From an uncultured Clostridium sp. (GTDB lineage Bacteria > Bacillota > Clostridia > Lachnospirales > Lachnospiraceae), in NCBI GenBank assembly GCA_900547035.1, contig URFM01000011.1, positions 1 to 64,000 on the forward strand: a stretch of 64,000 bases of DNA, given 5' to 3'. A program made the position numbers and the translations under genes. Shown piece after piece: positions 1-64,000 of this stretch. The notes under the pieces are model-generated. The model did no database searches. It had not been told where the DNA came from and saw only the letters and a list, made by a program, of their open reading frames with translations. Each line of letters begins with the position of its first letter. Within the stretch, counting starts at the first letter, position 1.

Positions 1-453
1 TGGAACGGCGATGCTCCGCATATTCTGCGGTTCTTTATAGCTGTCCAGGGGCTGGTGATACAGAGAGATAAAGCGGACATTGTACCGGGGGAACCAGTCG
101 TCCAGATAATAGCCCTGGTCACTGTAGTTTCGGAAAGAACGTGCAAGGTCTTTCACGATCACACAGTTTACACGCCCCCGTTTAATGTCAGCCAGCATCC
201 GCTGGAAATCATCCCGCTCGTCATCCGTTGTGCCGGAAATACCGTCGTCCACATACTCGTCAACAATAATATACTCGTCACCGTCATGAAACCCGGCAAT
301 ATGATCTTCAATAATCTGCCGCTGGTTTGTTACGCTTTCGGACTCGTCAAGACAACGCGCATCCTCTTTAGAAAGTCGGATATAGATTGCAATTCTCCAT
401 ACCCGGAATTTTGCTTTAACAGTTTCAACAACAGCCCGGCTTCTCCGTGCCAT
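1..453 (-). CDS. Serine site-specific recombinase, N-terminal part (runs off the left edge)
   Basis: The first 151 codons of a large serine recombinase (resolvase/invertase family), which excises or inserts an integrative element through a phosphoserine DNA intermediate. The catalytic-domain start is clear: YIRLSKED near residue 22 holds the nucleophilic Ser, DEYVDDGISGT follows, and VIVKDLARSFRNY is a variant of the usual VKDLSRxGRNY. The start at 453 (MARRSRAVVE) has GGAAGGAGG upstream. The recombinase-domain and zinc-ribbon regions lie outside the window. Such genes usually sit at one end of Tn4451/Tn5397-like or similar elements, so the window probably begins at an element end. Family is certain; the exact element type is unknown. 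Confidence 0.9.
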   Translation of the reverse strand, partial: MARRSRAVVETVKAKFRVWRIAIYIRLSKEDARCLDESESVTNQRQIIEDHIAGFHDGDEYIIVDEYVDDGISGTTDDERDDFQRMLADIKRGRVNCVIVKDLARSFRNYSDQGYYLDDWFPRYNVRFISLYHQPLDSYKEPQNMRSIAVP

Positions 454-492
454 GATAGCCTCCTTCCCTATCACATTACACCTATATTGTAA

Positions 493-538
493 CTTTGTTC
501 AGAGGCCCCATCAAGGATGCCTCCGCCTCTGGACAAAG
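493..538. repeat. 14-bp inverted repeat between recombinase and DUF6870-like gene
   Basis: Arms CTTTGTTCAGAGGC (493-506) and GCCTCTGGACAAAG (525-538) pair with one G-T wobble around an 18-nt loop. There is no T-run on either side, so it may be an mRNA processing or folding element, or a recombinase-related site, rather than a terminator. Confidence 0.55.
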
Positions 539-561
539 TGTCCAGAAGATAGGGTGGGAAG

Positions 562-822
562 TTATAGGCCGCTCTTTTTGCGCTGAAAGAAATCGGAAAG
601 GGCATCCTGCAAAGATGGGGCGCTGTCCAAAAACTCCAACTTTACGCCCAAGTCGCCCACGCGGAAACAATAAGGATTTCCCATTTCCTTCAATACATAG
701 ACTGCCCGGAGATCCTGAGGAACACTTGGATCAAGCTTTATGCTTCTTATATCAGTCAACTCTTCTTTTTTTATCTTTTGAATATCCACGCTCGAAAGCG
801 CCGCAACATTTAGACTGCTCAC
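562..822 (-). CDS. DUF6870-like conserved protein of integrative elements
   Basis: An 86-residue soluble protein. The central stretch (LTDIRSIKLD, later VLKEMGNPYCFRVGDLGVKL) resembles the short DUF6870-type proteins found beside serine recombinases in clostridial conjugative and mobilizable elements, where an IGNPYCY-like motif recurs. I choose GTG at 822 (MSSLNVAALS) because AAGGAGG lies 10 nt upstream; a longer reading starting at 843 would place the Shine-Dalgarno inside the gene. Function is unknown. Its place next to the recombinase supports membership of the same mobile element. Confidence 0.65.
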   Translation of the reverse strand: MSSLNVAALSSVDIQKIKKEELTDIRSIKLDPSVPQDLRAVYVLKEMGNPYCFRVGDLGVKLEFLDSAPSLQDALSDFFQRKKSGL

Positions 823-877
823 AGAACATACACCTCCTTCCACATATTTCTATGCAAGTTTCAGGTTGTCCTATGAG

Positions 878-922
878 AAAAGCGCAAGGCCAGTATTGCA
901 ACAGAGCTGACTTTGCGCTTTT
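878..922 (-). terminator. Probable terminator of the small operon at 988-1658
   Basis: Arms AAAAGCGCAA (878-887) and TTGCGCTTTT (913-922) form a 10-bp perfect stem with a 25-nt loop. Read on the minus strand the right arm ends in CTTTTCTC. It lies between the minus-strand gene ending at 988 and the DUF6870-like gene. Confidence 0.5.
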
Positions 923-987
923 ATATATCTCTTAATAAAATGCCTGAATGTTACTATTGGCCCATCAAGGTCCTGATTTCGTTTGTC

Positions 988-1164
988 TCAATCATTCTCA
1001 TCCTTATATACGGGGAATCTATGCCACGTCGGAGGATTTTTATGACCTATAAATAGCTTTTTGATCCACCTTAATATTGTTTCTACAAAATGGAACCACA
1101 GATTACCAAATACAAATATTACTGCAAGAAACAATAAGAATGCTCCCATTTCTCCCAAAGGCAT
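988..1164 (-). CDS. Small single-span membrane protein, 58 residues
   Basis: Starts MPLGEMGAFLLFLAVIFVFG, a hydrophobic segment of about 16-18 residues, followed by an amphipathic stretch with several aromatic residues (FHFVETILRWIKKLF) and a polar tail ending KDEND. GAGGTG lies 4 nt before the ATG, and the ATG is only 8 nt past the stop of the 161-residue gene at 1173, so the pair is probably translationally coupled. I do not recognise a family. An inner-membrane partner of the upstream protein is a reasonable guess only. Confidence 0.6.
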   Translation of the reverse strand: MPLGEMGAFLLFLAVIFVFGNLWFHFVETILRWIKKLFIGHKNPPTWHRFPVYKDEND

Positions 1165-1172
1165 TTTTCACC

Positions 1173-1658
1173 TCACTTTGTTGCAAATGTATTCATAAAG
1201 AAGTCAGTAAAAGCAGCCAGCTCATCGTCCTGAGACACATAGACGTATAGCTTTTCATCTTCCAGCCAATCATAGGCATTGATGCCAATATACCCCTTTC
1301 TGTCCGGATAAATGATAAAAGCATCTGTAGGGTACTTATTACGGTAAGCTTTTAAAATTTCAGAGCGGCGGTAGTAGGTCGGGTCACCACAGCCAGAAAG
1401 ATCGGGAACTGTGGGAACGACCACGATTGTTTTGCTGGCCTCATTCCAGCCAACAATTAAATTTCCGATTTTTGTTTTGCTTCCATGAACAAATCCATAA
1501 TTGAAACGACTGACATCCTCGGTATAGCCGAAAATCAGCCTATAATTGTCCCCATCTGTTACAACATGATTAAATAGAGCACGCATTTTCTTTGCATTTG
1601 CATTGCTCTTTTCCATGTCGATTTCCGGTCCCTTAAACAATTTGCTAAAAAATCCCAT
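1173..1658 (-). CDS. Conserved hypothetical protein, 161 residues, in a TetR-box-controlled operon
   Basis: A soluble-looking protein without a signal peptide (MGFFSKLFKGPEIDMEKS). It has mixed alpha/beta character with aromatic segments such as DYxWLEDEKLYVYVSQDDEL near the C-terminus. I recognise no catalytic motif. GGAGGAGAACGTT stands before the ATG. It is the first gene of a two-gene unit with the small membrane protein at 988. A 36-bp palindrome at 1718-1753 upstream nearly matches the one upstream of the TetR gene, so the operon is probably repressed by that TetR protein. Similar proteins may occur in other Firmicutes, but I cannot assign a role. Confidence 0.7.
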   Translation of the reverse strand: MGFFSKLFKGPEIDMEKSNANAKKMRALFNHVVTDGDNYRLIFGYTEDVSRFNYGFVHGSKTKIGNLIVGWNEASKTIVVVPTVPDLSGCGDPTYYRRSEILKAYRNKYPTDAFIIYPDRKGYIGINAYDWLEDEKLYVYVSQDDELAAFTDFFMNTFATK

Positions 1659-1717
1659 AACGTTCTCCTCCTATAATCTTTATTTTGAAAGCGTATGGAT
1701 GCCAGCCATAGCATCAC

Positions 1718-1753
1718 AAAATAAATACAAATATTAAAATTTGTTTTTATTTT
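1718..1753. promoter_or_regulatory. 36-bp palindromic operator, copy 1 (probable TetR site)
   Basis: Outer arms AAAATAAATACAAAT and ATTTGTTTTTATTTT are complementary with one mismatch. It lies 60 bp upstream of the gene starting at 1658. The same 36-bp palindrome, with the same outer arms AAAATAAA/TTTTATTTT, occurs at 2462-2497 upstream of the TetR gene. The shared sequence and length point to one regulator binding both. Confidence 0.65.
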
Positions 1754-1825
1754 CCTTAAAGTAAATTCCGCCTGAATATTAGTCCGCAGCACAATATTCG
1801 GACGGATTTACCTATTTTCTACCAT

Positions 1826-2446
1826 TCATGAACTAGAAGCCGTTTTCAGCTTCTCCAGGACATCCACAATCGCATCAAGCTGAACATCGATTGTTTCATC
1901 CGCGGCCTCAGGGACAAACAAAGGAAGAGTATCCGGAAGCGCTCTGCGAATGACCATCACTGTCAGACTTAAATTTGTAAACAGATTGATTCTTCTTGCG
2001 TCTGCCTCTATCCCAAAGGTTTCCAAAATTTTCCCAAAAAGCTGCCGCTGCTTTTGCCGAAACACCTGATAGCTTTCCTTTGACAGACGTTTAAAAATCA
2101 GCTGCTGCTCCTCAATTGTTAAAACAGCGATTCCACTTTTCTCTCCATAACAGCAATCATAGAGAAATTTTTTCACAGTGTCGCGCCATGTTAATGCAGG
2201 ATCAGCCATCAGTTTTTGAACATACTCAACAATTCTAGGCTGCTGCCAATATAATGTTTCAAGCACCAGATCTTCTTTTGTTGAGAAAAACGAATAAAAG
2301 AATGTTCGCGAAATACCGACCTTTTTATAAACCTGTTCCACCGTTGTATGCTGTATGCCCTGTTTTGCCATGAGTTCAAGCCCAACTGTAATAAGTGCTG
2401 TTCTGATACGCTCCTTATCTTTCTCAGAATAAGCTACCCGTGGCAT
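1826..2446 (-). CDS. TetR/AcrR-family transcriptional regulator
   Basis: A 206-residue repressor. The N-terminal helix-turn-helix is typical: RIRTALITVGLELMAKQGIQ, then TTVEQVYKKVGISRTFFYSFFSTKEDLV (about residues 13-60). The C-terminal part is an all-helical ligand-binding domain whose ligand cannot be read from sequence. The start at 2446 (MPRVAYSEKDKERIR) has GAGGTGATGTA upstream. A longer open frame continues into antisense of the collagen repeat and should be ignored. A 36-bp palindrome in its own promoter suggests autorepression, and a second copy at 1718 suggests control of the 161-residue gene. Confidence 0.88.
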   Translation of the reverse strand: MPRVAYSEKDKERIRTALITVGLELMAKQGIQHTTVEQVYKKVGISRTFFYSFFSTKEDLVLETLYWQQPRIVEYVQKLMADPALTWRDTVKKFLYDCCYGEKSGIAVLTIEEQQLIFKRLSKESYQVFRQKQRQLFGKILETFGIEADARRINLFTNLSLTVMVIRRALPDTLPLFVPEAADETIDVQLDAIVDVLEKLKTASSS

Positions 2447-2461
2447 TACATCACCTCGCGC

Positions 2462-2497
2462 AAAATAAAAACAAAATATAATTTTCGTTTTTATTTT
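2462..2497. promoter_or_regulatory. 36-bp palindromic operator, copy 2 (TetR autoregulation)
   Basis: Perfect outer arms AAAATAAAAAC (2462-2472) and GTTTTTATTTT (2487-2497) flank a nearly symmetrical core AAAATATAATTTTC. It lies 16 bp before the tetR start and about 60 bp before the collagen-like gene on the other strand, so binding could affect both divergent genes. Confidence 0.7.
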
Positions 2498-2555
2498 AAT
2501 ACATTTAATAGAAAAATGCAAGAGAAGTATACTATTAAAATGAGGTGATTTCCTT

Positions 2556-3187
2556 TTGACGTCGCCCCCACCGGACCGACGGGGCCTAGCGGGCCCACTG
2601 GGACGACCGGCGCGACTGGCGCGGCTGGCGTAACCGGGCCTACCGGGCCTACCGGGCCGACCGGCGCGACTGGCGCAACCGGGCCTACCGGACCGACCGG
2701 CGCAACTGGCGTAACTGGGCCTACCGGACCGACCGGCGCGACTGGCGTAACCGGGCCTACCGGACCTGCTTCCGCAACAGAGATGTTGTCTGCCTACTCT
2801 ACGCCCGCTGCTCCTGGCTCCAACAATACGCCTCTGGTTTTCGATCAGAACGGCTCTTCCATCGGTTCCGGCATCTCCCATGGCGCGGGAAGCTCCGACT
2901 TTACCATTACTGTTCCCGGCACCTACAACGCAGCATTTCACTGTAATGCCGCTCCTGCTTCTGGTGTCAACTTCCCATTAGCCATTAGTCTGTCCCTTCA
3001 GTTAAACGGAACTAATGTTCCTGGAGCTTTGGCATTACACTCCTTCCACACCTCCAGCGATACTGCTACCTTGTCCTTCTCCTTCCCAGTACAAGTGAGC
3101 ACCAATCCTTCGACCATACGAGTCATGGCCCAGGGAGGGAACTTTATTTACAGTGCTGTATCGCTGACAATTACCAAAATCGGATAA
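2556..3187 (+). pseudogene. Collagen-like surface/exosporium protein, out of frame at a C5 tract
   Basis: The frame from 2570 to 2767 encodes 22 Gly-X-Y triplets (mostly TGP, TGA, TGV). A roughly 135-residue beta-rich C-terminal domain follows, beginning [16 protein letters not shown]. This is the layout of BclA-like collagen glycoproteins, whose C-terminal C1q/TNF-like head trimerises. No start codon exists in the collagen frame before ATG 2783. A TTG at 2556 with AGGTGA 7 nt upstream is in another frame; adding one C to the run at 2565-2569 would join it as M-T-S-P-P-T-G-P-T-G. The gene is therefore frameshifted, switched off by slippage, or mis-sequenced. A terminator follows directly at 3194. 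Confidence 0.75.
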
Positions 3188-3193
3188 ATTCCA

Positions 3194-3236
3194 GCGGCCA
3201 CAGAAAACCCATAAAGTTTTCTGTGGCCGCCTTTTT
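3194..3236 (+). terminator. Rho-independent terminator of the collagen-like gene
   Basis: GCGGCCACAGAAAAC (3194-3208) pairs perfectly with GTTTTCTGTGGCCGC (3216-3230) and is followed by CTTTTT. It starts 6 nt after the stop codon. Confidence 0.9.
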
Positions 3237-3266
3237 CCTGTTCATCCCACTGAATTAAGGACAGAA

Positions 3267-4487
3267 TCAATCGGCCCTAATTCCTTTTATTAATGAAGCA
3301 TTCTCTAATCTGTAGTTCCTTGCTTTTTCAGCTGCATTTTTCAGACAGGACAGCCCTCTTTGTAAAACCGCTGTCTGCGTTGCAATATTCATACGGACAA
3401 ATCCCATTCCGCATGTTCCGTAGTTCGTACCGTTGTTCAATTTTATGCCGGCTTTTTCAAAAATATCCATCAAATCTTTTTGTTCCATATTCCAGGCACT
3501 AAAATCAATCCAAAGCAAATAGGTTCCCTCGGGCTCAATTAATTTAACTTCAGGCATATTCTCTTTCAAAAAGTTTTTGACAAGTTCAATATTTCTTTTG
3601 AAATATGCGTTTTGCTGATCCACATAATATTCGCAGCTATTATAGGCTGTAATCAACGCCTCAATTCCCAGATAATTATAGTCAAAATGATAATTCTCAT
3701 ATACAATCTGATATTGGTTTCGCAGTGATTGATCCGGAATCAATACATAGGCGGAGTAAAAGCAGGCCAGATTGAAGGTTTTGCTTGGAGATCCCATTAC
3801 AATCAACCGATCGCATCCCGGCTCATCGATCGAGAAATACGGAACATGTTTATGACCTTCATAAACAATATCCCCATGAATTTCGTCACTTACAATAAGC
3901 GTATCATTTTTCCTGCATATTTCCGCCATCCGCCGAAGTTCTTCTTTCCTCCATACGCGCCCTACCGGGTTGTGAGGATTGCATACCAGTAAAATTCTTA
4001 CTCTTGGATTTGCGGTTTTTCTCTCCAAATCTTCATAATCAATCTCATACCTTCCATTCTTCAAAACCAATGGATTCGTCTGTACAAAGCGCCCGGCTCC
4101 CTGAATCACTACATAAAATGTATTATATACTGGCGGTTGAATAAGAACGCAATCTCCCGGACGGGTATAGGCATTCAAAATCATCCATAACGCGCCTGTC
4201 ATTAATCCCTGTGCATGGCAAACCCACTGGGATGGTATTAAGGTGTTATATCTCTTTTCATACCAGTTGCAAACTGCCTCGGCAAACCGTTTTTGAGGGA
4301 AATCGCCATAGGCAAACACTCCGAATTCAACCTTGCTTTTCACTGCCTTGATTACTTCTTCAGGCGCCTTAAAATCCGTATCCGCTACTCCAAATGGAAT
4401 ATATTTTCCATGTTCTCCTTCGTGGTCCCATTTGTAAGAATCCGTTTCAAGTCTGTTAACAGGCTCGTCGAAATCATGTATTTTCAT
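3267..4487 (-). CDS. PLP-dependent aminotransferase/C-S lyase of the MalY/PatB type
   Basis: A 406-residue fold-type I PLP enzyme. Visible landmarks are LVCNPHNPVGRVW (about 167-179), SDEIHGDIVY (200-209) and SPSKTFNLA with the Schiff-base Lys at about 236. The N-terminus MKIHDFDEPVNRLETDSYKW and the IPFGVADTDFKAP segment are typical of MalY/PatB proteins, which act as cystathionine beta-lyases or aminotransferases. It is the last gene of a four-gene minus operon (dehydratase, MFS, YfcC, this one), 13 bp after the YfcC gene. The substrate may therefore be an amino acid derivative taken up by those carriers rather than cystathionine. Confidence 0.85.
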   Translation of the reverse strand: MKIHDFDEPVNRLETDSYKWDHEGEHGKYIPFGVADTDFKAPEEVIKAVKSKVEFGVFAYGDFPQKRFAEAVCNWYEKRYNTLIPSQWVCHAQGLMTGALWMILNAYTRPGDCVLIQPPVYNTFYVVIQGAGRFVQTNPLVLKNGRYEIDYEDLERKTANPRVRILLVCNPHNPVGRVWRKEELRRMAEICRKNDTLIVSDEIHGDIVYEGHKHVPYFSIDEPGCDRLIVMGSPSKTFNLACFYSAYVLIPDQSLRNQYQIVYENYHFDYNYLGIEALITAYNSCEYYVDQQNAYFKRNIELVKNFLKENMPEVKLIEPEGTYLLWIDFSAWNMEQKDLMDIFEKAGIKLNNGTNYGTCGMGFVRMNIATQTAVLQRGLSCLKNAAEKARNYRLENASLIKGIRAD

Positions 4488-4500
4488 GCTTCATCTCCCT

Positions 4501-5895
4501 CTAAAAAGGCCCAAGCCGCACAAGCTGCGCTCCAATCAGCATAATTACGCTAAGAATGATCCAAATAATCTGCAGCGGAAACTGGAACCTCAGCCAATCA
4601 ACCCAATTTACTTTCGCTACCGCCATTGTCGCCATATAAGAAGCATTGGTCGGATACATCGTATTAGACCATCCGTCTCCAAATTGGGCCGCCAAAATCG
4701 CGCCTTGTTTGGAAACGTTTAAAATATCCGCCAAAGGCGACATAATGGGCATCAACACCGTCATCTGCGCAGAGCCGCTGTTAATAGGGAAGTTGATTAA
4801 CATACCTGCCACAAAGATTCCTACAATCGCCAAGGAGGCAGGAAACATTCCCGCAACCCTGGATATTGCGTAAACAAATACATCCAGCGTATTGCTGTTT
4901 GTCATAATTACCGCAATCGTTCTGGCAAAGCACATAACCAGCGCTCCCTGCAAAATATCTCGAGCTCCATTCATAAACATCTTACAGGTATCGGTAAGAG
5001 TATGCCCTGATAAAACGCCTGTTCCGGCGCTCATCAACAAAAATAATCCTGTCATTTGAGCAATGTCCCATCCAAGCCGAATGACGCCGAAAATATTGAA
5101 AAAAAAGCAGACCACAATGTACACACACGCCCGTTTATTTTGAGGCGTCATTTTCGCATGGCTGTTGATTTCCGAACCAGCTTTTCTCCTAACCTCATCT
5201 TCCTCATAGGTAACGCTCAGGCGGGGATTTTTCCTGACTTTTTTGGCATACTTTAATACATACCATGTAGTGAAAATATAAAACACCGCAAAACATATGG
5301 CTCTGTACCACATTCCGGAGTATAAAGGCAGCTGGCATATTTTTTGAGCGATAATTGTAGTAAAAGGGTTCCCCATTCCCGTACTGTAACCGACACAATT
5401 CCCGCATATGACAATAGCCAACGCTGTCATCGTGTCAAATCCCAGGTTCAATACCAACGGCAAAATCATTGGCAGGAATATCATGCAAAGCTCAGGTGCG
5501 CCCATAAACGATTCAAAAAGCCCAAAGACCAAGATTAAAAAAGGCACCGCCATTTCCTGATTATTGTGAAATTTCTTTAAAATCATTGCCAGGGCCGCCG
5601 GAATAATGCCTAATTCATTAATGATTCCAAAGGTTCCTCCAACAACCAACGTCATAAAAATCATATTGGCTGCTTCTGTAAAGCCATCTGTATAGCTGGA
5701 TATGAACTGAATGAATGTAACCGGCGTTCTCTCCATATAGTGAAAGCTGTTTGGATCCACAACTTCCCTCCCGGAGTTGGGATCCAATACCCGATCATAA
5801 GCTCCCGCCGGCATAATCCAGGACAGAACAGCAAAGAATAGCGCTATGCAAACCAGAATCACAAAAATATGAGGAATCTGTACTTTTTTCTTCAT
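4501..5895 (-). CDS. YfcC/DcuC-family anaerobic carboxylate or amino-acid carrier
   Basis: A 464-residue protein with about 12 membrane spans. The segments WIMPAGAYDRVLDPNSGREVVDP near the N-terminus and FGDGWSNTMYPTNASYMATM near the C-terminus are hallmarks of the YfcC family, which transports dicarboxylates, arginine/ornithine or related acids. I choose ATG 5895 (MKKKVQIPHIFV) with GGGGGAAG upstream; a TTG five codons earlier is less likely. It lies 18 bp after the MFS gene in the GntR-controlled operon. The conserved C-terminus closely resembles the YfcC fragment at 49364, so the chromosome has held at least two paralogues. Confidence 0.85.
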   Translation of the reverse strand: MKKKVQIPHIFVILVCIALFFAVLSWIMPAGAYDRVLDPNSGREVVDPNSFHYMERTPVTFIQFISSYTDGFTEAANMIFMTLVVGGTFGIINELGIIPAALAMILKKFHNNQEMAVPFLILVFGLFESFMGAPELCMIFLPMILPLVLNLGFDTMTALAIVICGNCVGYSTGMGNPFTTIIAQKICQLPLYSGMWYRAICFAVFYIFTTWYVLKYAKKVRKNPRLSVTYEEDEVRRKAGSEINSHAKMTPQNKRACVYIVVCFFFNIFGVIRLGWDIAQMTGLFLLMSAGTGVLSGHTLTDTCKMFMNGARDILQGALVMCFARTIAVIMTNSNTLDVFVYAISRVAGMFPASLAIVGIFVAGMLINFPINSGSAQMTVLMPIMSPLADILNVSKQGAILAAQFGDGWSNTMYPTNASYMATMAVAKVNWVDWLRFQFPLQIIWIILSVIMLIGAQLVRLGPF

Positions 5896-5913
5896 AGCTG
5901 CTTCCCCCAAATC

Positions 5914-7203
5914 CTACATAATGTCTGTATTGGACACCTTAAAGTCAATATGTTCATTCTGCTCTTTTTCTTTTTTAATAACATGCTGAAGGATCAGACA
6001 GAAAATCAAGCCAAAGGCGCAGAGCACCGCCATAGTAATAAATGTCATTTGATATCCTCTTACCCCAGGATTTGAATCAATAAAGTATCCGCACATTGTC
6101 TGGAGGAAGAAATCAGGCGCGTTTCCCAGCTGGGACATAAGCCCTAACGCCGACCCCGCAAGCACAACCGGAATATTAATTTCCGCTGTTGTAGAATAGT
6201 AAATTCCGCGCAGAATCATTACCGTTGCAGCTACGCAGAGCATAACCACGATCATCAAAAAAAGCGTACCGCCTCCGACGGGAATAAAGATCGGAAGAAG
6301 CGCAAGCACAATACCGATCATATAAATATACTGCAGAAACTTAACCTTGGAACCTTTTTTATCTGCCAGGGCCCCTCCAACCGGCGCAATAATGATCGCG
6401 AGAATATACGTTCTGATAATACTGATTACAGAACCCATACTATTGCTCATCCCATAGATATTTACCAGATAGGGGGTAAAATAGCTTAAGCACTGATAAG
6501 AAGCGTATCCACAAAATACAATTAATCCCGCCAGCCAAACTTTTGGAAGCTTTAATACCTGAATCATGCCAACCAGACACTCTTTTGCGTTAATCTTCCC
6601 CTCCACAGGATTCTTATCCATTAAGAAAAAGCACATCACGCCCAAGGCCATCAGCACAACCGCATAAAAGGTAATGGTTCCCTGCATTCCCAGCTTTCCT
6701 TCTCCAAGCCATGCGCAGACTGCCAAAGCCGCAAAAGAAATCAATGTAGATGATATTCCTCTGCCTCCCTCCAACAGCCCAAACAATCGCCCCTGTTCTT
6801 CCGGGGAGCCAAGGATACGTACTCCCTTAAACATAGCCTCCCAAAAAAGCAGTGTTGTGGTAACTCCAAAAATCGCTTGAGCCAGAAATACCACGCTCAT
6901 TGGTGGGATCGACATTAAAAGAAGACCTGTGGCTCCGGTGGTAATCAATCCAAGTGAAACCAAGTATTTGGCTGGTATCAGATCCGTCAGCCAGCCTCCG
7001 GGCAAAAAGCAAAAGGCGCAGGTAATCGCATACACGGTCATCATCAATCCCATTTCCGTATTGGTCGCTCCAAACGCTTCCTGAAACTGCACATAGAACA
7101 CATCTCTGATATAGGGCAGTTTATAAATAGTTCCTCCTCCGACACACAGACAGAACAGACTCAGCCATTGTTTCCAGTTCTTTTTTAACCCCATTAGCTT
7201 CAT
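5914..7203 (-). CDS. Major facilitator superfamily transporter
   Basis: A 429-residue, 12-span MFS permease. The cytoplasmic loop after span 2 (PGGWLTDLIPAKYLVSLG) matches the MFS motif A region, and the inter-domain loop carries MDKNPVEGKINAKE. The start at 7203 follows GGAGGGCG. It sits between the enolase-superfamily gene (23 bp upstream) and the YfcC carrier (18 bp downstream), so uptake of a sugar acid or amide used by that enzyme is plausible. The substrate itself is not evident from sequence. Confidence 0.85.
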   Translation of the reverse strand: MKLMGLKKNWKQWLSLFCLCVGGGTIYKLPYIRDVFYVQFQEAFGATNTEMGLMMTVYAITCAFCFLPGGWLTDLIPAKYLVSLGLITTGATGLLLMSIPPMSVVFLAQAIFGVTTTLLFWEAMFKGVRILGSPEEQGRLFGLLEGGRGISSTLISFAALAVCAWLGEGKLGMQGTITFYAVVLMALGVMCFFLMDKNPVEGKINAKECLVGMIQVLKLPKVWLAGLIVFCGYASYQCLSYFTPYLVNIYGMSNSMGSVISIIRTYILAIIIAPVGGALADKKGSKVKFLQYIYMIGIVLALLPIFIPVGGGTLFLMIVVMLCVAATVMILRGIYYSTTAEINIPVVLAGSALGLMSQLGNAPDFFLQTMCGYFIDSNPGVRGYQMTFITMAVLCAFGLIFCLILQHVIKKEKEQNEHIDFKVSNTDIM

Positions 7204-7226
7204 AAAAAACGCCCTCCTAACCTTTA

Positions 7227-8414
7227 TTACGGCTGATCAACTGTAACATGAACCAAAGCTTCGGCAATCGCTGCTTCCGAAAGTTCCTGCCCAAGTCCCG
7301 GTCGGTCTGAAACATAGAATTTACCATCCTTCGGCTGGTAATCATATTTTCCCAAACGCGTGATCGCAGGCTGGGTTGAGCGGAAATGATGTTCATAAAT
7401 CGCAAAATTCGTTGTGGCCGCCGTAACCTGAAGTGCTGCCGCAGTGGAAATCGGGCCTCCGGCGCAGTGGATCTGAGCCTTAACATCAAAAGCTTCCGCC
7501 ATTGTACAAATTTTATGACACTCTGTAATGCCGCCGCAGTTGCAGGCATCCGGCTGGACCAGCTGAATTGAATTATCCTTAAAATAGTTCAAAAATTGCC
7601 ATCTCGTATAGAGACGTTCTCCTGCCGCCAAAGGTGTTCTAACTTTTTCTCTCACCAATTTCTGAAATTCAGGGCGCAGAGGTGTGGTAGGCTCCTCTAA
7701 GGCATAGAAATTGTATTTATCACACAGTTCCCCCAACTTTATGGCTGATGTCACATCCGTACGACCGTGATTTTCCATGATGATATCCACATCCCCGCAG
7801 GTTTCACGGATTGCCACAATCCGTTCCTCTACCATCTTATAAAAATCATTGGACAGGAATCCCTCGCAATTTTGATTTGGAATATCCTTTTTATCACGAT
7901 CATACATCGTAAAATCTAACTTCACCGCATCGTATCCGTCTTCCATCGCATACTTGCAAATATCCGCATACTCTTTTGCCGTTCCTCGAGGTCCCACATC
8001 CTCATTCCACCCAAACTGCAGCTGTGAAGCATAGCAGCGGATGCTGTCATTGACCTTGCCACCCAGCAATTCATAGATTGGAACATTCAGCACTTTTCCT
8101 TTAATATCCATTAAGGCTATATCAATCGCACTGATTGCAGAAAAGACTACCGGTCCTCCCCCCTGCCCCCAGAAGCTGATCTTGTACATTTTCTGCCAGA
8201 TTTCATTAATCCGCATAGGATTCATGCCAATGATCAGGCGTGAGATATCCTGAAGCATACCAATCCCGGCTGGCGCCGCATAGTCAAATGCAATACCCGC
8301 CTCTCCATCTCCATAAAATCCCTCATCTGTCCAAACACGGCAGCAGATTGGTCTTCTGCTGGCCCTCTGGGCCGTTGCATCCAACATATAGATGTCAACT
8401 TTTGTTATTTTCAT
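7227..8414 (-). CDS. Mandelate racemase/muconate lactonizing enzyme superfamily dehydratase
   Basis: A 395-residue enolase-superfamily enzyme of the kind that removes a proton next to a carboxylate, as in galactonate dehydratase or RspA-like proteins. Visible landmarks are DGYDAVKLDF (general-base Lys region, about 163-172), DIIMENHGRTD, YALEEPTTPL, AGERLYTRWQF, LVQPDACNCGG and QIHCAGGP, whose His is the likely acid/base. These resemble the DgoD-like branch. It is the first gene of the operon; GGAGGAAG lies 6 nt before the ATG. A promoter and GntR-type operator lie directly upstream. The exact sugar acid cannot be named. Confidence 0.85.
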   Translation of the reverse strand: MKITKVDIYMLDATAQRASRRPICCRVWTDEGFYGDGEAGIAFDYAAPAGIGMLQDISRLIIGMNPMRINEIWQKMYKISFWGQGGGPVVFSAISAIDIALMDIKGKVLNVPIYELLGGKVNDSIRCYASQLQFGWNEDVGPRGTAKEYADICKYAMEDGYDAVKLDFTMYDRDKKDIPNQNCEGFLSNDFYKMVEERIVAIRETCGDVDIIMENHGRTDVTSAIKLGELCDKYNFYALEEPTTPLRPEFQKLVREKVRTPLAAGERLYTRWQFLNYFKDNSIQLVQPDACNCGGITECHKICTMAEAFDVKAQIHCAGGPISTAAALQVTAATTNFAIYEHHFRSTQPAITRLGKYDYQPKDGKFYVSDRPGLGQELSEAAIAEALVHVTVDQP

Positions 8415-8451
8415 GTCATCTTCCTCCTGTTATTTTTTTAGATCAACAAAC

Positions 8452-8498
8452 GACAACTAGTTAGATGGTTGACCGGTTGACTAGTTGACCGACAACTA
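8452..8498. promoter_or_regulatory. GntR-type operator cluster
   Basis: TAGTTG-ACCGA-CAACTA (8482-8498) is a perfect 6-bp-arm palindrome of the FadR/GntR style. It overlaps three head-to-tail 8-bp units GGTTGACC, GGTTGACT, AGTTGACC (8467-8490), and GACAACTAG precedes at 8452. The cluster begins just downstream of the -10 of the dehydratase operon, a position where a bound repressor would block transcription. Confidence 0.75.
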
Positions 8499-8508
8499 TC
8501 TTATCACA

Positions 8509-8537
8509 AATATATATCTTTCACAATATAAAGTCAA
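8509..8537 (-). promoter_or_regulatory. Sigma-A promoter of the dehydratase-transporter operon
   Basis: On the minus strand: TTGACT (8537-8532), 17-bp spacer, TATATT (8514-8509). The expected start near 8502 lies just before the GntR operator cluster. Confidence 0.75.
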
Positions 8538-8580
8538 GTACTATTTTATCTTTTATGCAAAATGTTAATTATTATTTTTC

Positions 8581-8609
8581 TTGTACAAATAAATTAGTTA
8601 TGCTACAAT
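8581..8609 (+). promoter_or_regulatory. Sigma-A promoter of the gntR gene
   Basis: TTGTAC (8581-8586), 17-bp spacer, TACAAT (8604-8609). The -10 overlaps an upstream ATG at 8608, which argues for the later start at 8644. It lies about 80 bp from the operator cluster. Confidence 0.75.
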
Positions 8610-8643
8610 GATTTTGACTAAATCAGCATGGGGGCTTATAAAA

Positions 8644-9348
8644 ATGGCTGCAAAATATGGTGAAATCAATCGTCGTTCTGTTTCAGATCAGGTTTACGAT
8701 ATTATTGTAAAAAAAATAGCAGATGGGGAATGGAAAAAAGGAGACAAAATTCCTTCCGAAATTGAACTTGCCCAAGAATTAAAGGTAAGCAGAAGCACTC
8801 TGAAAATGGCTTTACAAAAGCTTAATACATTAGGAATAATTGAAACTCGGGTGGGGGAGGGTTCTTTCGTTCGTGATTTCAGTTTTAATGCTTTTTTATC
8901 GGAACTTTTAAAGAGCAATCTGATTACCGATAATACGAATGAAATCAATCAGTTTCGAATCTTAATAGAATACTGTGTTCTACGCCTTGCAATTATTAAT
9001 CCAACGGACACAGAGCTTCTTCACTCCCTGGAAACAGCTCTCCACAAAATCAAGGCCTCGATTCAATCTGAAGATGATGAAGCTTTTCATAAAGCTCATT
9101 TTCAATTTCACTATATCATCTGTCAAATGTCAAAAAATAAACTTTTCATTCGTTTGTATGATTCACTAAAGGAAATCTTTTTTGACATTTACAAGGCAAA
9201 TGCCGAAACAACCTGGCTAATTTATGGAAAAAGTGAAACTATCTCCCATCATCAGGAACTATATAATGGAATTAAAAATAAGGATTTTCAAAAGCTGACA
9301 CAACTTCAAGACGCATTATTAACAGACGAATACTTAGCGTCCAGATAA
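8644..9348 (+). CDS. GntR-family regulator (FadR/FCD type)
   Basis: A 234-residue regulator. The N-terminal winged helix reads RRSVSDQVYDIIVKKIADGEW, then KIPSEIELAQELKVSRSTLK and GIIETRVGEGSFV (about residues 9-75). The C-terminal part is helical (FRILIEYCVLRLAI, later FHKAHFQFHYIICQ), consistent with an FCD metabolite-binding domain. The start at 8644 has GGGGG upstream, and the gene has its own promoter at 8581. It faces the four-gene dehydratase operon across an operator cluster and is the evident regulator of that operon, probably relieved by the substrate or an intermediate. Confidence 0.9.
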   Translation: MAAKYGEINRRSVSDQVYDIIVKKIADGEWKKGDKIPSEIELAQELKVSRSTLKMALQKLNTLGIIETRVGEGSFVRDFSFNAFLSELLKSNLITDNTNEINQFRILIEYCVLRLAIINPTDTELLHSLETALHKIKASIQSEDDEAFHKAHFQFHYIICQMSKNKLFIRLYDSLKEIFFDIYKANAETTWLIYGKSETISHHQELYNGIKNKDFQKLTQLQDALLTDEYLASR

Positions 9349-9380
9349 TCGATAATACCCGTTTTAACATTTTAACATAG

Positions 9381-9430
9381 AAAGAGACTACTCCATAAGC
9401 TCTTACTCTTTATGGAATAGTCTCTTTTTA
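9381..9430. terminator. Terminator between gntR and the foldase gene
   Basis: AAAGAGACTACTCCATAA pairs with TTATGGAATAGTCTCTTT with one mismatch. T-runs follow in the plus direction (CTCTTTTTA), and it probably serves both converging genes. Confidence 0.8.
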
Positions 9431-9455
9431 TGTGAACTTATTTTAGTCTTTAACT

Positions 9456-10436
9456 TTAGTTTCCCATATACTCCCGGTACATAGAAAAGAAATTATCCGT
9501 CCGGCAATCTTCACCGCCCGCAAAAGAAACCGCCTCCCACAAGCCTTCCGAATAAACTACTTGATGCTCCATAGTAAAAGGCTCATAGATGGATTGAAAT
9601 ACCTGTTTTTTCTTATCTTCCTCCATCTGTTCCTTCCGGGCAGCCGTAGCCTCCTGATCATAGGCATTGACACATTTTAAAATATAATAAACTCCATCCT
9701 GCTCTACAATCCCGCTGACCTGATCCTGTTCCAAGGCAAAGGCCGCCTCCTCCAGCGCGTCCGGCTCCTCGGTCCTTCCCATAGAAACCGTACCTCCCCC
9801 TTCCTCTGAATACTGGCGGAGAACGGTTTCAAAATCAGCCCCCTCAGCGGACGCCGCCGCCAAAGCTTGCTTGGCCCTATCCGCATCCAAAAGCACGATT
9901 TCCTGCACCTGAATCACTTTCGCCTGGGCATCGCTGATTTCCAGATTCTCCTGGGCGGTCATCTCCTCCACCATCCGGTTGGCGCGATGATATGCGCTGT
10001 ACATCTCGTAGATTTCCTGTTGGCTCACCTGCAGAAAATCCCGGTCGCCTCCTGTCAGCTGAGCAAAATATTCTCTGGAAAGCTGGCCGATGGCATCTGT
10101 CTCCTGCGCGGTCAGCTCCAGCTGTTCTTCCTCCGCCATAGCACATACCAGCGTCATTTCCGTAAAAAATTCCTGAATCTGATTCATCAGCTGTGCCTCG
10201 AAATCCAAGTCTCCTGTCCCGGAAGCGGCGCTCCAAATTCGCTCCGTGTACACGTTCTGATAGCGGTTCCGCTCCGTAGCCGCAACCGTCATCAGCTGTC
10301 CTTTAGTCCAAGGAGCTTCAACGGCTTCCCGTTGGACCTCTCCACCGGCTTTTCTTCCGCAGCCGGAAAAAAGGAGTGTCACGGCGGCCAAAAACAGAAG
10401 CCCTCTTTTCCTTCCTTTTCCCAAGTGATTCTTCAA
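9456..10436 (-). CDS. PpiC/PrsA-like foldase lipoprotein
   Basis: A 326-residue lipoprotein with a lipobox LLFSGCG (Cys near 26) after a basic, hydrophobic signal, so it is anchored outside the membrane. A SurA/PrsA-like chaperone segment precedes a parvulin-type peptidyl-prolyl isomerase region around AKVIQVQEIVLLDADRAKQA to VSGIVEQDGVYYILKCV (about 190-265), but classical parvulin motifs are weak. I read the start as TTG 10436 with GGGAG 9 nt upstream. It follows the HAD gene by 15 bp and is probably cotranscribed with it and Maf. It likely folds secreted proteins. Confidence 0.8.
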   Translation of the reverse strand: MKNHLGKGRKRGLLFLAAVTLLFSGCGRKAGGEVQREAVEAPWTKGQLMTVAATERNRYQNVYTERIWSAASGTGDLDFEAQLMNQIQEFFTEMTLVCAMAEEEQLELTAQETDAIGQLSREYFAQLTGGDRDFLQVSQQEIYEMYSAYHRANRMVEEMTAQENLEISDAQAKVIQVQEIVLLDADRAKQALAAASAEGADFETVLRQYSEEGGGTVSMGRTEEPDALEEAAFALEQDQVSGIVEQDGVYYILKCVNAYDQEATAARKEQMEEDKKKQVFQSIYEPFTMEHQVVYSEGLWEAVSFAGGEDCRTDNFFSMYREYMGN

Positions 10437-10451
10437 TCTTTAAAACTCCCT

Positions 10452-11237
10452 TCAGATCAGCTGACGCAGCACCTTCAGCACGCCGTCCTTCACATTTTCA
10501 TCAGCCTGGAACCGAGCTGCTCTGCGCACCTCTTCTCTGGCATTGGCCACTGCGAAGCTGTAGTAGGCCCGCTCCAACATCTCCAGATCATTTAACTGAT
10601 CTCCAAACGCCGCTGTCTCTTCCGGCAAAATTTCCAGGCTTTCCTGAAGGCATTTCACCGCCTGTCCTTTATTTACACTGGGATCCATGCAATCCATCCA
10701 CATATCTCCCGCAATTGTAATCTTCAGACGATCCTTAAACCGGGCAAAGAGCTCTCTTCCAGCCTCTTCAATACCGTGTTCTTTATAAAAGGACAGCTTC
10801 AGGCAAGGCTCATTCACCTCTAAAAGACTATTTACCTTCGTCACCCTAAATCCATACCCCTCTGTTAGCCACTGATACAGCCGGTCATTGCCGTCCTCTA
10901 TGTAATCCCCGTTTTCTCCCGCGTAAGTCATTGCCAGATCAGGAAAACTTCTCCCTGCCAAAATCAATTCTTCCAGTATTTTACGGTCAATGGAAGTTAC
11001 AAATAGTGATCTGCCGCAGCAGCCCAGATAAGCTCCATTATTGGATATATAAAAAATTTTCTCCTTAACCGGCTCAAATGCCTTCTCAATACTGGCCCAG
11101 GGCCGTCCACTGGCGATGGCCACCTGGATTCCCTTTTCTCTCAGCTTTAAAATTACGTCGAAAAGCTGAGGATTTACCACAGAGGTACCATCCGGTACCA
11201 GAGTTCCGTCTACATCGGATACTACCAATTTGATCAT
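10452..11237 (-). CDS. HAD-superfamily Cof-type phosphatase
   Basis: A 261-residue hydrolase. Motif I is VVSDVDGTLVPDG (nucleophile Asp near residue 8), motif II is the AIASGRPW region, and motif IV is AAFGDQLNDLEMLERA. The C2-type cap between about 85 and 180 places it with Cof/YbiV-like sugar-phosphate or flavin phosphatases. GGAGAG stands before the ATG. It lies 18 bp downstream of maf and upstream of the foldase lipoprotein, a likely three-gene transcription unit. Substrate unknown. Confidence 0.9.
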   Translation of the reverse strand: MIKLVVSDVDGTLVPDGTSVVNPQLFDVILKLREKGIQVAIASGRPWASIEKAFEPVKEKIFYISNNGAYLGCCGRSLFVTSIDRKILEELILAGRSFPDLAMTYAGENGDYIEDGNDRLYQWLTEGYGFRVTKVNSLLEVNEPCLKLSFYKEHGIEEAGRELFARFKDRLKITIAGDMWMDCMDPSVNKGQAVKCLQESLEILPEETAAFGDQLNDLEMLERAYYSFAVANAREEVRRAARFQADENVKDGVLKVLRQLI

Positions 11238-11255
11238 CTTTTTTGCTCTCCTTCG

Positions 11256-11882
11256 TTACTTGATATCCGCTTCCTGTTCCTCCTCACCGGGAAACACCAG
11301 ATGATTCATCTCGTGGTATAGTCTCCCCAGAGGCAGTCCCACCACATTTGTGTAATCTCCACGAATTCCTTTAATCCAGGCCGCAAAACTTCCCTGGATT
11401 CCGTAAGCTCCCGCCTTATCCATAGGCTCTCCGGTGGTAATATAGCTCCTGATTTCCTCTGGCTTCATAGGATAAACCTCCACTTGGGTTTCCTCGCAGA
11501 AGCATGAACCGTGAAATTTTTGCTCCCCGAGACATAAAACCAGAGCCACTCCTGTATAAACCTGATGAGTTTTTCCGGAAAGAGAAGCAAGCATCCGAAA
11601 GGCTTCCTGCTCATCCGCCGGTTTTCCCATAACCTTTCCATCCAAAGCTACCACTGTATCCGCTCCGATCACCATAGTTCCTTCCGGACAGGCAGAGGCA
11701 ATATCCTCCGCTTTCGCTCTGGCAAGTTCCATTACCAATTCTCCCGGATTCTGTGTCTCAGCCGATTCTTCCTTCTTACTGGGGCAAATTTTAGGTTCTA
11801 TGCCAATCTGCTCCAAAAGCTCCTTCCTTCTGGGCGAGGCGGATGCCAGAACAATTTGCCATCCCTTCCAATTATTTGTCAT
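11256..11882 (-). CDS. maf: Maf-type nucleoside triphosphate pyrophosphatase
   Basis: A 208-residue protein of the Maf family, cytoplasmic enzymes that hydrolyse dTTP, UTP and modified nucleotides. The signature LASASPRRKELLEQIG sits at about 13-27, followed by VIGADTVVALDGKVMGKP (about 71-88) and SGKTHQVYTGVAL. The C-terminal GIQGSFAAWIKGIRGDYTNVVGLP is also typical. The usual length is about 190-200, so a short acidic tail (EEEQEADIK) is extra. The 5' side faces a palindromic repeat at 11987. Confidence 0.92.
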   Translation of the reverse strand: MTNNWKGWQIVLASASPRRKELLEQIGIEPKICPSKKEESAETQNPGELVMELARAKAEDIASACPEGTMVIGADTVVALDGKVMGKPADEQEAFRMLASLSGKTHQVYTGVALVLCLGEQKFHGSCFCEETQVEVYPMKPEEIRSYITTGEPMDKAGAYGIQGSFAAWIKGIRGDYTNVVGLPLGRLYHEMNHLVFPGEEEQEADIK

Positions 11883-11986
11883 TTACCGCGTTTCCTTTCC
11901 TGCATAATACGAACAGGGGCGCCGAACAGCCTTTTGCTGTCTGTCCTCGCCCCCGGCATCGTCCCGATTGATAACTATTAATTATT

Positions 11987-12042
11987 CAGGACGGCACATC
12001 TTCTTATCCGGCCAAGGCCGGACAAGAAGATGTGCCGTCCTG
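11987..12042. repeat. Minimal form of the GGACGGC palindromic repeat
   Basis: Two 27-nt arms beginning CAGGACGGCACATCTTCTT pair around an AA loop with one G-T wobble. The outer part (CAGGACGGC) and the CTTCTT-TCCGGCC hairpin are shared with the long elements at 36722 and 41841, but the other two hairpins of those elements are missing. A second small GC hairpin (GGGGCG...CGCCCC) lies nearby at 11916-11953. Confidence 0.85.
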
Positions 12043-12056
12043 GAAGCTGCCCCGGT

Positions 12057-12515
12057 TTAATAAAATCCGCTGATCCCTATAGCCAAAAATACTCCTAAAA
12101 GAGCGCCGGCCACTACCTGAAGAGGCGTATGTCCCACATACTCTTTCAAGCGTTCCTGCAGCACCTCTGCGCTGAGCTTTAAAGGATTCTCCATCAAAAT
12201 GGAATTTAATAGTTTGGCCTGTTTTCCGGTTTCCCTTCGCACACCAATGGCATCGTACATTACAATCATGGAAAGCACAAAGCTGATGGCAAACTCAAAG
12301 GATCCTACCCCGTATTTGATAACGGCTGCGGTGGTAAGGCCGCAGACCGTAGCGGAATGGGAGCTTGGCATACCTCCAGACCCCACCAGACGCTCTTTAT
12401 TAAAGCTTTTGTTCAATGCAAAATCGATGAGTGTTTTCAGGCCCTGGGCCACTACCCAGCCCAAAACAGCGCTGACCAGCAGCTGATTGCCCAACAATTC
12501 ATCCCACATGTTCAT
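12057..12515 (-). CDS. Divergent PAP2 family protein (DUF212, YuiD-like)
   Basis: A 152-residue membrane protein with about four spans. The segment GSGGMPSSHSATVCGL (about 46-61) is the phosphatase-like signature, and VMYDAIGVRRETGKQAKLLN with a late GHTPLQVVAGALLGVFLAI completes the DUF212 pattern. Related proteins are predicted lipid or polyprenyl phosphatases; activity is largely untested. AGGAGAG stands before the ATG. It is downstream of the HD-domain gene on the same strand. Confidence 0.88.
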   Translation of the reverse strand: MNMWDELLGNQLLVSAVLGWVVAQGLKTLIDFALNKSFNKERLVGSGGMPSSHSATVCGLTTAAVIKYGVGSFEFAISFVLSMIVMYDAIGVRRETGKQAKLLNSILMENPLKLSAEVLQERLKEYVGHTPLQVVAGALLGVFLAIGISGFY

Positions 12516-12575
12516 CCAAACTCTCCTAGCTTCTCATATTGTAACTGTTCAGGAACGCATATTTTCCTGCCTAAT

Positions 12576-13064
12576 TTAAGGCCGTACGGAAATGCCCCGG
12601 CAAAATATCCGTCCCCATCTCATCTGCTCACAAGTTTCCTCCAGGCTGCACAGCTTATCTGCTGCCGTTACCGCAAATCCGACGGCAGACGCCGGAGGAA
12701 CAGGCGTAAGAGGCCACATATGGCGGAGAATAGCGTTCTCCTCCTCCCATGTCAGCTTAAAATATTTTCTGGCGTTTTCCAAAGCCGTCCTTGGATGAGT
12801 AAATCCATGGAAGCGATGCCCCGTCTCCTTCGCGTGAGTATGCCAGTCGTACAAAAACAAATCATGAAGAAGTCCTGCCCTGGCGGCGCTTCTCCAATTG
12901 CCGCCAAAACGCCTGCACAGCCGATAGCTTACATAGGACACCCTCATACAATGTTCTTTACAGGTAGTATTCCCATGCTGTATATATTCATCCATGGACT
13001 GAAACACAGGATGGTCCAGAATATCCCGGACACATTCCAAATACTCCTGATCTTTCATCTCCAT
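12576..13064 (-). CDS. HD-domain phosphohydrolase
   Basis: A 162-residue protein with the HD metal-ligand pattern: HCMRVSYVSYRLC (first His), GLLHDLFLYDWH (the HD pair) and later HGFTHPRTALENA. This group of small clostridial HD proteins resembles nucleotide or nucleoside 5'-phosphate phosphohydrolases. The start at 13064 (MEMKDQEYL) has TAGGAGGC upstream; an upstream extension through a repeat remnant is not supported. Substrate unknown. Confidence 0.8.
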   Translation of the reverse strand: MEMKDQEYLECVRDILDHPVFQSMDEYIQHGNTTCKEHCMRVSYVSYRLCRRFGGNWRSAARAGLLHDLFLYDWHTHAKETGHRFHGFTHPRTALENARKYFKLTWEEENAILRHMWPLTPVPPASAVGFAVTAADKLCSLEETCEQMRWGRIFCRGISVRP

Positions 13065-13160
13065 TTTTCTGCCTCCTACCTGCGTTTGGGCATCCGGATC
13101 ATTCCGGACGCCCAAATCGATCTGCCACGGAAAAACATTTTCCCGAAGCTGATGCCGCGG

Positions 13161-14606
13161 TTAATATCCAATCAGCCAGTCATAAAGCTCCTGATACTTC
13201 CCTGCGGAAGCTCCCCAGGAGAAGTCCTTGGCCATACCGCGGTCAATAATCTTGTTCCACTCTCTCCTCTTGTTATAGTAAACATGCTTCGCGTACCGCA
13301 GACTGCCCAGCATTTCGTGAGCGTTGTAGTTTGCGAAGGAAAAACCGGTTCCCTTGCTCTCATATTCGTTGTAGGGCTCTACCGTATCCTTCAGTCCGCC
13401 GGTCTCCCGTACAATGGGAACGGTGCCGTAGCGCAGAGCCATCAGCTGGCTTAATCCGCAGGGCTCAAAAAGAGACGGCATCAAGAAGGCGTCACAGCCT
13501 GCGTATATCTTATGGGACATAGGCTCAGAATAATAAATCTGAGCGGAAACCCGGTCATGGTATTTCCAATCATAGTGGCGGAACATATTCTCATAGCGCT
13601 CGTCGCCGGTGCCCAGTACCACCAACTGCATATCATCGCTGCACATCTCGTCCATAACGCACTGTATCAGATCCAGTCCTTTCTGATCCGTCAGTCTGGA
13701 AACAATACCCACCATAAACTTCTTCTCATCCACCGGCAGTCCCAACTGCTGCTGGAGAGCTTTCTTGTTCTTCACTTTCTCCTTACGGAAGTTCTTTGCG
13801 TTATAGTGCTGCTCAATATATGGATCCGTCTCCGGATTGAATTCCTCGTAATCGATGCCATTGACAATTCCCCGCAGACTCCCGGCTCTGGCACGCATCA
13901 GGCCGTCCAGCCCCTCGCCGTAGAAGGGCATCTTGATCTCCTCTGCATAGGTATTGCTCACCGTGGTAATGGCGTCCGCATAGACAATACCGCCCTTTAA
14001 CAGGTTGCCGTCCTTGTAAGCCTCCAGTTTATCCGGCGTAAAATAATAATCAGAAAGTCCGGTAAAGCGCTGAATGGTTTTCACATCCCAAACACCCTGG
14101 AACTTCAGGTTATGGATGGTAATTACCGATTTCATATTGCAGAAAAACTCGCCCCCACGGAAACGGTCCTTCAGCAGCACCGGTACCAAACCGGTCTGCC
14201 AGTCGTGGCAGTGTACCACATCCGGCTGGAATCCGATTACCGGAAGGGCTGACAGTCCTGCCCAACAGAAGAAGCAGAATTTTTCCAGATCCCAATACCA
14301 GTCGCCGTAGGGCTTTTCACCGTGGAAATAGCCTTCATTGTCGATAAAATAGAAGGTAACTCCCTGGTACACATACTGAAGAATTCCCACATAGCGGCTC
14401 TGCCCCAAATAATCCATGTAGAAATGATTGACATACTGCATCTGGCTGCGCCACTCGTCTTTAATGCAGAGATACTTGGGGATCATTACCCGGACATCGA
14501 AATATTCCTTATCAAAGTATTTGGGCAGAGAACCCACAACGTCTGCCAATCCCCCCGTTTTAATAAAAGGCACCGCCTCTGAAGCCATAAATAATATTTT
14601 CTTCAT
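13161..14606 (-). CDS. glgA: Glycogen synthase (ADP-glucose type)
   Basis: A 481-residue GT5-family glycosyltransferase that extends alpha-1,4-glucan from ADP-glucose. The N-terminal KTGGLADVVGSLP (about 17-29) is the ADP-glucose-binding signature. GIVSRLTDQKGLDL (about 298-311) and the MPSLFEPCGLSQLMALRYGTVPIVRETGGL stretch near 385-415 are the conserved C-terminal nucleotide-binding and catalytic motifs. GGGAGG precedes the start. No other glycogen gene is in the window, so it is a stand-alone locus upstream of the HD gene. Confidence 0.95.
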   Translation of the reverse strand: MKKILFMASEAVPFIKTGGLADVVGSLPKYFDKEYFDVRVMIPKYLCIKDEWRSQMQYVNHFYMDYLGQSRYVGILQYVYQGVTFYFIDNEGYFHGEKPYGDWYWDLEKFCFFCWAGLSALPVIGFQPDVVHCHDWQTGLVPVLLKDRFRGGEFFCNMKSVITIHNLKFQGVWDVKTIQRFTGLSDYYFTPDKLEAYKDGNLLKGGIVYADAITTVSNTYAEEIKMPFYGEGLDGLMRARAGSLRGIVNGIDYEEFNPETDPYIEQHYNAKNFRKEKVKNKKALQQQLGLPVDEKKFMVGIVSRLTDQKGLDLIQCVMDEMCSDDMQLVVLGTGDERYENMFRHYDWKYHDRVSAQIYYSEPMSHKIYAGCDAFLMPSLFEPCGLSQLMALRYGTVPIVRETGGLKDTVEPYNEYESKGTGFSFANYNAHEMLGSLRYAKHVYYNKRREWNKIIDRGMAKDFSWGASAGKYQELYDWLIGY

Positions 14607-14652
14607 CCGAACCTCCCTCTCCTGTCATACAGGCAGTAAATGCTCATCAATC

Positions 14653-14716
14653 TATACCCTCCGGGTATACCGCAATTCATGCCCTTTGGGCGGGGGCGCT
14701 TCGCGCCTCAATGTAT
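14653..14716. repeat. Single copy of the three-hairpin 61-bp repeat family
   Basis: Three adjoining mini-hairpins: TACCC-tcc-GGGTA, GCCC-ttt-GGGC and GGCGC-ttc-GCGCC, ending in TGTATA. The same order occurs in tandem at 30369-30526. The third stem here is GGCGC/GCGCC where the other copies have AGCGC/GCGCT, a paired change. It lies between glgA and spo0A. Confidence 0.8.
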
Positions 14717-14753
14717 AGTATACATTATTTTGGGGGAATTAGGAAGTTCTTTT

Positions 14754-15566
14754 TTATATCTTTTTGTATTCCAGCAAAATCTGGTCCGCAATCAGGGCAA
14801 TAAACTCTGAGTTGGTAGGCTTTCCTTTTCCGGTGCTGACCGTGTAACCGAAAATCTGATCGATAGTTTCCAGTTTTCCTCTCCCCCAGGCCACCTCAAT
14901 GGCATGACGGATGGCCCGTTCCACCCGGCTGGCCGTGGTCTGATGACGCTTGGCAATGGTTGGATAAAGAATCTTGGTCACAGAGGTCATCATTTCCTGG
15001 TCCTTAACCGTCATGGAAATTGCGTCTCTTAAATATTGGTATCCCTTAATATGGGCCGGAATTCCCAGTTCGTGAAGCATTTTCGTAATATCGGTCTCCA
15101 GATGTTCCTCCATATATGCCTCCCGGTCCTGCTTACATCCCTTTTCCCTCTTCTCCGGCGCAAAAGATTTCCCTGTCCGCGGAAGGGATTGTTTCCCCAC
15201 TGTGCGTATTTTACTCACAAGGGTATCCCTGTCAAAAGGTTTCATCAGATAATAGTTCGCGCCGGCCCGAAAAGCCTCCTCTGCCATCTGCTCTCCCGCT
15301 ACGGAACTCAGAATGATAAAAGCCGGGATTTTCTTCAGAGATTCCGACTGCTTAATCCGCTCTACCACGGAAATGCCGTCGATTTTGGGCATAATAAGGT
15401 CCAGCAGAACTACGTCGGGGCTTTTGTCCGTAATCATATGAAGAGCATCCTCTCCATTCTCGGCCTTTCCAATGACGGACATGTCTTTCTCCTGTCCCAG
15501 AATTCCCTCCAGCGTGTTCAAAACCATAGGGTTGTCATCCACAATCGCAATACTTAATTCTTTCAT
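14754..15566 (-). CDS. spo0A: Spo0A, master response regulator of sporulation
   Basis: A 270-residue protein. The receiver domain holds [13 protein letters not shown] (acidic pocket), VVLLDLIMP (phospho-acceptor Asp near 55) and YYLMKPFD with the conserved Lys. The C-terminal DNA-binding domain is highly typical: [37 protein letters not shown] and [14 protein letters not shown]. It binds 0A boxes to start sporulation. I choose the second ATG (15566), 9 nt from GGGAGG, over the one six bases earlier. A sigma-A-like promoter lies at 15626. The lineage is clearly endospore-forming. Confidence 0.97.
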
Positions 15567-15625
15567 AATCATTTACCTCCCTGAATGTGTTGTGCCTGAT
15601 CATATCTTTATTTGCCAACGGGTAC

Positions 15626-15655
15626 ATTATACTCATCCATTTTTTACCTTTGCAA
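15626..15655 (-). promoter_or_regulatory. Candidate spo0A promoter
   Basis: On the minus strand: TTGCAA (15655-15650), 18-bp spacer, TATAAT (15631-15626), about 60 bp before the start codon. The rest of the gap up to 15859 holds no recognisable gene or clear terminator. Confidence 0.55.
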
Positions 15656-15859
15656 CTGGTTATGACCGCAAGATTAGACACAAGAGCAATAAAAAAACGC
15701 CGTGATCCGCAGTTTCTCAACTGGGTTCGCAGCATTTTTTGTCAATATGATACAAACGTCAAAAATTTATGGGGGGCTGTGCTTGCACAGGCAAACATGA
15801 CTTTTGGACGCGCAAAACGCCTTCTGACGCCTTCCTCTCAACATGCGTAAAACCGTCTT

Positions 15860-17227
15860 TTAATTTTTTGCAATCACCTTCCGGAACTGGATATAAAAAA
15901 GGATGGCGGTAAAGGTCACCGCAATGGTATCGGCTATGGGCTCTGCCATATAGACGGCCCTGGTCATCATCGCTGAACTTCCGTTCAAAATTCTGGGCAT
16001 AATATAAATCAGGGGAATCAGCAGGATAAATTTCCTGACAACCGCCACCACAATAGCCTCCTTGGCTTTTCCCAAAGCATTGAAGGTCATTTGACAGGCC
16101 ATCTGGATTCCAAAAAGGAACATGGCTCCCATGTAAATTCTAAGAGCTGTTCCGGTAAATTCTACCAAGGCCTCATCAGAAGTAAAGATTCCGGCAAAAA
16201 CACCAGGAGCAGCCATTACCAGCACCCATAAAAGAACGCTGTAGCAGAGACTGCATTTTAGCAAAAGGAAGTAGGCTTCCTTCACTCGCTTTGTATTTCC
16301 TGCGCCGTAGTTATAACTGATAATAGGCTGCGCGCCCTGCCCCAGGCCCTGAAGAGGCAGCATGGCAAATTGCATTACGCTGGTCAGAATGGTCATAGCG
16401 CCTACCGCAATATCCCCTCCGTATTTCAAAAGGGAGGAGTTAAAGCAGACAGAAATCACGCTTTCGCTTGCCTGCATGATAAAGGTGGCAGTTCCCAGCG
16501 CCACGCAGGGAAGAATCACTTCAGTCTGAAGCTTCAGGTTTCTGGCTTTAATCCGCAGGAACGTCTTTTTTCCAAAGAGAAAACTCAGGACCCAAATACA
16601 GGAGATAGCCTGAGAAATGATGGTAGCCCACGCCGCTCCCGGAACGCCCATGTGAAATCCGAAAATCAGAATAGGATCCAGAATAATGTTGCAGACTGCT
16701 CCGATCAGAACGGAGAGCATACCGGTTCTGGCAAATCCCTGGGCCGTAATAAAGGAATTCATCCCAAGGGTAAGCTGCACGAAAATGGTTCCCAGAGCAT
16801 AGATATTCATATAACTAACCGCGTAGCCGATCGTATTTTCGCTGGCCCCGAAGGTCATAAGAAAATCCCGGTTCCAGATTAAAAGCACCGCGGTCAGAAT
16901 AGCAGACAAAATCACCTGGAGAACCAGGCAGTTTCCCAGGATTTCTTCCGCCTCATTCTGATCTCCCTTTCCCATCGCTATGGATGCTCTTGGGGAACCG
17001 CCGTAACCCACCAGAGCCGCGAATGCAGACACAATCATAATAATTGGCATACATACGCCTACGCCGGTCAGGGCCATAGCTCCCTCCCCGGGAATATGGC
17101 CGATATAAATACGGTCCACAATATTGTAAAGCATATTAATCAGCTGAGCAGCCACCGTAGGAAGGGCCAGCTGCAGAAGCAGCTTTCCCACCGGTTCTGT
17201 TCCCAAGAATTTCTTATCCTTTTCCAT
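15860..17227 (-). CDS. MATE-family efflux transporter
   Basis: A 455-residue, 12-span multidrug/sodium antiporter. The N-terminus (GTEPVGKLLLQLALPTVAAQLINMLYNIVDRIYIGHI) and the repeat-2 segment LGQGAQPIISYNYGAGNTKRVKEAY (about 295-320) are family signatures. Spans are evenly spread over the whole length. It starts 4 bp after the stop of the marR gene, in one operon, so expression is presumably derepressed when MarR binds a drug. The exported compound is unknown. Confidence 0.92.
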   Translation of the reverse strand: MEKDKKFLGTEPVGKLLLQLALPTVAAQLINMLYNIVDRIYIGHIPGEGAMALTGVGVCMPIIMIVSAFAALVGYGGSPRASIAMGKGDQNEAEEILGNCLVLQVILSAILTAVLLIWNRDFLMTFGASENTIGYAVSYMNIYALGTIFVQLTLGMNSFITAQGFARTGMLSVLIGAVCNIILDPILIFGFHMGVPGAAWATIISQAISCIWVLSFLFGKKTFLRIKARNLKLQTEVILPCVALGTATFIMQASESVISVCFNSSLLKYGGDIAVGAMTILTSVMQFAMLPLQGLGQGAQPIISYNYGAGNTKRVKEAYFLLLKCSLCYSVLLWVLVMAAPGVFAGIFTSDEALVEFTGTALRIYMGAMFLFGIQMACQMTFNALGKAKEAIVVAVVRKFILLIPLIYIMPRILNGSSAMMTRAVYMAEPIADTIAVTFTAILFYIQFRKVIAKN

Positions 17228-17231
17228 ATTT

Positions 17232-17672
17232 TCATTCTTTCCTTTCCAGGGCTATTGCCGCATTTTCAAAGATTCGTTGAAACAGAGCGTTAAACTGCCC
17301 CACCTCCTCCGGTGAAAAATCCACAAAAAGCTCTCTCAAGTACTCTGCCCGAACCTGGGTAATGGCCTGAATTACTTCCTCCGACTTTCCCGCCAAATGC
17401 AGGTGCAGCTTTCTGCGGTCTTTTGGGTCCTGACTTTTTTCGAGATATCCCCTTCCCAGCAGGTCCTCCACCGCCTGAGATACATTTCCCTTCTGCAGCA
17501 TACGCAACCTGACAATATCTCCCGCCGTATCTTTTCCGGGATGATTGCTCAGAAAGGCCAAAATATCCGTCTCAATCTGCGTTAAACCGTATCGTCCGCA
17601 GACCCGGCTGATACGCGCTTCATAGAGTTTTCTGATGCGTCTGGAGTCGGTTAAAAAGTCCGTACCATTCAT
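17232..17672 (-). CDS. MarR-family transcriptional regulator
   Basis: A 146-residue winged-helix repressor. Landmarks are LTQIETDILAFLSNHPGKDTAGDIVRLRMLQKGNVSQAVEDLLGRGYLEKSQDPKDRRKLHLHL (about 32-95), the usual MarR recognition helix followed by the DxRD-like wing. The start at 17672 (MNGTDFLTDS) follows GAGGAGGAAC. The first gene of the MarR-MATE operon. A perfect AGTTCT/AGAACT palindrome lies just downstream of its -10 box, which indicates direct autorepression. Confidence 0.9.
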   Translation of the reverse strand: MNGTDFLTDSRRIRKLYEARISRVCGRYGLTQIETDILAFLSNHPGKDTAGDIVRLRMLQKGNVSQAVEDLLGRGYLEKSQDPKDRRKLHLHLAGKSEEVIQAITQVRAEYLRELFVDFSPEEVGQFNALFQRIFENAAIALERKE

Positions 17673-17696
17673 CGAGTTCCTCCTCTGTTCCATTTT

Positions 17697-17740
17697 AGTT
17701 CTTTTTAGAACTATTATAGTCCACTTTTTTTCAAATGCAA
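17697..17740 (-). promoter_or_regulatory. marR-MATE promoter with overlapping palindromic operator
   Basis: On the minus strand: TTGCAT (17740-17735), 16-bp spacer, TATAAT (17718-17713), then AGTTCT-AAAA-AGAACT (17712-17697), a perfect 6-4-6 palindrome that would cover the transcription start. Confidence 0.8.
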
Positions 17741-17764
17741 GTTTTTTTTGATGATTCTCAAATC

Positions 17765-17799
17765 TTGACACCTTTCCCTCAAAATGATACTCTTATCAT
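17765..17799 (+). promoter_or_regulatory. Promoter of the FMN-binding protein gene with palindromic operator
   Basis: TTGACA (17765-17770), 17-bp spacer, weak -10 TACTCT (17788-17793). The -10 lies inside ATGATA-CTCT-TATCAT (17784-17799), a perfect 6-4-6 palindrome reminiscent of, but not identical to, Fur boxes. A partial copy of the GTAACTGTTCAG repeat end follows at 17807. Confidence 0.55.
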
Positions 17800-17905
17800 T
17801 ATGAATCCGTAACTGTTCAGACGATTAAGTTTTTTGCCCCTTCTTTCTGCTGATCTGGGCTGTTACAGAATTTATTTTAACGAACCACTTACGGGAGGAG
17901 ACTTT

Positions 17906-19627
17906 ATGAATAACAATGGAAATCTGGTGGGACTGGGAATTATGGCTGTTGCTGCCGTCGCGGTAGCTGCAGGCTCCCAGCCCCTTTATAATGCCATCCA
18001 GGAGTCCCGGCTTAAAAGCGCTGCCGGCGGAGAAGAAATTCGTACGCTGACCGGACAGGCAGAAGGTTATGGAGGCCCTATTTCCGTAACCGTAACTGCG
18101 GCCGGGGACCGAATTATTGATCTGGAAATTACAGGATCAGATGAAACTCCGGACATCAGCGGTACTGCTATCTCATCGCTTCGGACAGCCATTGTGGAGA
18201 ATCAGGGGCTGGATGGCGTGGATGCGGTTTCCGGTGCCACCTGGACTTCCAACGGTGTCTTTGACGCCATCCGTACAGCCATGGGCGAAGCGGTAGAGGA
18301 GGATACCGCTCTGGCATCTCAGGAGGAGATTCAGGCCAGCGAACTCACTCATGGTCTTGGATTTTACTCAAACGGCCGCCTGGGGCCTGGTTCTGATGAC
18401 CAGGGTACTGGTGTTTACAGTTTCAACGAAGTAGTGGCCTACGTGTTGTTTGATAATGAGGGGACTATTTTGGATTTGGAGGTAGATCAGCTTGAGGTTG
18501 CCACCCCCAATTATGATGGTGAATCCATGCCCGGACTGACCGGTTTCCCCGGACAGAGCTACAACGCTGATACCGATCACGATGCTGTGGTAGACACGAT
18601 TTTAGAACAGACCGAAGACAGCTTTCTGTCTGATGTAGACTCCTGGCAGACTAAGAGGGAACGTGGTTCTTCCTACAAACTGAACTCCGGAACATGGACC
18701 GATGAAATGGACATTTTTGAAGAGTATTTTAAGGGAATGACCGTTGACCAGCTTCAGGCCTGGTATTCCAAGTACTGCTCTGACGTCAATGGAAGGCCTC
18801 TTTTCGGCACTTCCGAAAACGAGGAGGATATCGCAAAGTATGAAGCTCTGAGCGATGAGGACAAAGCCGGTCTGGATGCAATCTCCGGTGCCACCATGTC
18901 CTTAAACGATTCTCACGGAAATATTTTAGGCGCTATTTTAAAGGCATATGATAATCGTCGGCCCGTTGAAGCTGAGAAGATTTCTAAAATTGGCCTTGGA
19001 ATTACCAATACCGGACGCCTTGGCCCAGGTTCCGATGACCAGGATATAGGCGTTTACAGCTTTAATACTCAGGCCTCCGGCGTATGCTATGACGGAGACG
19101 GCAGGATCGCTGCAGTATATACAGATGTGATGGAGGTTGCTACTCCCAACTACGACGGTGAATCCATGCCCGGACTAACCGGTTTCCCCGGACAAAGCTA
19201 TAACGCCGATGAGGATCACGACGCGGTTGTGGATACGGTTTTAGAGCAGACCGAAGACAGCTTCCTGGCCCAGATCGATTCCTGGCAGACCAAACGGGAG
19301 CGAGGTTCTTCCTACAAGCTGAACTCCGGAACATGGACCGACGAGATGAATATTTTCGAGAATTTCTTTGTCGGAATGACCACCGAAGAGGTCAGCCAGT
19401 GGTTCGCTGATTACTGCTCCGACGTCAACGGCAGACCTCTCTTCGGCGCCTCTGAGAATGAGGAAGATATCGCAAAATATGAGGCTTTTACCGATGAAGA
19501 GAAATCCAGCCTGGATGCTATTTCCGGCGCTACCATGAGCTTGAGAGACGCCCACGGAGATATTCTGGGTTCCATCGAAAAAGCCTGGACAAACGCAAAA
19601 GATACCAACATCACCGTTGGTCAGTAG
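17906..19627 (+). CDS. Membrane-anchored, probably triply flavinylated FMN-binding protein with duplicated module
   Basis: A 573-residue exported protein. Residues 6-24 form a hydrophobic anchor or signal. A classic FMN-binding domain (about 52-125) ends in DAVSGAT, where ApbE would attach FMN to Thr112. Two near-identical modules of about 195 residues follow (147-345 and 361-556). Each has GRLGPGSDDQ, a PNYDGESMPGLTGFPGQ block, SGTWTDEM, CSDVNGRPLFG and a terminal DAISGAT (Thr330, Thr543). Three flavins are therefore possible, suggesting extracellular electron transfer or a surface reductase. GGGAGGAG precedes ATG 17906. The DNA of the two modules is also very similar, so the duplication is recent. 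No apbE is in the window. Confidence 0.8.
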   Translation: MNNNGNLVGLGIMAVAAVAVAAGSQPLYNAIQESRLKSAAGGEEIRTLTGQAEGYGGPISVTVTAAGDRIIDLEITGSDETPDISGTAISSLRTAIVENQGLDGVDAVSGATWTSNGVFDAIRTAMGEAVEEDTALASQEEIQASELTHGLGFYSNGRLGPGSDDQGTGVYSFNEVVAYVLFDNEGTILDLEVDQLEVATPNYDGESMPGLTGFPGQSYNADTDHDAVVDTILEQTEDSFLSDVDSWQTKRERGSSYKLNSGTWTDEMDIFEEYFKGMTVDQLQAWYSKYCSDVNGRPLFGTSENEEDIAKYEALSDEDKAGLDAISGATMSLNDSHGNILGAILKAYDNRRPVEAEKISKIGLGITNTGRLGPGSDDQDIGVYSFNTQASGVCYDGDGRIAAVYTDVMEVATPNYDGESMPGLTGFPGQSYNADEDHDAVVDTVLEQTEDSFLAQIDSWQTKRERGSSYKLNSGTWTDEMNIFENFFVGMTTEEVSQWFADYCSDVNGRPLFGASENEEDIAKYEAFTDEEKSSLDAISGATMSLRDAHGDILGSIEKAWTNAKDTNITVGQ

Positions 19628-20573
19628 AACCATAAAATTGATATTTTTTAAGCAGTCGTTCAATCTGCTGATTCAAATTTTCAGGCTGCCTGCATGATGT
19701 TTTCTCAGGCAGCCTGATCCATAATTTCAGGCTGCAGTATTTCTTCCTGATTCCATTCCCCGTCACCATAATTTTGACCTGCACTCTGCGCTGCTCAAAA
19801 AGAGGTATGATTACGTAATATAGTCGGTCGTCCGGAAAGGACAGGTATCCGATCGTCCTTCCTTCGGCATCTTTCAGATTCAAACGGTGGCGTCTGATCC
19901 CTCCCGGAAACAAAAGCTGACCTGGCTTCGGACTAAGTGAAGCTTCAGACATCTCTGCCATAGCAGACAGGACAAAGGTCCTGTACGTTTCTTTTTTGCT
20001 GCCTTTTTCCTCTACTTCCTCTTTTGCCAATGTTTTCAGCAGCCCGATTCCATCTATGAACTGCTGCGCAAGCAGATACGCCAGCTCTCCTTCCACAAAC
20101 TGCCTTTTTTCCCGTTCTGGTTCTGCTGGAAAAGCAGTTTCGATCTCCTCTAAAATTTCTCTGACACATCGGTAAATACTGAGGTGAAAAAGCCGGAAAT
20201 CCTCCTCCATCGTCCAAAGATATTTCCCTTTAGCAATGGAGAAGCTGCCCAGAATATTTCCTTCCTGATCTTCCGCATAATGGAGAATTTCCCTCTCCGT
20301 ATATGCCTGAGGATTCACCGGTGCATCCCATGAATTTTCCCATGTCTTTTCTTTTTTCCGAGAGGGTTGGGAGGGAACTTCTCCCATCCGTCCCTTTAAC
20401 AACGAGTAGGCCAGATTAATCTTCTGAGCCAGCAGGATATCCCCTGTTTTTCCGTTTGCGAACACATCCGGATGTACCTGCTGCATTAGTTTTCTATACT
20501 GCTTTTTCACCTCTTCCGGTGTATTTTGGGGTGTAAGGCCCAATATATGGTAAGCTTCTTTTATGGTCAGCAT
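19611..20573 (-). CDS. J-domain (DnaJ-like) protein
   Basis: A 320-residue protein with an N-terminal J domain: AYHILGLTPQNTPEEVKKQYRKLMQQVHPDV, with the HPD tripeptide at about 35-37 that stimulates Hsp70 ATPase. No Gly/Phe or zinc-finger region follows. The rest is an unassigned region with acidic and charged segments. It is therefore a specialised type III J-protein, not the DnaJ chaperone itself. Its last 17 bp overlap the 3' end of the converging FMN-binding gene. A strong terminator lies upstream at 20683. Confidence 0.82.
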   Translation of the reverse strand: MLTIKEAYHILGLTPQNTPEEVKKQYRKLMQQVHPDVFANGKTGDILLAQKINLAYSLLKGRMGEVPSQPSRKKEKTWENSWDAPVNPQAYTEREILHYAEDQEGNILGSFSIAKGKYLWTMEEDFRLFHLSIYRCVREILEEIETAFPAEPEREKRQFVEGELAYLLAQQFIDGIGLLKTLAKEEVEEKGSKKETYRTFVLSAMAEMSEASLSPKPGQLLFPGGIRRHRLNLKDAEGRTIGYLSFPDDRLYYVIIPLFEQRRVQVKIMVTGNGIRKKYCSLKLWIRLPEKTSCRQPENLNQQIERLLKKYQFYGSTDQR

Positions 20574-20682
20574 GGGGACTTTTAATTCCTTTCCTTTTAT
20601 ATATTTTTCTATTATACTCCCATAAATTTTCCCTGTCCATCACACTCTATGCCTGCTTCTCGCGCGTCAACTGCAGTAATCC

Positions 20683-20721
20683 CAGCAAAAAACGGCCCGT
20701 CTGCCGGACCGTTTTTTGCTG
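20683..20721. terminator. Terminator of the spoIIIA operon
   Basis: CAGCAAAAAACGG and CCGTTTTTTGCTG arms with an inner CCC-GTCTGCC-GGA segment give a long stem with T-runs in both directions. It sits 23 bp past the spoIIIAH stop. Confidence 0.9.
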
Positions 20722-20743
20722 TTTATTCCCCCTATCCTGTTTT

Positions 20744-21574
20744 CTATTCTTCCAGATTCAGCAGAGTAATCACAATCTGATCAGCCCCCACCTCCGTCTT
20801 GCGCTTGACAATATCTTCGATCTGTGCTCTTTGCGGATCGGTAATGGAAGAGGCATTGATTACCACATCGACTTTATCCCCGGTAATACTTACCACCGGA
20901 TCCAGAAAACCTTTGGCCATTAACAGGGTCTCCGCAGCGTTTTCCTTTTCAGCAATTTCCGTCAAGTCAATCATATCCTGAATGGCCTGCTGTTTAGCCG
21001 CTTCATCGATGGATGTGCTGTTGATCAGTCCCATCAGCGTTTCCTTGTTTTTAGCCCGGATCTGTTCTCTGTTCAGCTGCACATTGGCTATGTAGTCCGC
21101 TACGTTCATTCCGCTGGTCAGCACTGCTTCTCCGGGATTTTCCAAGCCAGCCTGGGATCCTTCCGCCTGCGCCTGTTCTTCCGCTGAATCCGCCGCCGCC
21201 ATTTTCGCTTCCTGCTGCCCATCATTTTGGGCCAAAGATTCCTGGGGCAGAGCCTCCTCCACCTCATCCGCTGCCGCCTGAGCTTCGTTCCCTTCCATGG
21301 GATCGTCCAGGCTGGGGATTTCCTGAAGAACCCCATCTCCTGCCTCATTCATTACCGCCTGATTTTCCGCCAAAATGTCCTCATCTGAAATGTCCATTGC
21401 GCCAGCTTCATAAACCTGGCCTTGGCCGTCAAGCTCCTGGTTTCCCGCGTAATTTAAGTACCCCGCGGCTGCAATCATCACCGCAAGCGTGGTAATGATA
21501 ATCTGATTTCTCCGAAACAGCCGCTTCATATTCACATCTTTCATGTGTTCTTTCACCTGTTTTATTTTTTTCAT
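20744..21574 (-). CDS. spoIIIAH: Stage III sporulation protein AH
   Basis: A 276-residue mother-cell membrane protein that forms, with forespore SpoIIQ, the channel bridging the two sporulation membranes. One span near residues 23-40 (QIIITTLAVMIAAAGYLNYAG) is followed by an acidic, low-complexity linker (Gln/Glu/Ala-rich, about 45-150). The C-terminal ring-building domain includes TLMGLINSTSIDEAAKQQAI, LLMAKGFLDPVVSITGDKVDVVI and QIEDIVKRKTEVGADQIVITLL. ATG 21574 is used because GGAG lies 8 nt upstream. Last gene of the eight-gene operon. Confidence 0.95.
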   Translation of the reverse strand: MKKIKQVKEHMKDVNMKRLFRRNQIIITTLAVMIAAAGYLNYAGNQELDGQGQVYEAGAMDISDEDILAENQAVMNEAGDGVLQEIPSLDDPMEGNEAQAAADEVEEALPQESLAQNDGQQEAKMAAADSAEEQAQAEGSQAGLENPGEAVLTSGMNVADYIANVQLNREQIRAKNKETLMGLINSTSIDEAAKQQAIQDMIDLTEIAEKENAAETLLMAKGFLDPVVSITGDKVDVVINASSITDPQRAQIEDIVKRKTEVGADQIVITLLNLEE

Positions 21575-21587
21575 ATTCCGCACTCCT

Positions 21588-22175
21588 TTAATCCACCCGC
21601 TTTAATACTTTTATTTTATGTGCCGGAAGGCCAAATAATGCTTCCATCGCGGCAGAAATTTCTGCCTGAACCTGTCTGCTCCCGCCCCCATGGGCGCTGA
21701 TGATGATTCCTGAAATTTCTGGTTTCAATTCCTTTTCCACCAGCGGTTCATTGCCCTGCCCTGAGCTCCCGGCAGTCAGGATCGTATTTTCTTCTGTCTG
21801 GCTGCTCTGAGACTTTCTGCTTCCGCCCTGAGCGTCTGCCTCCTCTGTCTGGCCGACGGATGTATTGGTATCTACCCGAAACACCTTTTCCTCAGAAGAT
21901 TTCAGCACCACCATCACATCCACCTCTCCTACCCCCTCTACATTTCTCAGGAAGCTCTTAATCCGTTCTTCCAACTGCTTTTCATAGGTCTCGTCAGAAT
22001 CCGACTCCACTGCTTTGCTGTCATCTTTCACACTCTGCCAGTCTGTTTTTTCATCTCCGCTTTGCGCAACAAGGCTGTTCTGATCGCCCTTTTCACTGCG
22101 GTTTCCTATCGGAAGAGACAGGAGCATCAACACCGCTCCCACCAACAGCAGCAGTATCCACTTTGTTTTCGTCAT
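21588..22175 (-). CDS. spoIIIAG: Stage III sporulation protein AG
   Basis: A 195-residue single-span protein (TKWILLLLVGAVLMLLSLPIG at about 4-24) that forms a large ring in the mother-cell side of the feeding-tube channel. The family signature LEERIKSFLRNVEGVGEVDVMVVLKSSEEKVF (about 69-100) and the C-terminal EISGIIISAHGGGSRQVQAEISAAMEALFGLPAHKIKVLK are clear. I use ATG 22175 (MTKTKW) with GGAG upstream. It overlaps the end of spoIIIAF by 83 bp, which is unusually long. Confidence 0.93.
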   Translation of the reverse strand: MTKTKWILLLLVGAVLMLLSLPIGNRSEKGDQNSLVAQSGDEKTDWQSVKDDSKAVESDSDETYEKQLEERIKSFLRNVEGVGEVDVMVVLKSSEEKVFRVDTNTSVGQTEEADAQGGSRKSQSSQTEENTILTAGSSGQGNEPLVEKELKPEISGIIISAHGGGSRQVQAEISAAMEALFGLPAHKIKVLKRVD

Positions 22176-22863
22176 CGTGCCACTCCACTGTGACTTCCTT
22201 TCCTTTAAGTCCATAATACCCTGCCACCTTTCGAATAAATGCGTTAAGTTTCACCCGCTCCTGCGTATCCTGAGGCATCGCCAAAGCTTCATAGTAGGAC
22301 CGGCTTTCCTCCATTACCATATCTTTTCCTGTCTCCACCCGGATTTCCTCCCCTGGCTCAATCCGGATCTCCTCAACTTTTTCCTGTAGTTTCTCATCGT
22401 AAACGTTCTCATTCTCTCCCATTTTCCATTCCGCTCCAGGTCCCAACTCCATATGAATTCTGATTACACGCCCATACGTATCCTCGTTTCGCGCCTTTCC
22501 GATCTCCACCTGAATTTGAAATGGTTCATACCCTTCCGCCCGGGCCATGGCTTCTAAATCCAGACGGACCGCGTTTTCATAAGAATTAATGACCCTGCTT
22601 AATCGTTCCTCTTCCATTCCCCAGAGCCGCTTTTCAAAGTCCGCCGAATCCTGTTTAAAAGTGAACGATTGAAACAGATAGGTCAGCCTCTCCTCCAGGC
22701 GAAGACTCCCCGTTAATGGCTGAACCACCAAAAGGACCAGAACGATTCCTCCAAAAAAGCGAAGATACTTTTCATATTTGGAATCGGCCAGCAGATTGGC
22801 CGCCGCCGTAATAAAAATCATGTAATAAGTGATGTTCTGTACCCACCGGTAAATCCCTTCCAT
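22093..22863 (-). CDS. spoIIIAF: Stage III sporulation protein AF
   Basis: A 256-residue protein with two N-terminal spans (YYMIFITAAANLLAD and LRFFGGIVLVLLVVQPLTG) and a soluble C-terminal domain facing the intermembrane space. The pattern VQNITYYMIF...YLRFFGGIVLVLLVVQPL is characteristic of SpoIIIAF. The start at 22863 (MEGIYRW) follows GGGGGGACT. Its 3' end extends past the start of spoIIIAG by 83 bp, giving a C-terminal tail (after EVTVEWHDDE) longer than is usual. Confidence 0.9.
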   Translation of the reverse strand: MEGIYRWVQNITYYMIFITAAANLLADSKYEKYLRFFGGIVLVLLVVQPLTGSLRLEERLTYLFQSFTFKQDSADFEKRLWGMEEERLSRVINSYENAVRLDLEAMARAEGYEPFQIQVEIGKARNEDTYGRVIRIHMELGPGAEWKMGENENVYDEKLQEKVEEIRIEPGEEIRVETGKDMVMEESRSYYEALAMPQDTQERVKLNAFIRKVAGYYGLKGKEVTVEWHDDENKVDTAAVGGSGVDAPVSSDRKPQ

Positions 22864-22873
22864 AGTCCCCCCG

Positions 22874-24070
22874 TCATATTGTGTAGTAATTAACATTTGT
22901 CGCCGCGCAGGTCAGGGCAATTGCCAGAATAAACAGGATCAGGGAGGCCGCCACAATCTTCAAAAGAAGCTTATGACCCTTGGCAATCCCATTGACACAG
23001 GAAACCACTCTCCGGTCGCACACCGGCTGCATCACCGCCGCCGCCGCCTGATACAATACCATTAAAACAGCCAGCTTTGCCATAGGAACTAAAGTCAAAA
23101 TAAGCAGTACCGCCACCGCCGCTGCTCCCATCGTGTTTTTAATGAGAACGCCGGACCCCAGCACCACCTGGGTCAGCGCATTTGCCCCTGAACCCACCCC
23201 CGGAATCAGCTCCACCAGTTTTCTAATTCCTGCCTGTCCCGCGCTGTCCGCATAAGGCAGCACCATGCTTTGAATGATATGAAAGCCAAGGATCAAACCG
23301 GTCAGAGTCTTCAGAATCCATCCAACCGCCTCCTCCAAAAGCTCTGTCATCCGGGTGAAGGTTTCCTCCTTTGCCACATGTCCGGCCAGAACCAAAAGCA
23401 CATCAATTCTCACCATCGGCAAAAGAATATTTTTGCAGATCCATGAGACCAGGGTAACCGCCGCCATCATCACTTCATAAAGGGCAGCTGCTGACAAACT
23501 TCCTCCGGCGAATGCCACCGCCATAAAGTAAGCAGGCATCAGAACCCGAAGGAAAGAAAAAATTTGCTCCAGAACCTTGGCTGCAATCTGAAGGCTGGCA
23601 AAAAAGCTGGCTGCCAGACAGGTAAACAAAAGCAAATAGGTAACAAAAAATCCGGTTTCCGAGATGTGACTTCCGCGGAAAACGGATGAAAAATTAGAAA
23701 AAACCGCTCCCACAATTCCGATCATTACAACCTGCAGCAGCAGTCCGCCTCCTGCCTCTATTTCATTTAAAAGGCTGTTTTTCATCCCTTTTCCCGCTTC
23801 ATAAGCCGCCTGGGAAAATTGTCCTGTCAAAAGAGACTTCATCAGAGAGAGAAATGAAAAATCCGCCTGTCCCTCCCCCAAACTTTGACGCAGATAATTT
23901 TCAATTTCTTTTACTTCTTCCCCAATTCCCAGAAGCTCTATTTCGCTCATCGCATGATCATTTTGAGACGAATCCTGCCCTTGCTGCCAGGACGCTTTGA
24001 CCTCTATCCCGCTTCCTAAAAGCAGGCAGACCAGAAAGAGCAGACAGGCTCCGACTCTTGTTGCCTTCAT
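22874..24070 (-). CDS. spoIIIAE: Stage III sporulation protein AE
   Basis: A 398-residue polytopic protein with a signal peptide (VGACLLFLVCLLLGSGIEVKA) and about eight spans; in Bacillus it interacts with the channel ring proteins and is predicted to be a permease-like component. The segments MPAYFMAVAFAGGSLSAAALYEVMM and LVELIPGVGSGANALTQVVLGSGVLIKN are well-conserved family motifs. Its ATG overlaps the spoIIIAD stop (ATGA). Confidence 0.94.
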   Translation of the reverse strand: MKATRVGACLLFLVCLLLGSGIEVKASWQQGQDSSQNDHAMSEIELLGIGEEVKEIENYLRQSLGEGQADFSFLSLMKSLLTGQFSQAAYEAGKGMKNSLLNEIEAGGGLLLQVVMIGIVGAVFSNFSSVFRGSHISETGFFVTYLLLFTCLAASFFASLQIAAKVLEQIFSFLRVLMPAYFMAVAFAGGSLSAAALYEVMMAAVTLVSWICKNILLPMVRIDVLLVLAGHVAKEETFTRMTELLEEAVGWILKTLTGLILGFHIIQSMVLPYADSAGQAGIRKLVELIPGVGSGANALTQVVLGSGVLIKNTMGAAAVAVLLILTLVPMAKLAVLMVLYQAAAAVMQPVCDRRVVSCVNGIAKGHKLLLKIVAASLILFILAIALTCAATNVNYYTI

Positions 24071-24453
24071 ACCAAAAATACCTGCAGGGTTTCCAGCAGC
24101 GCCAGCAAAATCGGAGTGCTGATGGCCAGAATTGACAGCTTTCCAAAGATTTCGATTTGTCCTCCCAAAGCTCCGAATCCGGCGTCCTTGCAGATTCCGG
24201 ATGTAAATTCCGCGACATAGGTAATCCCGACCATTTTCATCAATGTAGTCAAATAGATTGGATTTATTTTTATGTAGCTTTCGATTTGACGAACCGTTTC
24301 CAGAATAGATTCCAATTTGGATATTCCATAAAAAAAGATGAAAAAGCCGGCTGCCGACGCCAGATAGGTTGCGTACTCTCCCTTCAGCCCTTTTAGCTGA
24401 ACTGCCAGAAGAACCGCTGCCACACCCGCCGCGCTGATGGTAACAATGGTCAT
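24067..24453 (-). CDS. spoIIIAD: Stage III sporulation protein AD
   Basis: A 128-residue membrane protein with four spans, of the SpoIIIAC/AD family. Typical segments are YLASAAGFFIFFYGISKLESIL and YLTTLMKMVGITYVAEFTSGICKDAGFGALGGQIEIFGKL. GGGAGG precedes the start. It overlaps spoIIIAE by 4 bp and follows spoIIIAC by 15 bp. Confidence 0.95.
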   Translation of the reverse strand: MTIVTISAAGVAAVLLAVQLKGLKGEYATYLASAAGFFIFFYGISKLESILETVRQIESYIKINPIYLTTLMKMVGITYVAEFTSGICKDAGFGALGGQIEIFGKLSILAISTPILLALLETLQVFLV

Positions 24454-24468
24454 TGCCGCACCTCCCTG

Positions 24469-24663
24469 TTACAGAGCGAATAGATTTCGAATGGTTTCAA
24501 ACAGCTCGTAAATATAAGGCACCATCCAAAACAGCACCAGAACCAATCCGGCCAGACTTGTCAGGAAAGCCTGCTCGTCCCTTCCGCTGTGTTTTAGCAC
24601 CTGGCACACAATGGACACCAAAATGCCCACCGCAGCGATACGAAATATCAGGTTTACACCCAT
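24469..24663 (-). CDS. spoIIIAC: Stage III sporulation protein AC
   Basis: A 64-residue two-span protein: LIFRIAAVGILVSIVCQVLKHSGRDEQAFLTSLAGLVLVLFWMVPYI is the standard SpoIIIAC sequence pattern, including the polar KxSGRDE loop. I use ATG 24663 with GTAAGGAGGC upstream; the longer open frame upstream overlaps spoIIIAB antisense to no known domain. Confidence 0.94.
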   Translation of the reverse strand: MGVNLIFRIAAVGILVSIVCQVLKHSGRDEQAFLTSLAGLVLVLFWMVPYIYELFETIRNLFAL

Positions 24664-24698
24664 AACTGCCTCCTTACTCCTGCCTCCATTTGGGACGG

Positions 24699-25220
24699 CT
24701 ACATCATAATAATGACTAGGAAAATGCCTCCCATTACTCCCATGCTGGTATAAAGCCGGCATTTTTCCCGTTTATGTTCCCTCAAATCAGCTATTGTCAA
24801 ATCCGCCTGTTCCAGATAGAGGAGAAGCATCCTCTCCTGCATGTCCACATCCAGATATCCCAGATGATTCCCCAGACTTTTTAGCTGAGCCAGGTCTTCT
24901 CCGGAAAGCGCCAGTCCCCGGTTCTCCTCTGTCTGTTTCAGTTCGCTGTTCCAGATTTCCCTAAGACTTTCTCCTTCCTGTATGAGAATCCGCCGGGAAA
25001 CCCTCTCAAAAAAATCTCCCAGCAGACCGCCGCCTCTTTTTCCCACCCGTTCCAGCGCTTCCGCCAACGGCGCATGGCTATAGACGATCTCTCCTTTCAG
25101 AAAATAGATCAGCTGTCTCAGATGCTCCATCTGTTTCAGCCGCTCCTGCCACCTCCCCGCCATCCAAAACCCCAGCCCTGAGGAGGAAATGACCACCAAA
25201 AACATACCGATCCATTTCAT
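24699..25220 (-). CDS. spoIIIAB: Stage III sporulation protein AB
   Basis: A 173-residue protein with an N-terminal span (MFLVVISSSGLGFWMAGRW) and a short C-terminal hydrophobic tail (GVMGGIFLVIIMM). The cytoplasmic part (LRQLIYFLKGEIVYSHAPLAEALERVGKRGGGLLGDFFERVS) is the SpoIIIAB signature and resembles GspF-like helical domains. Its ATG overlaps the last base of the spoIIIAA stop, indicating coupling. Confidence 0.94.
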   Translation of the reverse strand: MKWIGMFLVVISSSGLGFWMAGRWQERLKQMEHLRQLIYFLKGEIVYSHAPLAEALERVGKRGGGLLGDFFERVSRRILIQEGESLREIWNSELKQTEENRGLALSGEDLAQLKSLGNHLGYLDVDMQERMLLLYLEQADLTIADLREHKREKCRLYTSMGVMGGIFLVIIMM

Positions 25221-26245
25221 TAACCTTCCTCCCCGATTTCAATATTTTGAAGCCAATGGCCTTCCCGGTCTAAAATGCGTATCGTCCGCCCTTTTAATGT
25301 CCCCTTCTCCAAAATTATATATCGTTCAAAACACCCCTCGTCCACCAGACGTCCCAGGTCCTTCTTCTCCTTTACGTCTTTAAAGGATGTCCCATGGGCA
25401 GTTGCGGCGATCGCGCAGCCACAGTTTCTGACATAATCCAAAGCTTTGGCATCTTCACTGCCGCCAATTTCATCCACCGCCACTACCTGGGGCGACATGC
25501 TGCGAACCAGCATCATCATCCCCTGCACTTTTGGGCAGCAATCCAGGATATCTGTTCTGGGGCCCAGGTCGTTCTGAGGGATCCCCTGATAACATGCCCC
25601 AAGCTCTGACCGCTCGTCTACCACCCCAACCGTCATTCCCGGAATGCCGGGGCCTCCCCATGAGATATGGCGTATAATATCCCTCAGCATTGTTGTCTTT
25701 CCCATTCTGGGCGGAGAAATCAAAAGAGTATTAAGAAAACGGCTTTCCCCCGTTTCCTTTTGATACAAGAACCCCATCAAATCATCCGCGCATCCGATGA
25801 TCTGATGAGCGATCCGCACATTTAAAAAAGAAATGAATTTCATCAGCCGAATCTCCTGATTTTGTACCACCGTTCTTCCCCCGAGACCGATTCTGTGTCC
25901 TCCCTGAATGGTAAAAAAGCCCTGGCGGATTTCTTCTTCCGCCGCGTACAGTGAATAACTGCTCATATACTCTACAATTTGTGAAAGCTGCTCAGGTGAA
26001 ATGATGCACAGCGCACGTTTTCCCTTCCCTTCCAACTCCAACGGCTCCATTTCTTCTGTTTTCAGCAGTTCTCCCCCTATACCAATGGCGTATTCCCTTC
26101 CTCCACATACCAGCAGCGCCGGTTTTCCCGCCCTCAGCCGGATTTCCTGCAACTGAGAAAATTTTGCCGGAACCTTCCCTAAGATCTGTCTCAGTTCTCT
26201 AGGAAATATTTTTAATATCTCTTCTTTTCGTTCCAATCTCCTCAC
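25220..26245 (-). CDS. spoIIIAA: Stage III sporulation protein AA, engulfment-channel ATPase
   Basis: A 341-residue AAA-type ATPase related to secretion ATPases. Walker A is SPPRMGKTTML (about 172-182), Walker B is the VVAVDEIGG region (about 248), and GVVDERSELGACYQGIPQNDLGPRTDIL is a SpoIIIAA hallmark. It powers or assembles the mother cell-forespore channel. First gene of the operon. The start is uncertain: GTG 26245 lies against AAAGGA, while TTG 26236 is better spaced from the same site. Confidence 0.95.
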   Translation of the reverse strand: MRRLERKEEILKIFPRELRQILGKVPAKFSQLQEIRLRAGKPALLVCGGREYAIGIGGELLKTEEMEPLELEGKGKRALCIISPEQLSQIVEYMSSYSLYAAEEEIRQGFFTIQGGHRIGLGGRTVVQNQEIRLMKFISFLNVRIAHQIIGCADDLMGFLYQKETGESRFLNTLLISPPRMGKTTMLRDIIRHISWGGPGIPGMTVGVVDERSELGACYQGIPQNDLGPRTDILDCCPKVQGMMMLVRSMSPQVVAVDEIGGSEDAKALDYVRNCGCAIAATAHGTSFKDVKEKKDLGRLVDEGCFERYIILEKGTLKGRTIRILDREGHWLQNIEIGEEG

Positions 26246-26296
26246 TCCTTTATCTCAATATATGAGAGGGGACAGGTTTTATGACTGAGCCGCCCA

Positions 26297-26340
26297 TAAA
26301 ATAAGGCTGCCCCAACGGAATCTCTTCCCGCGGGACAGCC
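26297..26340 (-). terminator. Terminator downstream of the ylmC-like gene
   Basis: On the minus strand GGCTGTCCC (26340-26332) pairs with GGGGCAGCC (26313-26305) with one wobble or mismatch, followed by TTATTTTAT. Confidence 0.75.
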
Positions 26341-26437
26341 CTGAACCCTATTTACATTTTAATCCAATCAGCTGTCAGTAAAAACCTACCCTCCTTCCAT
26401 TTATATAACGATCTTTCCCTTAATTTTCCTCTTTCAA

Positions 26438-26695
26438 TCAACCGATTTTTCCTGTTATTTCCTTTTCCTTCACGTCTACCAAAATAATATCCTCCCCCAC
26501 CTGACAAATATCACAAAATGGTATCACATACTCCTTTTCCCTTCCCAGAAATCCACAGATGCAGCCCGGTCCCGGCACAATCAACGCCAGCAGACAGCCG
26601 GTTTTCATGTCAAAATCCACATCCCCCGCAAATCCAAGACGTTTGCAGTCCTTTACATTAATAATCTCCTTCTGTTTCAGCTCGCTGATTCGCAT
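26438..26695 (-). CDS. YlmC/YmxH-family sporulation protein (PRC-barrel type)
   Basis: An 85-residue protein. MRISELKQKEIINVKDCKRLGFAGDVDFDMKTG is a close match to the YlmC/YmxH pattern; the family has a PRC-barrel-like fold and is conserved in spore formers. GREKEYVIPFCDICQVGEDIILVDV completes it. It lies upstream of the spoIIIA operon on the same strand, separated by a terminator, in keeping with a sporulation neighbourhood. Molecular role is unknown. Confidence 0.88.
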   Translation of the reverse strand: MRISELKQKEIINVKDCKRLGFAGDVDFDMKTGCLLALIVPGPGCICGFLGREKEYVIPFCDICQVGEDIILVDVKEKEITGKIG

Positions 26696-26719
26696 AGTTT
26701 GCCGCCATATTCCATTTTC

Positions 26720-27790
26720 TTACAGTATATGAGAATGCTCAGAAAATTTTCGTCCTTTCACTATTTTGTGGAGCCGGTCATCTGTCCCGAACTTCTTTTT
26801 TCTGGGATCTCCTTCTGCGCGATAGATCATGAGCGTTTTTAAATCAAATACGGAGCTCCAAACCGTTTGAAAATCCGGGTCATCATATTGACACATAAAT
26901 CCGTAATCGCCTCTTAGGAGCTGCTTTGTCGTTTCAATATAATCTTCCTGAATGTGGGGTGAAAAACCGTCTATTACCGTTTGGTATCGCCTGTCGGAAA
27001 AATAGTCGTCTCCATTTGCCCTATCAAAAGGCTTCATTTCATCGGAAGTAAAACTATTAACGGCGCATACAATTTTATCTTTACTAAAGTAAAGAGCCTT
27101 TCGTATTTTCTTCGCCTCAGGTGTGCATTCTATAACCGCCATTTCCCCGGTCTTATCCGCAACTAAAATGTTGCCGTTCGAAGCTATTGGCAACTCCATA
27201 AGCAGAGAAATGGCGGTTTTCGTTGTGTCCGCTTTTTCAAGCAAATATCTTACAATAAAGCAAGAATTAAAACCTGCCTGTATTTTGTCAAGGCTTGTCA
27301 TCACAAAAGTCATGGCAACCGCCAAACCGTGTTCATTTAAGCCTTCTTCCCCATTAATCAAGGAGGATGTCGTAAGATTAAATTTATTTCCGTTAAATGG
27401 AGCATATATTTCACTTTTGCTTCCATTTTTCAAATATGGCGGCAGATCATTATTTCTGCCATAAATTACTTGTCCCCCTTTGGTATAGGCAAATGCGGTA
27501 CAACCTCTAATTTCCACAGGTATATTTTTTTCCAGATTATACATGCAACAGCCCATACATAACATCCACGAAACAAAGGTGTTATAGTCCGCGCCTATGG
27601 TATCGCACACGCCTTTTATTTCCGCGCACACTTCGGGGAAAAAAGCTTTCAATATTTTTTCACTTTTTATTCCATGCTCAAGCTGAAATTGATCGAGGTG
27701 TAATGGAAAGGAAATATTGCATTTTTGAAAAATTTTTCCCCGATTGACCCCCATTTGATAATGACCGCCTTTTAACCGCAAGTGGTACAT
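26720..27790 (-). CDS. C45-family N-terminal-nucleophile hydrolase (acyltransferase/choloylglycine-hydrolase-like)
   Basis: A 356-residue protein of the C45 peptidase and acyl-CoA:6-aminopenicillanate acyltransferase group. The candidate nucleophile is Cys97 in EIRGCTAFAY, which would be exposed by self-cleavage. Later motifs YGRNNDLPPYL, TTSSLINGEEGLNEHGLAVAMTFV and VNSFTSDEMKPFDRANGDDY are typical of Ntn amidases acting on linear or cyclic amides. It starts 3 bp after the AraC-type regulator gene, so the two are cotranscribed. Substrate unknown; a deleted relative survives as a fragment at 49595. Confidence 0.82.
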   Translation of the reverse strand: MYHLRLKGGHYQMGVNRGKIFQKCNISFPLHLDQFQLEHGIKSEKILKAFFPEVCAEIKGVCDTIGADYNTFVSWMLCMGCCMYNLEKNIPVEIRGCTAFAYTKGGQVIYGRNNDLPPYLKNGSKSEIYAPFNGNKFNLTTSSLINGEEGLNEHGLAVAMTFVMTSLDKIQAGFNSCFIVRYLLEKADTTKTAISLLMELPIASNGNILVADKTGEMAVIECTPEAKKIRKALYFSKDKIVCAVNSFTSDEMKPFDRANGDDYFSDRRYQTVIDGFSPHIQEDYIETTKQLLRGDYGFMCQYDDPDFQTVWSSVFDLKTLMIYRAEGDPRKKKFGTDDRLHKIVKGRKFSEHSHIL

Positions 27791-27793
27791 GAG

Positions 27794-28654
27794 TTATTCT
27801 CCTTTTCTAATAGCAATCCACACTTCTGAATGTCCGCTGACAGGCGTTTCCTCACAAATAGGATACACTTCTATGTCCGGGAGTCCGGCATATTCATATC
27901 CTGAAAATGGCAGCCACTCCGTATAAAATCTTTTGAAAATGCTTTGTACCTTTTCTTTGAAATAGCCGTCATTTTCAAATACCACCCATACAGCCGCCGG
28001 TATTTCAAGTGCAAACATACCATCAGGAACCGGCGCATCTGTAGCCGCTGCGATGTAGTAAAAAAAGCTTTTGGGATTCTCATACACGCTTACGCCCAAT
28101 ATCCCCTGCGGGGACCGATTCGCTAACTTGCATATTTCAGAAAACAAATTGCCGCTTAAAACAGATTGCCAAAATTGAGGAATATTCTTCTGATTTTCTT
28201 CCATATCCGCAGACAGCGGAATACGAACCCCTACCATTCGCATTGAACCTTTTTCCGCAATATGATATGACATAGCATTTCCTCCTGTCACTTTGACCGC
28301 AAACCGGATTGCAGGGTAAGCATTTAATGTGCTGCCTATATTTCGGGCGGCAGACGGCGTGATGTTGTGAACGCTTTGAAATGCCCGATTAAACGAAGTC
28401 GGAGAAGTATATCCATACTTCAAGGCAATATTAATCACTTTCTCGTCTGTTCTTTGTAATTCAAATGCCGCTTGCGTCATTCTTCTTCGCCGGATATATT
28501 CTGATAAGGAAATCCCCGACACATACGAAAAGATCCGCTGAAAATAAACGGAAGAACAACAAGCTATCCTGGCGGCTTCATCGTAAGATATATCATTGTC
28601 CAGATTGCTTTCTATGTAATCTATAGCCGCGTTTAGCCTTTTTAACCATTCCAT
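27794..28654 (-). CDS. AraC-family regulator with GyrI-like effector domain
   Basis: A 286-residue protein. The N-terminal AraC double helix-turn-helix (about 1-108) shows YIESNLDNDISYDEAARIACCSSVYFQRIFSYVSGISLSEYIRRRRMTQAAFEL and KYGYTSPTSFNRAFQSVHNITPSAAR. The C-terminal half (about 125-286) is a GyrI/SOUL-like small-molecule-binding domain, ending EVYPICEETPVSGHSEVWIAIRKG. I use ATG 28654 with AAAGGAGG 7 nt upstream. It precedes the C45 hydrolase and likely senses its substrate or a toxic compound. Confidence 0.88.
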   Translation of the reverse strand: MEWLKRLNAAIDYIESNLDNDISYDEAARIACCSSVYFQRIFSYVSGISLSEYIRRRRMTQAAFELQRTDEKVINIALKYGYTSPTSFNRAFQSVHNITPSAARNIGSTLNAYPAIRFAVKVTGGNAMSYHIAEKGSMRMVGVRIPLSADMEENQKNIPQFWQSVLSGNLFSEICKLANRSPQGILGVSVYENPKSFFYYIAAATDAPVPDGMFALEIPAAVWVVFENDGYFKEKVQSIFKRFYTEWLPFSGYEYAGLPDIEVYPICEETPVSGHSEVWIAIRKGE

Positions 28655-28781
28655 CCATTTGCCTCCTTTATTGAAGCATACACGCAAAAAAAGGAATTTT
28701 CCTCGCTTTTCATGTCCATTTTTGTAAACTTATTTTTCCCTGCGCTGGCAGCCGTTCCGAATGTCCTGAAAGGTTTCGTAT

Positions 28782-28824
28782 ATAAAAAAATATGTCGCAA
28801 ACCTTTTGGGTAAGCAACATATTT
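28782..28824 (-). terminator. Terminator of the DUF975 gene
   Basis: On the minus strand GAAATATGTTGC pairs with GCGACATATTT and is followed by a run of seven T residues. It lies about 45 bp after the stop at 28868. Confidence 0.8.
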
Positions 28825-28867
28825 CTTTTCCTTTTGTTTGAAAATTTCTCACAGCATCTTTGCACAC

Positions 28868-29668
28868 TCAGAGAATCGGAGTGCCGCTCAGCTTCTCACT
28901 CTTTAAATCTTCATAAAAATGGTAAAAGGCGCAACGCACATACGGCAGAATCCAGAACATACCGATTCCATAGGAAATGCCTCCTAATATATACCAGCCA
29001 ATAAAGCTGCAGCACAAACAAAACAGTCTGAATCTGCGTTTCTTAGTTAATATCAGGCTTTGCTTCATACACTGGACAGCCCCCAGATGGGGCTGGTCAA
29101 CCAGGATATAAGGCGCAAGCCCGAAAAGCAAAAATATCAGAAGGATTCCCGCCATATACCACAGATAGGCCCCCACAACCGCCCCGGCTTCAAGCAGTGT
29201 AAAATCGTCTGCTGAGCTGCTGACAAATACAGCAATCACGTAAGGAACGGCAAAAAAGAGCGTCATCAGCAAATTGAACAGACCAATTACAATCAAACGC
29301 CAGGCCAGGCCTCCCGTGAACCCGGAAAACAGGTCAGTCATGGAAACCTTTCTGCCATGCACCGCATGGTGCGCCTGTTGAATCAGCCCGCCCTCCAAAA
29401 GCCAGAAAAGCGCGCCGGCCGCCACAACCAGCAGCGTGATTACAAGGGCAAAAAGGGTCAATATAATCACGGCAGCTCCGTAGCCTGAGGAAGCCAGCGC
29501 CACGGTCTGTATTCCCAAAAGCACCAGCCCCACGAACAACACAAACATCAGGACAATACCCACAAGAGAATCCACCATCGATCTCATAAAGCCTGTGGCC
29601 GCCATTGTGCCCATCTGACGTCCCATAGAAATCCTGGCCAGACGGCGATATTCTGAAGCACGCTTCAT
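28868..29668 (-). CDS. DUF975-family polytopic membrane protein
   Basis: A 266-residue integral membrane protein with about six spans. The N-terminal MKRASEYRRLARISMGRQMG and the later FLLFGLAPYILVDQPHLGAVQCMKQSLILTKKRRFRLFCL are family hallmarks. Length is normal. I use ATG 29668 with GGGAGGTGA upstream. It lies 7 bp downstream of the DUF4190 gene, which is also a membrane protein with a cytoplasmic tail, so they may form one complex. Function unknown. Confidence 0.85.
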   Translation of the reverse strand: MKRASEYRRLARISMGRQMGTMAATGFMRSMVDSLVGIVLMFVLFVGLVLLGIQTVALASSGYGAAVIILTLFALVITLLVVAAGALFWLLEGGLIQQAHHAVHGRKVSMTDLFSGFTGGLAWRLIVIGLFNLLMTLFFAVPYVIAVFVSSSADDFTLLEAGAVVGAYLWYMAGILLIFLLFGLAPYILVDQPHLGAVQCMKQSLILTKKRRFRLFCLCCSFIGWYILGGISYGIGMFWILPYVRCAFYHFYEDLKSEKLSGTPIL

Positions 29669-29675
29669 GGCAGAA

Positions 29676-30320
29676 TCACCTCCCGCCAATCCGTGTTGCG
29701 ACATCTGTGGTTACGTCCACCAATCCGGCTGCGTTCATTACCAGCAGCAAAATAATGGAAATTACATTCAGCGCAATTCCGACGCAGGAAAGAATCAATC
29801 CAACTTTTGCCTGAGTATTCATCGGCTCATCCTGCCTGGATAATAAAGCAAAAATAATACCCAAGGCTCCCAGGGCGATTCCCACATAACCACAACAACA
29901 GCAGACCAGGGAAAGAATTCCCATCACCAGGGAAGCAATGGACATACCGTTCCCCGTTTTTTTCGGAGGGGAAGCCGTATCCCTGGTATCCCCATAGCCG
30001 CCCTGCCAGGGCCCCTGGGCGTTTTCTGCCGGGGACTGCGGAGACTGAAACGATTCCATACGGGGCGTCTCCGGCTGAACGGACTCCATTCTGGGCGTCT
30101 CCGGCTGAACAGACTCCATTCTGGGTGCCTCCGGCTGAACAGACTCCATTTCGGGTGCCTCCGGCTGCTTCTCCTCAGCTACAGGAAGCCGCTCGCCTTC
30201 CGCTGCTCTCTCTTCCGCTTGAACGCTCGCTTCTTCTATACTGCTATCTGAAACTGTACGGTCTAAAACAGATTCATCCATCTCAGATTCCGGACTCAGG
30301 CCTTTTTTCTCTTCTTCCAT
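29676..30320 (-). CDS. DUF4190-type membrane protein with PETPRMESVQ repeats
   Basis: A 214-residue protein. The first 120 residues are acidic and disordered, with about four tandem copies of a ten-residue unit P-E-(A/T)-P-R-M-E-S-V-Q (about 63-105). Two spans follow (SIASLVMGILSLVCCCCGYVGIALGALGIIFALLS and KVGLILSCVGIALNVISIILLLVM), the DUF4190 arrangement with its cysteine-rich first helix. The start at 30320 (MEEEKKG) has AAAGGAG upstream. The repeat number likely varies between strains. Function unknown. Confidence 0.82.
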   Translation of the reverse strand: MEEEKKGLSPESEMDESVLDRTVSDSSIEEASVQAEERAAEGERLPVAEEKQPEAPEMESVQPEAPRMESVQPETPRMESVQPETPRMESFQSPQSPAENAQGPWQGGYGDTRDTASPPKKTGNGMSIASLVMGILSLVCCCCGYVGIALGALGIIFALLSRQDEPMNTQAKVGLILSCVGIALNVISIILLLVMNAAGLVDVTTDVATRIGGR

Positions 30321-30368
30321 CCAGTATTCTCCTTTCGCCATCCTGTTGTTTTCCGTCGCACTTTAAAG

Positions 30369-30526
30369 TATGCCCTTCGGGCGGAAGCGCTCCGCGCTTT
30401 AAAGTATACCCTCCGGGTATACCGTAATTTATGCCCTTCGGGCGGAAGCGCTCCGCGCTTTAAAGTATACCCTACGGGTATACCGTAATTCATGCCCTTC
30501 GGGCGGAAGCGCTCCGCGCTTTAAAG
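30369..30526. repeat. Tandem 61-bp three-hairpin repeat, about 2.6 copies
   Basis: Two full 61-bp units (30405-30465 and 30466-30526) and a partial one (30369-30404), almost identical. Each unit carries TACCC-tcc/tac-GGGTA, GCCC-ttc-GGGC and AGCGC-tcc-GCGCT hairpins and ends CTTTAAAG. A single diverged copy lies at 14653-14716. The array fills the gap upstream of the DUF4190 gene. Confidence 0.92.
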
Positions 30527-30577
30527 TATATCACAGGATGCTGGAAAACACAATCTGCCAAATGATCTCGCCGGATA

Positions 30578-32257
30578 TTACAGTTCCATTCCGCACTGGG
30601 TACAGTTTTTCGGAACTGCCGCCATCGCCCGTCTGTCAGTCTCTGCCATCTCATACAGCCGGTACCCTCCGGCCAAGTTGAAAGTCTCCGCTCCATGCTG
30701 GGCCAGAATCCGCTGAGCCAGATAGCCCCGCAGTCCAATTTGGCAGGTAATATAAATCTTTTTGGTCAAATCCAGCTCTTCCAGACGTTCCCGCAGACTG
30801 TCCAGGGGAATATTCTTAAATCCTGGTATCGCGCCATTTGCATACTCCGCCTCTGTCCGCACATCCACTTTTTGGGCGTCCTCCGGGATCTTCTCCAGAT
30901 CTTCCAGATAGAACGGCTTCATCAGCCCCTCCATCATATTCTCAATCACATATCCCGCCATATTCACCGGATCCTTTGCGGATGAGAAAGGCGGAGCGTA
31001 GGCCAGCTCCATCTCCTGCAGATCTTTTCCGGTCAGCTTAAAACGAACTGCGTTTGCAAGGTCATCAATGCGCTTGTCCACTCCCTGGCCCCCTACGATC
31101 TGGGCTCCTAAAATCACACCGGTATCCGGGTCAAAGAGAGTTTTTACCGTCATCATATCGCCACCGGGATAGTAGCCCGCATGACAAGCCGAGGTAGTAA
31201 TCGCTTTCCTAAAGGGACGTCCTTTTGCTGAAAGCGACTCCTCCTTTTCACCGGTTACGGCAACTGTCATATCAAAGAACTTCATAATAGAAGTGCCCTG
31301 GCTTCCTTTATATATACTGTGCCTTCCGCTCAGATTATCCGCCACAATTCTTCCCTGTTTGTTGGCAGGTCCTGCCAGCGGAATCAGCGTTTGTTCCCCA
31401 CTGACAAAATTGCGGACCGACGTTCCGTCTCCAAGTGCATATACGTCTTCTGCGGAAGTTTCCATATATTCATTCACCAGAATCTCTCCTCTGGTCCCCA
31501 ATTCAACTCCGCTGTCCTTCAAAAATCCGGTATCAGGCCTTACACCGATAGAAAGAATCACCATATCTGCCGGAACTTTTCTTCCATCCGCCAAAATGAC
31601 TCCCTCCCGGTCCATAGATGTCGCCGTCTGGCCAAGATAAAGCCCCAGCCCTTTTGCCCGGATATAATTGTGGACTCCGTGAGCCATATCCATGTCAATC
31701 GGAGGCATAACATGAGAAGCTCCCTCTACAATCGTTACCTTCAATCCACGATGGGCCAGATTTTCCGCCATCTCCATTCCGATAAACCCGGCTCCTATCA
31801 CCACGCAGGATTGGGGCCGATGCTCCTGTATAAAATGATAGATTTTATAAGTATCCGGAATATTCCGCAAGGTAAAAACATGATTTTCCTCCATGCCTGC
31901 TATTTTAGGGCAGACAGGAGCCGCTCCCGGTGAAAGAACCAGTTTATCATAATGCTCCTCGTAGATCTCTCCGCTCCGGTTTACAGTGACAATTTTTCTC
32001 TTTGTGTCTACTGAAACCGCTTCATTTCCCGTACGTACGTCCACCCGGAAGCGGCTGCGGAATCCTTCCGGTGTCTGCACCTGCAAAGCTCCCTTATCCT
32101 GGATCACGCCTCCTATATAATAGGGAAGTCCGCAGTTGGCATAAGAAATGTAATCCCCTCTTTCCAACATGATGATTTCTGCGTTTTCATCCAATCTGCG
32201 CAGGCGCGCCGCCGTTCCTCCGCCCCCCGCTACACCGCCTACAATTATAACCTTCAT
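30578..32257 (-). CDS. CoA-disulfide reductase-like FAD oxidoreductase with C-terminal rhodanese domain
   Basis: A 559-residue flavoprotein. The FAD-binding start is VIIVGGVAGGGGTAARLRR; the redox Cys lies in SYANCGLPYYIGG (about 43); the NAD(P)H site is VVIGAGFIGMEMAENL (about 151-166); EDVYALGDG marks the second FAD motif. The C-terminal rhodanese-like domain (about 455-545) has KKIYITCQIGLRGYLAQ with a candidate persulfide Cys, then a CTQCGMEL tail. Such fusions reduce CoA disulfide, CoA persulfide or polysulfide. The decayed group II intron lies just upstream of its ribosome-binding site. GAGAGGAG precedes the ATG. Confidence 0.88.
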   Translation of the reverse strand: MKVIIVGGVAGGGGTAARLRRLDENAEIIMLERGDYISYANCGLPYYIGGVIQDKGALQVQTPEGFRSRFRVDVRTGNEAVSVDTKRKIVTVNRSGEIYEEHYDKLVLSPGAAPVCPKIAGMEENHVFTLRNIPDTYKIYHFIQEHRPQSCVVIGAGFIGMEMAENLAHRGLKVTIVEGASHVMPPIDMDMAHGVHNYIRAKGLGLYLGQTATSMDREGVILADGRKVPADMVILSIGVRPDTGFLKDSGVELGTRGEILVNEYMETSAEDVYALGDGTSVRNFVSGEQTLIPLAGPANKQGRIVADNLSGRHSIYKGSQGTSIMKFFDMTVAVTGEKEESLSAKGRPFRKAITTSACHAGYYPGGDMMTVKTLFDPDTGVILGAQIVGGQGVDKRIDDLANAVRFKLTGKDLQEMELAYAPPFSSAKDPVNMAGYVIENMMEGLMKPFYLEDLEKIPEDAQKVDVRTEAEYANGAIPGFKNIPLDSLRERLEELDLTKKIYITCQIGLRGYLAQRILAQHGAETFNLAGGYRLYEMAETDRRAMAAVPKNCTQCGMEL

Positions 32258-32279
32258 CGTAACTGCTCCTCTCTTTTAA

Positions 32280-33621
32280 ATCGAGTAGGAGGCGGTGATT
32301 AGCCGCCGTCCTCTCACACCACCGTGCGTACCGTTCGGTACACGGCGGTTTCAATAGTTGACATGCAGTGACTGATAGGCTGCGGCTATGTCATAAAAGC
32401 CCCAGTTTATCAGTCTTTCTTTACTTAATGCCCAGTTGACCGCCTTGTTTCCGGCATTGAACCAGTATCCTTTGCGGTCGTAGGCTATTGTTGCCGCATA
32501 ATGGCTGTTCACTCCCAGTCCGATTAGTTTTCTCTTCCTTGTTCTGGGCAGTTTCCATTATTTCCAGATACACATCCGTATCCGCCGGTACAGCCATCAC
32601 AGGTTCAGCAGTATCGTATGGTTCATCGTGTCAAAGTATTTCGATAGGTCCAGGACCACCGCCCTCGTATATCCCTGTCCGATATACTCTTTTATCTTTA
32701 AAATGGCGTCTTTGGCTCCCCGGCCCGGACGATAACCAAAGCTGTCCTCCGAGAACAGAGGTTCATAGATTGGTATCAGCTGCTGGGCCATTGCCTGTTG
32801 GATGATACGGTCAATGACGGTAGGGATACCAAGCTTTCTTATCCCTCCGTCCGGCTTCGGAATCTCCACCCGCCTGACCGGTGAAGGGGTATATTTTCCC
32901 TTCCGGATTCTCTCTACCAGTCCGTGGTTGTTCTCCCTCAGCCATGGCAGTGCCTCTTCGATGGTCATCCCATCGACTCCAGGCGCTCCCTTGTTTGCCT
33001 TCACTCTCTTGTAAGCCCTGTTCAGGTTGTCCTTATCCAGTATCCTGCCTAAGAGGTCCGGCTCCGCACTGTCCCTTTCCTTCCATATCCGGTTGAATGA
33101 GCGGTGCGCTCTCACATTCCCTTTGCGTTCCGCGCTATCTCTTTGCGAGCAGCTTTCTCTGTTTTCCGTACCCATCTGCTCATTCCTCCTTTCCCAGTCG
33201 TACTAAAGACTCCTATTGATTCAGCCCTTCACTGAAAAAAACTCAGCTACTACGGCCTCTGCTGACTTCTGTATGTTCAGCGTTACCTCACGATAACGGT
33301 TACCCCTTTCGGAGCGTTCCATACAGACCTCCCTGGGTACCACACGTTTCTTTTCCTCCATCCATCTGCCGCATTTACTGCACATGATTCCGTGTAGTTA
33401 TCGGGCTTCATCTTGAGTAGCAGACTTACCCTCATGCACAGCCTTCTATACGATTTCTGTTCGTCAGACCAGAGGTTTGCCCGTGGGTTCGTAGGTTCCC
33501 CACATCCGGCTTCCTTCAGATTTGCAGTCACCTGCAACACCCTTGCCTTTGGCTGTATCCTTCCCACTACCGGGCGGATTCGGGACTTGCACCCGTTAGA
33601 AACGTGCGCCGCCAGGCGCAC
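32280..33621 (-). mobile_element. Decayed group II intron, class C-like, inserted after the metQ terminator
   Basis: The 5' end is GTGCGCC (33621-33615), the group II boundary. A domain V-like hairpin lies at 32318-32349 (ACCGCCGTG...GCACGGTGGT), followed by a domain VI-like segment ending ...CCTACTCGA near 32280. The element starts 6 nt beyond the T-run of the metQ terminator, the insertion habit of class C introns. The encoded protein is deleted and has stops, so mobility is lost. The 1342 bp is short for an ORF-bearing intron. Confidence 0.85.
32351..33175 (-). pseudogene. Group II intron reverse transcriptase/maturase, internally deleted
   Basis: The first 192 codons encode the reverse-transcriptase start: NKGAPGVDGMTIEEALPW, RRVEIPKPDGGIRKLGIPTVIDRIIQQA, FSEDSFGYRPGRGAKDAI and AVVLDLSKYFDTMNHTILLNL. 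A TGA follows at 32597, and the same frame resumes as WLYRRIRMCIWK, a TAA, then WKLPRTRKRKLIGLGVNSHYA, with a maturase-like tail ending SLHVNY. The YADD catalytic region and thumb are missing, so about 200 or more codons were deleted. GGAGG precedes ATG 33175. Confidence 0.88.
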
Positions 33622-33627
33622 TACTGC

Positions 33628-33672
33628 AAAAAAACGTCGTCCCCGAAGTTTTTCAATCTTCGGGGAGCGACG
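33628..33672 (-). terminator. Terminator of the metNIQ operon
   Basis: On the minus strand CGTCGCTCCCCGAAG pairs with CTTCGGGGACGACG (one mismatch) and is followed by seven T residues. The group II intron begins 6 nt later. Confidence 0.93.
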
Positions 33673-33708
33673 ATTTTCCCATTTCTTTCTATGTTCTATT
33701 CCCGTTTT

Positions 33709-34632
33709 TTAGAACAGAGCCACGACAGCTCCATTATATGTGGCGTCGATAAATTCCTTCACCTCATCGCTGCAAAGAGCCTGAACCAGCGCCTGAATCT
33801 TCTCGCTGTTCTCATCTCCGGACCTTACCGCCACTACATTGGCGTAGGTCTGCGCAGCAAGAGAGTCAGAAGTTTCCGCTGCCAGAGCCTCGGATACGTT
33901 CAGTCCCGCCTCCAGGGCATAATTTCCGTTAATGATGGCAATATCGCAGTCGTCCATGGTTCTGGGGATCATGGCCGCTTCCATCTCAACAATTTCAAGA
34001 TTTTTAGGATTCTCCTCAATATCGTTGGGCGTAGCTTCAAGTCCTGCCCCTTCCTTCAAAGTCAGCAGTCCCTGGTCCTGGAGCAGCAGAAGGGCTCTTG
34101 CCTCATTTGTGATATCATTGGGGACGAATACGGTAGCTCCGTCGGGAAGCTGGGACAGGTCCGTGGTCTTTCCCGCATAGATGCCAAAGGGCTCATAGTG
34201 AATCTCCCCGGCGCTTACCAGGTCGGTTCCGTTCTGCTCATTGTAGGATTCCAGGTACTGGATGTGCTGGAAGTAGTTGGCGTCCAGTTCTCCCTCCTCC
34301 AGGGCACGGTTGGGAAGCACATAGTCCGTAAATTCCTGAATCTGCAGGTCGTATCCTTGTTCTGCCAGAATGGGTTTTACTACCTCCAGAATCTCTGCGT
34401 GGGGTGCGGCAGTGGCACCTACAACCAGAGTCTCCAGTTCGCCGGAAGCAGCGGATTCTGCCTCGGAAACCTCGCTCTCAGCTCCTGCTGCCTCGGTCTC
34501 CTCTCCCGCAGCCTCAGTGCCCTCCATTGAGGCAGCCGTGGTCTGCTCCTGTGAGTTTCCGGAGCATCCTGCCAGTGCAGCGCAGGCTAAAGCCGCAGCC
34601 AGGGCAATGGTTCCCAGATTTTTCTTTTTCAT
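33709..34632 (-). CDS. metQ: Methionine ABC transporter substrate-binding lipoprotein
   Basis: A 307-residue NlpA/MetQ-family lipoprotein. Signal and lipobox are clear (ALACAALAGCS, Cys23), followed by an acidic Ser/Glu/Ala linker. The binding domain starts LVVGATAAPHAEIL and includes DYVLPNRALEEGELDANYFQHIQYLE, GEIHYEPFGIYAGKTTDLSQLPDGA and the late DDCDIAIINGNYALEAGL, all family signatures for binding L- or D-methionine. ATG 34632 has GAGGAGG upstream. It follows metN and metI; a 16-bp GC palindrome lies in the metI-metQ gap. Confidence 0.95.
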   Translation of the reverse strand: MKKKNLGTIALAAALACAALAGCSGNSQEQTTAASMEGTEAAGEETEAAGAESEVSEAESAASGELETLVVGATAAPHAEILEVVKPILAEQGYDLQIQEFTDYVLPNRALEEGELDANYFQHIQYLESYNEQNGTDLVSAGEIHYEPFGIYAGKTTDLSQLPDGATVFVPNDITNEARALLLLQDQGLLTLKEGAGLEATPNDIEENPKNLEIVEMEAAMIPRTMDDCDIAIINGNYALEAGLNVSEALAAETSDSLAAQTYANVVAVRSGDENSEKIQALVQALCSDEVKEFIDATYNGAVVALF

Positions 34633-34664
34633 AATTCTTGTCCTCCTCTTATTATGATTGTTTT

Positions 34665-34680
34665 GGGCGCGGCCGCGCCC
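34665..34680. repeat. 16-bp GC palindrome in the metI-metQ gap
   Basis: GGGCGCGGCCGCGCCC is a perfect 16-bp palindrome. In the metNIQ mRNA it would fold tightly upstream of the metQ ribosome-binding site and could protect or uncouple metQ expression. There is no T-run. Confidence 0.6.
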
Positions 34681-34717
34681 TGTATAATCAGCTTTGTATC
34701 CGGCCAGCAACCGGACC

Positions 34718-35383
34718 TCAGCGGATTCTCTTATCCGTTCCCTTGGACCAGTGCATAAATCCAATCTGAATCAGCTGGACAATAATCACCAGCAGCACTA
34801 CCGTGATCAGCATCATTTCTTCCTCATAGCGGTAGTAGCCATAACGGATGGCGATATCTCCCAATCCGCCGCCTCCGGCATAGCCGGCCATAGTGGAATA
34901 TCCAAGGATGGTGGTGATGGAAATGGCCGCTCCCACCAGCAGAGAGGGCTTAGCCTCCGGCAGCAATACCTTCCAGATAATCTGCATGGTTGAAGCTCCC
35001 ATAGACTTTGCCGCCTCGATCACCCCGGCGTTGACCTCCTTTAAGGAAGACTCCACCATACGGGCGATGTAGGGGGAAGCGGAGAGGACCAGCGGCACCA
35101 CAACCGCATTTGCGCCTGTCACCTTTCCCACAATCATCTTGGTCAGGGGCAGAATCATAATCAGCAAAATGATAAATGGAATGGACCGCAGCAGGTTAAT
35201 CACCAGACCCAATATCCGGTTAAAGGCGGGAACCGGCCGGATACCGTCCTTGTCCGTCACAATCAGAAGGATTCCCAGAGGAATTCCGATCAGATAGGAC
35301 AGGGCGGAGGATAAAGCCACCATGTAGAGGGTTTCAATAGTTCCATCTTTTAGCATTTCAATTGTAACCGCGTTCAGTTCCAT
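34718..35383 (-). CDS. metI: Methionine ABC transporter permease
   Basis: A 221-residue permease with five to six spans. VALSSALSYLIGIPLGILLIVTD near the start and EVNAGVIEAAKSMGASTMQIIWKVLLPEAKPSLL (about 133-166, the EAA loop contacting the ATPase) are MetI signatures, as is the later ITTILGYSTMAGYAGGGGLGDIAIRYGYYRY. It starts one base after metN ends. Partners are MetN (36412-35384) and MetQ. Confidence 0.95.
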   Translation of the reverse strand: MELNAVTIEMLKDGTIETLYMVALSSALSYLIGIPLGILLIVTDKDGIRPVPAFNRILGLVINLLRSIPFIILLIMILPLTKMIVGKVTGANAVVVPLVLSASPYIARMVESSLKEVNAGVIEAAKSMGASTMQIIWKVLLPEAKPSLLVGAAISITTILGYSTMAGYAGGGGLGDIAIRYGYYRYEEEMMLITVVLLVIIVQLIQIGFMHWSKGTDKRIR

Positions 35384-36412
35384 TTATCTCACCTCCTCAA
35401 AAGCTACTCCCGATGTTTTCAGGTAGTTGCGGACCCGGTTGGCGTCCACCTCATCCTCCGGAAGCTGAATCAGCATCTGGCCCATGGCCTTTCCCTCAAT
35501 ATCCCGGGTGTCAGCGTGCATGATGTTCACCGGCACCTTGCAGGCCAGAATCATATTGGCGATTACCGGCTCCGAGGACTCTCTCCCATCAAAGATGATG
35601 CGGATCTGTCCCGATTTTCCGAAATTGGCCCGCTGGGTATCTGCTTCGCCCAAAATCAATCTGCGTCCGATCTGGGACTTGGGTCCGGAGAAAATTTCCG
35701 ACACTTTTCCGAATTCCGCAATATGGCTCTGATCAATAATTGCTACCCGGTCGCAGATGGCCTCGATGACCGCCATCTCGTGGGTAATGACAATGACCGT
35801 AATTCCCATCTCCCGGTTAATCTGCTTTAACAGCGCCAGAATGGATTTTGTGGTATTTGGGTCCAGGGCGCTGGTGGCCTCGTCGCAGAGAAGCACCTTT
35901 GGATTGGTCGCCATTGCCCGGGCGATGGCAACCCTCTGCTTCTGACCTCCGGACAGCTGGGCCGGATAAGCCTTCACCCGTTCTTCCAGTCCCACCAGCT
36001 TCAAAAGCTCCAGGGCTCTCTTCTTCGCCTCAGCCTTGGAAACCCCCGCAATCTCCAGAGGGAAGCAGACATTCTGGAGAACATTTCTCTGCTCCAGAAG
36101 GTTGAACTGCTGAAAAATCATTCCCATAGACCGCCTTGCCAGACGCTTCTGTTTTTCTGTCATGGCCGACAGATTTTCTCCTTCAAAAAATACCCGTCCC
36201 GAAGTCGGCACTTCCAGATAGTTGATACAGCGCACCAGGGTACTCTTGCCCGCTCCGGAGAGGCCGATAATTCCAAAGATCTCTCCTTTAAAAATTTCCA
36301 GATTAATGTCATCCAGGGCAGTTACCAAACCATTGGCAGTTTTAAACTGCTTGCCCAGGCCTTCCAGCCGGATGATCGTCTCTCTGCCTTGTTCCTCCAT
36401 ACTCCCATCCAT
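35384..36412 (-). CDS. metN: Methionine ABC transporter ATPase
   Basis: A 342-residue ATPase: Walker A GLSGAGKST (about 53-61), Q-loop FQQFNLLEQRNVLQNV, signature LSGGQKQR, Walker B VLLCDEATSALDP, and H-loop VIVITHEM. The extra C-terminal NIL/ACT-like domain (about 260-342, with RIIFDGRESSEPVI) is the methionine-sensing domain that shuts down transport when cytoplasmic methionine is high. The start is uncertain: ATG 36412 abuts AAAGGA, and ATG 36400 is an alternative. First gene of metNIQ; leader region upstream. Confidence 0.95.
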   Translation of the reverse strand: MDGSMEEQGRETIIRLEGLGKQFKTANGLVTALDDINLEIFKGEIFGIIGLSGAGKSTLVRCINYLEVPTSGRVFFEGENLSAMTEKQKRLARRSMGMIFQQFNLLEQRNVLQNVCFPLEIAGVSKAEAKKRALELLKLVGLEERVKAYPAQLSGGQKQRVAIARAMATNPKVLLCDEATSALDPNTTKSILALLKQINREMGITVIVITHEMAVIEAICDRVAIIDQSHIAEFGKVSEIFSGPKSQIGRRLILGEADTQRANFGKSGQIRIIFDGRESSEPVIANMILACKVPVNIMHADTRDIEGKAMGQMLIQLPEDEVDANRVRNYLKTSGVAFEEVR

Positions 36413-36480
36413 TCCTTTCTTCGCTTTGTAAAATTGGCGGCTCGCGTAAGCGGCGTTAAGATCAGGCGCTAAGTGCTCGT

Positions 36481-36522
36481 AACAAAATAGGGCCGCATGT
36501 CTTGCTCAGACCTGCGACCCCT
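36481..36522 (-). terminator. Candidate attenuator hairpin between Met leader ORF and metN
   Basis: On the minus strand an AGGG..CGCA..GTCT arm pairs with AGAC..TGCG..CCCT across a GAGCA loop, and TATTTTGTT follows. It is 60 nt past the leader stop codon and 69 nt before metN. Downstream, TTAGCGCC, TTAACGCC and TTACGCG repeats (36435-36472) could be competing partners. A terminator here would make metNIQ expression conditional. Confidence 0.55.
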
Positions 36523-36582
36523 TATACCTTACGTAAAGCGACACCAATCAATTCTCAACAATCCATACAAAAGAAACTGCAT

Positions 36583-36675
36583 TCAGTTTTTGGCACACGG
36601 AAAAGAACGGCACATCAGCATGCACATGCCATTCATCATATCCATATTCATCTCCATGGCCTGAAACTGGTTCAT
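36583..36675 (-). CDS. Methionine-rich leader peptide of the metNIQ operon, 30 residues
   Basis: Reads MNQFQAMEMNMDMMNGMCML-MCRSFPCAKN with nine Met among 30 residues, seven of them between residues 9 and 21. CAGGAGG stands 7 nt before the ATG, which is a near-ideal translation start. It lies between a promoter (36701) and a terminator-like hairpin (36481-36522) ahead of metN. The arrangement is that of an amino-acid attenuator: ribosome stalling at Met codons when charged tRNA-Met is scarce would change the downstream fold. Whether the peptide itself has another role (Met/Cys-rich, possible metal binding) cannot be excluded. Confidence 0.7.
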   Translation of the reverse strand: MNQFQAMEMNMDMMNGMCMLMCRSFPCAKN

Positions 36676-36700
36676 GAATTTCCTCCTGTAATGGTTTTCT

Positions 36701-36730
36701 ATCATAGTGTATGACTAGGATTGACTGTAA
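36701..36730 (-). promoter_or_regulatory. Promoter of the Met leader-metNIQ transcript
   Basis: On the minus strand: TTACAG (36730-36725), 18-bp spacer, TATGAT (36706-36701). The -35 comes from the terminal bases of the long palindromic repeat at 36722. Confidence 0.5.
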
Positions 36731-36880
36731 CAGTTCAGGACGGCGGGGAAACGAGAGGAAGAGCAGACGTTAAGCTTGCTTATAAGCGTACTCTTCCTCC
36801 CGTTTTCACATCGGATGGACATCCGATGCTTCTTGTTCGGTCTTTGACCGGACAAGAAGATGAGCCGTCCTGAACAGTCA
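36722..36880. repeat. Long cruciform GGACGGC repeat element, copy in minus orientation
   Basis: Terminal arms TTCAGGACGGC and GCCGTCCTGAA enclose three hairpins: a long one with loop GCTTATAAGC, a CATCGGATG-GA-CATCCGATG hairpin, and CTTCTTGTTCGGT/ACCGGACAAGAAG. The same parts occur in reverse at 41841-41997. The long-stem arms differ between the copies (GAGGAAGAG here) but stay self-complementary. It lies between the metNIQ promoter and the dipeptidase gene. Confidence 0.9.
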
Positions 36881-36952
36881 CGATTTATCTTATCTAAGAA
36901 GATACACTACAATGAAAGGTTTGTCAAGTTCTTTATTTCTATTTTTCCAAAG

Positions 36953-38356
36953 TTAACTGCACAGCTCCACAATCACCTGTGCGAAAATCTTGGCGCTGGC
37001 AAGAAGCTCATCAATCACCGCAAATTCATCGGCTCCATGCATGTGGTTGTCCGTTCCCGGGAAAGCGGCGCCGAAGGCTACTCCGTGCTTCAGCCCGTGG
37101 ACATAAGTCCCGCCGCCGATGGCAAGGCAGCCTCCTTTCAGGCCGGTATACTCCTCGTAAACCCGGTTCAGTACCTTCACGAACTCAGAGTCCCCGTCCA
37201 CATGATGGGGCGGAATCATGGAATCGTTGCGCAGGGCAATGCCGTTCTCAGCCATCCGGTCTTTAATTACCTTCAGGGTGTTTTCCTCATTGGAGCAGAT
37301 GGGGCAGCGGCTGTCAAATACGCCTTCCAAATGCTGGTCGTCCACCGTCAGCATGCTGAAAGCCAAAGTCAAATCCCCGGAAAGTTCATCGGACCTGGAA
37401 ACCCCCAGAGCCTGTCCGCTGGTGTCTCCGTGAGGCATCAGCTTCTCCAGGGCTGCTGCCGCACGAACCTGCGGGCAGTCTGCCAGAGGCAGTCCCGCAA
37501 TCAGTTTCAGAAGGCCTGTCAGGGCATTTTTTCCTTCCTGAGGAGTGGATGCGTGGGCTCCCTCGCCCTGGGCCAGCACCAGGATTCCCTCCTGACGGAC
37601 GGAAAGAGCGAAATGGATTCCCGTCTCCTGCTCCACCTGACGCGCTTCCTTCTCGATCTCCTCGGCCTCCAGTCCCGCCAGAATGGCCTCCGCCTTTCCT
37701 GGAACTACATTGGCCTTAGTGCCGGAAGAAAAGCTTACCAGCTTAGGCAGTGCCTCCGAAGCCTCAAAGGAACTGTCAAAATGTCCCTCCAGGCGGCCTT
37801 TCTCAATATTGACTACCGGGAACTCACCGTCCGGTGAAAAGGTCATGGGGGCCTCTTTCTCCACATCGTAGTAATGTTCAATGTCAGAGCTGCCGCATTC
37901 CTCGTCCGTTCCCAGAATCAGACGCACATTTTTGGTCAGGGGAATCCCCAGATCCTTCACGCAGCGCATGGCGTAAAGGGCGGCTACCGCCGGCCCCTTG
38001 TCATCCGCCGTGCCTCTGCCGTAAAGCTTTCCATCCTTCTCCACCGGTTCAAAGGGCTCCGTCACCGTCCAGCCCTCTCCAGCCGGAACCACATCCAGAT
38101 GAGCCAGAATATCCAGCTGCGCCGGACCGTCATTCAGGTCCGCAGTTCCTACATAATTGTCGTAGTTGTTGACAGAAAAACCATACCGCTCCGCCATATC
38201 CAGAGCCGCATTCAGAGCCGCAAAGGCCCCTTCTCCGTAAGGTTTCCCGGCGCTGTAGGGCATTTTTTCACTGTTGATACGGCACAGGGCAGAAATATCC
38301 TCAATCATCTCCTGTCTGTGGCTGTCGATATAGGACTCAATTTTTTCTCGATACAT
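36953..38356 (-). CDS. M20-family dipeptidase (PepV/Sapep type)
   Basis: A 467-residue zinc/manganese dipeptidase. Metal-ligand motifs are LDILAHLDVVPAG (about 80-92), RGTADDKGPAVAALYA (bridging Asp) and LILGTDEECGSSD (catalytic Glu and Cys-adjacent region), with a late FAAAFPGTDNHMHGADEF metal His. The dimerisation lid occupies the middle third. It releases amino acids from dipeptides such as carnosine-like or Xaa-Met. It faces the metNIQ promoter across a repeat element. GGAGGAGAAG precedes the ATG. Confidence 0.92.
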   Translation of the reverse strand: MYREKIESYIDSHRQEMIEDISALCRINSEKMPYSAGKPYGEGAFAALNAALDMAERYGFSVNNYDNYVGTADLNDGPAQLDILAHLDVVPAGEGWTVTEPFEPVEKDGKLYGRGTADDKGPAVAALYAMRCVKDLGIPLTKNVRLILGTDEECGSSDIEHYYDVEKEAPMTFSPDGEFPVVNIEKGRLEGHFDSSFEASEALPKLVSFSSGTKANVVPGKAEAILAGLEAEEIEKEARQVEQETGIHFALSVRQEGILVLAQGEGAHASTPQEGKNALTGLLKLIAGLPLADCPQVRAAAALEKLMPHGDTSGQALGVSRSDELSGDLTLAFSMLTVDDQHLEGVFDSRCPICSNEENTLKVIKDRMAENGIALRNDSMIPPHHVDGDSEFVKVLNRVYEEYTGLKGGCLAIGGGTYVHGLKHGVAFGAAFPGTDNHMHGADEFAVIDELLASAKIFAQVIVELCS

Positions 38357-38373
38357 ATCCTTCTCCTCCAGTG

Positions 38374-38820
38374 CTATTTCATCATCTGAGCTAGAGTTTC
38401 ATTGACCACTTTGCCGTCAGCCTTTCCCTTTACCAAGGGCATCAGTACCTTCATGACCGCACCTTTATCCTTCGGGGAAGGGGTCTCGATTCCAAGCTTT
38501 GCCAGAACCTGGCCAATCACCTCTTTAATCTGCTCCACAGACATATCCTCAGGAGCGAATTCCTTATAAACGGCAATTCTGGCCGCCGCTTCGTCCCGGA
38601 TATCCTGCCGGTCCGCCGGCGCCAGATCGTAGGTTTCCTGGGTTTGCTTGATTTCCTTCTTTACAACGGCATTCTCCTCTGCCTCTGTCAGCTCCTCCCG
38701 CTTGTCAATCTGCGCATTTTTCAGCGCGGACAGCAGCATGGACAGGGAATCTTTCCGCTCCTTGTCTTTGGCTTTCATAGCCTCCACCATAGCGGCTCTT
38801 ACCTGGTCAATCTTGCTCAT
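38374..38820 (-). CDS. GatB/YqeY domain protein
   Basis: A 148-residue protein of the YqeY group, homologous to the tRNA-binding helical tail of GatB. RAAMVEAMKAKDKERKDSLSMLLSALKNAQIDKREEL and EQIKEVIGQVLAKLGIETPSPKDKGAVMKVLMPLVKGKADGKVVNETLAQMM are typical. It lies 17 bp upstream of the dipeptidase gene and downstream of prfC on the same strand, a translation-related cluster. Precise role unknown. Confidence 0.92.
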   Translation of the reverse strand: MSKIDQVRAAMVEAMKAKDKERKDSLSMLLSALKNAQIDKREELTEAEENAVVKKEIKQTQETYDLAPADRQDIRDEAAARIAVYKEFAPEDMSVEQIKEVIGQVLAKLGIETPSPKDKGAVMKVLMPLVKGKADGKVVNETLAQMMK

Positions 38821-38837
38821 CTTATTTATTCTCCTTT

Positions 38838-40442
38838 CTATGCTTTTCCGAATTCGGAGAGTTTCAGATCGGGATTGCGTTCCAGCACCATCCCGACACT
38901 CCAGCTGTTGATGAAGAGCAGCAAGGGATTTCCCTTCAGATCTTTGATCCGCTTCATATCGGATGTGCCCTGGATTCGGGCCACATCCACCTCCTGTGGA
39001 TTTTCCACCCAGCGGATGTACTCAAAGGGCAGCTTCTCCAAAGCTACCTCCACATTGTATTCATTTTTCAGGCGATAGGTGAGAACCTCAAACTGCAGCT
39101 CTCCTACCACGCCCACAATAATCTCCTCCATGCCGGTGTTAAATTCCTGGAAGATCTGGATGGCACCTTCCTGGGCGATCTGGTTCACGCCTTTGATAAA
39201 TTGTTTGCGCTTCATGGTGTCTACCTGGCGCACTCTGGCGAAATGCTCCGGGGCGAAGGTAGGGATTCCCTCAAACTCGAATTTTTCATTGGACTGGCAC
39301 AGGGTATCTCCAATGGAGAAAATACCCGGATCAAAAACGCCGATAATGTCCCCGGCGTAGGCCTCCTCCACAATCTTGCGGTCCTGGGCCATTAGCTGCT
39401 GGGGCTGGGTAAGCCGGATCTTCTTTCCTCCCTGCACATGGTTGACCTCCATGCCCGCCTCAAATTTTCCGGAGCAGATGCGCATAAAGGCAATCCGGTC
39501 CCGGTGAGCCTTGTTCATATTGGCCTGAATCTTAAAAACAAAGGCGGAAAAGTCCGGACGGAAGGGGTCAATTTCCCCATCCAGGGTCTTTCTGGGAAGG
39601 GGCGGGGTAGTCATTTTCAGGAAATGCTCCAGAAATGTCTCCACGCCGAAATTAGTCAGAGCGGAACCGAAAAATACGGGGGATAAATCTCCCCGCTGCA
39701 CCCGGTCCATGTCCAGCTCGTCGCTTGCTCCGTCCAAAAGCTCAATGTCGTCCCTTAACTGGCTGTGGAAGTCCTGTCCGATGACCGCATCCACATCCGT
39801 TCCCTCCAGCTCAAATTCCTGGCTGGCCACCTCTTTGGCTCCGCCCATAGCGGCGGTAAAGGTGGTTATCTTTCTGGTAAAGCGGTCGTAGACGCCCTTA
39901 AAGCTCTTTCCGCAGCCGATGGGCCAGTTGACGGGACAGGTGCGGATTCCCAGCACCTCCTCAATCTCGTCCAGCAACTCGTAAGGGTCTCTGGCCTCCC
40001 GGTCGAATTTGTTGATAAAGGTGAAAATCGGAATATGGCGCATAACACAGACCTTAAACAGCTTGATGGTCTGGGCCTCCACGCCCTTGGATCCGTCGAT
40101 TACCATGACCGCCGAGTCCGCCGCCATCAGCGTCCGGTAGGTGTCCTCGGAAAAGTCCTGGTGTCCCGGCGTGTCCAGAATATTGATGCAGTACCCCTCA
40201 TAATTAAACTGCATGGCCGAGGAGGTAACGGAGATTCCTCTCTCCTTCTCGATATCCATCCAGTCAGATACCGCGTGTTTCGCCGCCTTTCTGCCCTTTA
40301 CCGTTCCCGCCAGATTGATGGCTCCTCCGTAGAGGAGGAATTTCTCCGTCAGCGTCGTTTTTCCTGCGTCGGGGTGGGAAATGATGGCAAAGGTCCGGCG
40401 CTTCTTAATCTCTTCTATCATTTGTTCTGAGGTTTGTGGCAA
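38838..40442 (-). CDS. prfC: Peptide chain release factor 3
   Basis: A 534-residue GTPase that recycles RF1/RF2 from the ribosome. G motifs are SHPDAGKTTLTEKFL (about 18-32), LDTPGHQDFSEDTYRTL (about 84-100) and FINKFDREARDP. The segment GGAINLAGTVKGRKAAKHAVSDWM between G1 and G2 is RF3-specific. The start is TTG 40442 with GGGAGG 9 nt upstream. The usual length is about 530, so the gene is complete. Confidence 0.96.
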   Translation of the reverse strand: MPQTSEQMIEEIKKRRTFAIISHPDAGKTTLTEKFLLYGGAINLAGTVKGRKAAKHAVSDWMDIEKERGISVTSSAMQFNYEGYCINILDTPGHQDFSEDTYRTLMAADSAVMVIDGSKGVEAQTIKLFKVCVMRHIPIFTFINKFDREARDPYELLDEIEEVLGIRTCPVNWPIGCGKSFKGVYDRFTRKITTFTAAMGGAKEVASQEFELEGTDVDAVIGQDFHSQLRDDIELLDGASDELDMDRVQRGDLSPVFFGSALTNFGVETFLEHFLKMTTPPLPRKTLDGEIDPFRPDFSAFVFKIQANMNKAHRDRIAFMRICSGKFEAGMEVNHVQGGKKIRLTQPQQLMAQDRKIVEEAYAGDIIGVFDPGIFSIGDTLCQSNEKFEFEGIPTFAPEHFARVRQVDTMKRKQFIKGVNQIAQEGAIQIFQEFNTGMEEIIVGVVGELQFEVLTYRLKNEYNVEVALEKLPFEYIRWVENPQEVDVARIQGTSDMKRIKDLKGNPLLLFINSWSVGMVLERNPDLKLSEFGKA

Positions 40443-40524
40443 TGGTTATGTCCTCCCTGTTTGTTCTCACGAAAAGATGGACGCATGCGGCAAAATGCCA
40501 GAACGCCCACCTGGTCTGTCACGG

Positions 40525-40544
40525 TTCAGGGCGGCCCCTGAACT
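40525..40544. repeat. 20-bp hairpin, remnant of the GGACGGC repeat family
   Basis: GTTCAGGG-CGGC-CCCTGAAC, perfect 8-4-8, followed by TGTTA. The end sequence GTTCAGG...CCTGAAC(T)GTTA equals the termini of the long elements with the interior removed. It lies between prfC and coaBC. Confidence 0.65.
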
Positions 40545-40589
40545 GTTATTATTCTATTATGAACGGAATATAAAGTCAAGGCTGGCGTT

Positions 40590-41792
40590 TTATCCCCGAC
40601 TCATCTCCAAAATCCGGTCCAAAATCCGATGAGCCGCCTCATCCTTACTCATCAGGGGCAGCTCCCTGGTCTCGTCCCTGGTAATCATGGTGATTACATT
40701 GGTATCCCCGGCGAATCCGGCTCCTTCTACCTTCAGGTTGTTGGCGATTATCATGTCCACATGCTTTTTCTCCAATTTGGCTCTGGAATTTTCCAGAAGG
40801 TTCTCCGTCTCCATGGAAAATCCGCAGAGAATCTGTCCCGGCCGCCGGTTTTCTCCCAGCCATCCCAGTATATCCCTGGTCCTGGTCAAGGGGATGGACA
40901 TATCCCCTTCTTTCTTTTTAATCTTCTCCGTTCCCACTTGGGCAGGCCGGTAGTCGGCTACCGCGGCGGCTTTGATGATCACATCCTGCTCCCCGCATCT
41001 CTCGCTGACCGCTTCGAACATTTCCTGGGCACTCTCCACCGGAATCACCTTCGTAAACATAGGCGGCTGAATCTGCACCGGTCCGCTGACCAATGTCACC
41101 TCCGCCCCTCTCCTGGCAGCCGCCCTGGCAATGGCGTAGCCCATCTTGCCGCTGGAGTGGTTGGTAATAAAGCGCACCGGGTCGATGGCCTCCCTGGTGG
41201 GGCCTGCGGTCACCAGGATTTTCTTCCCCTTCAGGTCCTTTTCAAACCCGATTTCCTGGACGATATATTCAAAGAGCACCTCCGGTTCCGGCATTTTTCC
41301 CGCTCCCGTATCCCCGCAGGCAAGATACCCGCAGGACGGGGCGATTACCTCCATGCCGTACCGCCGGCAGATATCCAGATTATCCTGGAGAATGGGGTTT
41401 TCAAACATCCTGGTATTCATGGCCGGGGCCAGAATCTTTTTGCAGGTGCAGGCCATCACCGTGGTGGTCAGCATATCGTCGGCAATCCCGTGAGCAATCT
41501 TTCCGATTACATTGGCGGAGGCCGGAGCAATCATCACCACATCCGCGGCTTTTGCCAGGGCCACATGCTCCACGCTGAACTGAAAATTCCGGTCAAAGGT
41601 GTCCACCAGGCACTTGTTCCCCGTCAGAGTTTCAAAAGTGATGGGATTGATAAAGTTTACCGCGTTTTCCGTCATCAGCACATGGACGTTAGCTCCCTGC
41701 TTCACCAGCATGCTGGCCAGGGAGGCGATTTTATAGGCGGCGATGCTGCCCGTTACCCCCAGCGCCACGGTTTTTCCTTTTAAGATAGACAT
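40590..41792 (-). CDS. coaBC: Bifunctional phosphopantothenoylcysteine decarboxylase/synthetase
   Basis: A 400-residue coenzyme A biosynthesis enzyme. The N-terminal CoaC flavoprotein half has VALGVTGSIAAYKIASLASML, PAMNTRMFENPILQDNL and SCGYLACGDTGAGKMPEP (catalytic Cys). The CoaB half has ILVTAGPTREAIDPVRFITNHSSGKMGYAIA (about 193-222), KAAAVADYRPA and IKKKEGDMSIPLTRTRDIL. It adds cysteine to phosphopantothenate and decarboxylates the product. It is divergent from coaX, the pathway's first enzyme, across the repeat at 41841. Confidence 0.96.
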   Translation of the reverse strand: MSILKGKTVALGVTGSIAAYKIASLASMLVKQGANVHVLMTENAVNFINPITFETLTGNKCLVDTFDRNFQFSVEHVALAKAADVVMIAPASANVIGKIAHGIADDMLTTTVMACTCKKILAPAMNTRMFENPILQDNLDICRRYGMEVIAPSCGYLACGDTGAGKMPEPEVLFEYIVQEIGFEKDLKGKKILVTAGPTREAIDPVRFITNHSSGKMGYAIARAAARRGAEVTLVSGPVQIQPPMFTKVIPVESAQEMFEAVSERCGEQDVIIKAAAVADYRPAQVGTEKIKKKEGDMSIPLTRTRDILGWLGENRRPGQILCGFSMETENLLENSRAKLEKKHVDMIIANNLKVEGAGFAGDTNVITMITRDETRELPLMSKDEAAHRILDRILEMSRG

Positions 41793-41840
41793 AGGTTCCC
41801 TCCAAGTTGTATTTTCAGGTGTTCTGTGTTAGAATTTTCG

Positions 41841-41997
41841 TAATATAACTGTTCAGGACGGCTCATCTTCTTGTCCGGCCAAGGCCGGACAAGAAGCCTC
41901 GGATGTCCATCCGATGTGAAAACGAGGGCAAAAGCATGCTTATAAGCAAGCTTAACGCCTGTTTTTGCCCTCGTTTTCCCGCCGTCCTGAACTATTA
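41841..41997. repeat. Long cruciform GGACGGC repeat element, copy in plus orientation
   Basis: TAAT...GTTCAGGACGGC and GCCGTCCTGAAC...ATTA ends enclose CTTCTTGTCCGGCC-AA-GGCCGGACAAGAAG, CGGATGTCCATCCG and a long stem CGAGGGCAAAA/TTTTTGCCCTCG with loop GCTTATAAGCAAGCTTAACG. It is the inverse of the copy at 36722; loop and ends are conserved while the long stem has changed on both sides. It fills the coaBC-coaX gap. Confidence 0.9.
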
Positions 41998-42044
41998 CCT
42001 CTACTATACCACACTATTTTTTCATTGGAAAGGAGTTCCCTGGA

Positions 42045-42827
42045 ATGATTTTAGCAATCGACATGGGCAACACCAATACCGTCATCGGCGGCATTGACGA
42101 AAACAAAACGTATTTTATTGAGCGGGTCACCACAGACCACAGCCGCACAGACACAGAATACGCCGTCAGCTTTAAAAATATTCTGGAGATGAACCACATC
42201 CTTCCTTCCCAGATTGAAGGGGCTATCCTCTCATCCGTCGTACCTCCTTTAAATACCACCATCCTGCGGGCAGCCCAGAAGGTCACCGGGCATAAGCCCC
42301 TCTTAGTAGGCTCCGGTATGAAAACCGGCATCAACATTCTCATGGACAACCCCAAAACCGTAGGCAGCGATATGATCGTGGATGCGGTGGCCGCCAGCCA
42401 TGAGCATCCTCTTCCTTTGGTAGTGATCGATATGGGAACCGCCACTACCATGAGCGCGGTGGACCAGAAAGGCAATTACATCGGCGGCGTCATTCTGCCG
42501 GGCCTGAAGGTTTCACTGGATTCCTTAAGCGGAAAAACGGCCCAGCTGCCCTACATCAGCCTGGAAGTACCGGATAAAATCATTGGAAAAAATACCATCG
42601 ACTGCATGCGGGCAGGCATTATCTACGGAAATGTGGAGATGATCGACGGCATCCTGGACCGGATGGCTGCGGAGCTGGGCTGCGAACCCACGGTCATCGC
42701 CACCGGAGGCCTTGCCCGGTTCATCACTCCCCTGTGCAGGCACAAGATCATCTACGATGACGCCCTGCTGTTAAAGGGGCTGCTGATTCTTTACCGCAAG
42801 AACACAGCTGAGCACAACTGGAAATAA
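42045..42827 (+). CDS. coaX: Type III pantothenate kinase
   Basis: A 260-residue ASKHA-fold kinase that phosphorylates pantothenate, the first step to coenzyme A. LAIDMGNTNTVIGG (about 3-16) is the phosphate motif; LVVIDMGTATTMSAVD (about 124-139) and VIATGGLARFITPL (about 224-237) complete the fold. The family is not feedback-inhibited by CoA. GGAAAGGAG precedes the ATG. It is divergent from coaBC, so two CoA genes share one intergenic repeat. Confidence 0.96.
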   Translation: MILAIDMGNTNTVIGGIDENKTYFIERVTTDHSRTDTEYAVSFKNILEMNHILPSQIEGAILSSVVPPLNTTILRAAQKVTGHKPLLVGSGMKTGINILMDNPKTVGSDMIVDAVAASHEHPLPLVVIDMGTATTMSAVDQKGNYIGGVILPGLKVSLDSLSGKTAQLPYISLEVPDKIIGKNTIDCMRAGIIYGNVEMIDGILDRMAAELGCEPTVIATGGLARFITPLCRHKIIYDDALLLKGLLILYRKNTAEHNWK

Positions 42828-42866
42828 TTTCAAATTCTCTCCCGTATAATTCCGCCTAAAAACGCC

Positions 42867-42898
42867 CATCATTCATTTATATCCAAAAATGAATGATG
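42867..42898. repeat. Perfect 12-bp inverted repeat just before the sigG ribosome-binding site
   Basis: CATCATTCATTT (42867-42878) and AAATGAATGATG (42887-42898) with an 8-nt loop; CGGAGG begins right after the right arm at 42899. It has no T-run, so it is more likely a 5' element affecting sigG translation or mRNA stability than a terminator. Confidence 0.65.
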
Positions 42899-42912
42899 CG
42901 GAGGTAACGCCA

Positions 42913-43689
42913 ATGGCTGTTTACAAAGTGGAAATATGCGGGGTCAACACCTCTAAGCTTCCTCTTCTTACCAGTGAAGAAAAGGAAGCTTTATTCAAGC
43001 GGATTCTGGATGGCGACCAGGAAGCCAGGGAGCAGTATATCAAGGGAAATCTCCGCCTGGTTTTAAGCGTCATCCAGCGTTTCACCGGCAGTCAGGAGAA
43101 CATTGACGACCTTTTTCAAATTGGCTGCATCGGTCTTATTAAAGCCATTGATAATTTCGATATTACCCAAAACGTCAAGTTTTCCACATACGCCGTTCCC
43201 ATGATTCTGGGGGAAGTGCGACGGTATCTCAGAGATAACAATTCCATCCGGGTCAGCCGTTCTTTAAGAGATACGGCCTATAAGGCCATCTATGCCAGGG
43301 AGCAGCTAACCCGGACAGGTTCCAAGGAGCCTTCCCTCTCGGAAATCGCCCAGGAGGTGGGCGTTACTAAAGAAGAAATCACCTATGCCCTGGATGCCAT
43401 CCAGACGCCCATGAGCCTTTACGAGCCGGTCTACAGCGATGGGGGCGATCCCCTCTACGTCATGGACCAGATCAGCGACAAGAAAAATTTGGAGGAAAAT
43501 TGGGTGGAGGACTTATCCTTGGGAGAAGCTATGAACCGTCTTCCCGAACGTGAACGCCACATTATCGATATGCGCTTTTTTGAAGGAAAAACTCAGACGG
43601 AGGTTGCCCAGGAGATTCATATTTCCCAGGCTCAGGTTTCCCGCCTGGAAAAAAACGCGTTAAAATCCATGAAAAACTATCTTGCCTGA
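42913..43689 (+). CDS. sigG: Forespore RNA polymerase sigma factor SigG
   Basis: A 258-residue sigma-70 factor. The N-terminus MAVYKVEICGVNTSKLPLLT is the diagnostic SigG start, which other sporulation sigma factors lack. Region 2 contains DDLFQIGCIGLIKAIDNFD and KFSTYAVPMILGEVRRYLRDN; region 4 has MRFFEGKTQTEVAQEIHISQAQVSRLEK. It directs late forespore transcription. I use ATG 42913 with CGGAGGTAAC upstream; the earlier ATG at 42889 lies in a hairpin. Normally it follows sigE, but here it follows coaX, so it is a separated locus. Confidence 0.94.
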   Translation: MAVYKVEICGVNTSKLPLLTSEEKEALFKRILDGDQEAREQYIKGNLRLVLSVIQRFTGSQENIDDLFQIGCIGLIKAIDNFDITQNVKFSTYAVPMILGEVRRYLRDNNSIRVSRSLRDTAYKAIYAREQLTRTGSKEPSLSEIAQEVGVTKEEITYALDAIQTPMSLYEPVYSDGGDPLYVMDQISDKKNLEENWVEDLSLGEAMNRLPERERHIIDMRFFEGKTQTEVAQEIHISQAQVSRLEKNALKSMKNYLA

Positions 43690-43752
43690 CTCTCTCCCTC
43701 CCATTGCCCGAAGCCTGTCGATTGATCCTGGAGAGAATCCCCTAAAAAGGCA

Positions 43753-43781
43753 TTGGACTTTGTCCGGGTCTATGGTAATAT
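43753..43781 (+). promoter_or_regulatory. Promoter of the adenylation/carrier/condensation gene
   Basis: TTGGAC (43753-43758), 17-bp spacer, TAATAT (43776-43781), 43 bp before the start codon at 43825. GGAGGG precedes that ATG. Confidence 0.7.
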
Positions 43782-43824
43782 ATGGATGTAGCCATTCTTT
43801 TATAAAGGAGGGAAATCCAGCCAT

Positions 43825-46800
43825 ATGATTACCAGTGAAAATACAAAAACCATCTATGATCTGGTTCAAAATGCCGGCCGGGAGTATGGAGACGCAACTT
43901 TTCTGCGCTATGAGGACAATGATGTCATCTACGATGTGTCCTTCGCCCAGTTTTCCGCCCAATGTCAGTCCATCGCTTCCTGGGTGCGGGCTCAGGAGGC
44001 AAGGCTTGGAAGAAAAATCCATGTCGCTCTGCTCGGCACCAGCAGCCACCACTATCTGGCGGTTCTTTTAGGCGTCATGTGCGCCGGCAGCGTATCCGTT
44101 CCTCTGGATATTCAAGTCAATCTGGACACCTTAACCGACTGTCTGAACCGCTCTGATGTAGACATTCTGTTCTACGATTGGGAACAGCACACCCTGGCAG
44201 AGGCGGCCTTTGAACGCTGTCCCGGCCTCTCATCCTGCATTTCCCTGCAGCATGGACGACATGCCTACTGCTCGGACAACATTCTGAAGGAATATTCCGG
44301 TCAATCCGTTCTGCCCGGAGCCGGACCGGAAGACCTGGCCATGATTCTCTTTACCTCTGGCACAACCGGCAAGGGAAAGGGCGTTATGCTGTCTCAGGGT
44401 AATCTCATCGACAACACCTTCTGCACCACGGAAAATATCAAGCCCGGGGAGGAGGTTTATCTGAACATTCTTCCCATTCACCACGTATTCTGCATCAACG
44501 GAGACATTCTGCTGTCCCTGCGCTACGGCAATATTCTGTGCCTGAACCGGGACCTCTCCAAGCTGACCGACCACCTTCTTTTGTTCCAGCCTACCGTGTT
44601 CCGTTCCGTACCCATGATCGCCAAATCCTTACTGGGCCGAATCGCCATTCTGGCCAAGCAAAATCCAGACAAGCCCATAGAGGAGATCCGGGATTCCGTT
44701 CTGGGTAAGCGCCTTCACCGCATTGTCAGCGGCGGCGGTTATCTGGCTCCGGATTTGGCCAAGAATTACCGTAAGCTTGGCATTTCCATCGCCCAGGGCT
44801 ATGGAATGAGCGAGTGCTCTCCCAAAATTTCCGCCCCCGACTGGTCCCGGCCGGACACCATCGCCTCCGTGGGCCGCATTGTGGACGGCTGCCAGGTGCG
44901 CATTGTAGACGGAGAAATCCAGGTAAAGAGTCCTTCCGTAATGATGGGATACTACAAGGATCCGGAACGCACCGCCGAAGCTCTGACCGAAGACGGATGG
45001 CTGCGCACCGGCGATTTGGGCTATGTGGACGAAGAAGGATTTCTTTATCTCACCGGCCGTAAGAAAAATCTTATTATTCTCAGCAACGGGGAAAATGTAG
45101 CTCCAGAACAGTTGGAATACATGTTTGAGGACGAGAGGCTCATCGCCGATATTCTGGTCTTTGAGGAAAACGACGCCATCGCCGCCGAGGTTTATCCCAA
45201 CTTTCCCTATGCCCAGGCCGCCGGCATCACGGATATCAATGCCGCCATTCAGGAGATTATCAAAAAGCACAATCAAGACCTTCCTTCCTACAAGAAGATC
45301 CTGATCTGTCATCTGAGGGACGTACCTTTTGAAAAGACCTCCTCCAAGAAAATCATCCGCCCGGCCTATTTTATCCAGAAAAAAGAGGAAGCCCGGCAGA
45401 TGGCCAGCCTGAAGCTGCCGAAAAATGAACTCCAGACCAAACTCTACGAGCTGGCGGCAGCCGCCCTCGGACACCGCCGCTTCGGCGTTGATACGGATCT
45501 GTATGAAGCGGGACTGGATTCCCTGGGAAGCGTTCTGCTCCTTTCCGATCTGTCCTCCGCTCTGAAAGTTTCCATCACATTGGACGATTTGATGAGCTGC
45601 TCCACCATCGAAAAGCTGGAGGCTCTTTGTCTTTCTTCCGGCGAAACAAGCAAGGTGGATTATAGCGTAAGGCCTGTTTATCCCCTTACCAACCTTCAGA
45701 TTTATTTCGCATATGTAATGAAGGGAAATACCACCGCCAACCTGCCCTTTTTCTTCCGTCTGGATCCGTCGGTGGACCTGGAAAAGCTGAAACAATCCGT
45801 GGAAGAGCTGTTTGAAATCCATCCCGGGCTGAAATCCGGCATCTGGATGGGCGAAAAAGCCTACCAGAACTTCCGCGACGACAGCCGGAAGGCGGATATC
45901 CCCATTGTTACCCTCACGGACGCCCAGTGGGAGGAAGTCCGGCCCACCCTGTTAAAACCCTACTACTATCTGGAAGGAGAGCCCCTCTACCACATCGGCA
46001 TCTACCGGACGGATTCGGCCAACTACCTGTATTTTGACATCGCCCACATCGTGGGAGACGGTATGACCATGAATATCCTTCTGGAGGATTTAAACAATCT
46101 CTATCTGGGAAATCCTGTGGAAAAGGAGTCCTACACCCTCTTTGAGTACGTGCTGGACGAAAAGGACCGGGAAGCCAGAGGCATGCGGGAACGGGATGTA
46201 AAATACTTCCAGGATCTGATGAAGGACTTCCGTATCCGCAAGAGTATCTTAAACCGCCGGGATTTTCACAGTCTGGACCATGGAATTGACGCCGCGTTAA
46301 AGGGGCCCTTCCATCGGCTGAACCGCAAAAAGGTAACCGCTTTCTGCCATCAGAACGGCGTGTCGGAAAATGTGGTGTTCCTCACAGCCTACAACTACTG
46401 CATCGGCATCTTTTCCGGCGAAAAGGATACCATATCTTCCAGTATCCACAGCGGAAGAACGGACAGCCGCTGGAGACGGCTGGCTGGCCCCCTGTTCCTT
46501 ACATACCTGTTCCGCTATACTAACATTCCTCACGAGACGGTTCCCCAGCTGTTAAAGCGGATGGGACGTCAGATTATGGAGAGCATGCGCTGCCACATTT
46601 CCACCCTTCACGGGGATGAAATGTTTTTCCAATACCAGGGGGATATCTTAAATATTGATACCATCGGAGGAGCTCCTGCCAAGCGCCAGAAGGTACAGCT
46701 GGATTCCCTTCCCTTCCATCTCCAGATATTCTGCAGCAACGAGGGCTACACCTATGAACTCCGTTACTGGGAAAACCGGTTTGACCGAGAGCAGCTGGTC

Positions 46801-47427
46801 ATCTTTATGACCTGCCTGGAGCGGATTGTTGAGGCCATGCTGGAGGAACCCTCTGTTCGCCGGTTAAAAAAGCACCTGCCGGAGATTCTCTTCCCCAAAC
46901 ATTACACCATCAAAGCCAGCGCCGTCAACCGCCTGGCCGGTTTCCGCCTGATTAACGATGTGGCGGAGGATATGGATGTGAAGGCCTACGTTCTGGACGA
47001 TTCCTGCTTAAAGCAGCCCTACGGCGGATGGGGGAGTCTCTACATTCTGGACCACCCCACCCTAGGATGGAAGGACAAGGTGACCAGCCCCTACAGCCCC
47101 GGAATCCTCTATCAGACCGGACTGACCGCCCGGATTCTGCCGGACGGAACCCTGGATTTGCTGGAGCAGGGGGGCCGCACCGTTATGGTGGAACGGCTTA
47201 CCGGCAGAAGCTTCATCGACCTCTACTCCCTGGAGCGAGTTCTCTCCTCCCTGGAGGGCATCCACAAAGCCGAGGCCTATGTACGCTGGGGCGAGGAACA
47301 TAAGCCGGTGCTGACCGCAGACCTCTACTGCAGCCAGGAGCCGGATTTGGACCGGGTAAATAAATATCTGGAAAGCCGATGGGATAAGAGTCTGCTGCCG
47401 GTGGAATTTCGGGTAATTAAAGATTAA
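43825..47427 (+). CDS. NRPS-like protein: acyl-activating A domain, carrier, condensation domain and degenerate A-tail
   Basis: A 1200-residue multidomain enzyme. An acyl-CoA-synthetase-like adenylation domain (1 to about 515) carries LFTSGTTGKGKGVML (about 173), GYGMSECSP (about 325), LRTGDLGYVDEEGFLYLTGRKKNLI (about 393) and a C-terminal SSKKI Lys (about 510). A carrier (about 530-600) has GLDSLGS with the phosphopantetheine Ser near 566. A condensation-type domain (about 613-1030) has AHIVGDGM, where the first His of HHxxxDG is Ala but the catalytic second His stays. The last 130 residues resemble only the C-terminal subdomain of an A domain. It probably joins an acyl group to an amine and releases it. 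No thioesterase or reductase is present. Confidence 0.85.
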   Translation: MITSENTKTIYDLVQNAGREYGDATFLRYEDNDVIYDVSFAQFSAQCQSIASWVRAQEARLGRKIHVALLGTSSHHYLAVLLGVMCAGSVSVPLDIQVNLDTLTDCLNRSDVDILFYDWEQHTLAEAAFERCPGLSSCISLQHGRHAYCSDNILKEYSGQSVLPGAGPEDLAMILFTSGTTGKGKGVMLSQGNLIDNTFCTTENIKPGEEVYLNILPIHHVFCINGDILLSLRYGNILCLNRDLSKLTDHLLLFQPTVFRSVPMIAKSLLGRIAILAKQNPDKPIEEIRDSVLGKRLHRIVSGGGYLAPDLAKNYRKLGISIAQGYGMSECSPKISAPDWSRPDTIASVGRIVDGCQVRIVDGEIQVKSPSVMMGYYKDPERTAEALTEDGWLRTGDLGYVDEEGFLYLTGRKKNLIILSNGENVAPEQLEYMFEDERLIADILVFEENDAIAAEVYPNFPYAQAAGITDINAAIQEIIKKHNQDLPSYKKILICHLRDVPFEKTSSKKIIRPAYFIQKKEEARQMASLKLPKNELQTKLYELAAAALGHRRFGVDTDLYEAGLDSLGSVLLLSDLSSALKVSITLDDLMSCSTIEKLEALCLSSGETSKVDYSVRPVYPLTNLQIYFAYVMKGNTTANLPFFFRLDPSVDLEKLKQSVEELFEIHPGLKSGIWMGEKAYQNFRDDSRKADIPIVTLTDAQWEEVRPTLLKPYYYLEGEPLYHIGIYRTDSANYLYFDIAHIVGDGMTMNILLEDLNNLYLGNPVEKESYTLFEYVLDEKDREARGMRERDVKYFQDLMKDFRIRKSILNRRDFHSLDHGIDAALKGPFHRLNRKKVTAFCHQNGVSENVVFLTAYNYCIGIFSGEKDTISSSIHSGRTDSRWRRLAGPLFLTYLFRYTNIPHETVPQLLKRMGRQIMESMRCHISTLHGDEMFFQYQGDILNIDTIGGAPAKRQKVQLDSLPFHLQIFCSNEGYTYELRYWENRFDREQLVIFMTCLERIVEAMLEEPSVRRLKKHLPEILFPKHYTIKASAVNRLAGFRLINDVAEDMDVKAYVLDDSCLKQPYGGWGSLYILDHPTLGWKDKVTSPYSPGILYQTGLTARILPDGTLDLLEQGGRTVMVERLTGRSFIDLYSLERVLSSLEGIHKAEAYVRWGEEHKPVLTADLYCSQEPDLDRVNKYLESRWDKSLLPVEFRVIKD

Positions 47428-47486
47428 CGGAATCTTGACCAGAGCAAAATAATGGTGACTATATGATTATAGCCTGAAAAAGATAA

Positions 47487-47535
47487 ATGCCTTGCTGGCA
47501 GCAGATGCACAGAAAAACGTTGCCATGCAAGGCAT
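47487..47535. repeat. Long imperfect hairpin downstream of the NRPS-like gene
   Basis: ATGCCTTGC-TGGCA (47487-47500) pairs with TGCCA-TGCAAGGCAT (47521-47535) with one bulged base; the loop is 20 nt. It lies between two converging genes. No clear T-run follows, so terminator function is doubtful. Confidence 0.5.
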
Positions 47536-47578
47536 AGGCAAACCGGACAAAGGTCTCGTCCTCCCACATAAAAATATC

Positions 47579-48403
47579 CTATTTCTGTCCGTCTCCGGCA
47601 GCAAGCACCGCTTCCGCGATCTCCCTTCCGGTGGCACACCAGATATTCCGTTTGTTCACCTCCGCCAGAATCCGTTCCAGCATAAAAATCCTTCCCGGCG
47701 TCCCGATGATCTGCGGATCCACCTTCAAAGTAAAGCAGTATCCTTCCTCACAGCATGCCTCCAGCTCCCAGAGCCAGTTGTCCAGCACCTCATCGTAGAC
47801 GGCAATCCTGGATTTGCCGGATGGAAAGGAGGGGCCAAAAGCAAAGTAGGGGAAATCCTGGGTTTCCCAGCGCATGGGAATCTCCACCAGTTTTGCCTCC
47901 GGTCTCACATAAGGCAGATCCCGGTCAAAGAAGGAATTGTCATAGAGAAATCCCTCCTCCTCCAAAAGTCCGGCAGTCTCTACCGTACAGTCTCCCTCCG
48001 GCAGCCGGAAGCCCGCAGGACGTTTTCCCGTAACCCGCTCCAGGGCCTCGATTCCCTTTTTCAGTACCTTACGCTGCTCCTCTGCCGCCAGGCCCGCGAA
48101 ATCCTCATGGGCATATCCGTGAAGGGCGACTTCGTGTCCCTGGGCCGCAATCTCCCGCACTTCCTGAGGATAGTCCTCCGCCGCCATTCCCGGAATAAAG
48201 AAGGTGGCCCGGATCCCATACTCTTTCAGTGTTTCCAGAACCCGGAGCAGCCCCCTATGGGTTCCGTAAGTTCCCATAGACGTATTCTTGGGGGAACGAT
48301 AGGAATCACCCATGCTGTGCCAGATATATTCATTATCCAGCTCCACGGTAATCATAGCGATAGCCGTTCCCTTTTCCGATTTCATCTTCCGCTGTTCTCT
48401 CAT
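47579..48403 (-). CDS. Polysaccharide deacetylase-fold (CE4/PuuE-like) protein
   Basis: A 274-residue NodB-fold protein without a signal peptide, hence cytoplasmic. AMITVELDNEYIW holds the first catalytic Asp, and GHEVALHGYAHEDFAGL the metal His pair (H-x3-H). Later RLPEGDCTVETAGLLEEEGFLYDNS and FTLKVDPQIIGTPGRIFMLERIL match the PuuE/allantoinase-like branch. That branch can deacylate or open cyclic amides and imides rather than glycans. ATG 48403 has TTAGGAGGAGGG upstream. It is 11 bp downstream of a paralogue, probably in one operon. Confidence 0.82.
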   Translation of the reverse strand: MREQRKMKSEKGTAIAMITVELDNEYIWHSMGDSYRSPKNTSMGTYGTHRGLLRVLETLKEYGIRATFFIPGMAAEDYPQEVREIAAQGHEVALHGYAHEDFAGLAAEEQRKVLKKGIEALERVTGKRPAGFRLPEGDCTVETAGLLEEEGFLYDNSFFDRDLPYVRPEAKLVEIPMRWETQDFPYFAFGPSFPSGKSRIAVYDEVLDNWLWELEACCEEGYCFTLKVDPQIIGTPGRIFMLERILAEVNKRNIWCATGREIAEAVLAAGDGQK

Positions 48404-48414
48404 TTTCCCTCCTC

Positions 48415-49251
48415 CTAATACTCCTCTCTCCACCACGCCGCAATATCTTTCTGCGCGGCAAACCACACGTCCTTATGGCTCTTCATGTATACAATCAGCT
48501 CCTCCAGCATCTTAAGCCTTCCCGGAACCGCGATAATCTGCGGATGGAGCATGAAAACCATACAAAGGCCGCCCTGGCAGTAGCCGTCAAATTCGTGCTT
48601 CCAGTTATTTAAAATCCCCGTATAGTTGGACACCCGGCATTGTCCCTTGGGCCTTGGAGGAGCAAAGTTGTAGACAAAAGCCGGATAATCGTCCAGTTCC
48701 CATCTGGCCGGAATCTCAATAAAGTCCGAGGCTTCCCCATCAAACGCCGTCCGGTAAGGCCGGTCGTCCCCTCTCATGGAGCTGGAATACTCAAATCCCA
48801 TCTCATACCAGGTCTTCACATCCTCTATTGAGAAATCGCTGGAAGTGGCGCAAAAACCCACCGCTCTCTTTCCGATAATCCGTTCAAAAGATTCCTGACT
48901 TCGCTCGATGACCTTCTTCCACTCCTCCTTCGGACGGTCCGTAAACATTTTTTTCTCATGGTCGTAGCCGTGGAAGGCCACCTCATGGCCCAAACTGTCA
49001 ATCTTTTTTACCATATCCGGGTAGCGGTCCGCGATCTGTCCCGGCACATAGTAGGTGCAGGGAACCTGATAGTCTTTTGTCAATTCCAGGATCTTGTCCA
49101 CTCCCTGTTCGGGTCCGTAATTGCCGTAGGAATCGCTTCTGGGCAGCGTCACCGGCCTCCAGTTGTACAAAGAATTTCCGTCCACATGGATGGTAAAGGA
49201 AACCGCCATCCTGGCCCCATTGGGCCATTTAATACCTTCATATTCAATCAT
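48415..49251 (-). CDS. Polysaccharide deacetylase-fold (CE4/PuuE-like) protein, paralogue
   Basis: A 278-residue paralogue of the next gene. MAVSFTIHVDGNSLYNW carries the first Asp, GHEVAFHGYDHEKKMF the metal His pair, and CMVFMLHPQIIAVPGRLKMLEELI the C-terminal His motif. No signal peptide, so cytoplasmic; a cyclic amide, N-acyl amino acid or formamide substrate fits better than peptidoglycan. ATG 49251 has GGAGGTG upstream. It follows the truncated carrier gene at 49364, and both lie downstream of the LysR-type promoter at 49806. Confidence 0.82.
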   Translation of the reverse strand: MIEYEGIKWPNGARMAVSFTIHVDGNSLYNWRPVTLPRSDSYGNYGPEQGVDKILELTKDYQVPCTYYVPGQIADRYPDMVKKIDSLGHEVAFHGYDHEKKMFTDRPKEEWKKVIERSQESFERIIGKRAVGFCATSSDFSIEDVKTWYEMGFEYSSSMRGDDRPYRTAFDGEASDFIEIPARWELDDYPAFVYNFAPPRPKGQCRVSNYTGILNNWKHEFDGYCQGGLCMVFMLHPQIIAVPGRLKMLEELIVYMKSHKDVWFAAQKDIAAWWREEY

Positions 49252-49363
49252 GCTTGCACCTCCAGTCAGGAACAGCCGGCAAGTATCCCCCCGCCGGCCA
49301 TTCCATTCAGGCATATGCGCCTGTTGTTTCGCTATTATATTGTTTTTCCCTCCCCAAAAGGCA

Positions 49364-49594
49364 CTACAGACCAATCATAACCGCTACCGCGATGGCGATT
49401 ATGGAAATCACGCACCAGATCATAAACAGCGGGAATACGAATTTCACCCATTTCTGATAAGGAATACCCGCGATGCCCAGGGAAGCGATCAGGGTGCTGG
49501 ATACGGGGTAGAGCACGTTGCTCATTCCATCGCCGTACTGATATGCAAGAACCGCTACCTGACGGCTCAGTCCAATTACATCAGACAGAGGACT
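49364..49594 (-). pseudogene. C-terminal fragment of a YfcC-family carrier
   Basis: The last 77 codons of a YfcC-type transporter, from SPLSDVIGLSRQVAVLAYQYG to the stop. They align with the end of the intact paralogue at 4501 (SPLADILNVSKQGAILAAQFG; DGWSNTMYP versus DGMSNVLYP). The first 80 percent of the gene is gone. The junction at about 49594 abuts a C45 gene start. The frame upstream differs, so no fusion protein is made. Probably a carrier that once fed the deacetylases. Confidence 0.88.
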
Positions 49595-49722
49595 TTCTTC
49601 TCGAACGCCTTGGCATATCCTTTGCAAATGTTATCAATGCGGTCCTTCACCTGAGAACCGTGCTGGCGCCCGCGTTCGTAAGGATCCGAGGATTTGATAA
49701 AAATTTCTTTCATCTTCTCCAT
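49576..49722 (-). pseudogene. N-terminal fragment of a C45-family Ntn hydrolase
   Basis: Begins MEKMKEIFIKSSDPYERGRQ and continues HGSQVKDRIDNICKGYAKAFEKK. It is the typical N-terminus of C45 peptidase/acyltransferase genes, in which a G-x-x-x-G-x-x-H-G motif leads into a helix. After about 42 residues the homology ends at the deletion point (about 49594-49600), and six foreign codons lead to a stop at 49576. GGAGG lies 12 nt before the ATG. A strong promoter at 49806 still drives it. Related to, but not a copy of, the intact gene at 26720. Confidence 0.8.
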
Positions 49723-49805
49723 GGGTTGTGTTTACCTCCACCTTATTTTTCATTCTTCGGCCGAAGTGGGGGAACTTTTTTAATTTTGCTCTCCTCTGTA
49801 ACCCT

Positions 49806-49860
49806 ATTATAGCGCAGAGAGTACATAAGTCAAATTGGTGTTTTGGCATAAAAACATAAG
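49806..49860 (-). promoter_or_regulatory. Promoter of the deacetylase operon with LysR-type motif
   Basis: On the minus strand: TTGACT (49833-49828), 16-bp spacer, TATAAT (49811-49806). CTTATGTTTTTAT (49860-49848) ends 36 bp upstream of the -10, the same sequence and distance as at the M20 promoter. Confidence 0.75.
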
Positions 49861-49927
49861 TAATTTATTATTTCAAAATTCGATCTAGGCAGAACGCCTT
49901 TCCGGGCGGCCGGGTTGTTCCAAACCG

Positions 49928-50866
49928 CTACAGCTGGGACCACTTTCCCTGTTTCGCGTAGTCCCGGATCAGATCCGCAAAATACTTCATAGACTTTGTT
50001 TCATAAGAATCTTTCCGGCGAATGATACACAGGGTTGTGGCAAAATCCCCCTTATCCAGCCGAAAAAATACGCCTCTTTTTTGAGCAAAAGCAATGGTAT
50101 CCTGCAAAAGCGCGCAGCCGATGCCCGCCTGAACCAGATTGTACTGACTGGCGCCGTTGATCATCACCACGCTGCGGGGGTAAAAATTGTATGCCTCGTA
50201 AATGGAATTGAGCCAGCCTGCGGAGCGCTGCTTGGAGGGGGTTGTGATAAAGGGATCATCCTTGACCCGGTTTAGATCCACCGGAGGGCGCAGACGCCAG
50301 TCCAGAATCCCGCCCGTTTCCTCCGCCAGCGGATGATTTGGCGGCACCGCCAGCAGGCAGTTATAGCAAAACAGCGGCTCATAAACCAGCTCCTTCCTGG
50401 TCTTCACATTTACGTCAGCCTCCTGCATCACAAATGCCATGTCCAGCTTTCCTTCAGCCACGATCTTCTCAAACCCCAAATAAGAATGGGTGTCCACCTG
50501 CAGCTGGATTTTGGGAAATTTCTCACGCCATCTCGGCAGAATAATCGGCAGAAAATGGGCGGCGCGGTTGACGGAAATACCGATCTTCAAAATACCGGAG
50601 GTCTCATTTCTCACATCCAGAAGCTCCTTTTTCAAGCTTTCTTCAATCAGAAGCTGCTTTCTTCCGGCTTCAATCAGAAGTTTTCCCTCATAAGAAAGAC
50701 TCAGCCCTCCCTCCCTGCGTTCAAAGATCTGAATCCCGTACTTTTTTTCCATCGCCGAAATCACCTGGCTTAAGGCCGGCTGGGTGATGTAAAGCTGTTT
50801 GGCCGCTTCGGTAATGGAGCCCAGTTCCGATACCTTCAGCAGATATTCCAGTTTTTTTAATTCCAT
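49928..50866 (-). CDS. LysR-family transcriptional regulator
   Basis: A 312-residue regulator. The N-terminal winged helix reads LKKLEYLLKVSELGSITEAAKQLYITQPALSQVISAMEKKYGIQIFERREGG (about 3-54). The effector domain shows the two-lobed periplasmic-binding fold (TSGILKIGISVNRAAHFLPIIL and later GASQYNLVQAGIGCALLQDTIAF). ATG 50866 has GAGAGGTG upstream. It is divergent from the M20/ornithine-cyclodeaminase genes. Identical 13-bp motifs lie ahead of those genes and of the deacetylase operon, so it likely controls both. Confidence 0.92.
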   Translation of the reverse strand: MELKKLEYLLKVSELGSITEAAKQLYITQPALSQVISAMEKKYGIQIFERREGGLSLSYEGKLLIEAGRKQLLIEESLKKELLDVRNETSGILKIGISVNRAAHFLPIILPRWREKFPKIQLQVDTHSYLGFEKIVAEGKLDMAFVMQEADVNVKTRKELVYEPLFCYNCLLAVPPNHPLAEETGGILDWRLRPPVDLNRVKDDPFITTPSKQRSAGWLNSIYEAYNFYPRSVVMINGASQYNLVQAGIGCALLQDTIAFAQKRGVFFRLDKGDFATTLCIIRRKDSYETKSMKYFADLIRDYAKQGKWSQL

Positions 50867-50898
50867 AAACAAAAACACCTCTCTTTTTCTTTTTTTCT

Positions 50899-50927
50899 AT
50901 CATACATATCTGAGTGCGTTTTTTCAA
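50899..50927 (-). promoter_or_regulatory. Promoter of the lysR gene
   Basis: On the minus strand: TTGAAA (50927-50922), 17-bp spacer, TATGAT (50904-50899). It is back to back with the M20 promoter. Confidence 0.6.
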
Positions 50928-50937
50928 TAATTAAATT

Positions 50938-51000
50938 CTTATGTTTTTATTCATTTTTTCTATTTGAATTTATATACCCTTATTTTTATAATCAGGGTAT
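50938..51000 (+). promoter_or_regulatory. Promoter of the M20/ornithine-cyclodeaminase operon with LysR-type sites
   Basis: TTGAAT (50964-50969), 17-bp spacer, TATAAT (50987-50992). CTTATGTTTTTAT (50938-50950) ends 36 bp upstream of the -10. An inverted repeat ATACCCT (50974-50980) and AGGGTAT (50994-51000) straddles the -10 and could be the second, inducer-dependent site. Confidence 0.72.
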
Positions 51001-51034
51001 CAATACAAATTTTCAGATTCGGAGGTGTATTCAG

Positions 51035-52432
51035 ATGAATTCCAGCCAACTGCAGCAGATGTTTTCCTATGTGGATGAGCATTTTGACGCTATGGTTCAG
51101 GAGCTGAAAGAAGTGTGCCGCTTTCCCGGCACCGCGGATCATCCAGAGGGTTTAAGGCAGACCAGAGAATATATTTTAAAGAAATGGAAGGCTCTGGGCA
51201 TCGAAGGTCATACGCTGCCTCCCGATGGGGATCCTCCCATTCTCTGGGGACAGGCCAAAGGAGATTCCGGACGGACCCTGGTATTTTACAATCATTACGA
51301 TGTAGTTCCGGAGGGAGATCCGTCAGGCTGGACCAATGGGAAGCCCTATGAGGCAGAGATTCGGGACAGCCGCATCTATGCCCGCGGAGTGGCGGACAAC
51401 AAGGGCGGACATTTCTGCCGCCTTCACGCCATTGAGGCCCTGCGGGCGGTAAGAGGCAGTCTTCCGGTCAATGTGAAATTTTTAGTGGAGGGACAGGAAG
51501 AAACCACCAGCGCCTACATGCTGAAGATGAGCCGGGAACAGCCGGAGTGGTTCAGGGAACTGATCTCAGGAGACGCGGCCATCTGGGAAGGCGGCCTGGT
51601 GGACGATGAGGGCCGGCCATATATCCGTTTCGGTGTCCGCGGAGACTGCGTCCTGCGCTTCAGCGTCCAAACCGCTCAAGTGGACTGTCACGGCCGCTAC
51701 GGAGCCACGATTCCTGGTGCCGCCTGGCGCCTCATCTGGGCTTTAGCCTCCTTAAAAGGTCCTGACGAAAGGGTCCTGGTACCCGGATTTTACGACCGGG
51801 TTCTCCCCACCACCGCGGAAGACCGGAAGGCCCTCCACGATTTTCCTTTTGACGAGGAAGGCTTAAAGCGGTCCATAGGTTTTTCCTCCTATCTTACCGG
51901 AGCCAAGGGAGATGCCTTAAAAGAGCGGCTCTACATGGAACCCACCATGTCCGTCTGCGGCCTGGATGCCGGAAATCTGCACTTTAAGCCCAGAAGCATT
52001 GTTCCCCATGAGGCCTCTGCTCTGGTAACCTGCTATCTGGTAGCTGACCAGGATCCGGATGAAATCTACCACAGCATTCGCCGCTACCTGGATGATCAGG
52101 GTTTTTCCGATGTGAAAGTAGAATACACAAGCGGCACCAGAGCCATACGCACGGATGTGTCCACTCCATTCCGGAAGGTGATGGAGAAGGCCGCCGCTTT
52201 TGTTTATGACAAGCCTGTGGTGACGGAGATTACGCAAATGGGCGCGGGACCGGCCTTTATCTGGAGAAGCGTGTGTCCCGACCTGCCGATTCTCGGCATG
52301 GGGCCCTCCAACCCATCCAGCAACACCCACGGACAGGATGAGAATCTGAAGCTGGAGGATTACAAAAACGCTGTCAAATATATCATCGCCCTGCTCTGCC
52401 TTTACGGCGAGTCATCGATCGAAATACAATAA
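51035..52432 (+). CDS. M20-family metallopeptidase/amidohydrolase
   Basis: A 465-residue enzyme. Metal and catalytic motifs are LVFYNHYDVVPEGDP (about 87-101), ARGVADNKGGHFC (bridging Asp, about 122-134) and KFLVEGQEETTSAY (general-base Glu, about 149-162). GMGPSNPSSNTHGQDENL near 430 supplies the last metal His. The group includes dipeptidases and N-acyl-amino-acid deacylases. GGAGGTG precedes the ATG. The next gene, 22 bp downstream, is an ornithine-cyclodeaminase-family protein, so release of ornithine from an N-acyl or peptide form is a plausible joint role. Confidence 0.9.
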   Translation: MNSSQLQQMFSYVDEHFDAMVQELKEVCRFPGTADHPEGLRQTREYILKKWKALGIEGHTLPPDGDPPILWGQAKGDSGRTLVFYNHYDVVPEGDPSGWTNGKPYEAEIRDSRIYARGVADNKGGHFCRLHAIEALRAVRGSLPVNVKFLVEGQEETTSAYMLKMSREQPEWFRELISGDAAIWEGGLVDDEGRPYIRFGVRGDCVLRFSVQTAQVDCHGRYGATIPGAAWRLIWALASLKGPDERVLVPGFYDRVLPTTAEDRKALHDFPFDEEGLKRSIGFSSYLTGAKGDALKERLYMEPTMSVCGLDAGNLHFKPRSIVPHEASALVTCYLVADQDPDEIYHSIRRYLDDQGFSDVKVEYTSGTRAIRTDVSTPFRKVMEKAAAFVYDKPVVTEITQMGAGPAFIWRSVCPDLPILGMGPSNPSSNTHGQDENLKLEDYKNAVKYIIALLCLYGESSIEIQ

Positions 52433-52454
52433 CAGAAAAAAGGAGTTTGAGATT

Positions 52455-53558
52455 ATGTCATTTACATTGCCAGAATATCATCATCCGGATTTCACCCGTC
52501 CGGAATTTGAAAGTGCCCCGGACGCAGCCTGGGTCGCTGTGGAAGCCGACGGCGTAGCACCGGAATATTTCCACAGTACCTCCATGTACCCGGAGTATTT
52601 TAAAATCGAAGGGAAATGGGTTCTGGCCCAGGAAAGCCGCATGGATTCCAGCGTTGTCATCGGCCCGGAGGGTGTTCTTCAGGTGGTGGAAAATCGAAAT
52701 TTAAAACAAGGCGACCGGGTCATTCTGGGCCGAAGCGAAAACTGCCAGGAGGGAATTTATGTCCATACCACCGGATTTCTTTCAACGGAGGCCGGCAAAA
52801 ATGAGGACCATTTTGTCTTTCGTCAGGGAAGAAGCCGGGAAACCTCCTACGCCAGAGATTACGACACCCTGTTTCAGCTCTTGAAACATGAGCGGGAACA
52901 TGGGAATATTCTCTGGGTTATGGGACCCGCCTTTGCTTTTGATGCCGATGCCAGAGCTGCCATGCAGGCGCTGATCGACAACGGTTACGCCCATGGACTG
53001 ATGGCCGGAAACGCCTTGGCCACCCATGATCTGGAGGGTGCCCTCCTGCACACCGCGCTGGGAGAGGATATTTATACCCAGGAATCCCGGCCAAACGGCC
53101 ACTACAATCACCTGGATGTCATCAACCGGGTGCGCCGCAGCGGCTCAATCCCCCAGTTTATCCAGGATTATCACATCAGCAATGGCATCATCTACAGCTG
53201 CGTAAAAAATCATATCCCCATGGTTCTTACCGGCTCCATCCGGGATGATGGCCCCATTCCGGAGGTCATCGGCAGCGCCTATGAGGGCCAGATGGCCATG
53301 CGCAGTCTGGTTCGGAAAGCCACCACGGTCATCTGCCTGGCAACGATGCTCCACACCATTGCCACGGGAAATATGACTCCCTCCTTCCGCGTCATGGAGG
53401 ACGGAACCATCCGCCCCCTCTATCTCTACACGGTTGATGCGGACGAATTTGTAGTCAACAAGCTTTTGGACCGTGGAAGTCTCTGCGCCACCACGATTGT
53501 GACCAACGTGCAGGACTTCATCTCTTTGGTCGGAAAAGGGCTTGGAGTGATCGAATAG
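52455..53558 (+). CDS. TIGR00300-type ornithine cyclodeaminase (archaeal LOR/SDH-related)
   Basis: A 367-residue protein. NILWVMGPAFAFDADARAAMQALIDNGYAHGLMAGNALATHDLEGALLHTALG (about 153-206), GHYNHLDVINRVRRSGSIPQFI and PMVLTGSIRDDGPIPEVIG match the TIGR00300 family (archaeal ornithine cyclodeaminase, also the C-terminal part of cyanobacterial ArgZ/AgrE-type enzymes). Those enzymes convert ornithine to proline and ammonia with bound NAD. It is unrelated in fold to the mu-crystallin type. AAAGGAG precedes the ATG. With the M20 gene it would turn a blocked ornithine into proline. Substrate inferred from family. Confidence 0.78.
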   Translation: MSFTLPEYHHPDFTRPEFESAPDAAWVAVEADGVAPEYFHSTSMYPEYFKIEGKWVLAQESRMDSSVVIGPEGVLQVVENRNLKQGDRVILGRSENCQEGIYVHTTGFLSTEAGKNEDHFVFRQGRSRETSYARDYDTLFQLLKHEREHGNILWVMGPAFAFDADARAAMQALIDNGYAHGLMAGNALATHDLEGALLHTALGEDIYTQESRPNGHYNHLDVINRVRRSGSIPQFIQDYHISNGIIYSCVKNHIPMVLTGSIRDDGPIPEVIGSAYEGQMAMRSLVRKATTVICLATMLHTIATGNMTPSFRVMEDGTIRPLYLYTVDADEFVVNKLLDRGSLCATTIVTNVQDFISLVGKGLGVIE

Positions 53559-53610
53559 GCCTTCTTCCGTACGGGGAAGCGTTTCCCTTCGTATCGGTCC
53601 CTCTCAGCAA

Positions 53611-53644
53611 TCCGGAAGATTTTCTGCTTGTAAAATCTTCCGGA
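53611..53644. repeat. 13-bp perfect inverted repeat overlapping the tRNA promoter
   Basis: TCCGGAAGATTTT (53611-53623) and AAAATCTTCCGGA (53632-53644) with an 8-nt loop. It may end the M20/cyclodeaminase transcript; the -35 of the tRNA-Val promoter starts in the loop and runs into the right arm. Confidence 0.7.
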
Positions 53645-53655
53645 TGTGGTATAAT
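53628..53655 (+). promoter_or_regulatory. Promoter of tRNA-Val
   Basis: TTGTAA (53628-53633), 16-bp spacer, TATAAT (53650-53655), 13 bp before the tRNA. Confidence 0.75.
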
Positions 53656-53668
53656 CAATATTGTTGTT

Positions 53669-53741
53669 GGAAACATAGCTCAGCTGGGAGAGCATCTGCT
53701 TGACGTGTAGAGGGTCGCAGGTTCGAGTCCTGTTGTTTCCA
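53669..53741 (+). tRNA. tRNA-Val (anticodon GAC)
   Basis: A 73-nt cloverleaf: acceptor GGAAACA/TGTTTCC, D-arm GCTC..GAGC, anticodon stem TCTGC/GTAGA with loop TTGACGT (GAC), and T-arm GCAGG-TTCGAGT-CCTGT with one wobble. The discriminator is A and CCA is not encoded. It is a single-gene unit with its own promoter and terminator. Confidence 0.95.
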
Positions 53742-53744
53742 TAA

Positions 53745-53779
53745 TAAAAAACCACGTTTCCACGTGGTTTTTTATTTTC
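53745..53779 (+). terminator. Terminator of tRNA-Val
   Basis: AAAAACCACGT and ACGTGGTTTTTT arms with a TTCC loop, then TATTTT. It is symmetrical and could also stop transcription from the minus-strand genes to the right. Confidence 0.92.
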
Positions 53780-53805
53780 CCACTATACACTTTAAATCCC
53801 AAACC

Positions 53806-53907
53806 TCATCGAATCAATGCCGCTGCCAGATTGATGACCTTGGAAATATTTTGAATCATAAGGATCTCTTCTGCCAAATTCAGGCTTTCCTCTAATCGTG
53901 TCCGCAT
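53806..53907 (-). CDS. Putative 33-residue small protein downstream of the nucleoside hydrolase
   Basis: Reads MRTRLEESLNLAEEILMIQN followed by ISKVINLAAALIR. It is a single predicted amphipathic helix with acidic residues early and hydrophobic residues late. CAGGAGG lies 8 nt before the ATG, far better than chance. It starts 30 bp after the nucleoside hydrolase stop on the same strand, so cotranscription is likely. No family is recognised. It could be a regulatory small protein or toxin-like membrane peptide; neither is shown. Confidence 0.5.
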   Translation of the reverse strand: MRTRLEESLNLAEEILMIQNISKVINLAAALIR

Positions 53908-53937
53908 TGACTGATCCTCCTGAATTTTTAGACCTTT

Positions 53938-54888
53938 CTATCTTCCTTCTTCCAAGAAAGCTGACAAAAGTTCCCCCAGCGCCCGCTCCGCATCCACCTC
54001 TACGGCAAAGCGGATGTATTCCGCCTGAAACGGATGTTCCCGCAGGTCTGTGACAATCATCCCCCGACAGTAGGTTCCTTCGCATTCCACTCTGGCTTTT
54101 CGCATCTGAGTATGTACTAGGCTGGGTACTGCGGCGCACATTACCGCCAGCGGATCGTGAAGAGGGCTGTCGTCGATGCAGTAATTCTGCACTTGATTTC
54201 CGTGCCGGTAATGCTTAAACGCCTCCTTCAGATAGTCCACCTCCGCCCGGCAGGAGGGCTTGCAGTGGGCCTCCAGCCAGTCCATATGGGATCTTTTCAG
54301 CCTTACCTTTGTGGTTACGTCCAGACCCACTGCCGTAATATCCATGCCAGACTGAAAGACCAGATCCGCCGCCTCCGGGTCTGTGGCGATATTGGCCTCC
54401 GCCACCGGGGAGACGTTTCCCCTGGTAAACAGCGTGCCGCCCATGAGGATCATCCGCTTCACCATGGAAGTGAACTGGGGATATTTTTTCAGGGTGAGGG
54501 CAATGTTGGTCAAAGGCCCCAGGGCGATGAGCACCAGCTCCCCCCTATAGCGCTCCCCCAGCTCCAGATAATGCTCCTCCACCCCTTTCCCCGTGGTTTT
54601 CCGGCTGCTGGCAGGCAGCGTCACGTTTCCTAGGCCATTGTCCCCGTGAATGACGGACACCCGGCCCTCCCATCTGCCCCCAAGAGGCCTTAAGGCTCCT
54701 ACGGTGACGGGAATCTCCGGCGCTCCCGCCAGATCGAGGATTTTCAAAGTGTTTTCCGCCGCCAGATCCGCCTCCACATTTCCGGTGACGGTGGCGATGC
54801 CCACAATTTCAAACTGCGGCTTATTTAAGGCGTAGAGGAGGGCCAGGGAGTCATCTACACCGGTGTCTACATCAAATGCCGTCTTCAT
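53938..54888 (-). CDS. Inosine/uridine-preferring nucleoside hydrolase family protein
   Basis: A 316-residue enzyme that splits ribonucleosides into ribose and base. The N-terminal calcium-binding motif is FDVDTGVDDSLALLYAL (the usual DTDPGxDDA, about 5-21), with IALGPLTNIALTLKKYP (about 119-135) and MILMGGTLFTRGNVSPVAEANIATDPEAA (about 143-171) as further signatures. The late metal Asp lies in SPLHDPLAVMCA. ATG 54888 follows AGAGGGAAG. The first-motif Pro is Thr, an unremarkable change. Purine or pyrimidine preference unknown. Confidence 0.9.
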   Translation of the reverse strand: MKTAFDVDTGVDDSLALLYALNKPQFEIVGIATVTGNVEADLAAENTLKILDLAGAPEIPVTVGALRPLGGRWEGRVSVIHGDNGLGNVTLPASSRKTTGKGVEEHYLELGERYRGELVLIALGPLTNIALTLKKYPQFTSMVKRMILMGGTLFTRGNVSPVAEANIATDPEAADLVFQSGMDITAVGLDVTTKVRLKRSHMDWLEAHCKPSCRAEVDYLKEAFKHYRHGNQVQNYCIDDSPLHDPLAVMCAAVPSLVHTQMRKARVECEGTYCRGMIVTDLREHPFQAEYIRFAVEVDAERALGELLSAFLEEGR

Positions 54889-54964
54889 ATCTTCCCTCTT
54901 TCCTAGGCCAGTTTCAAGGCGCATGAAATCATCGTATCCAGGTTCTGCTCCCGTTCCTCATTCG

Positions 54965-55210
54965 TCAGGGCACGGCTTGAATAGCGCCTGCGAGAACGTC
55001 CGTAGGGAAATGCACATAAAGATACATTCTGGAAAACCCGATCAAAACCGCCAGCACCAGCGCCCCGATCCCCAGGATAGGGAACTTTCCCTTTTTCCGG
55101 TTCAAAAGCATGGACACAGAGGCCGCAAAGCTGGAGGAGGTATGGCCCGAAGGGAATGAAAAGTCCCTTGGAACCGGAATCAATAGTTCCACGGAAGGGT
55201 CAATCCAGCA
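54965..55210 (-). pseudogene. C-terminal fragment of a PAP2-family phosphatase
   Basis: The remaining 81 residues carry PAP2 motif C2 ([15 protein letters not shown]) and motif C3 ([18 protein letters not shown]), including both catalytic His. Motif C1 (KxxxxxxRP) and the first spans are missing. Homology begins abruptly at [14 protein letters not shown], at about 55210, where the zinc-finger gene from the other side is cut in another frame. No ribosome-binding site of its own is seen. A second deletion scar like the one at 49594. Confidence 0.82.
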
Positions 55211-55478
55211 TAGATCCATCCGGCTCCACAATAGGCCCCAGTACCAACAGCCGGCCATAACGCCGTCCGGTAAGGTTCAGCTGTCTTTTCCTGGGCAATT
55301 CCCGGCGGTAGCAGCCGCAGCTTTTCGTGTGACCGCTTTTTAGATGAGATTCCTCTGCCACCGTCTGATTTCCGCAGGCGCAATTGCACAGCCAGAAGTG
55401 TTTCCTGCTCCCCTCCCGCAGCACCGGTCGAATCGCAGTCAGCCTTCCAAAGGTCACTCCTGTTATGTCTTCCCGCAT
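55200..55478 (-). CDS. Phage-type zinc-finger protein, truncated at its 3' end
   Basis: A 92-residue remnant. The first module [32 protein letters not shown], then [12 protein letters not shown] is the four-Cys finger found in many phage and mobile-element proteins. A second module begins ([15 protein letters not shown]) but is cut after nine more residues; the last few, up to the stop at 55200, come from the fused PAP2 sequence. ATG 55478 has GGGGAGG upstream. It was probably a longer DNA-binding or HNH-associated protein. It suggests mobile DNA next to the recombinase at 55558. Confidence 0.7.
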
Positions 55479-55557
55479 AAGCTGCCTCCCCTTCCGTGTC
55501 ATACTTTTACGACATAATATAGATTATGTCGTAAATTTGCAGCGAATTTTTCTTCCT

Positions 55558-56502
55558 TTAGCTTACTAAACGTCCTCCTTTATTTAGGCGATAAAAAAGT
55601 GTCTTCGACACTTTTTTATCTTTTCCCCTCCCTTCAGCTACTTCCAGCCCTAATTCCAAACGTTTCATACAGTCCTCCATATCGCTGGTAATCGTATATC
55701 TTCTGGTCGTTTCCAGACTGCTGTGTCCAAGATGATCCGCTAATCTTACCAAATCCTTTTCTTTCTCGTAGTAACATCTGGCGAACAGGTGGCGGAGATT
55801 ATGAGGGAACACCTTGCTGGCCAATACTCCGGCCCCCTGGCAGAGTTTTTTCATCTGCGCCCAGATATTTCTGCGGTCCATAGCCTTTCCGGTTCTGGTT
55901 ACAAAAATACTTCCCTCTTTTATCTTTTGGTTTCGGCAATATTGTTCCAGCAATTTTCTTAGTGTTTTCGGAAGCAAAATAACCCGCTCCTTATTTTTAA
56001 ACTGAATCCGCACCATCTTTTCTTTCAGCGACTCTACTGTAATAAAAGCCAGCTCTCCTACCCGAATTCCTGTCATTCCAAGGGTTAGGAGAATATATTC
56101 TATACGAACCATTCCTCTTTTTCTTGCTTCTTGAACCAGACGCTGGTATTCCTTTCGATTTAACAGCCTGGACTCCTCGGAAAACATTTTTCTCTGCTGG
56201 CGAAAAGCGCTGACGCAGCACTCCCGCTGCCCCCTGTATTTCAAATAGCTGTTGACTGCCATCAGCATAGAATTGGCGCTGCTGATCCGATACCGCTCCT
56301 TCAGACTGCTTTTATATTTCAGCACCAGCTCTTTCGGCGGAGTTTCCATCCCTGTGTAAATTAAAAAATTTCTCACGTCCCTCACATATTTTTCAACCGT
56401 GTTGGCGCTTTTCTCCTGATTTTCAAGGTGTGAGCGGTAAGAGGACAGCAGTTCCTCCATTTTTTCTTTCCTCTCCTTCTCTGCTGGTTTTGTAGTTTCC
56501 AT
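55558..56502 (-). CDS. Tyrosine recombinase (phage-integrase/XerD type)
   Basis: A 314-residue recombinase. The SAM-like N-terminal domain (about 17-95) contains ENQEKSANTVEKYVRDVRNFLIY. The catalytic domain has GMTGIRVGELAFITVESL (first Arg, about 155-172), HNLRHLFARCYYEKE (His-x2-Arg), LGHSSLETTRRYT (His and nucleophilic Tyr). The end, after about residue 280, runs through a perfect terminator-like palindrome, giving an odd tail KKVSKTLFYRLNKGGRLVS. ATG 56502 has AGGAGAAG upstream. Could be a relic integrase or a DNA invertase; a structured element lies 140 bp upstream. Confidence 0.9.
   Translation of the reverse strand: METTKPAEKERKEKMEELLSSYRSHLENQEKSANTVEKYVRDVRNFLIYTGMETPPKELVLKYKSSLKERYRISSANSMLMAVNSYLKYRGQRECCVSAFRQQRKMFSEESRLLNRKEYQRLVQEARKRGMVRIEYILLTLGMTGIRVGELAFITVESLKEKMVRIQFKNKERVILLPKTLRKLLEQYCRNQKIKEGSIFVTRTGKAMDRRNIWAQMKKLCQGAGVLASKVFPHNLRHLFARCYYEKEKDLVRLADHLGHSSLETTRRYTITSDMEDCMKRLELGLEVAEGRGKDKKVSKTLFYRLNKGGRLVS
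55590..55620. terminator. Perfect terminator-like palindrome inside the recombinase 3' end
   Basis: GATAAAAAAGTGTC and GACACTTTTTTATC with a 3-nt loop, 14 bp perfect, T-runs both ways. It lies within the last 63 bp of the recombinase reading frame, which implies that the original stop codon was upstream and has been lost, or that the frame reads into a terminator. Confidence 0.75.
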
Positions 56503-56640
56503 ATCTCTTCTCCTCTCATGCTTCTCATGGTTTGCCTTTACCGGTTTATTATAACCATTTCCCACATAAGAATATGTTTCACAAATCTGTCAGGTCTGTC
56601 CTCAAAAATCTTGCGTTTCCGTAAACTGCAATAAAAAATA

Positions 56641-56757
56641 GATATGTCTGCCCAAAGTACCAATCTGCCGACTTTTTGAGAAACTCAGAGTGGCAGTACC
56701 GGGAGTAGAGGCACTTTAATAAGCCCCGCCGGAACCGGGCTTTAGGAGACATATTCT
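56641..56757. other. Orphan structured element upstream of the tyrosine recombinase
   Basis: Outer arms ATATGTCT (56642-56649) and AGACATAT (56747-56754), extended imperfectly by AAAA and CCxAAAG, close a three-part fold. Inside are a hairpin AAGCCC...GGGCTT (56731-56743) and a compound stem with GTACC/GGTAC, TGCC/GGCA pairing (56656-56702). No protein is encoded. On the minus strand it would be in the recombinase 5' leader. The rest of the gap 56503-57004 shows only the Uma2 promoter. Confidence 0.5.
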
Positions 56758-56842
56758 TTTATCCTCACAGGAGAAGGAATCTCGGAATAATATAGCATCT
56801 ACGCTATGCACTTGATGTTTTGATTATTTTGGTAGAATTTAC

Positions 56843-56870
56843 TTGTCTATTTGTGGGATGTATATATAAT
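56843..56870 (+). promoter_or_regulatory. Candidate promoter of the Uma2 gene
   Basis: TTGTCT (56843-56848), 16-bp spacer, TATAAT (56865-56870). A further TATAAT at 56947 is closer to the gene. Confidence 0.5.
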
Positions 56871-57004
56871 ACTTGTATGATTTTTGGTGAAGAAGTGTTC
56901 CTTAATAGACCAGATTATATTATATGCTGTTCCGGGTTATAGGTATTATAATTGGAAACATGAACCTATTGTACCGTTATCATTATTGAGTAAAGGAGGA
57001 CCTT

Positions 57005-57535
57005 ATGCCATCTTCAAAAGATTACTGGAACCTTCCGGAAGGACACCGGGCTGAACTGATTAACGGCCAGTTCTATGACATGGCCCCGCCTAGCCGGATT
57101 CATCAGAAATTAGTATCTGAGCTTACGCAGACGATCGGCTCCCATATCAAATCCAAAGGCGGCAGATGTGAAGTCTACCCTGCCCCATTCGCCGTCAACC
57201 TGGATGCCGAAGATAAAAATTGGGTTGAGCCGGATGTTTCCGTAATCTGTGACAAAAACAAACTGACGGATTCCGGCTGTTCCGGTGCTCCTGATCTGGT
57301 CATCGAGGTAGTATCCGCTTCCAGCCGGAAGATGGATTATGTCCTTAAAAATACGTTGTACGAACAGGCCGGGGTAAAAGAGTATTGGATTGTGGATCCT
57401 TTAAAGGGGGCTTCCACTGTTTACCGTTACCAGGAAGATAATTCCTTTATCACCTTCTATTCCTTTGACACTCCAGTTCCTGTCGGCATATTTGATGGCT
57501 TTTCCATTACCTTTGCCGATTTATTAAACGAATAA
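57005..57535 (+). CDS. Uma2-family putative restriction-fold endonuclease (DUF820)
   Basis: A 176-residue protein of the PD-(D/E)xK fold. WVEPDVSVICDKNKL (about 76-90) holds the catalytic Asp, and APDLVIEVVSASSRKMDYVLKNTLYEQAGVKEYWIVDP (about 98-135) supplies the E-x-K pair and the family signature. Activity is unproved for most members. It is a stand-alone gene with AAAGGAGG before the ATG and a terminator after it. These genes often occur in multiple copies in bacterial genomes. Confidence 0.9.
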   Translation: MPSSKDYWNLPEGHRAELINGQFYDMAPPSRIHQKLVSELTQTIGSHIKSKGGRCEVYPAPFAVNLDAEDKNWVEPDVSVICDKNKLTDSGCSGAPDLVIEVVSASSRKMDYVLKNTLYEQAGVKEYWIVDPLKGASTVYRYQEDNSFITFYSFDTPVPVGIFDGFSITFADLLNE

Positions 57536-57550
57536 AAAAAGCGGTTCCTT

Positions 57551-57596
57551 AAAAACCACGTATTGGCGAAGGAATTTCGCCTTTACGTGGCTTTTT
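57551..57596 (+). terminator. Terminator of the Uma2 gene
   Basis: CCACGTA/TACGTGG and GGCGAA/TTCGCC stack into one long stem, followed by CTTTTTC. Confidence 0.88.
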
Positions 57597-57657
57597 CTTG
57601 GCTTTTCTTATTTTTATGATTCCCTATGTCTCTATAAAATGTCCGGAGCTCAAAGCA

Positions 57658-58299
57658 TTAAAGCATGCCGCTTTTTTCTGTTTTCTGGCAGCGCACCGTT
57701 ATACGGCTTTGTCCGCCCAATGTGCAGGTAAATAAGGATAGATCCCATCCGCTGTCCGTCATCTCCTCAATGGCTGCAGGCTCCAGATTTTGAATTTCTG
57801 CCACTTTATACTCAAATACGTTCCCATCGATATCCGTAAACTTCACCTGGGCGCCTGGCTGCAGCTGATTCAGTCTTCCAAAATGTCTGCTGTAATTGTG
57901 AGCGGCTATCACAAGCCCTCCCTGATAGGCAGAACCGCTGTAACGGCACGGAGCGATTTTCAATTTGGGATAACTCCAGTCTCCCATCACCGGCAATGAG
58001 AGATCCAAATCCGGAATCTCCAGCGTACCAATGTAATCATTTCCCTCAATTTCCATCTCCGGCATCTCCATATCCGGATTTAACTGGTAATCCGGAATAA
58101 CCTGCTCATCCGGATCCAGGGAGAGAGTCTCTGATTCAGAAGGCTTCGGCAATTTTTCCACAATCTGCCTGGAGGCCATTCCGGCTCTGCTGTCATCCCA
58201 TAAATTGTAGGCTCCCAGAAAAAGGGCTGCCGCAATCAGCAGCAGCCCTAGAACCATCAGGAGCATCCAGCGTTTATGGTTACGCCCGTCTCTCCTCAT
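57658..58299 (-). CDS. Sortase of the pilus locus (non-class-C)
   Basis: A 213-residue transpeptidase with an N-terminal signal-anchor (KRWMLLMVLGLLLIAAALFLGAYNLW). The catalytic domain shows IGTLEIPDLDLSLPVMGDWS, VIAAHNYSRHFGRLNQL with the catalytic His, and WDLSLFTCTLGGQSRITVRC with the nucleophilic Cys and active-site Arg. The Cys motif (FTCTLGG) and the absence of a C-terminal membrane anchor separate it from the class C sortase at 59342. It may attach the finished pilus to the cell wall. ATG 58299 overlaps the end of the LPQTG gene; GGAGG is upstream. Confidence 0.85.
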   Translation of the reverse strand: MRRDGRNHKRWMLLMVLGLLLIAAALFLGAYNLWDDSRAGMASRQIVEKLPKPSESETLSLDPDEQVIPDYQLNPDMEMPEMEIEGNDYIGTLEIPDLDLSLPVMGDWSYPKLKIAPCRYSGSAYQGGLVIAAHNYSRHFGRLNQLQPGAQVKFTDIDGNVFEYKVAEIQNLEPAAIEEMTDSGWDLSLFTCTLGGQSRITVRCQKTEKSGML

Positions 58300-59311
58300 G
58301 TTTCCATTTCCTCCATCCAATGATAAACAAAATCAGACCTGCTGCAGCCATGAAGGGGATCGGCCACCACAGAACTCCCGTCTGCGGAAGGATCGGACCC
58401 ATCCATCCGGAATCCGCAAAACCAGACAGACCTCCCGTATTACCGGACGGGTCTCCCGAACCGCCGGATGAGTCTCCTGGCGTAGTTTTTGTATTTGTCA
58501 TCACAAATGTAATTCCCTGCCGGCTGATGGATACTGTATAGCCCTCAGGCGTACCGTTTTCCACCACCTGCCACTCATCGCTGTCGTCCAGTTCATACCA
58601 GTTGTAGCGCCAGTTATTGGAGGCATTTAGGGTTACCGTATCATAAACCTGCCCGTTTCTGAGCAGCTGAACAGATATGCTCTCCGGACGCTCTGCCTCG
58701 TTTCCATCGTCCTTCCAGATTTTCAGCACTTTCCGGCTCAAATCGCTCGGATCGCCTCCTCCGTCCCCTGGCGGGTCATAGTCACGACTGTATTTGCAGA
58801 CAGCCGAAGCCTGGTAAACCCACTCATCCGTTTCCTGGTTCAGGCTTGGCAGGCTGACCATGAAGGCTTCCGGGATATAAGTATACCTGCCGCTCACATA
58901 ATTATCCCCCGTTATCAGGTACATTCCTGTAGGAAGATGGTCAAACAAAATCTTCCCGGCCGCATCTGTCCTGCCGGACCTCATTGGAACCAGCCCGTCC
59001 CTTGATGCATAAGCATCCAAAGTCTGAGCCAGGGCACGCCAGCCAGAGCTGTCCAGATTATCCAGTGAAACCGGATATGACGCAAAATCACCAGACAGAA
59101 CAAAGCGGGCGCTGTCTGACACATCCGCCACCCGGTACAGCTGGAACTCCACACCGGAAAAGCCTGTGCTGTCCCGGTTAAACTGCAGGGTCAAGCTGGC
59201 TTCCTGGTCTATATCAATACGCTCATAGGCCAAAGCCGTTATCCCAAAGCAGGTCAGCAGCACCGCGGTCAGTACCGCCGTAATCCATTTTAAAGCATAC
59301 TTTGTTTTCAT
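58280..59311 (-). CDS. SpaA/Cna-B-type accessory pilin with LPQTG sorting signal
   Basis: A 343-residue surface protein: signal peptide (KWITAVLTAVLLTCFGITALA), a SpaA-like isopeptide domain (SLTLQFNRDSTGFSGVEFQLYRVADV, about 39-64; ILFDHLPTGMYLITGDNY), a Cna-B domain (RKVLKIWKDDGNEAERPESISVQLLRNGQVY, about 192-222), a Gly/Ser-rich wall spacer, LPQTG (about 309), a hydrophobic span and a RKWKHEERR tail. It probably forms the pilus base or a minor subunit, since it lacks a clear pilin motif. It overlaps the sortase gene downstream by 20 bp. Confidence 0.88.
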   Translation of the reverse strand: MKTKYALKWITAVLTAVLLTCFGITALAYERIDIDQEASLTLQFNRDSTGFSGVEFQLYRVADVSDSARFVLSGDFASYPVSLDNLDSSGWRALAQTLDAYASRDGLVPMRSGRTDAAGKILFDHLPTGMYLITGDNYVSGRYTYIPEAFMVSLPSLNQETDEWVYQASAVCKYSRDYDPPGDGGGDPSDLSRKVLKIWKDDGNEAERPESISVQLLRNGQVYDTVTLNASNNWRYNWYELDDSDEWQVVENGTPEGYTVSISRQGITFVMTNTKTTPGDSSGGSGDPSGNTGGLSGFADSGWMGPILPQTGVLWWPIPFMAAAGLILFIIGWRKWKHEERRA

Positions 59312-59341
59312 AGGCGTATCACCTTATTTCCTTCATTTCCA

Positions 59342-60079
59342 TTACGTTTCATTTTTCCTTTCCTCTGCAGCCTCTTCCTGAGATACTTCAATCCGGTGTC
59401 CCCGAATCAGCAGACGATGAGTATTGATACCATAGGGAGTACAGGTAATCAACGTACAGTAATCCTGTTCGAGATCAATCTCCAGGGCTTCCAGATCGTA
59501 TGGATCCACCACCAGAATCTGATCCACCTCATAGGTAAATACCCGATTCAATACCTTTAAAGAAAAGGTATCTCCATTTTCTAATTGGTCCAGATCCGTA
59601 AAAAGTTTGGCGCTCGGCAGTCCCCGGTGGCCTGAGATAGCGCAGTGAGTCCCTTTGTCCCCCGTTGGAAGGGAGCTGCTCTCTAGATGACCTGCCGCCA
59701 CCTGGAGAACGCCTTCGCTGGTTCCATGGTAAAGAGGCAGAGATACGGAAATACTTGGAATCTCAACGGTTCCGATAATGCCATTCCCCGATATATTGAG
59801 GAGGCTCTCGTACTCTGCCCTTTCCTCCTCCGTCATTTCATACCGATCTGCCTTTTCCAGAAGCCTTCGGTTATAATCCCTGGCAGCCTCCCACTGCCGC
59901 TCATAGTCCTCCGCATCCATCTGGGCTACCTTTTTTGCATACTCCGCAATGGCCCTGGACTGATGCAAAGTATTCCAGTAATCGCTGACTGCAGGATACA
60001 AAATCAGGCACAGCCCGGCAAGAAATATCAGTGCCAAAATAATTGTCGCAAATTTGTTTCCCCGCCGTCTATTCTTCAT
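59342..60079 (-). CDS. Class C sortase, pilin polymerase
   Basis: A 245-residue sortase with an N-terminal membrane span (FATIILALIFLAGLCLILYPAVSDY). CAISGHRGLPSAKLFTDLDQLENGDTF carries the catalytic His and YCTLITCTPYGINTHRLLIRGHRI the TLxTCxPYGxNxHRL class C signature with nucleophilic Cys and Arg. It lacks the usual C-terminal membrane helix, ending in a charged tail (VSQEEAAEERKNET). It would link backbone pilins through LPxTG. The start overlaps the backbone pilin gene by 11 bp. Confidence 0.92.
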   Translation of the reverse strand: MKNRRRGNKFATIILALIFLAGLCLILYPAVSDYWNTLHQSRAIAEYAKKVAQMDAEDYERQWEAARDYNRRLLEKADRYEMTEEERAEYESLLNISGNGIIGTVEIPSISVSLPLYHGTSEGVLQVAAGHLESSSLPTGDKGTHCAISGHRGLPSAKLFTDLDQLENGDTFSLKVLNRVFTYEVDQILVVDPYDLEALEIDLEQDYCTLITCTPYGINTHRLLIRGHRIEVSQEEAAEERKNET

Positions 60080-61556
60080 TCTCTTTGTGCTTCTTAATCG
60101 CAAAAATCACAGCTGCTCCGGCCATCAGCGCTCCGCCTCCTATGTAAAACAAGGTTGTACCCATACCGCCGGTGGTAGGCAGAAGAGCTCCGGTTTCATT
60201 GATGATGTGGATGCCTCCGTTTCCATCCGTCCAGGTATCCCCCGTCAAAGTAGTGGAAAGATTCTGATCTGCAATGGCAACCTCTACTCGTTTTTCCAGT
60301 ACATTGTAGCCTGCGGGAGCCTGTGTTTCTTCCAGCCAGTAGGTTGTATCCGCATCCAGTCCCTTCACGGCAGCCCGACCATTTGCGGCCTCAATCTCAG
60401 CGGAAGCAAAGCCCGACGCTTCCTGCTCCTCTTTTGTGGCAACCCGGTATGTACCGTCACTGTCCTTTACCAGCGGAATTCTATTCCCTCCTTCTTCCGC
60501 ATCATAAAGTTCAAATTTCGCCCCGTCCAGAAGCTTATTGTCCGTTTTGGTCTTTACAATATCAAAATAGAAGCTGTAGGTCTTGGTTTCGTCCCAGGTA
60601 GTTTCCAGGCGGCTGTCCTCGCCGTAATTCAGCTTTGTTTTGTTTGTATTCGGATCCGCGCTGATTTCAGCATCTCCATTTAACACTGCATTGTATGTAA
60701 CGGTAATTATGGTTTCCGCGTTGATCGTATCCAGGTAATCCTGGTCAAAGATAACATGAAAATCGCAGTTATCCCCCAAGCCGGAAGTAACAACCGTAAA
60801 TTCGTCACCAGCCGTCAGCGGAGTGCCATCTGCTTCTGCCTCAATGGAATCCGGATCTAAGGTAAGTCCGTCTGACATCTCGTCATGGAGAATGTACCCT
60901 TCTGCGCCGGGCTGGGCGGTAATGACCGTTTTAAATGCTATCGTATCGCCAATCTGAGCCGTATTCCCTTCCCCCCACGCGCCGGTGGAATCCTCCTGTA
61001 CCTCCTTCTCGATCGTTGGCACATCGTTTTTCTCCTCGATTACCGCGTCACGATTGGTCGTATTTAAGAAGCACAGAGTTCCCACTGAGGTATCCGCCAG
61101 ATAATAACCCAGCTTCAGAGAGTCAAACGTTACCGTTGAGTATGTATTTCCGCTTGCAGCGGCCGGAGCCGTTTTCTGGCCATCTGCCGGAATACCCTGT
61201 GACTCCGCGTGGGCCAGGGCTGCCTTGGCAAAGTCTGCCGCATTCGCATTTTCCACCCAGGTCACATAACCCTGACTATCAATCTTTACATACTGAGTCT
61301 GTTGTTTCAGCCAAAGATCCCAGGAGCTGTTGGCCTTGTAGGCGTAGGCGCCATTCCCGTCTGTTCCTCCGTCCGGATCATAGCTTTCCAGATACAAAAG
61401 CTGATAGATCTTATAAATCCCGCCAGGAACAGCATCGTTGATCGTGATGCTTCCTCCGTCCAATTTCCCCTCAGCTGCAGCAAATGCCGTGATTGACAGA
61501 GTAAACGTCATGATCAGCGTCAGCAGAAAGCTCACAGATTTCTTTAATTGCTTCAT
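60069..61556 (-). CDS. Backbone pilin with isopeptide domains and LPTTG signal
   Basis: A 495-residue fimbrial shaft protein: signal peptide (FLLTLIMTFTLSITAFAAAEG), an N-terminal domain ending KLGYYLADTSVGTLCFL, a likely pilin-motif Lys around VPTIEKEVQEDSTGAWGEG (about 180-198), a DUF11/isopeptide middle domain (AQIGDTIAFKTVITAQPGAEGYILHDEMSDGL), a Cna-B domain with an E-box (TTYWLEETQAPAGYNVL, about 413-429), then LPTTGG (about 463), a hydrophobic span and KKHKENEE. It is the probable class C sortase substrate. AGGAGAAGAAGG precedes the ATG. Confidence 0.92.
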   Translation of the reverse strand: MKQLKKSVSFLLTLIMTFTLSITAFAAAEGKLDGGSITINDAVPGGIYKIYQLLYLESYDPDGGTDGNGAYAYKANSSWDLWLKQQTQYVKIDSQGYVTWVENANAADFAKAALAHAESQGIPADGQKTAPAAASGNTYSTVTFDSLKLGYYLADTSVGTLCFLNTTNRDAVIEEKNDVPTIEKEVQEDSTGAWGEGNTAQIGDTIAFKTVITAQPGAEGYILHDEMSDGLTLDPDSIEAEADGTPLTAGDEFTVVTSGLGDNCDFHVIFDQDYLDTINAETIITVTYNAVLNGDAEISADPNTNKTKLNYGEDSRLETTWDETKTYSFYFDIVKTKTDNKLLDGAKFELYDAEEGGNRIPLVKDSDGTYRVATKEEQEASGFASAEIEAANGRAAVKGLDADTTYWLEETQAPAGYNVLEKRVEVAIADQNLSTTLTGDTWTDGNGGIHIINETGALLPTTGGMGTTLFYIGGGALMAGAAVIFAIKKHKENEE

Positions 61557-61572
61557 ATCCTTCTTCTCCTTT

Positions 61573-64000
61573 TTATGATTCCTTATTCCTTTTTTTGCGC
61601 CGGCCGAGCTGGCAGACAGGAGGCAGGGCCATCAGGGCCGCTCCCCCACAGGTATATAGTAAAATTCCTTTCCCGCCGGTATCAGGCAGTTTTGGACGGA
61701 AAGTATTGGTGAAAACAACTACATTATAAGCTTCTCCCTTTACAATCTCTCCCTCGGCTGTCACACCATAGACGTCATTCTCATTGTCTACTTTGCTTCT
61801 TACTGTCCAGCCGTCAACACCGTTCTCTGTAATGGTGTAGGAAGCACCGTGGGGCAGATAATCAATGATAACGTGTTCGTTTTCTTTTAACTCAAACGTC
61901 GCCTTGCCTCCGCGAAGCAGACTGGATCCCAGGTTCTTGCCTGACGCATCGTAGCGCACTATAGCATAATCATCTGTAGGCGTGCTGCCATCCGCATATT
62001 GCAGTTCTATTCCAAAGCTGAATGTACGGTCTGGATCAGCCGGGCCCTCTACCTTCTTTTCAATCCTCAGTCCGCTGTTAGAATATTCAGGCTCAACAGA
62101 GGATACCGAGGGAAGGGTAAACTGCATATAACAGGTGGACCCGGAAAGCCCTCTCTCCGTATAGTAGAAGGACAAAGTATGTTCGCCCGCCTCACCCTTG
62201 GTAATGTAATCCCAAAGGTTGACATAGGCTCCCACGGAACTGTGAACACCGCCGATATCACAAACCAGTCTTCCATCCAGGAATACCCACATGTCATCAT
62301 CTCCGAAGAAATAATACTCCAGAGGTCCTATATAATCCTCCGTCAGCGTAAAGCTGACACTGTACTGCATGCCGAAGAGATTGTTGTGAGCCACGCCGTC
62401 ATCGCTTGGCGGATATATTTTCACTCCGTCGTATCCACTATATTCCCCACGGTCATAATACTCTCCTGTATAAGGATCCTCATTTTCAACTCCGTCCATA
62501 GGCCAGAAATTATTGGTCCAAATGGTGCTATGAACCGTTCCGTCAGGGTAAGAAGGATTATTGAAAAATTCAAGCCCGCTCACTTTGGTTCCGTCAACGG
62601 AAGTCAGCGTATAGGTATCTCCATTGCGGTTAAATCGAAGCTGACGGTCGTTATAGGTCGTCTTGCCATTCGCATTTCCATCGTTAAACAGCTTGGGCGC
62701 AATAACCCCCTCTGCATATTGAATATTCCCATTACCATCCAGTCCTTTTACCAGACCGAACGTGCAGCCCTTGAATCCATTCTGATTGAACTGATTAAGA
62801 GTATTGTCATTCCAGTTTTGCCCCTCAAGTCCGGTTCCGGTGTTTGCGTTTCCAAAAGCAAGCTTCGCGCCGTTTCCACTGTAATTTTCCCCGCTGTTAA
62901 TGCCGTGGGAACCGTTCGTTCCGTCCCATGTCGTCCGGCCGTCATCGGTGATATCGTAGTCATAGAAGATCACATCATTTTCATAGGTTGAATCCGTAGG
63001 CTCCGCTACCAGACGAATTACCGTTCCATTTTGGATCAGAATCGTGTTTCCTTGTGCAATCCCCGGATTGTCCGGATTATTGGTAAAATGCAGCTTTGTG
63101 GGGTCAATGACCTGCTCATAAACAGTCCAGTCATCTCTGTTTGTACTACTCGGATTTCCTCCCTCTCTCAGAACCCAAACCGCCCGCGCCCGGTAGTTTC
63201 CGTTTCCGCGGAATACATTCACATAGGGCAAAGCCGGTGCCTCAAAGTAATCGTACTCATTTGCTGAATAAAGCTCTTTAAGCTGCTGTTCCGTTCGAAC
63301 CTTCATCTTACCGTTGCCTGCGTCTTCCAGATACAGCTTCGTTATTTCCGGATTCGATCCATTTTGAGGCAGCTTTCCGCCTTGATCATTACCGCCGCTA
63401 TCCGTATCAATAATCTCCAGATAACCGTTATCATCTCTTTTGGCCACTTCCAGATACGCATAATACTGCACCGTAAAATGCGGATTCGAAGCCTCGCGCA
63501 CGGACACCATCAGCATCCGGTCCGCATTGTTTACCTGTACGTCAAGCGTAGGAGTCTCCTTGGTATCTGTTCCGATCATCAAAGTTCCCAGTTCATCCAG
63601 CTCGTCCCCGCTTCCCTGGAGGGCAGTCAGTTCAATGCCTTTCTCCACCTCAGGGGCTGCGTTCCCGGAAACAGCGGCGGCCTGCCTTGCCGCGGTCAAT
63701 ACTGGTTCCTTTGGCGTAATTCTGGCAGTAATGCTGCAGTCAGATACATCCAGAGGCTTGTTGCTGTAGCTGAACTTCAGCTCCATGGCCGATACGCTAA
63801 CCATGCTCTCCTCGCCTCCAGTTTCCTGAGCATAGGCCTTGGCCGCCTCATACTCCGGCTGTTCATGCTCCATTGGCACCGCTTCCAGCACCAGTCCCCG
63901 TTTTGCTTTAGCTGAGCCTGCGACAGAAGGCGTGGCTTTGTATGTTTCTTCCTCATCGGAGACAGTGGCTGTACCCTCGATTTGAATGGATACGGAAATA
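61573..64000 (-). CDS. Large pilus tip adhesin with fibro-slime/PA14-like domain and LPDTG signal (5' end outside)
   Basis: At least 808 residues; the frame continues to the right edge without a stop. The visible N-terminal part is Ala/Glu-rich, then beta-rich repeats. The domain SFTLTEDYIGPLEYYFFGDDDMWVFLDGRLVCDIGGVHS-SVGAYVNLWDYI matches fibro-slime/PA14-type domains that bind ligands or calcium in adhesins. A Cna-B/DUF7601-like domain (SNSGLRIEKKVEGPADPDRTFSF) and LPDTGG precede a span and RRKKRNKES. It sits upstream of the backbone pilin, 16 bp away, in the position of a tip subunit. Confidence 0.9.
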   Translation of the reverse strand, partial: ISVSIQIEGTATVSDEEETYKATPSVAGSAKAKRGLVLEAVPMEHEQPEYEAAKAYAQETGGEESMVSVSAMELKFSYSNKPLDVSDCSITARITPKEPVLTAARQAAAVSGNAAPEVEKGIELTALQGSGDELDELGTLMIGTDTKETPTLDVQVNNADRMLMVSVREASNPHFTVQYYAYLEVAKRDDNGYLEIIDTDSGGNDQGGKLPQNGSNPEITKLYLEDAGNGKMKVRTEQQLKELYSANEYDYFEAPALPYVNVFRGNGNYRARAVWVLREGGNPSSTNRDDWTVYEQVIDPTKLHFTNNPDNPGIAQGNTILIQNGTVIRLVAEPTDSTYENDVIFYDYDITDDGRTTWDGTNGSHGINSGENYSGNGAKLAFGNANTGTGLEGQNWNDNTLNQFNQNGFKGCTFGLVKGLDGNGNIQYAEGVIAPKLFNDGNANGKTTYNDRQLRFNRNGDTYTLTSVDGTKVSGLEFFNNPSYPDGTVHSTIWTNNFWPMDGVENEDPYTGEYYDRGEYSGYDGVKIYPPSDDGVAHNNLFGMQYSVSFTLTEDYIGPLEYYFFGDDDMWVFLDGRLVCDIGGVHSSVGAYVNLWDYITKGEAGEHTLSFYYTERGLSGSTCYMQFTLPSVSSVEPEYSNSGLRIEKKVEGPADPDRTFSFGIELQYADGSTPTDDYAIVRYDASGKNLGSSLLRGGKATFELKENEHVIIDYLPHGASYTITENGVDGWTVRSKVDNENDVYGVTAEGEIVKGEAYNVVVFTNTFRPKLPDTGGKGILLYTCGGAALMALPPVCQLGRRKKRNKES

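What the first reader, a model, noticed from the sequence alone, without database searches (positions are those of the whole stretch)
36481..36730. Methionine-codon leader ORF and attenuator ahead of metNIQ
A 30-codon ORF with nine Met codons and an excellent ribosome-binding site lies between a promoter and a terminator-like hairpin with a T-rich tail, all upstream of a methionine ABC operon. Ribosome-mediated attenuation by the amino acid concerned is classic for trp, his and leu leaders, whereas clostridial methionine genes are usually under S-box or T-box control, and I see neither here. This would be a leader-peptide mechanism for a transporter.
Basis: partly seen in the sequence, partly recalled or inferred. 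Interest (0 to 1): 0.8.

Follow-up and report, generated by a model that had tools for sequence, protein, structure and literature searches.

The report
Methionine leader-peptide attenuator before metNIQ
A short, methionine-packed reading frame followed by a transcription stop signal sits in front of a methionine-uptake operon and probably lets these gut bacteria switch the operon on when ribosomes run short of methionine; the switch type is classic, but its use for methionine in this bacterial group seems to be unreported.

Summary
On the minus strand a 30-codon ORF with 9 Met codons (36675-36583) has a strong Shine-Dalgarno and is followed by an intrinsic terminator (36521-36489), then metNIQ-like genes. 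It is not chance: 67 of the 80 metN loci kept carry the same Met-rich ORF. 67 of 68 leaders have a terminator after the stop, with compensatory changes in 11 of 13 stem pairs. In a Lachnospiraceae sample the peptide profile hits 17 of 397 genomes once each, 16 upstream of metN. Seven further Met-rich leaders that the profile does not reach precede metN elsewhere in the family, each with a terminator. Six of 13 loci lacking the leader carry a T-box with an AUG specifier. Competing helices (Met-codon run with post-stop segment; that segment with the terminator 5' arm) beat shuffles together in 35 of 65 leaders. In the window itself the second helix is not supported. Best reading: ribosome-mediated transcription attenuation answering to Met-tRNA supply. 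The kind is known; a candidate exists for Streptomyces metNIQ. No expression data were available.

The parts
36899..36927 (-). sigma-70-type promoter TTGACA-17-TATCTT of the leader transcript
   Evidence: TTGACA with a TAnnnT -10 in 64 of 67 relatives
36682..36687 (-). Shine-Dalgarno AGGAGG of the leader ORF
36583..36675 (-). leader ORF, 30 codons, 9 Met (MNQFQAMEMNMDMMNGMCMLMCRSFPCAKN)
   Evidence: same kind of ORF in 67 of 80 metN loci; gap runs in the aligned ORF are multiples of three
36647..36659 (-). region 1: first Met-codon run, pairs with region 2
   Evidence: columns 40-52 of A1; 82.0% of cells paired over 65 leaders; window p=0.035
36605..36634 (-). hairpin inside the ORF (codons N-G-M ... 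M-C-R), possible pause hairpin
   Evidence: 6 of 10 pairs with both-sided changes, 0 of 500 shuffles reach the covariation score; also in the RNAalifold consensus
36553..36576 (-). region 2: conserved post-stop segment (TTTCTTTTGTATGGATTGTTGAGA)
   Evidence: alignment; pairs with region 1 or region 3 in relatives
36503..36520 (-). region 3: 5' arm and loop of the terminator
   Evidence: in the window its pairing with region 2 is not better than shuffles
36489..36521 (-). intrinsic terminator hairpin (regions 3:4), tail 36488-36480 ATTTTGTTA
   Evidence: dG -21.4; 11 of 13 pairs with compensatory changes over 65 leaders
35384..36412 (-). metN-like ABC ATPase
   Evidence: best NCBIfam hit TIGR02314, 337.9 bits against cut-off 499.7
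34718..35383 (-). metI-like permease
   Evidence: best hit NF008049, 202.7 bits against 212
33709..34632 (-). metQ-like lipoprotein; start chosen by eye at MKKKNLG inside the 351-aa ORF listed from 34764
   Evidence: best hit TIGR00363, 186.9 bits against 228.85

Best explanation
A methionine-specific, ribosome-mediated transcription attenuator. RNA polymerase starts at the TTGACA promoter and a ribosome loads on the leader ORF. With enough Met-tRNA the ribosome clears the ORF and leaves, region 1 (the first Met codons) pairs with region 2 (just after the stop), region 3 stays free and folds with region 4 into the terminator, and metNIQ is not transcribed. When elongator Met-tRNA is short, the ribosome stalls on the first Met codons and covers region 1; region 2 then pairs with region 3, the terminator cannot form and metNIQ is expressed. 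Shown by sequence comparison: ORF, SD, promoter, terminator, their conservation and covariation, near-exclusive association with metN, and the two competing helices in 35 of 65 leaders. Inferred: stalling, methionine as signal, direction of the response. For the window's own lineage the 2:3 helix is not supported, so its antiterminator is unknown.
For: 67 of the 80 metN loci kept have the Met-rich ORF; Met is 28.0% of leader residues 2-40 over 68 leaders against 3.3% in seven window proteins. Gap runs inside the aligned ORF (columns 21-101) are all multiples of three, 159 of 159 counted per row, against 122 of 380 between stop and terminator; the 159 stem from few separate insertions or deletions. 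Terminator in 67 of 68 leaders, 11 of 13 pairs compensated, 0 of 500 shuffles. 1:2 helix 82.0% paired against 31.6-51.0% when slid; 2:3 helix 82.7% against 25.0-48.0%; both beat shuffles at p<=0.05 in 35 of 65. One strong profile hit per genome in 14 of 15 leader genomes; 16 of 17 hits in 397 Lachnospiraceae genomes lie before metN. In a sample by MetI, 12 of 58 metN loci reach >=6 Met in 14 aa upstream of metN, against 0.0004 of 2320 shuffles; seven of the 12 are outside the profile hits, and all seven have a terminator 20-60 nt after the stop. Of 13 leaderless loci among the 80, two are cut short and six of the other 11 have a T-box with AUG specifier; in the MetN tree five of these six, with L119, nest within leader-bearing lineages (the sixth, L074, was left out as incomplete). 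In 13 of 13 leader genomes tested the single SAM riboswitch stands by a metK-like gene.
Against: No expression data. In the window and L001 the 2:3 helix is no better than shuffles (p=0.87 and 0.865), and its modelled pairing does not change when a ribosome is placed (window 0.32, 0.32, 0.30). 13 of 65 leaders have neither helix at p<=0.05 and 17 only one; all ten aligned leaders with ATG in place of CAG lack 1:2. Region borders for that test were chosen after seeing the duplexes in the same sequences. Covariation is weak where it matters most: 1:2 has one pair with both-sided change (shuffled mean 2.5; score reached by 15 of 500), and the 2:3 score is reached by 314 of 500 shuffles. The stalled-ribosome model gains over 0.3 in 2:3 pairing in only 26 of 65. 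With a ribosome parked on the stop codon 2:3 pairing still averages 0.50, so termination needs ribosome release. Several third codon positions are nearly invariant (CAG 43/43, AAT 45/45, GGC 49/50), so part of the peptide conservation is RNA-level. 44 of 58 sampled metN loci of the family show neither >=6 Met in 14 aa nor a T-box above cut-off. The importer's methionine specificity rests on best hits below cut-off.
Confidence: 0.85

Rival explanations
1. Nascent-peptide arrest: the Met/Cys-rich peptide stalls its own ribosome in response to free methionine or SAM (as TnaC does for tryptophan), and the stall steers the same terminator.
For: Peptide positions beyond Met are conserved (the Cys of column 28, C22 of the window, in 63 of 63 distinct ORFs with both TGC and TGT).
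Against: Several conserved non-Met positions have conserved third bases, which points to RNA constraint. Some further leaders (L120, L129, L138, L148) share Met density but no evident peptide sequence (by eye). A stall in excess methionine would be expected to raise uptake when it is not needed, unless wired the other way.
Confidence: 0.07
2. The ORF makes a working Met/Cys-rich small protein (metal or redox binding, or a trans-acting leader peptide) and the terminator only limits the operon.
For: Met 28.0% and Cys 9.7% of residues 2-40.
Against: Near-exclusive association with metN, terminator downstream in 67 of 68, RNA-level third-base conservation, AUG T-boxes at the same operon in related lineages.
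Confidence: 0.04
3. An untranslated RNA switch whose AUG-rich look comes from base pairing alone.
For: Strong covariation of the hairpin inside the ORF.
Against: SD and start codon, gap lengths in multiples of three in the ORF, Met density kept in leaders outside the profile.
Confidence: 0.02

Closest known systems
Streptomyces lividans metL leader upstream of metNIQ (PMC8079986, Table 4; passages read)
   Same: Leader ORF with Met codons before metNIQ, proposed as methionine-dependent attenuator; it too has Cys beside Met
   Different: Actinobacteria; 29 aa with two Met after the start; leaderless start; authors found no typical Rho-independent terminator; no sequence comparison with the present leader was run
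Classical ribosome-mediated attenuators (trp, his, leu; recalled) and those in Firmicutes: histidine leader before hisS/hisZ in bacilli (PMC2965389, passages) and the leucine-rich attenuator of S. aureus ilv (PMC5794164, abstract)
   Same: Short ORF rich in the control codon, terminator, related operon; competing helices in the classical ones (recalled)
   Different: Control amino acid is methionine, which also starts proteins; operon is a transporter; region 2 lies after the stop codon in most aligned leaders here
Met T-box leaders: S. aureus met (PMC3771891, abstract and passages), Lactococcus lactis met transporter (PMC7058034, abstract and passages)
   Same: Methionine genes read out by tRNA-Met charging; a T-box with AUG specifier stands at the same operon in related lineages
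   Different: T-box binds uncharged tRNA directly, and the S. aureus one prefers initiator tRNA; a leader ORF can only read elongator tRNA-Met at internal codons
SAM (S-box) riboswitch RF00162
   Same: Controls methionine-related genes; one per genome in 13 of 13 leader genomes tested
   Different: Not found in this leader

Membership tests
ribosome-mediated transcription attenuator | short translated ORF with SD between promoter and first gene | tested here: met
   (translation inferred from SD and gap phase)
ribosome-mediated transcription attenuator | control codons of the amino acid handled by the operon | tested here: met
   9 Met of 30; 28.0% Met over 68 leaders; the operon's methionine specificity rests on best-hit naming
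ribosome-mediated transcription attenuator | intrinsic terminator between ORF and first gene | tested here: met
   67 of 68, covariation
ribosome-mediated transcription attenuator | mutually exclusive 1:2 and 2:3 helices | tested here: inconclusive
   both at p<=0.05 in 35 of 65 leaders; in the window 1:2 p=0.035, 2:3 p=0.87
ribosome-mediated transcription attenuator | readthrough rises when the amino acid is short | not testable with these tools
   needs expression data
T-box riboswitch (RF00230) | T-box fold in the leader | tested here: not met
   no match in the window leader
SAM riboswitch (RF00162) | SAM aptamer in the leader | tested here: not met
   no match in the window leader
MetNIQ methionine importer | NCBIfam curated score | tested here: inconclusive
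   best hits MetN, MetI, MetQ, all below cut-off
Streptomyces metL leader | homology of leader sequence | not tested
   peptide seen in PMC8079986 only; no alignment run

The most novel reading that the evidence does not exclude
The leader is a two-amino-acid sulphur sensor: ribosomes stall at Met codons and also at the Cys codons that recur beside them, so uptake answers to both Met-tRNA and Cys-tRNA. Cys is 9.7% of residues 2-40 in 68 leaders and 10.3% in seven further ones (L115, L120, L127, L129, L135, L138, L148), against 1.4% in seven window proteins; part of this may come from the hairpin in the ORF, whose arm includes the conserved M-C pair. The same operon is read by this elongator-reading leader in some lineages and by an AUG T-box, which may read initiator tRNA, in related ones, so the two readers of methionine supply can be compared at one operon.
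Probability: 0.25. Interest if true: 0.65.

Novelty: new member of a known kind. Interest (0 to 1): 0.55.

Why it matters
Methionine genes of Firmicutes are mostly reported under S-box or T-box control; this would add leader-peptide control for the methionine importer of a subset of gut Lachnospiraceae (Enterocloster, Hungatella and Lacrimispora relatives). Methionine is the amino acid whose shortage should also slow initiation on the leader itself, so the system tests whether elongator and initiator tRNA-Met charging part ways in starvation. The presence of an AUG T-box at the orthologous operon in related lineages gives a natural comparison. It also supplies a covarying RNA element for annotation; no Rfam family matched it in the window.

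Tried and rejected
Rfam search of the leader found no riboswitch. A -1 frameshift at a slippery A-run before the stop was considered: a heptamer is in phase in 24 of 68 leaders and the -1 frame is not consistently open, so dropped. dN/dS was not computed because several third codon positions are nearly fixed. The promoter/terminator scan did not list the terminator; the fold-based search found it. For L053 the automatic pick is a hairpin 195 nt after the stop (counted among the 67); the homologous one was taken by eye for A1. L058 got no automatic call but has a hairpin with TTTT by eye. Leaders L069 and L070 (upstream cut) and L043 (duplicate) were left out of A1: 65 of 68 rows. An alternative antiterminator for the window lineage was sought: only L002 gives a strong one (-21.1 kcal/mol, inside the ORF); window best is -13.9; left open. 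Of the metI sample, three loci with 4 Met in 14 aa (L118, L127, L149) were not counted as leaders (4 or more is reached by 3.3% of shuffles). Literature: nine full-text searches of the open PMC library; among the rows listed (several lists were capped) I found the Streptomyces metL candidate and no report of a methionine leader peptide in Firmicutes; subscription papers are not covered.

Full report
What is there. The minus strand of the window carries, in order, a consensus-like promoter (36927-36899), a palindromic repeat of about 150 bp, a Shine-Dalgarno and a 30-codon ORF with nine Met codons (36675-36583), a segment of 61 nt, an intrinsic terminator (36521-36489, dG -21.4) with tail ATTTTGTTA, and then genes whose best NCBIfam hits are MetN, MetI and MetQ, all below the curated cut-offs. 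The ORF stands alone among the 800 start-to-stop stretches of 20-60 aa in the script (7 Met in 14 residues; next best 4). Rfam finds no riboswitch in the leader.

Conservation. 67 of the 80 have a Met-rich ORF upstream of metN. Of the other 13, two are cut short by the contig end (L051, L068), six have a T-box (L056, L060, L066, L074, L075, L079) and five have neither (L005, L006, L018, L057, L067). The consensus of 29 chosen peptides is MxxxxxMQMNMxMMNGMxMMCRMFxCxKNx. In the alignment A1 of 65 leaders all 159 gap runs within ORF columns 21-101 are multiples of three, against 122 of 380 between stop and terminator. Runs are counted per row, so the 159 stem from few separate events; with the SD this supports translation. 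TTGACA with a TAnnnT box 17-18 nt on stands upstream in 64 of 67 relatives (L027 has a weaker site, L069 and L070 are cut). Terminators lie 19-82 nt after the stop, apart from the L053 pick at 195.

RNA-level constraint. Several third codon positions are nearly fixed: Gln CAG 43 of 43, Asn AAT 45 of 45, Gly GGC 49 of 50, Asn AAC 31 of 33 at their columns among 63 distinct ORFs; others vary (Cys column 28: TGC 49, TGT 14). Four helices were tested. The terminator has 91.9% of cells paired and both-sided changes in 11 of 13 pairs. A hairpin inside the ORF has 84.4% and both-sided changes in 6 of 10 pairs. For both, none of 500 shuffles reaches the covariation score, and both form the RNAalifold consensus. 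The 1:2 helix (first Met codons with the post-stop segment) has 82.0% of cells paired against 31.6-51.0% when slid, one pair with both-sided change (shuffled mean 2.5), score reached by 15 of 500 shuffles. The 2:3 helix (post-stop segment with terminator 5' arm) has 82.7% against 25.0-48.0%, 0 of 500 shuffles as well paired, six pairs with both-sided change, but its covariation score is reached by 314 of 500 shuffles. A region that must pair with two partners is expected to vary little, which is my reading of the weak covariation.

Per leader, against 200 shuffles of region 2, both helices reach p<=0.05 in 35 of 65, only one in 17 and neither in 13; 1:2 reaches p<=0.01 in 33 and 2:3 in 28. The regions were set after seeing the duplexes, and the leaders are related, so these counts are not independent. 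Window and L001: 1:2 p 0.035 and 0.020, 2:3 p 0.87 and 0.865; L002 p 0.060 and 0.655. All ten aligned leaders with ATG in place of CAG lack 1:2, and two of them have 2:3. A crude model of a ribosome at the second control Met raises 2:3 pairing by more than 0.3 in 26 of 65; 2:3 exceeds 0.5 in 33 of 65 when stalled and 14 of 65 without ribosome; 1:2 exceeds 0.5 in 30 of 65 without ribosome; the window stays near 0.32. With the ribosome on the stop codon 2:3 averages 0.50, so termination in good supply seems to need ribosome release rather than masking. Stall positions were also scanned codon by codon with mixed results. An alternative antiterminator in the window lineage was sought and is clear only in L002.

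Distribution. The peptide profile gives one strong hit per genome in 14 of 15 leader genomes (two further hits at E 0.18 and 0.85 do not lie by metN). In 397 genomes of the family, 17 have a hit at E<=0.01, of which 16 lie upstream of metN and one (L108, E 0.0038) does not. In 391 genomes of the class only the starting genome has a hit. A sample by MetI gave hits in 64 of 120 family genomes; 59 loci were fetched and the 58 with metN examined. Twelve of 58 have at least 6 Met in 14 residues upstream of metN, against 0.0004 of 2320 shuffles. Five of the 12 (L109-L113) are of the main type. The other seven (L115, L120, L122, L129, L135, L138, L148) come from genomes not among the profile hits. 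By eye L115 resembles the L072/L073 leaders, and L122 and L135 keep parts of the main motif, while L120, L129, L138 and L148 share only Met density. Each of the seven has a hairpin and T-run 20-60 nt after the stop. Rfam T-boxes above cut-off (93 bits, so weaker ones may be missed) stand at two of the 58 (L119, L134); a T-box-like motif lies at L159. 44 of 58 have neither, so other controls exist.

Exchange with T-boxes. All six T-boxes before metN in the first set read GAAC-AUG-G at the specifier position, placed by the Rfam alignment of one of them. In a quick MetN tree of 127 rows, five of these six (L074 left out) with L119 group together (support 84) beside leader-bearing Hungatella relatives within a starred clade of 17 rows: 10 leader, 6 T-box, 1 other. 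In 13 of 13 leader genomes the single SAM riboswitch adjoins an ORF that I recognise from memory as MetK by its GHPDK motif (not tested against a family library). So these bacteria have S-box control elsewhere and a different device at the importer.

Mechanism. I commit to ribosome-mediated transcription attenuation with Met codons as sensor (0.85). Shown: parts, conservation, covariation of terminator and ORF hairpin, association. Inferred: stalling, signal, direction. The ORF-internal hairpin may act as a pause site; this is inference. Methionine is special because starvation should also reduce initiation on the leader; the device works best if elongator tRNA-Met empties first. The S. aureus Met T-box prefers initiator tRNA (PMC3771891, abstract and passages), so the leader/T-box exchange may swap which tRNA is read.

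Known or new. The mechanism is textbook (recalled). A methionine leader before metNIQ has been proposed for Streptomyces lividans (PMC8079986, passages), without a clear terminator. Leader-peptide attenuators are described in Firmicutes for His (PMC2965389, passages) and Leu (PMC5794164, abstract). PMC1262725 (passages) reports no conserved RNA element before methionine operons in Actinobacteria. PMC4239095 (passages) names SAM riboswitches and Met T-boxes for Firmicutes, and the terms for attenuation and leader peptide do not occur in its main text. PMC8632094 (passages) lists uORF motifs, and the terms methionine and metN do not occur in its main text. Nine searches listed no report for Lachnospiraceae. 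I file it as a new member of a known kind.

Noticed in passing
window 36727-36878, second copy 41848-41998, part near 11985-12042: Repeat of about 150 bp, 88% identical between the two copies, that folds into a four-way cloverleaf (-86.2 kcal/mol, z -10.6). In the window it lies in the 5' UTR between promoter and leader; the near relative L001 lacks it there.
   Followed up: partly
window 32597-33537: Group II intron remains: two Rfam D1-D4 matches (33224-33302, 33341-33537) and a 192-aa reverse-transcriptase-like ORF (32597-33175) that looks too short to be whole (judged from its sequence, no family search).
   Followed up: no
L018 and L067, about 90-130 nt upstream of metN: Two metN loci without leader have a promoter-like TTGACA site followed by a shared AGGAATT motif in a partly palindromic stretch, resembling a CymR-type sulphur box (name recalled), and a terminator-like hairpin (by eye).
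   Followed up: no
window 36953-38356 and relatives: A PepV-like dipeptidase gene lies just upstream of the leader on the same strand, also in many relatives; in L057 metN follows it directly without leader.
   Followed up: no
end of the leader ORF in 24 of 68 leaders: A run of A in slippery phase (A_AAA_AAC or alike) just before the stop codon; absent from the window.
   Followed up: partly
L127 and L120, ORF end and terminator: Two distant Met-rich leaders share a VYFPAP stretch near the ORF end whose codons look complementary to the terminator 5' arm by eye, suggesting region 2 inside the ORF there.
   Followed up: no
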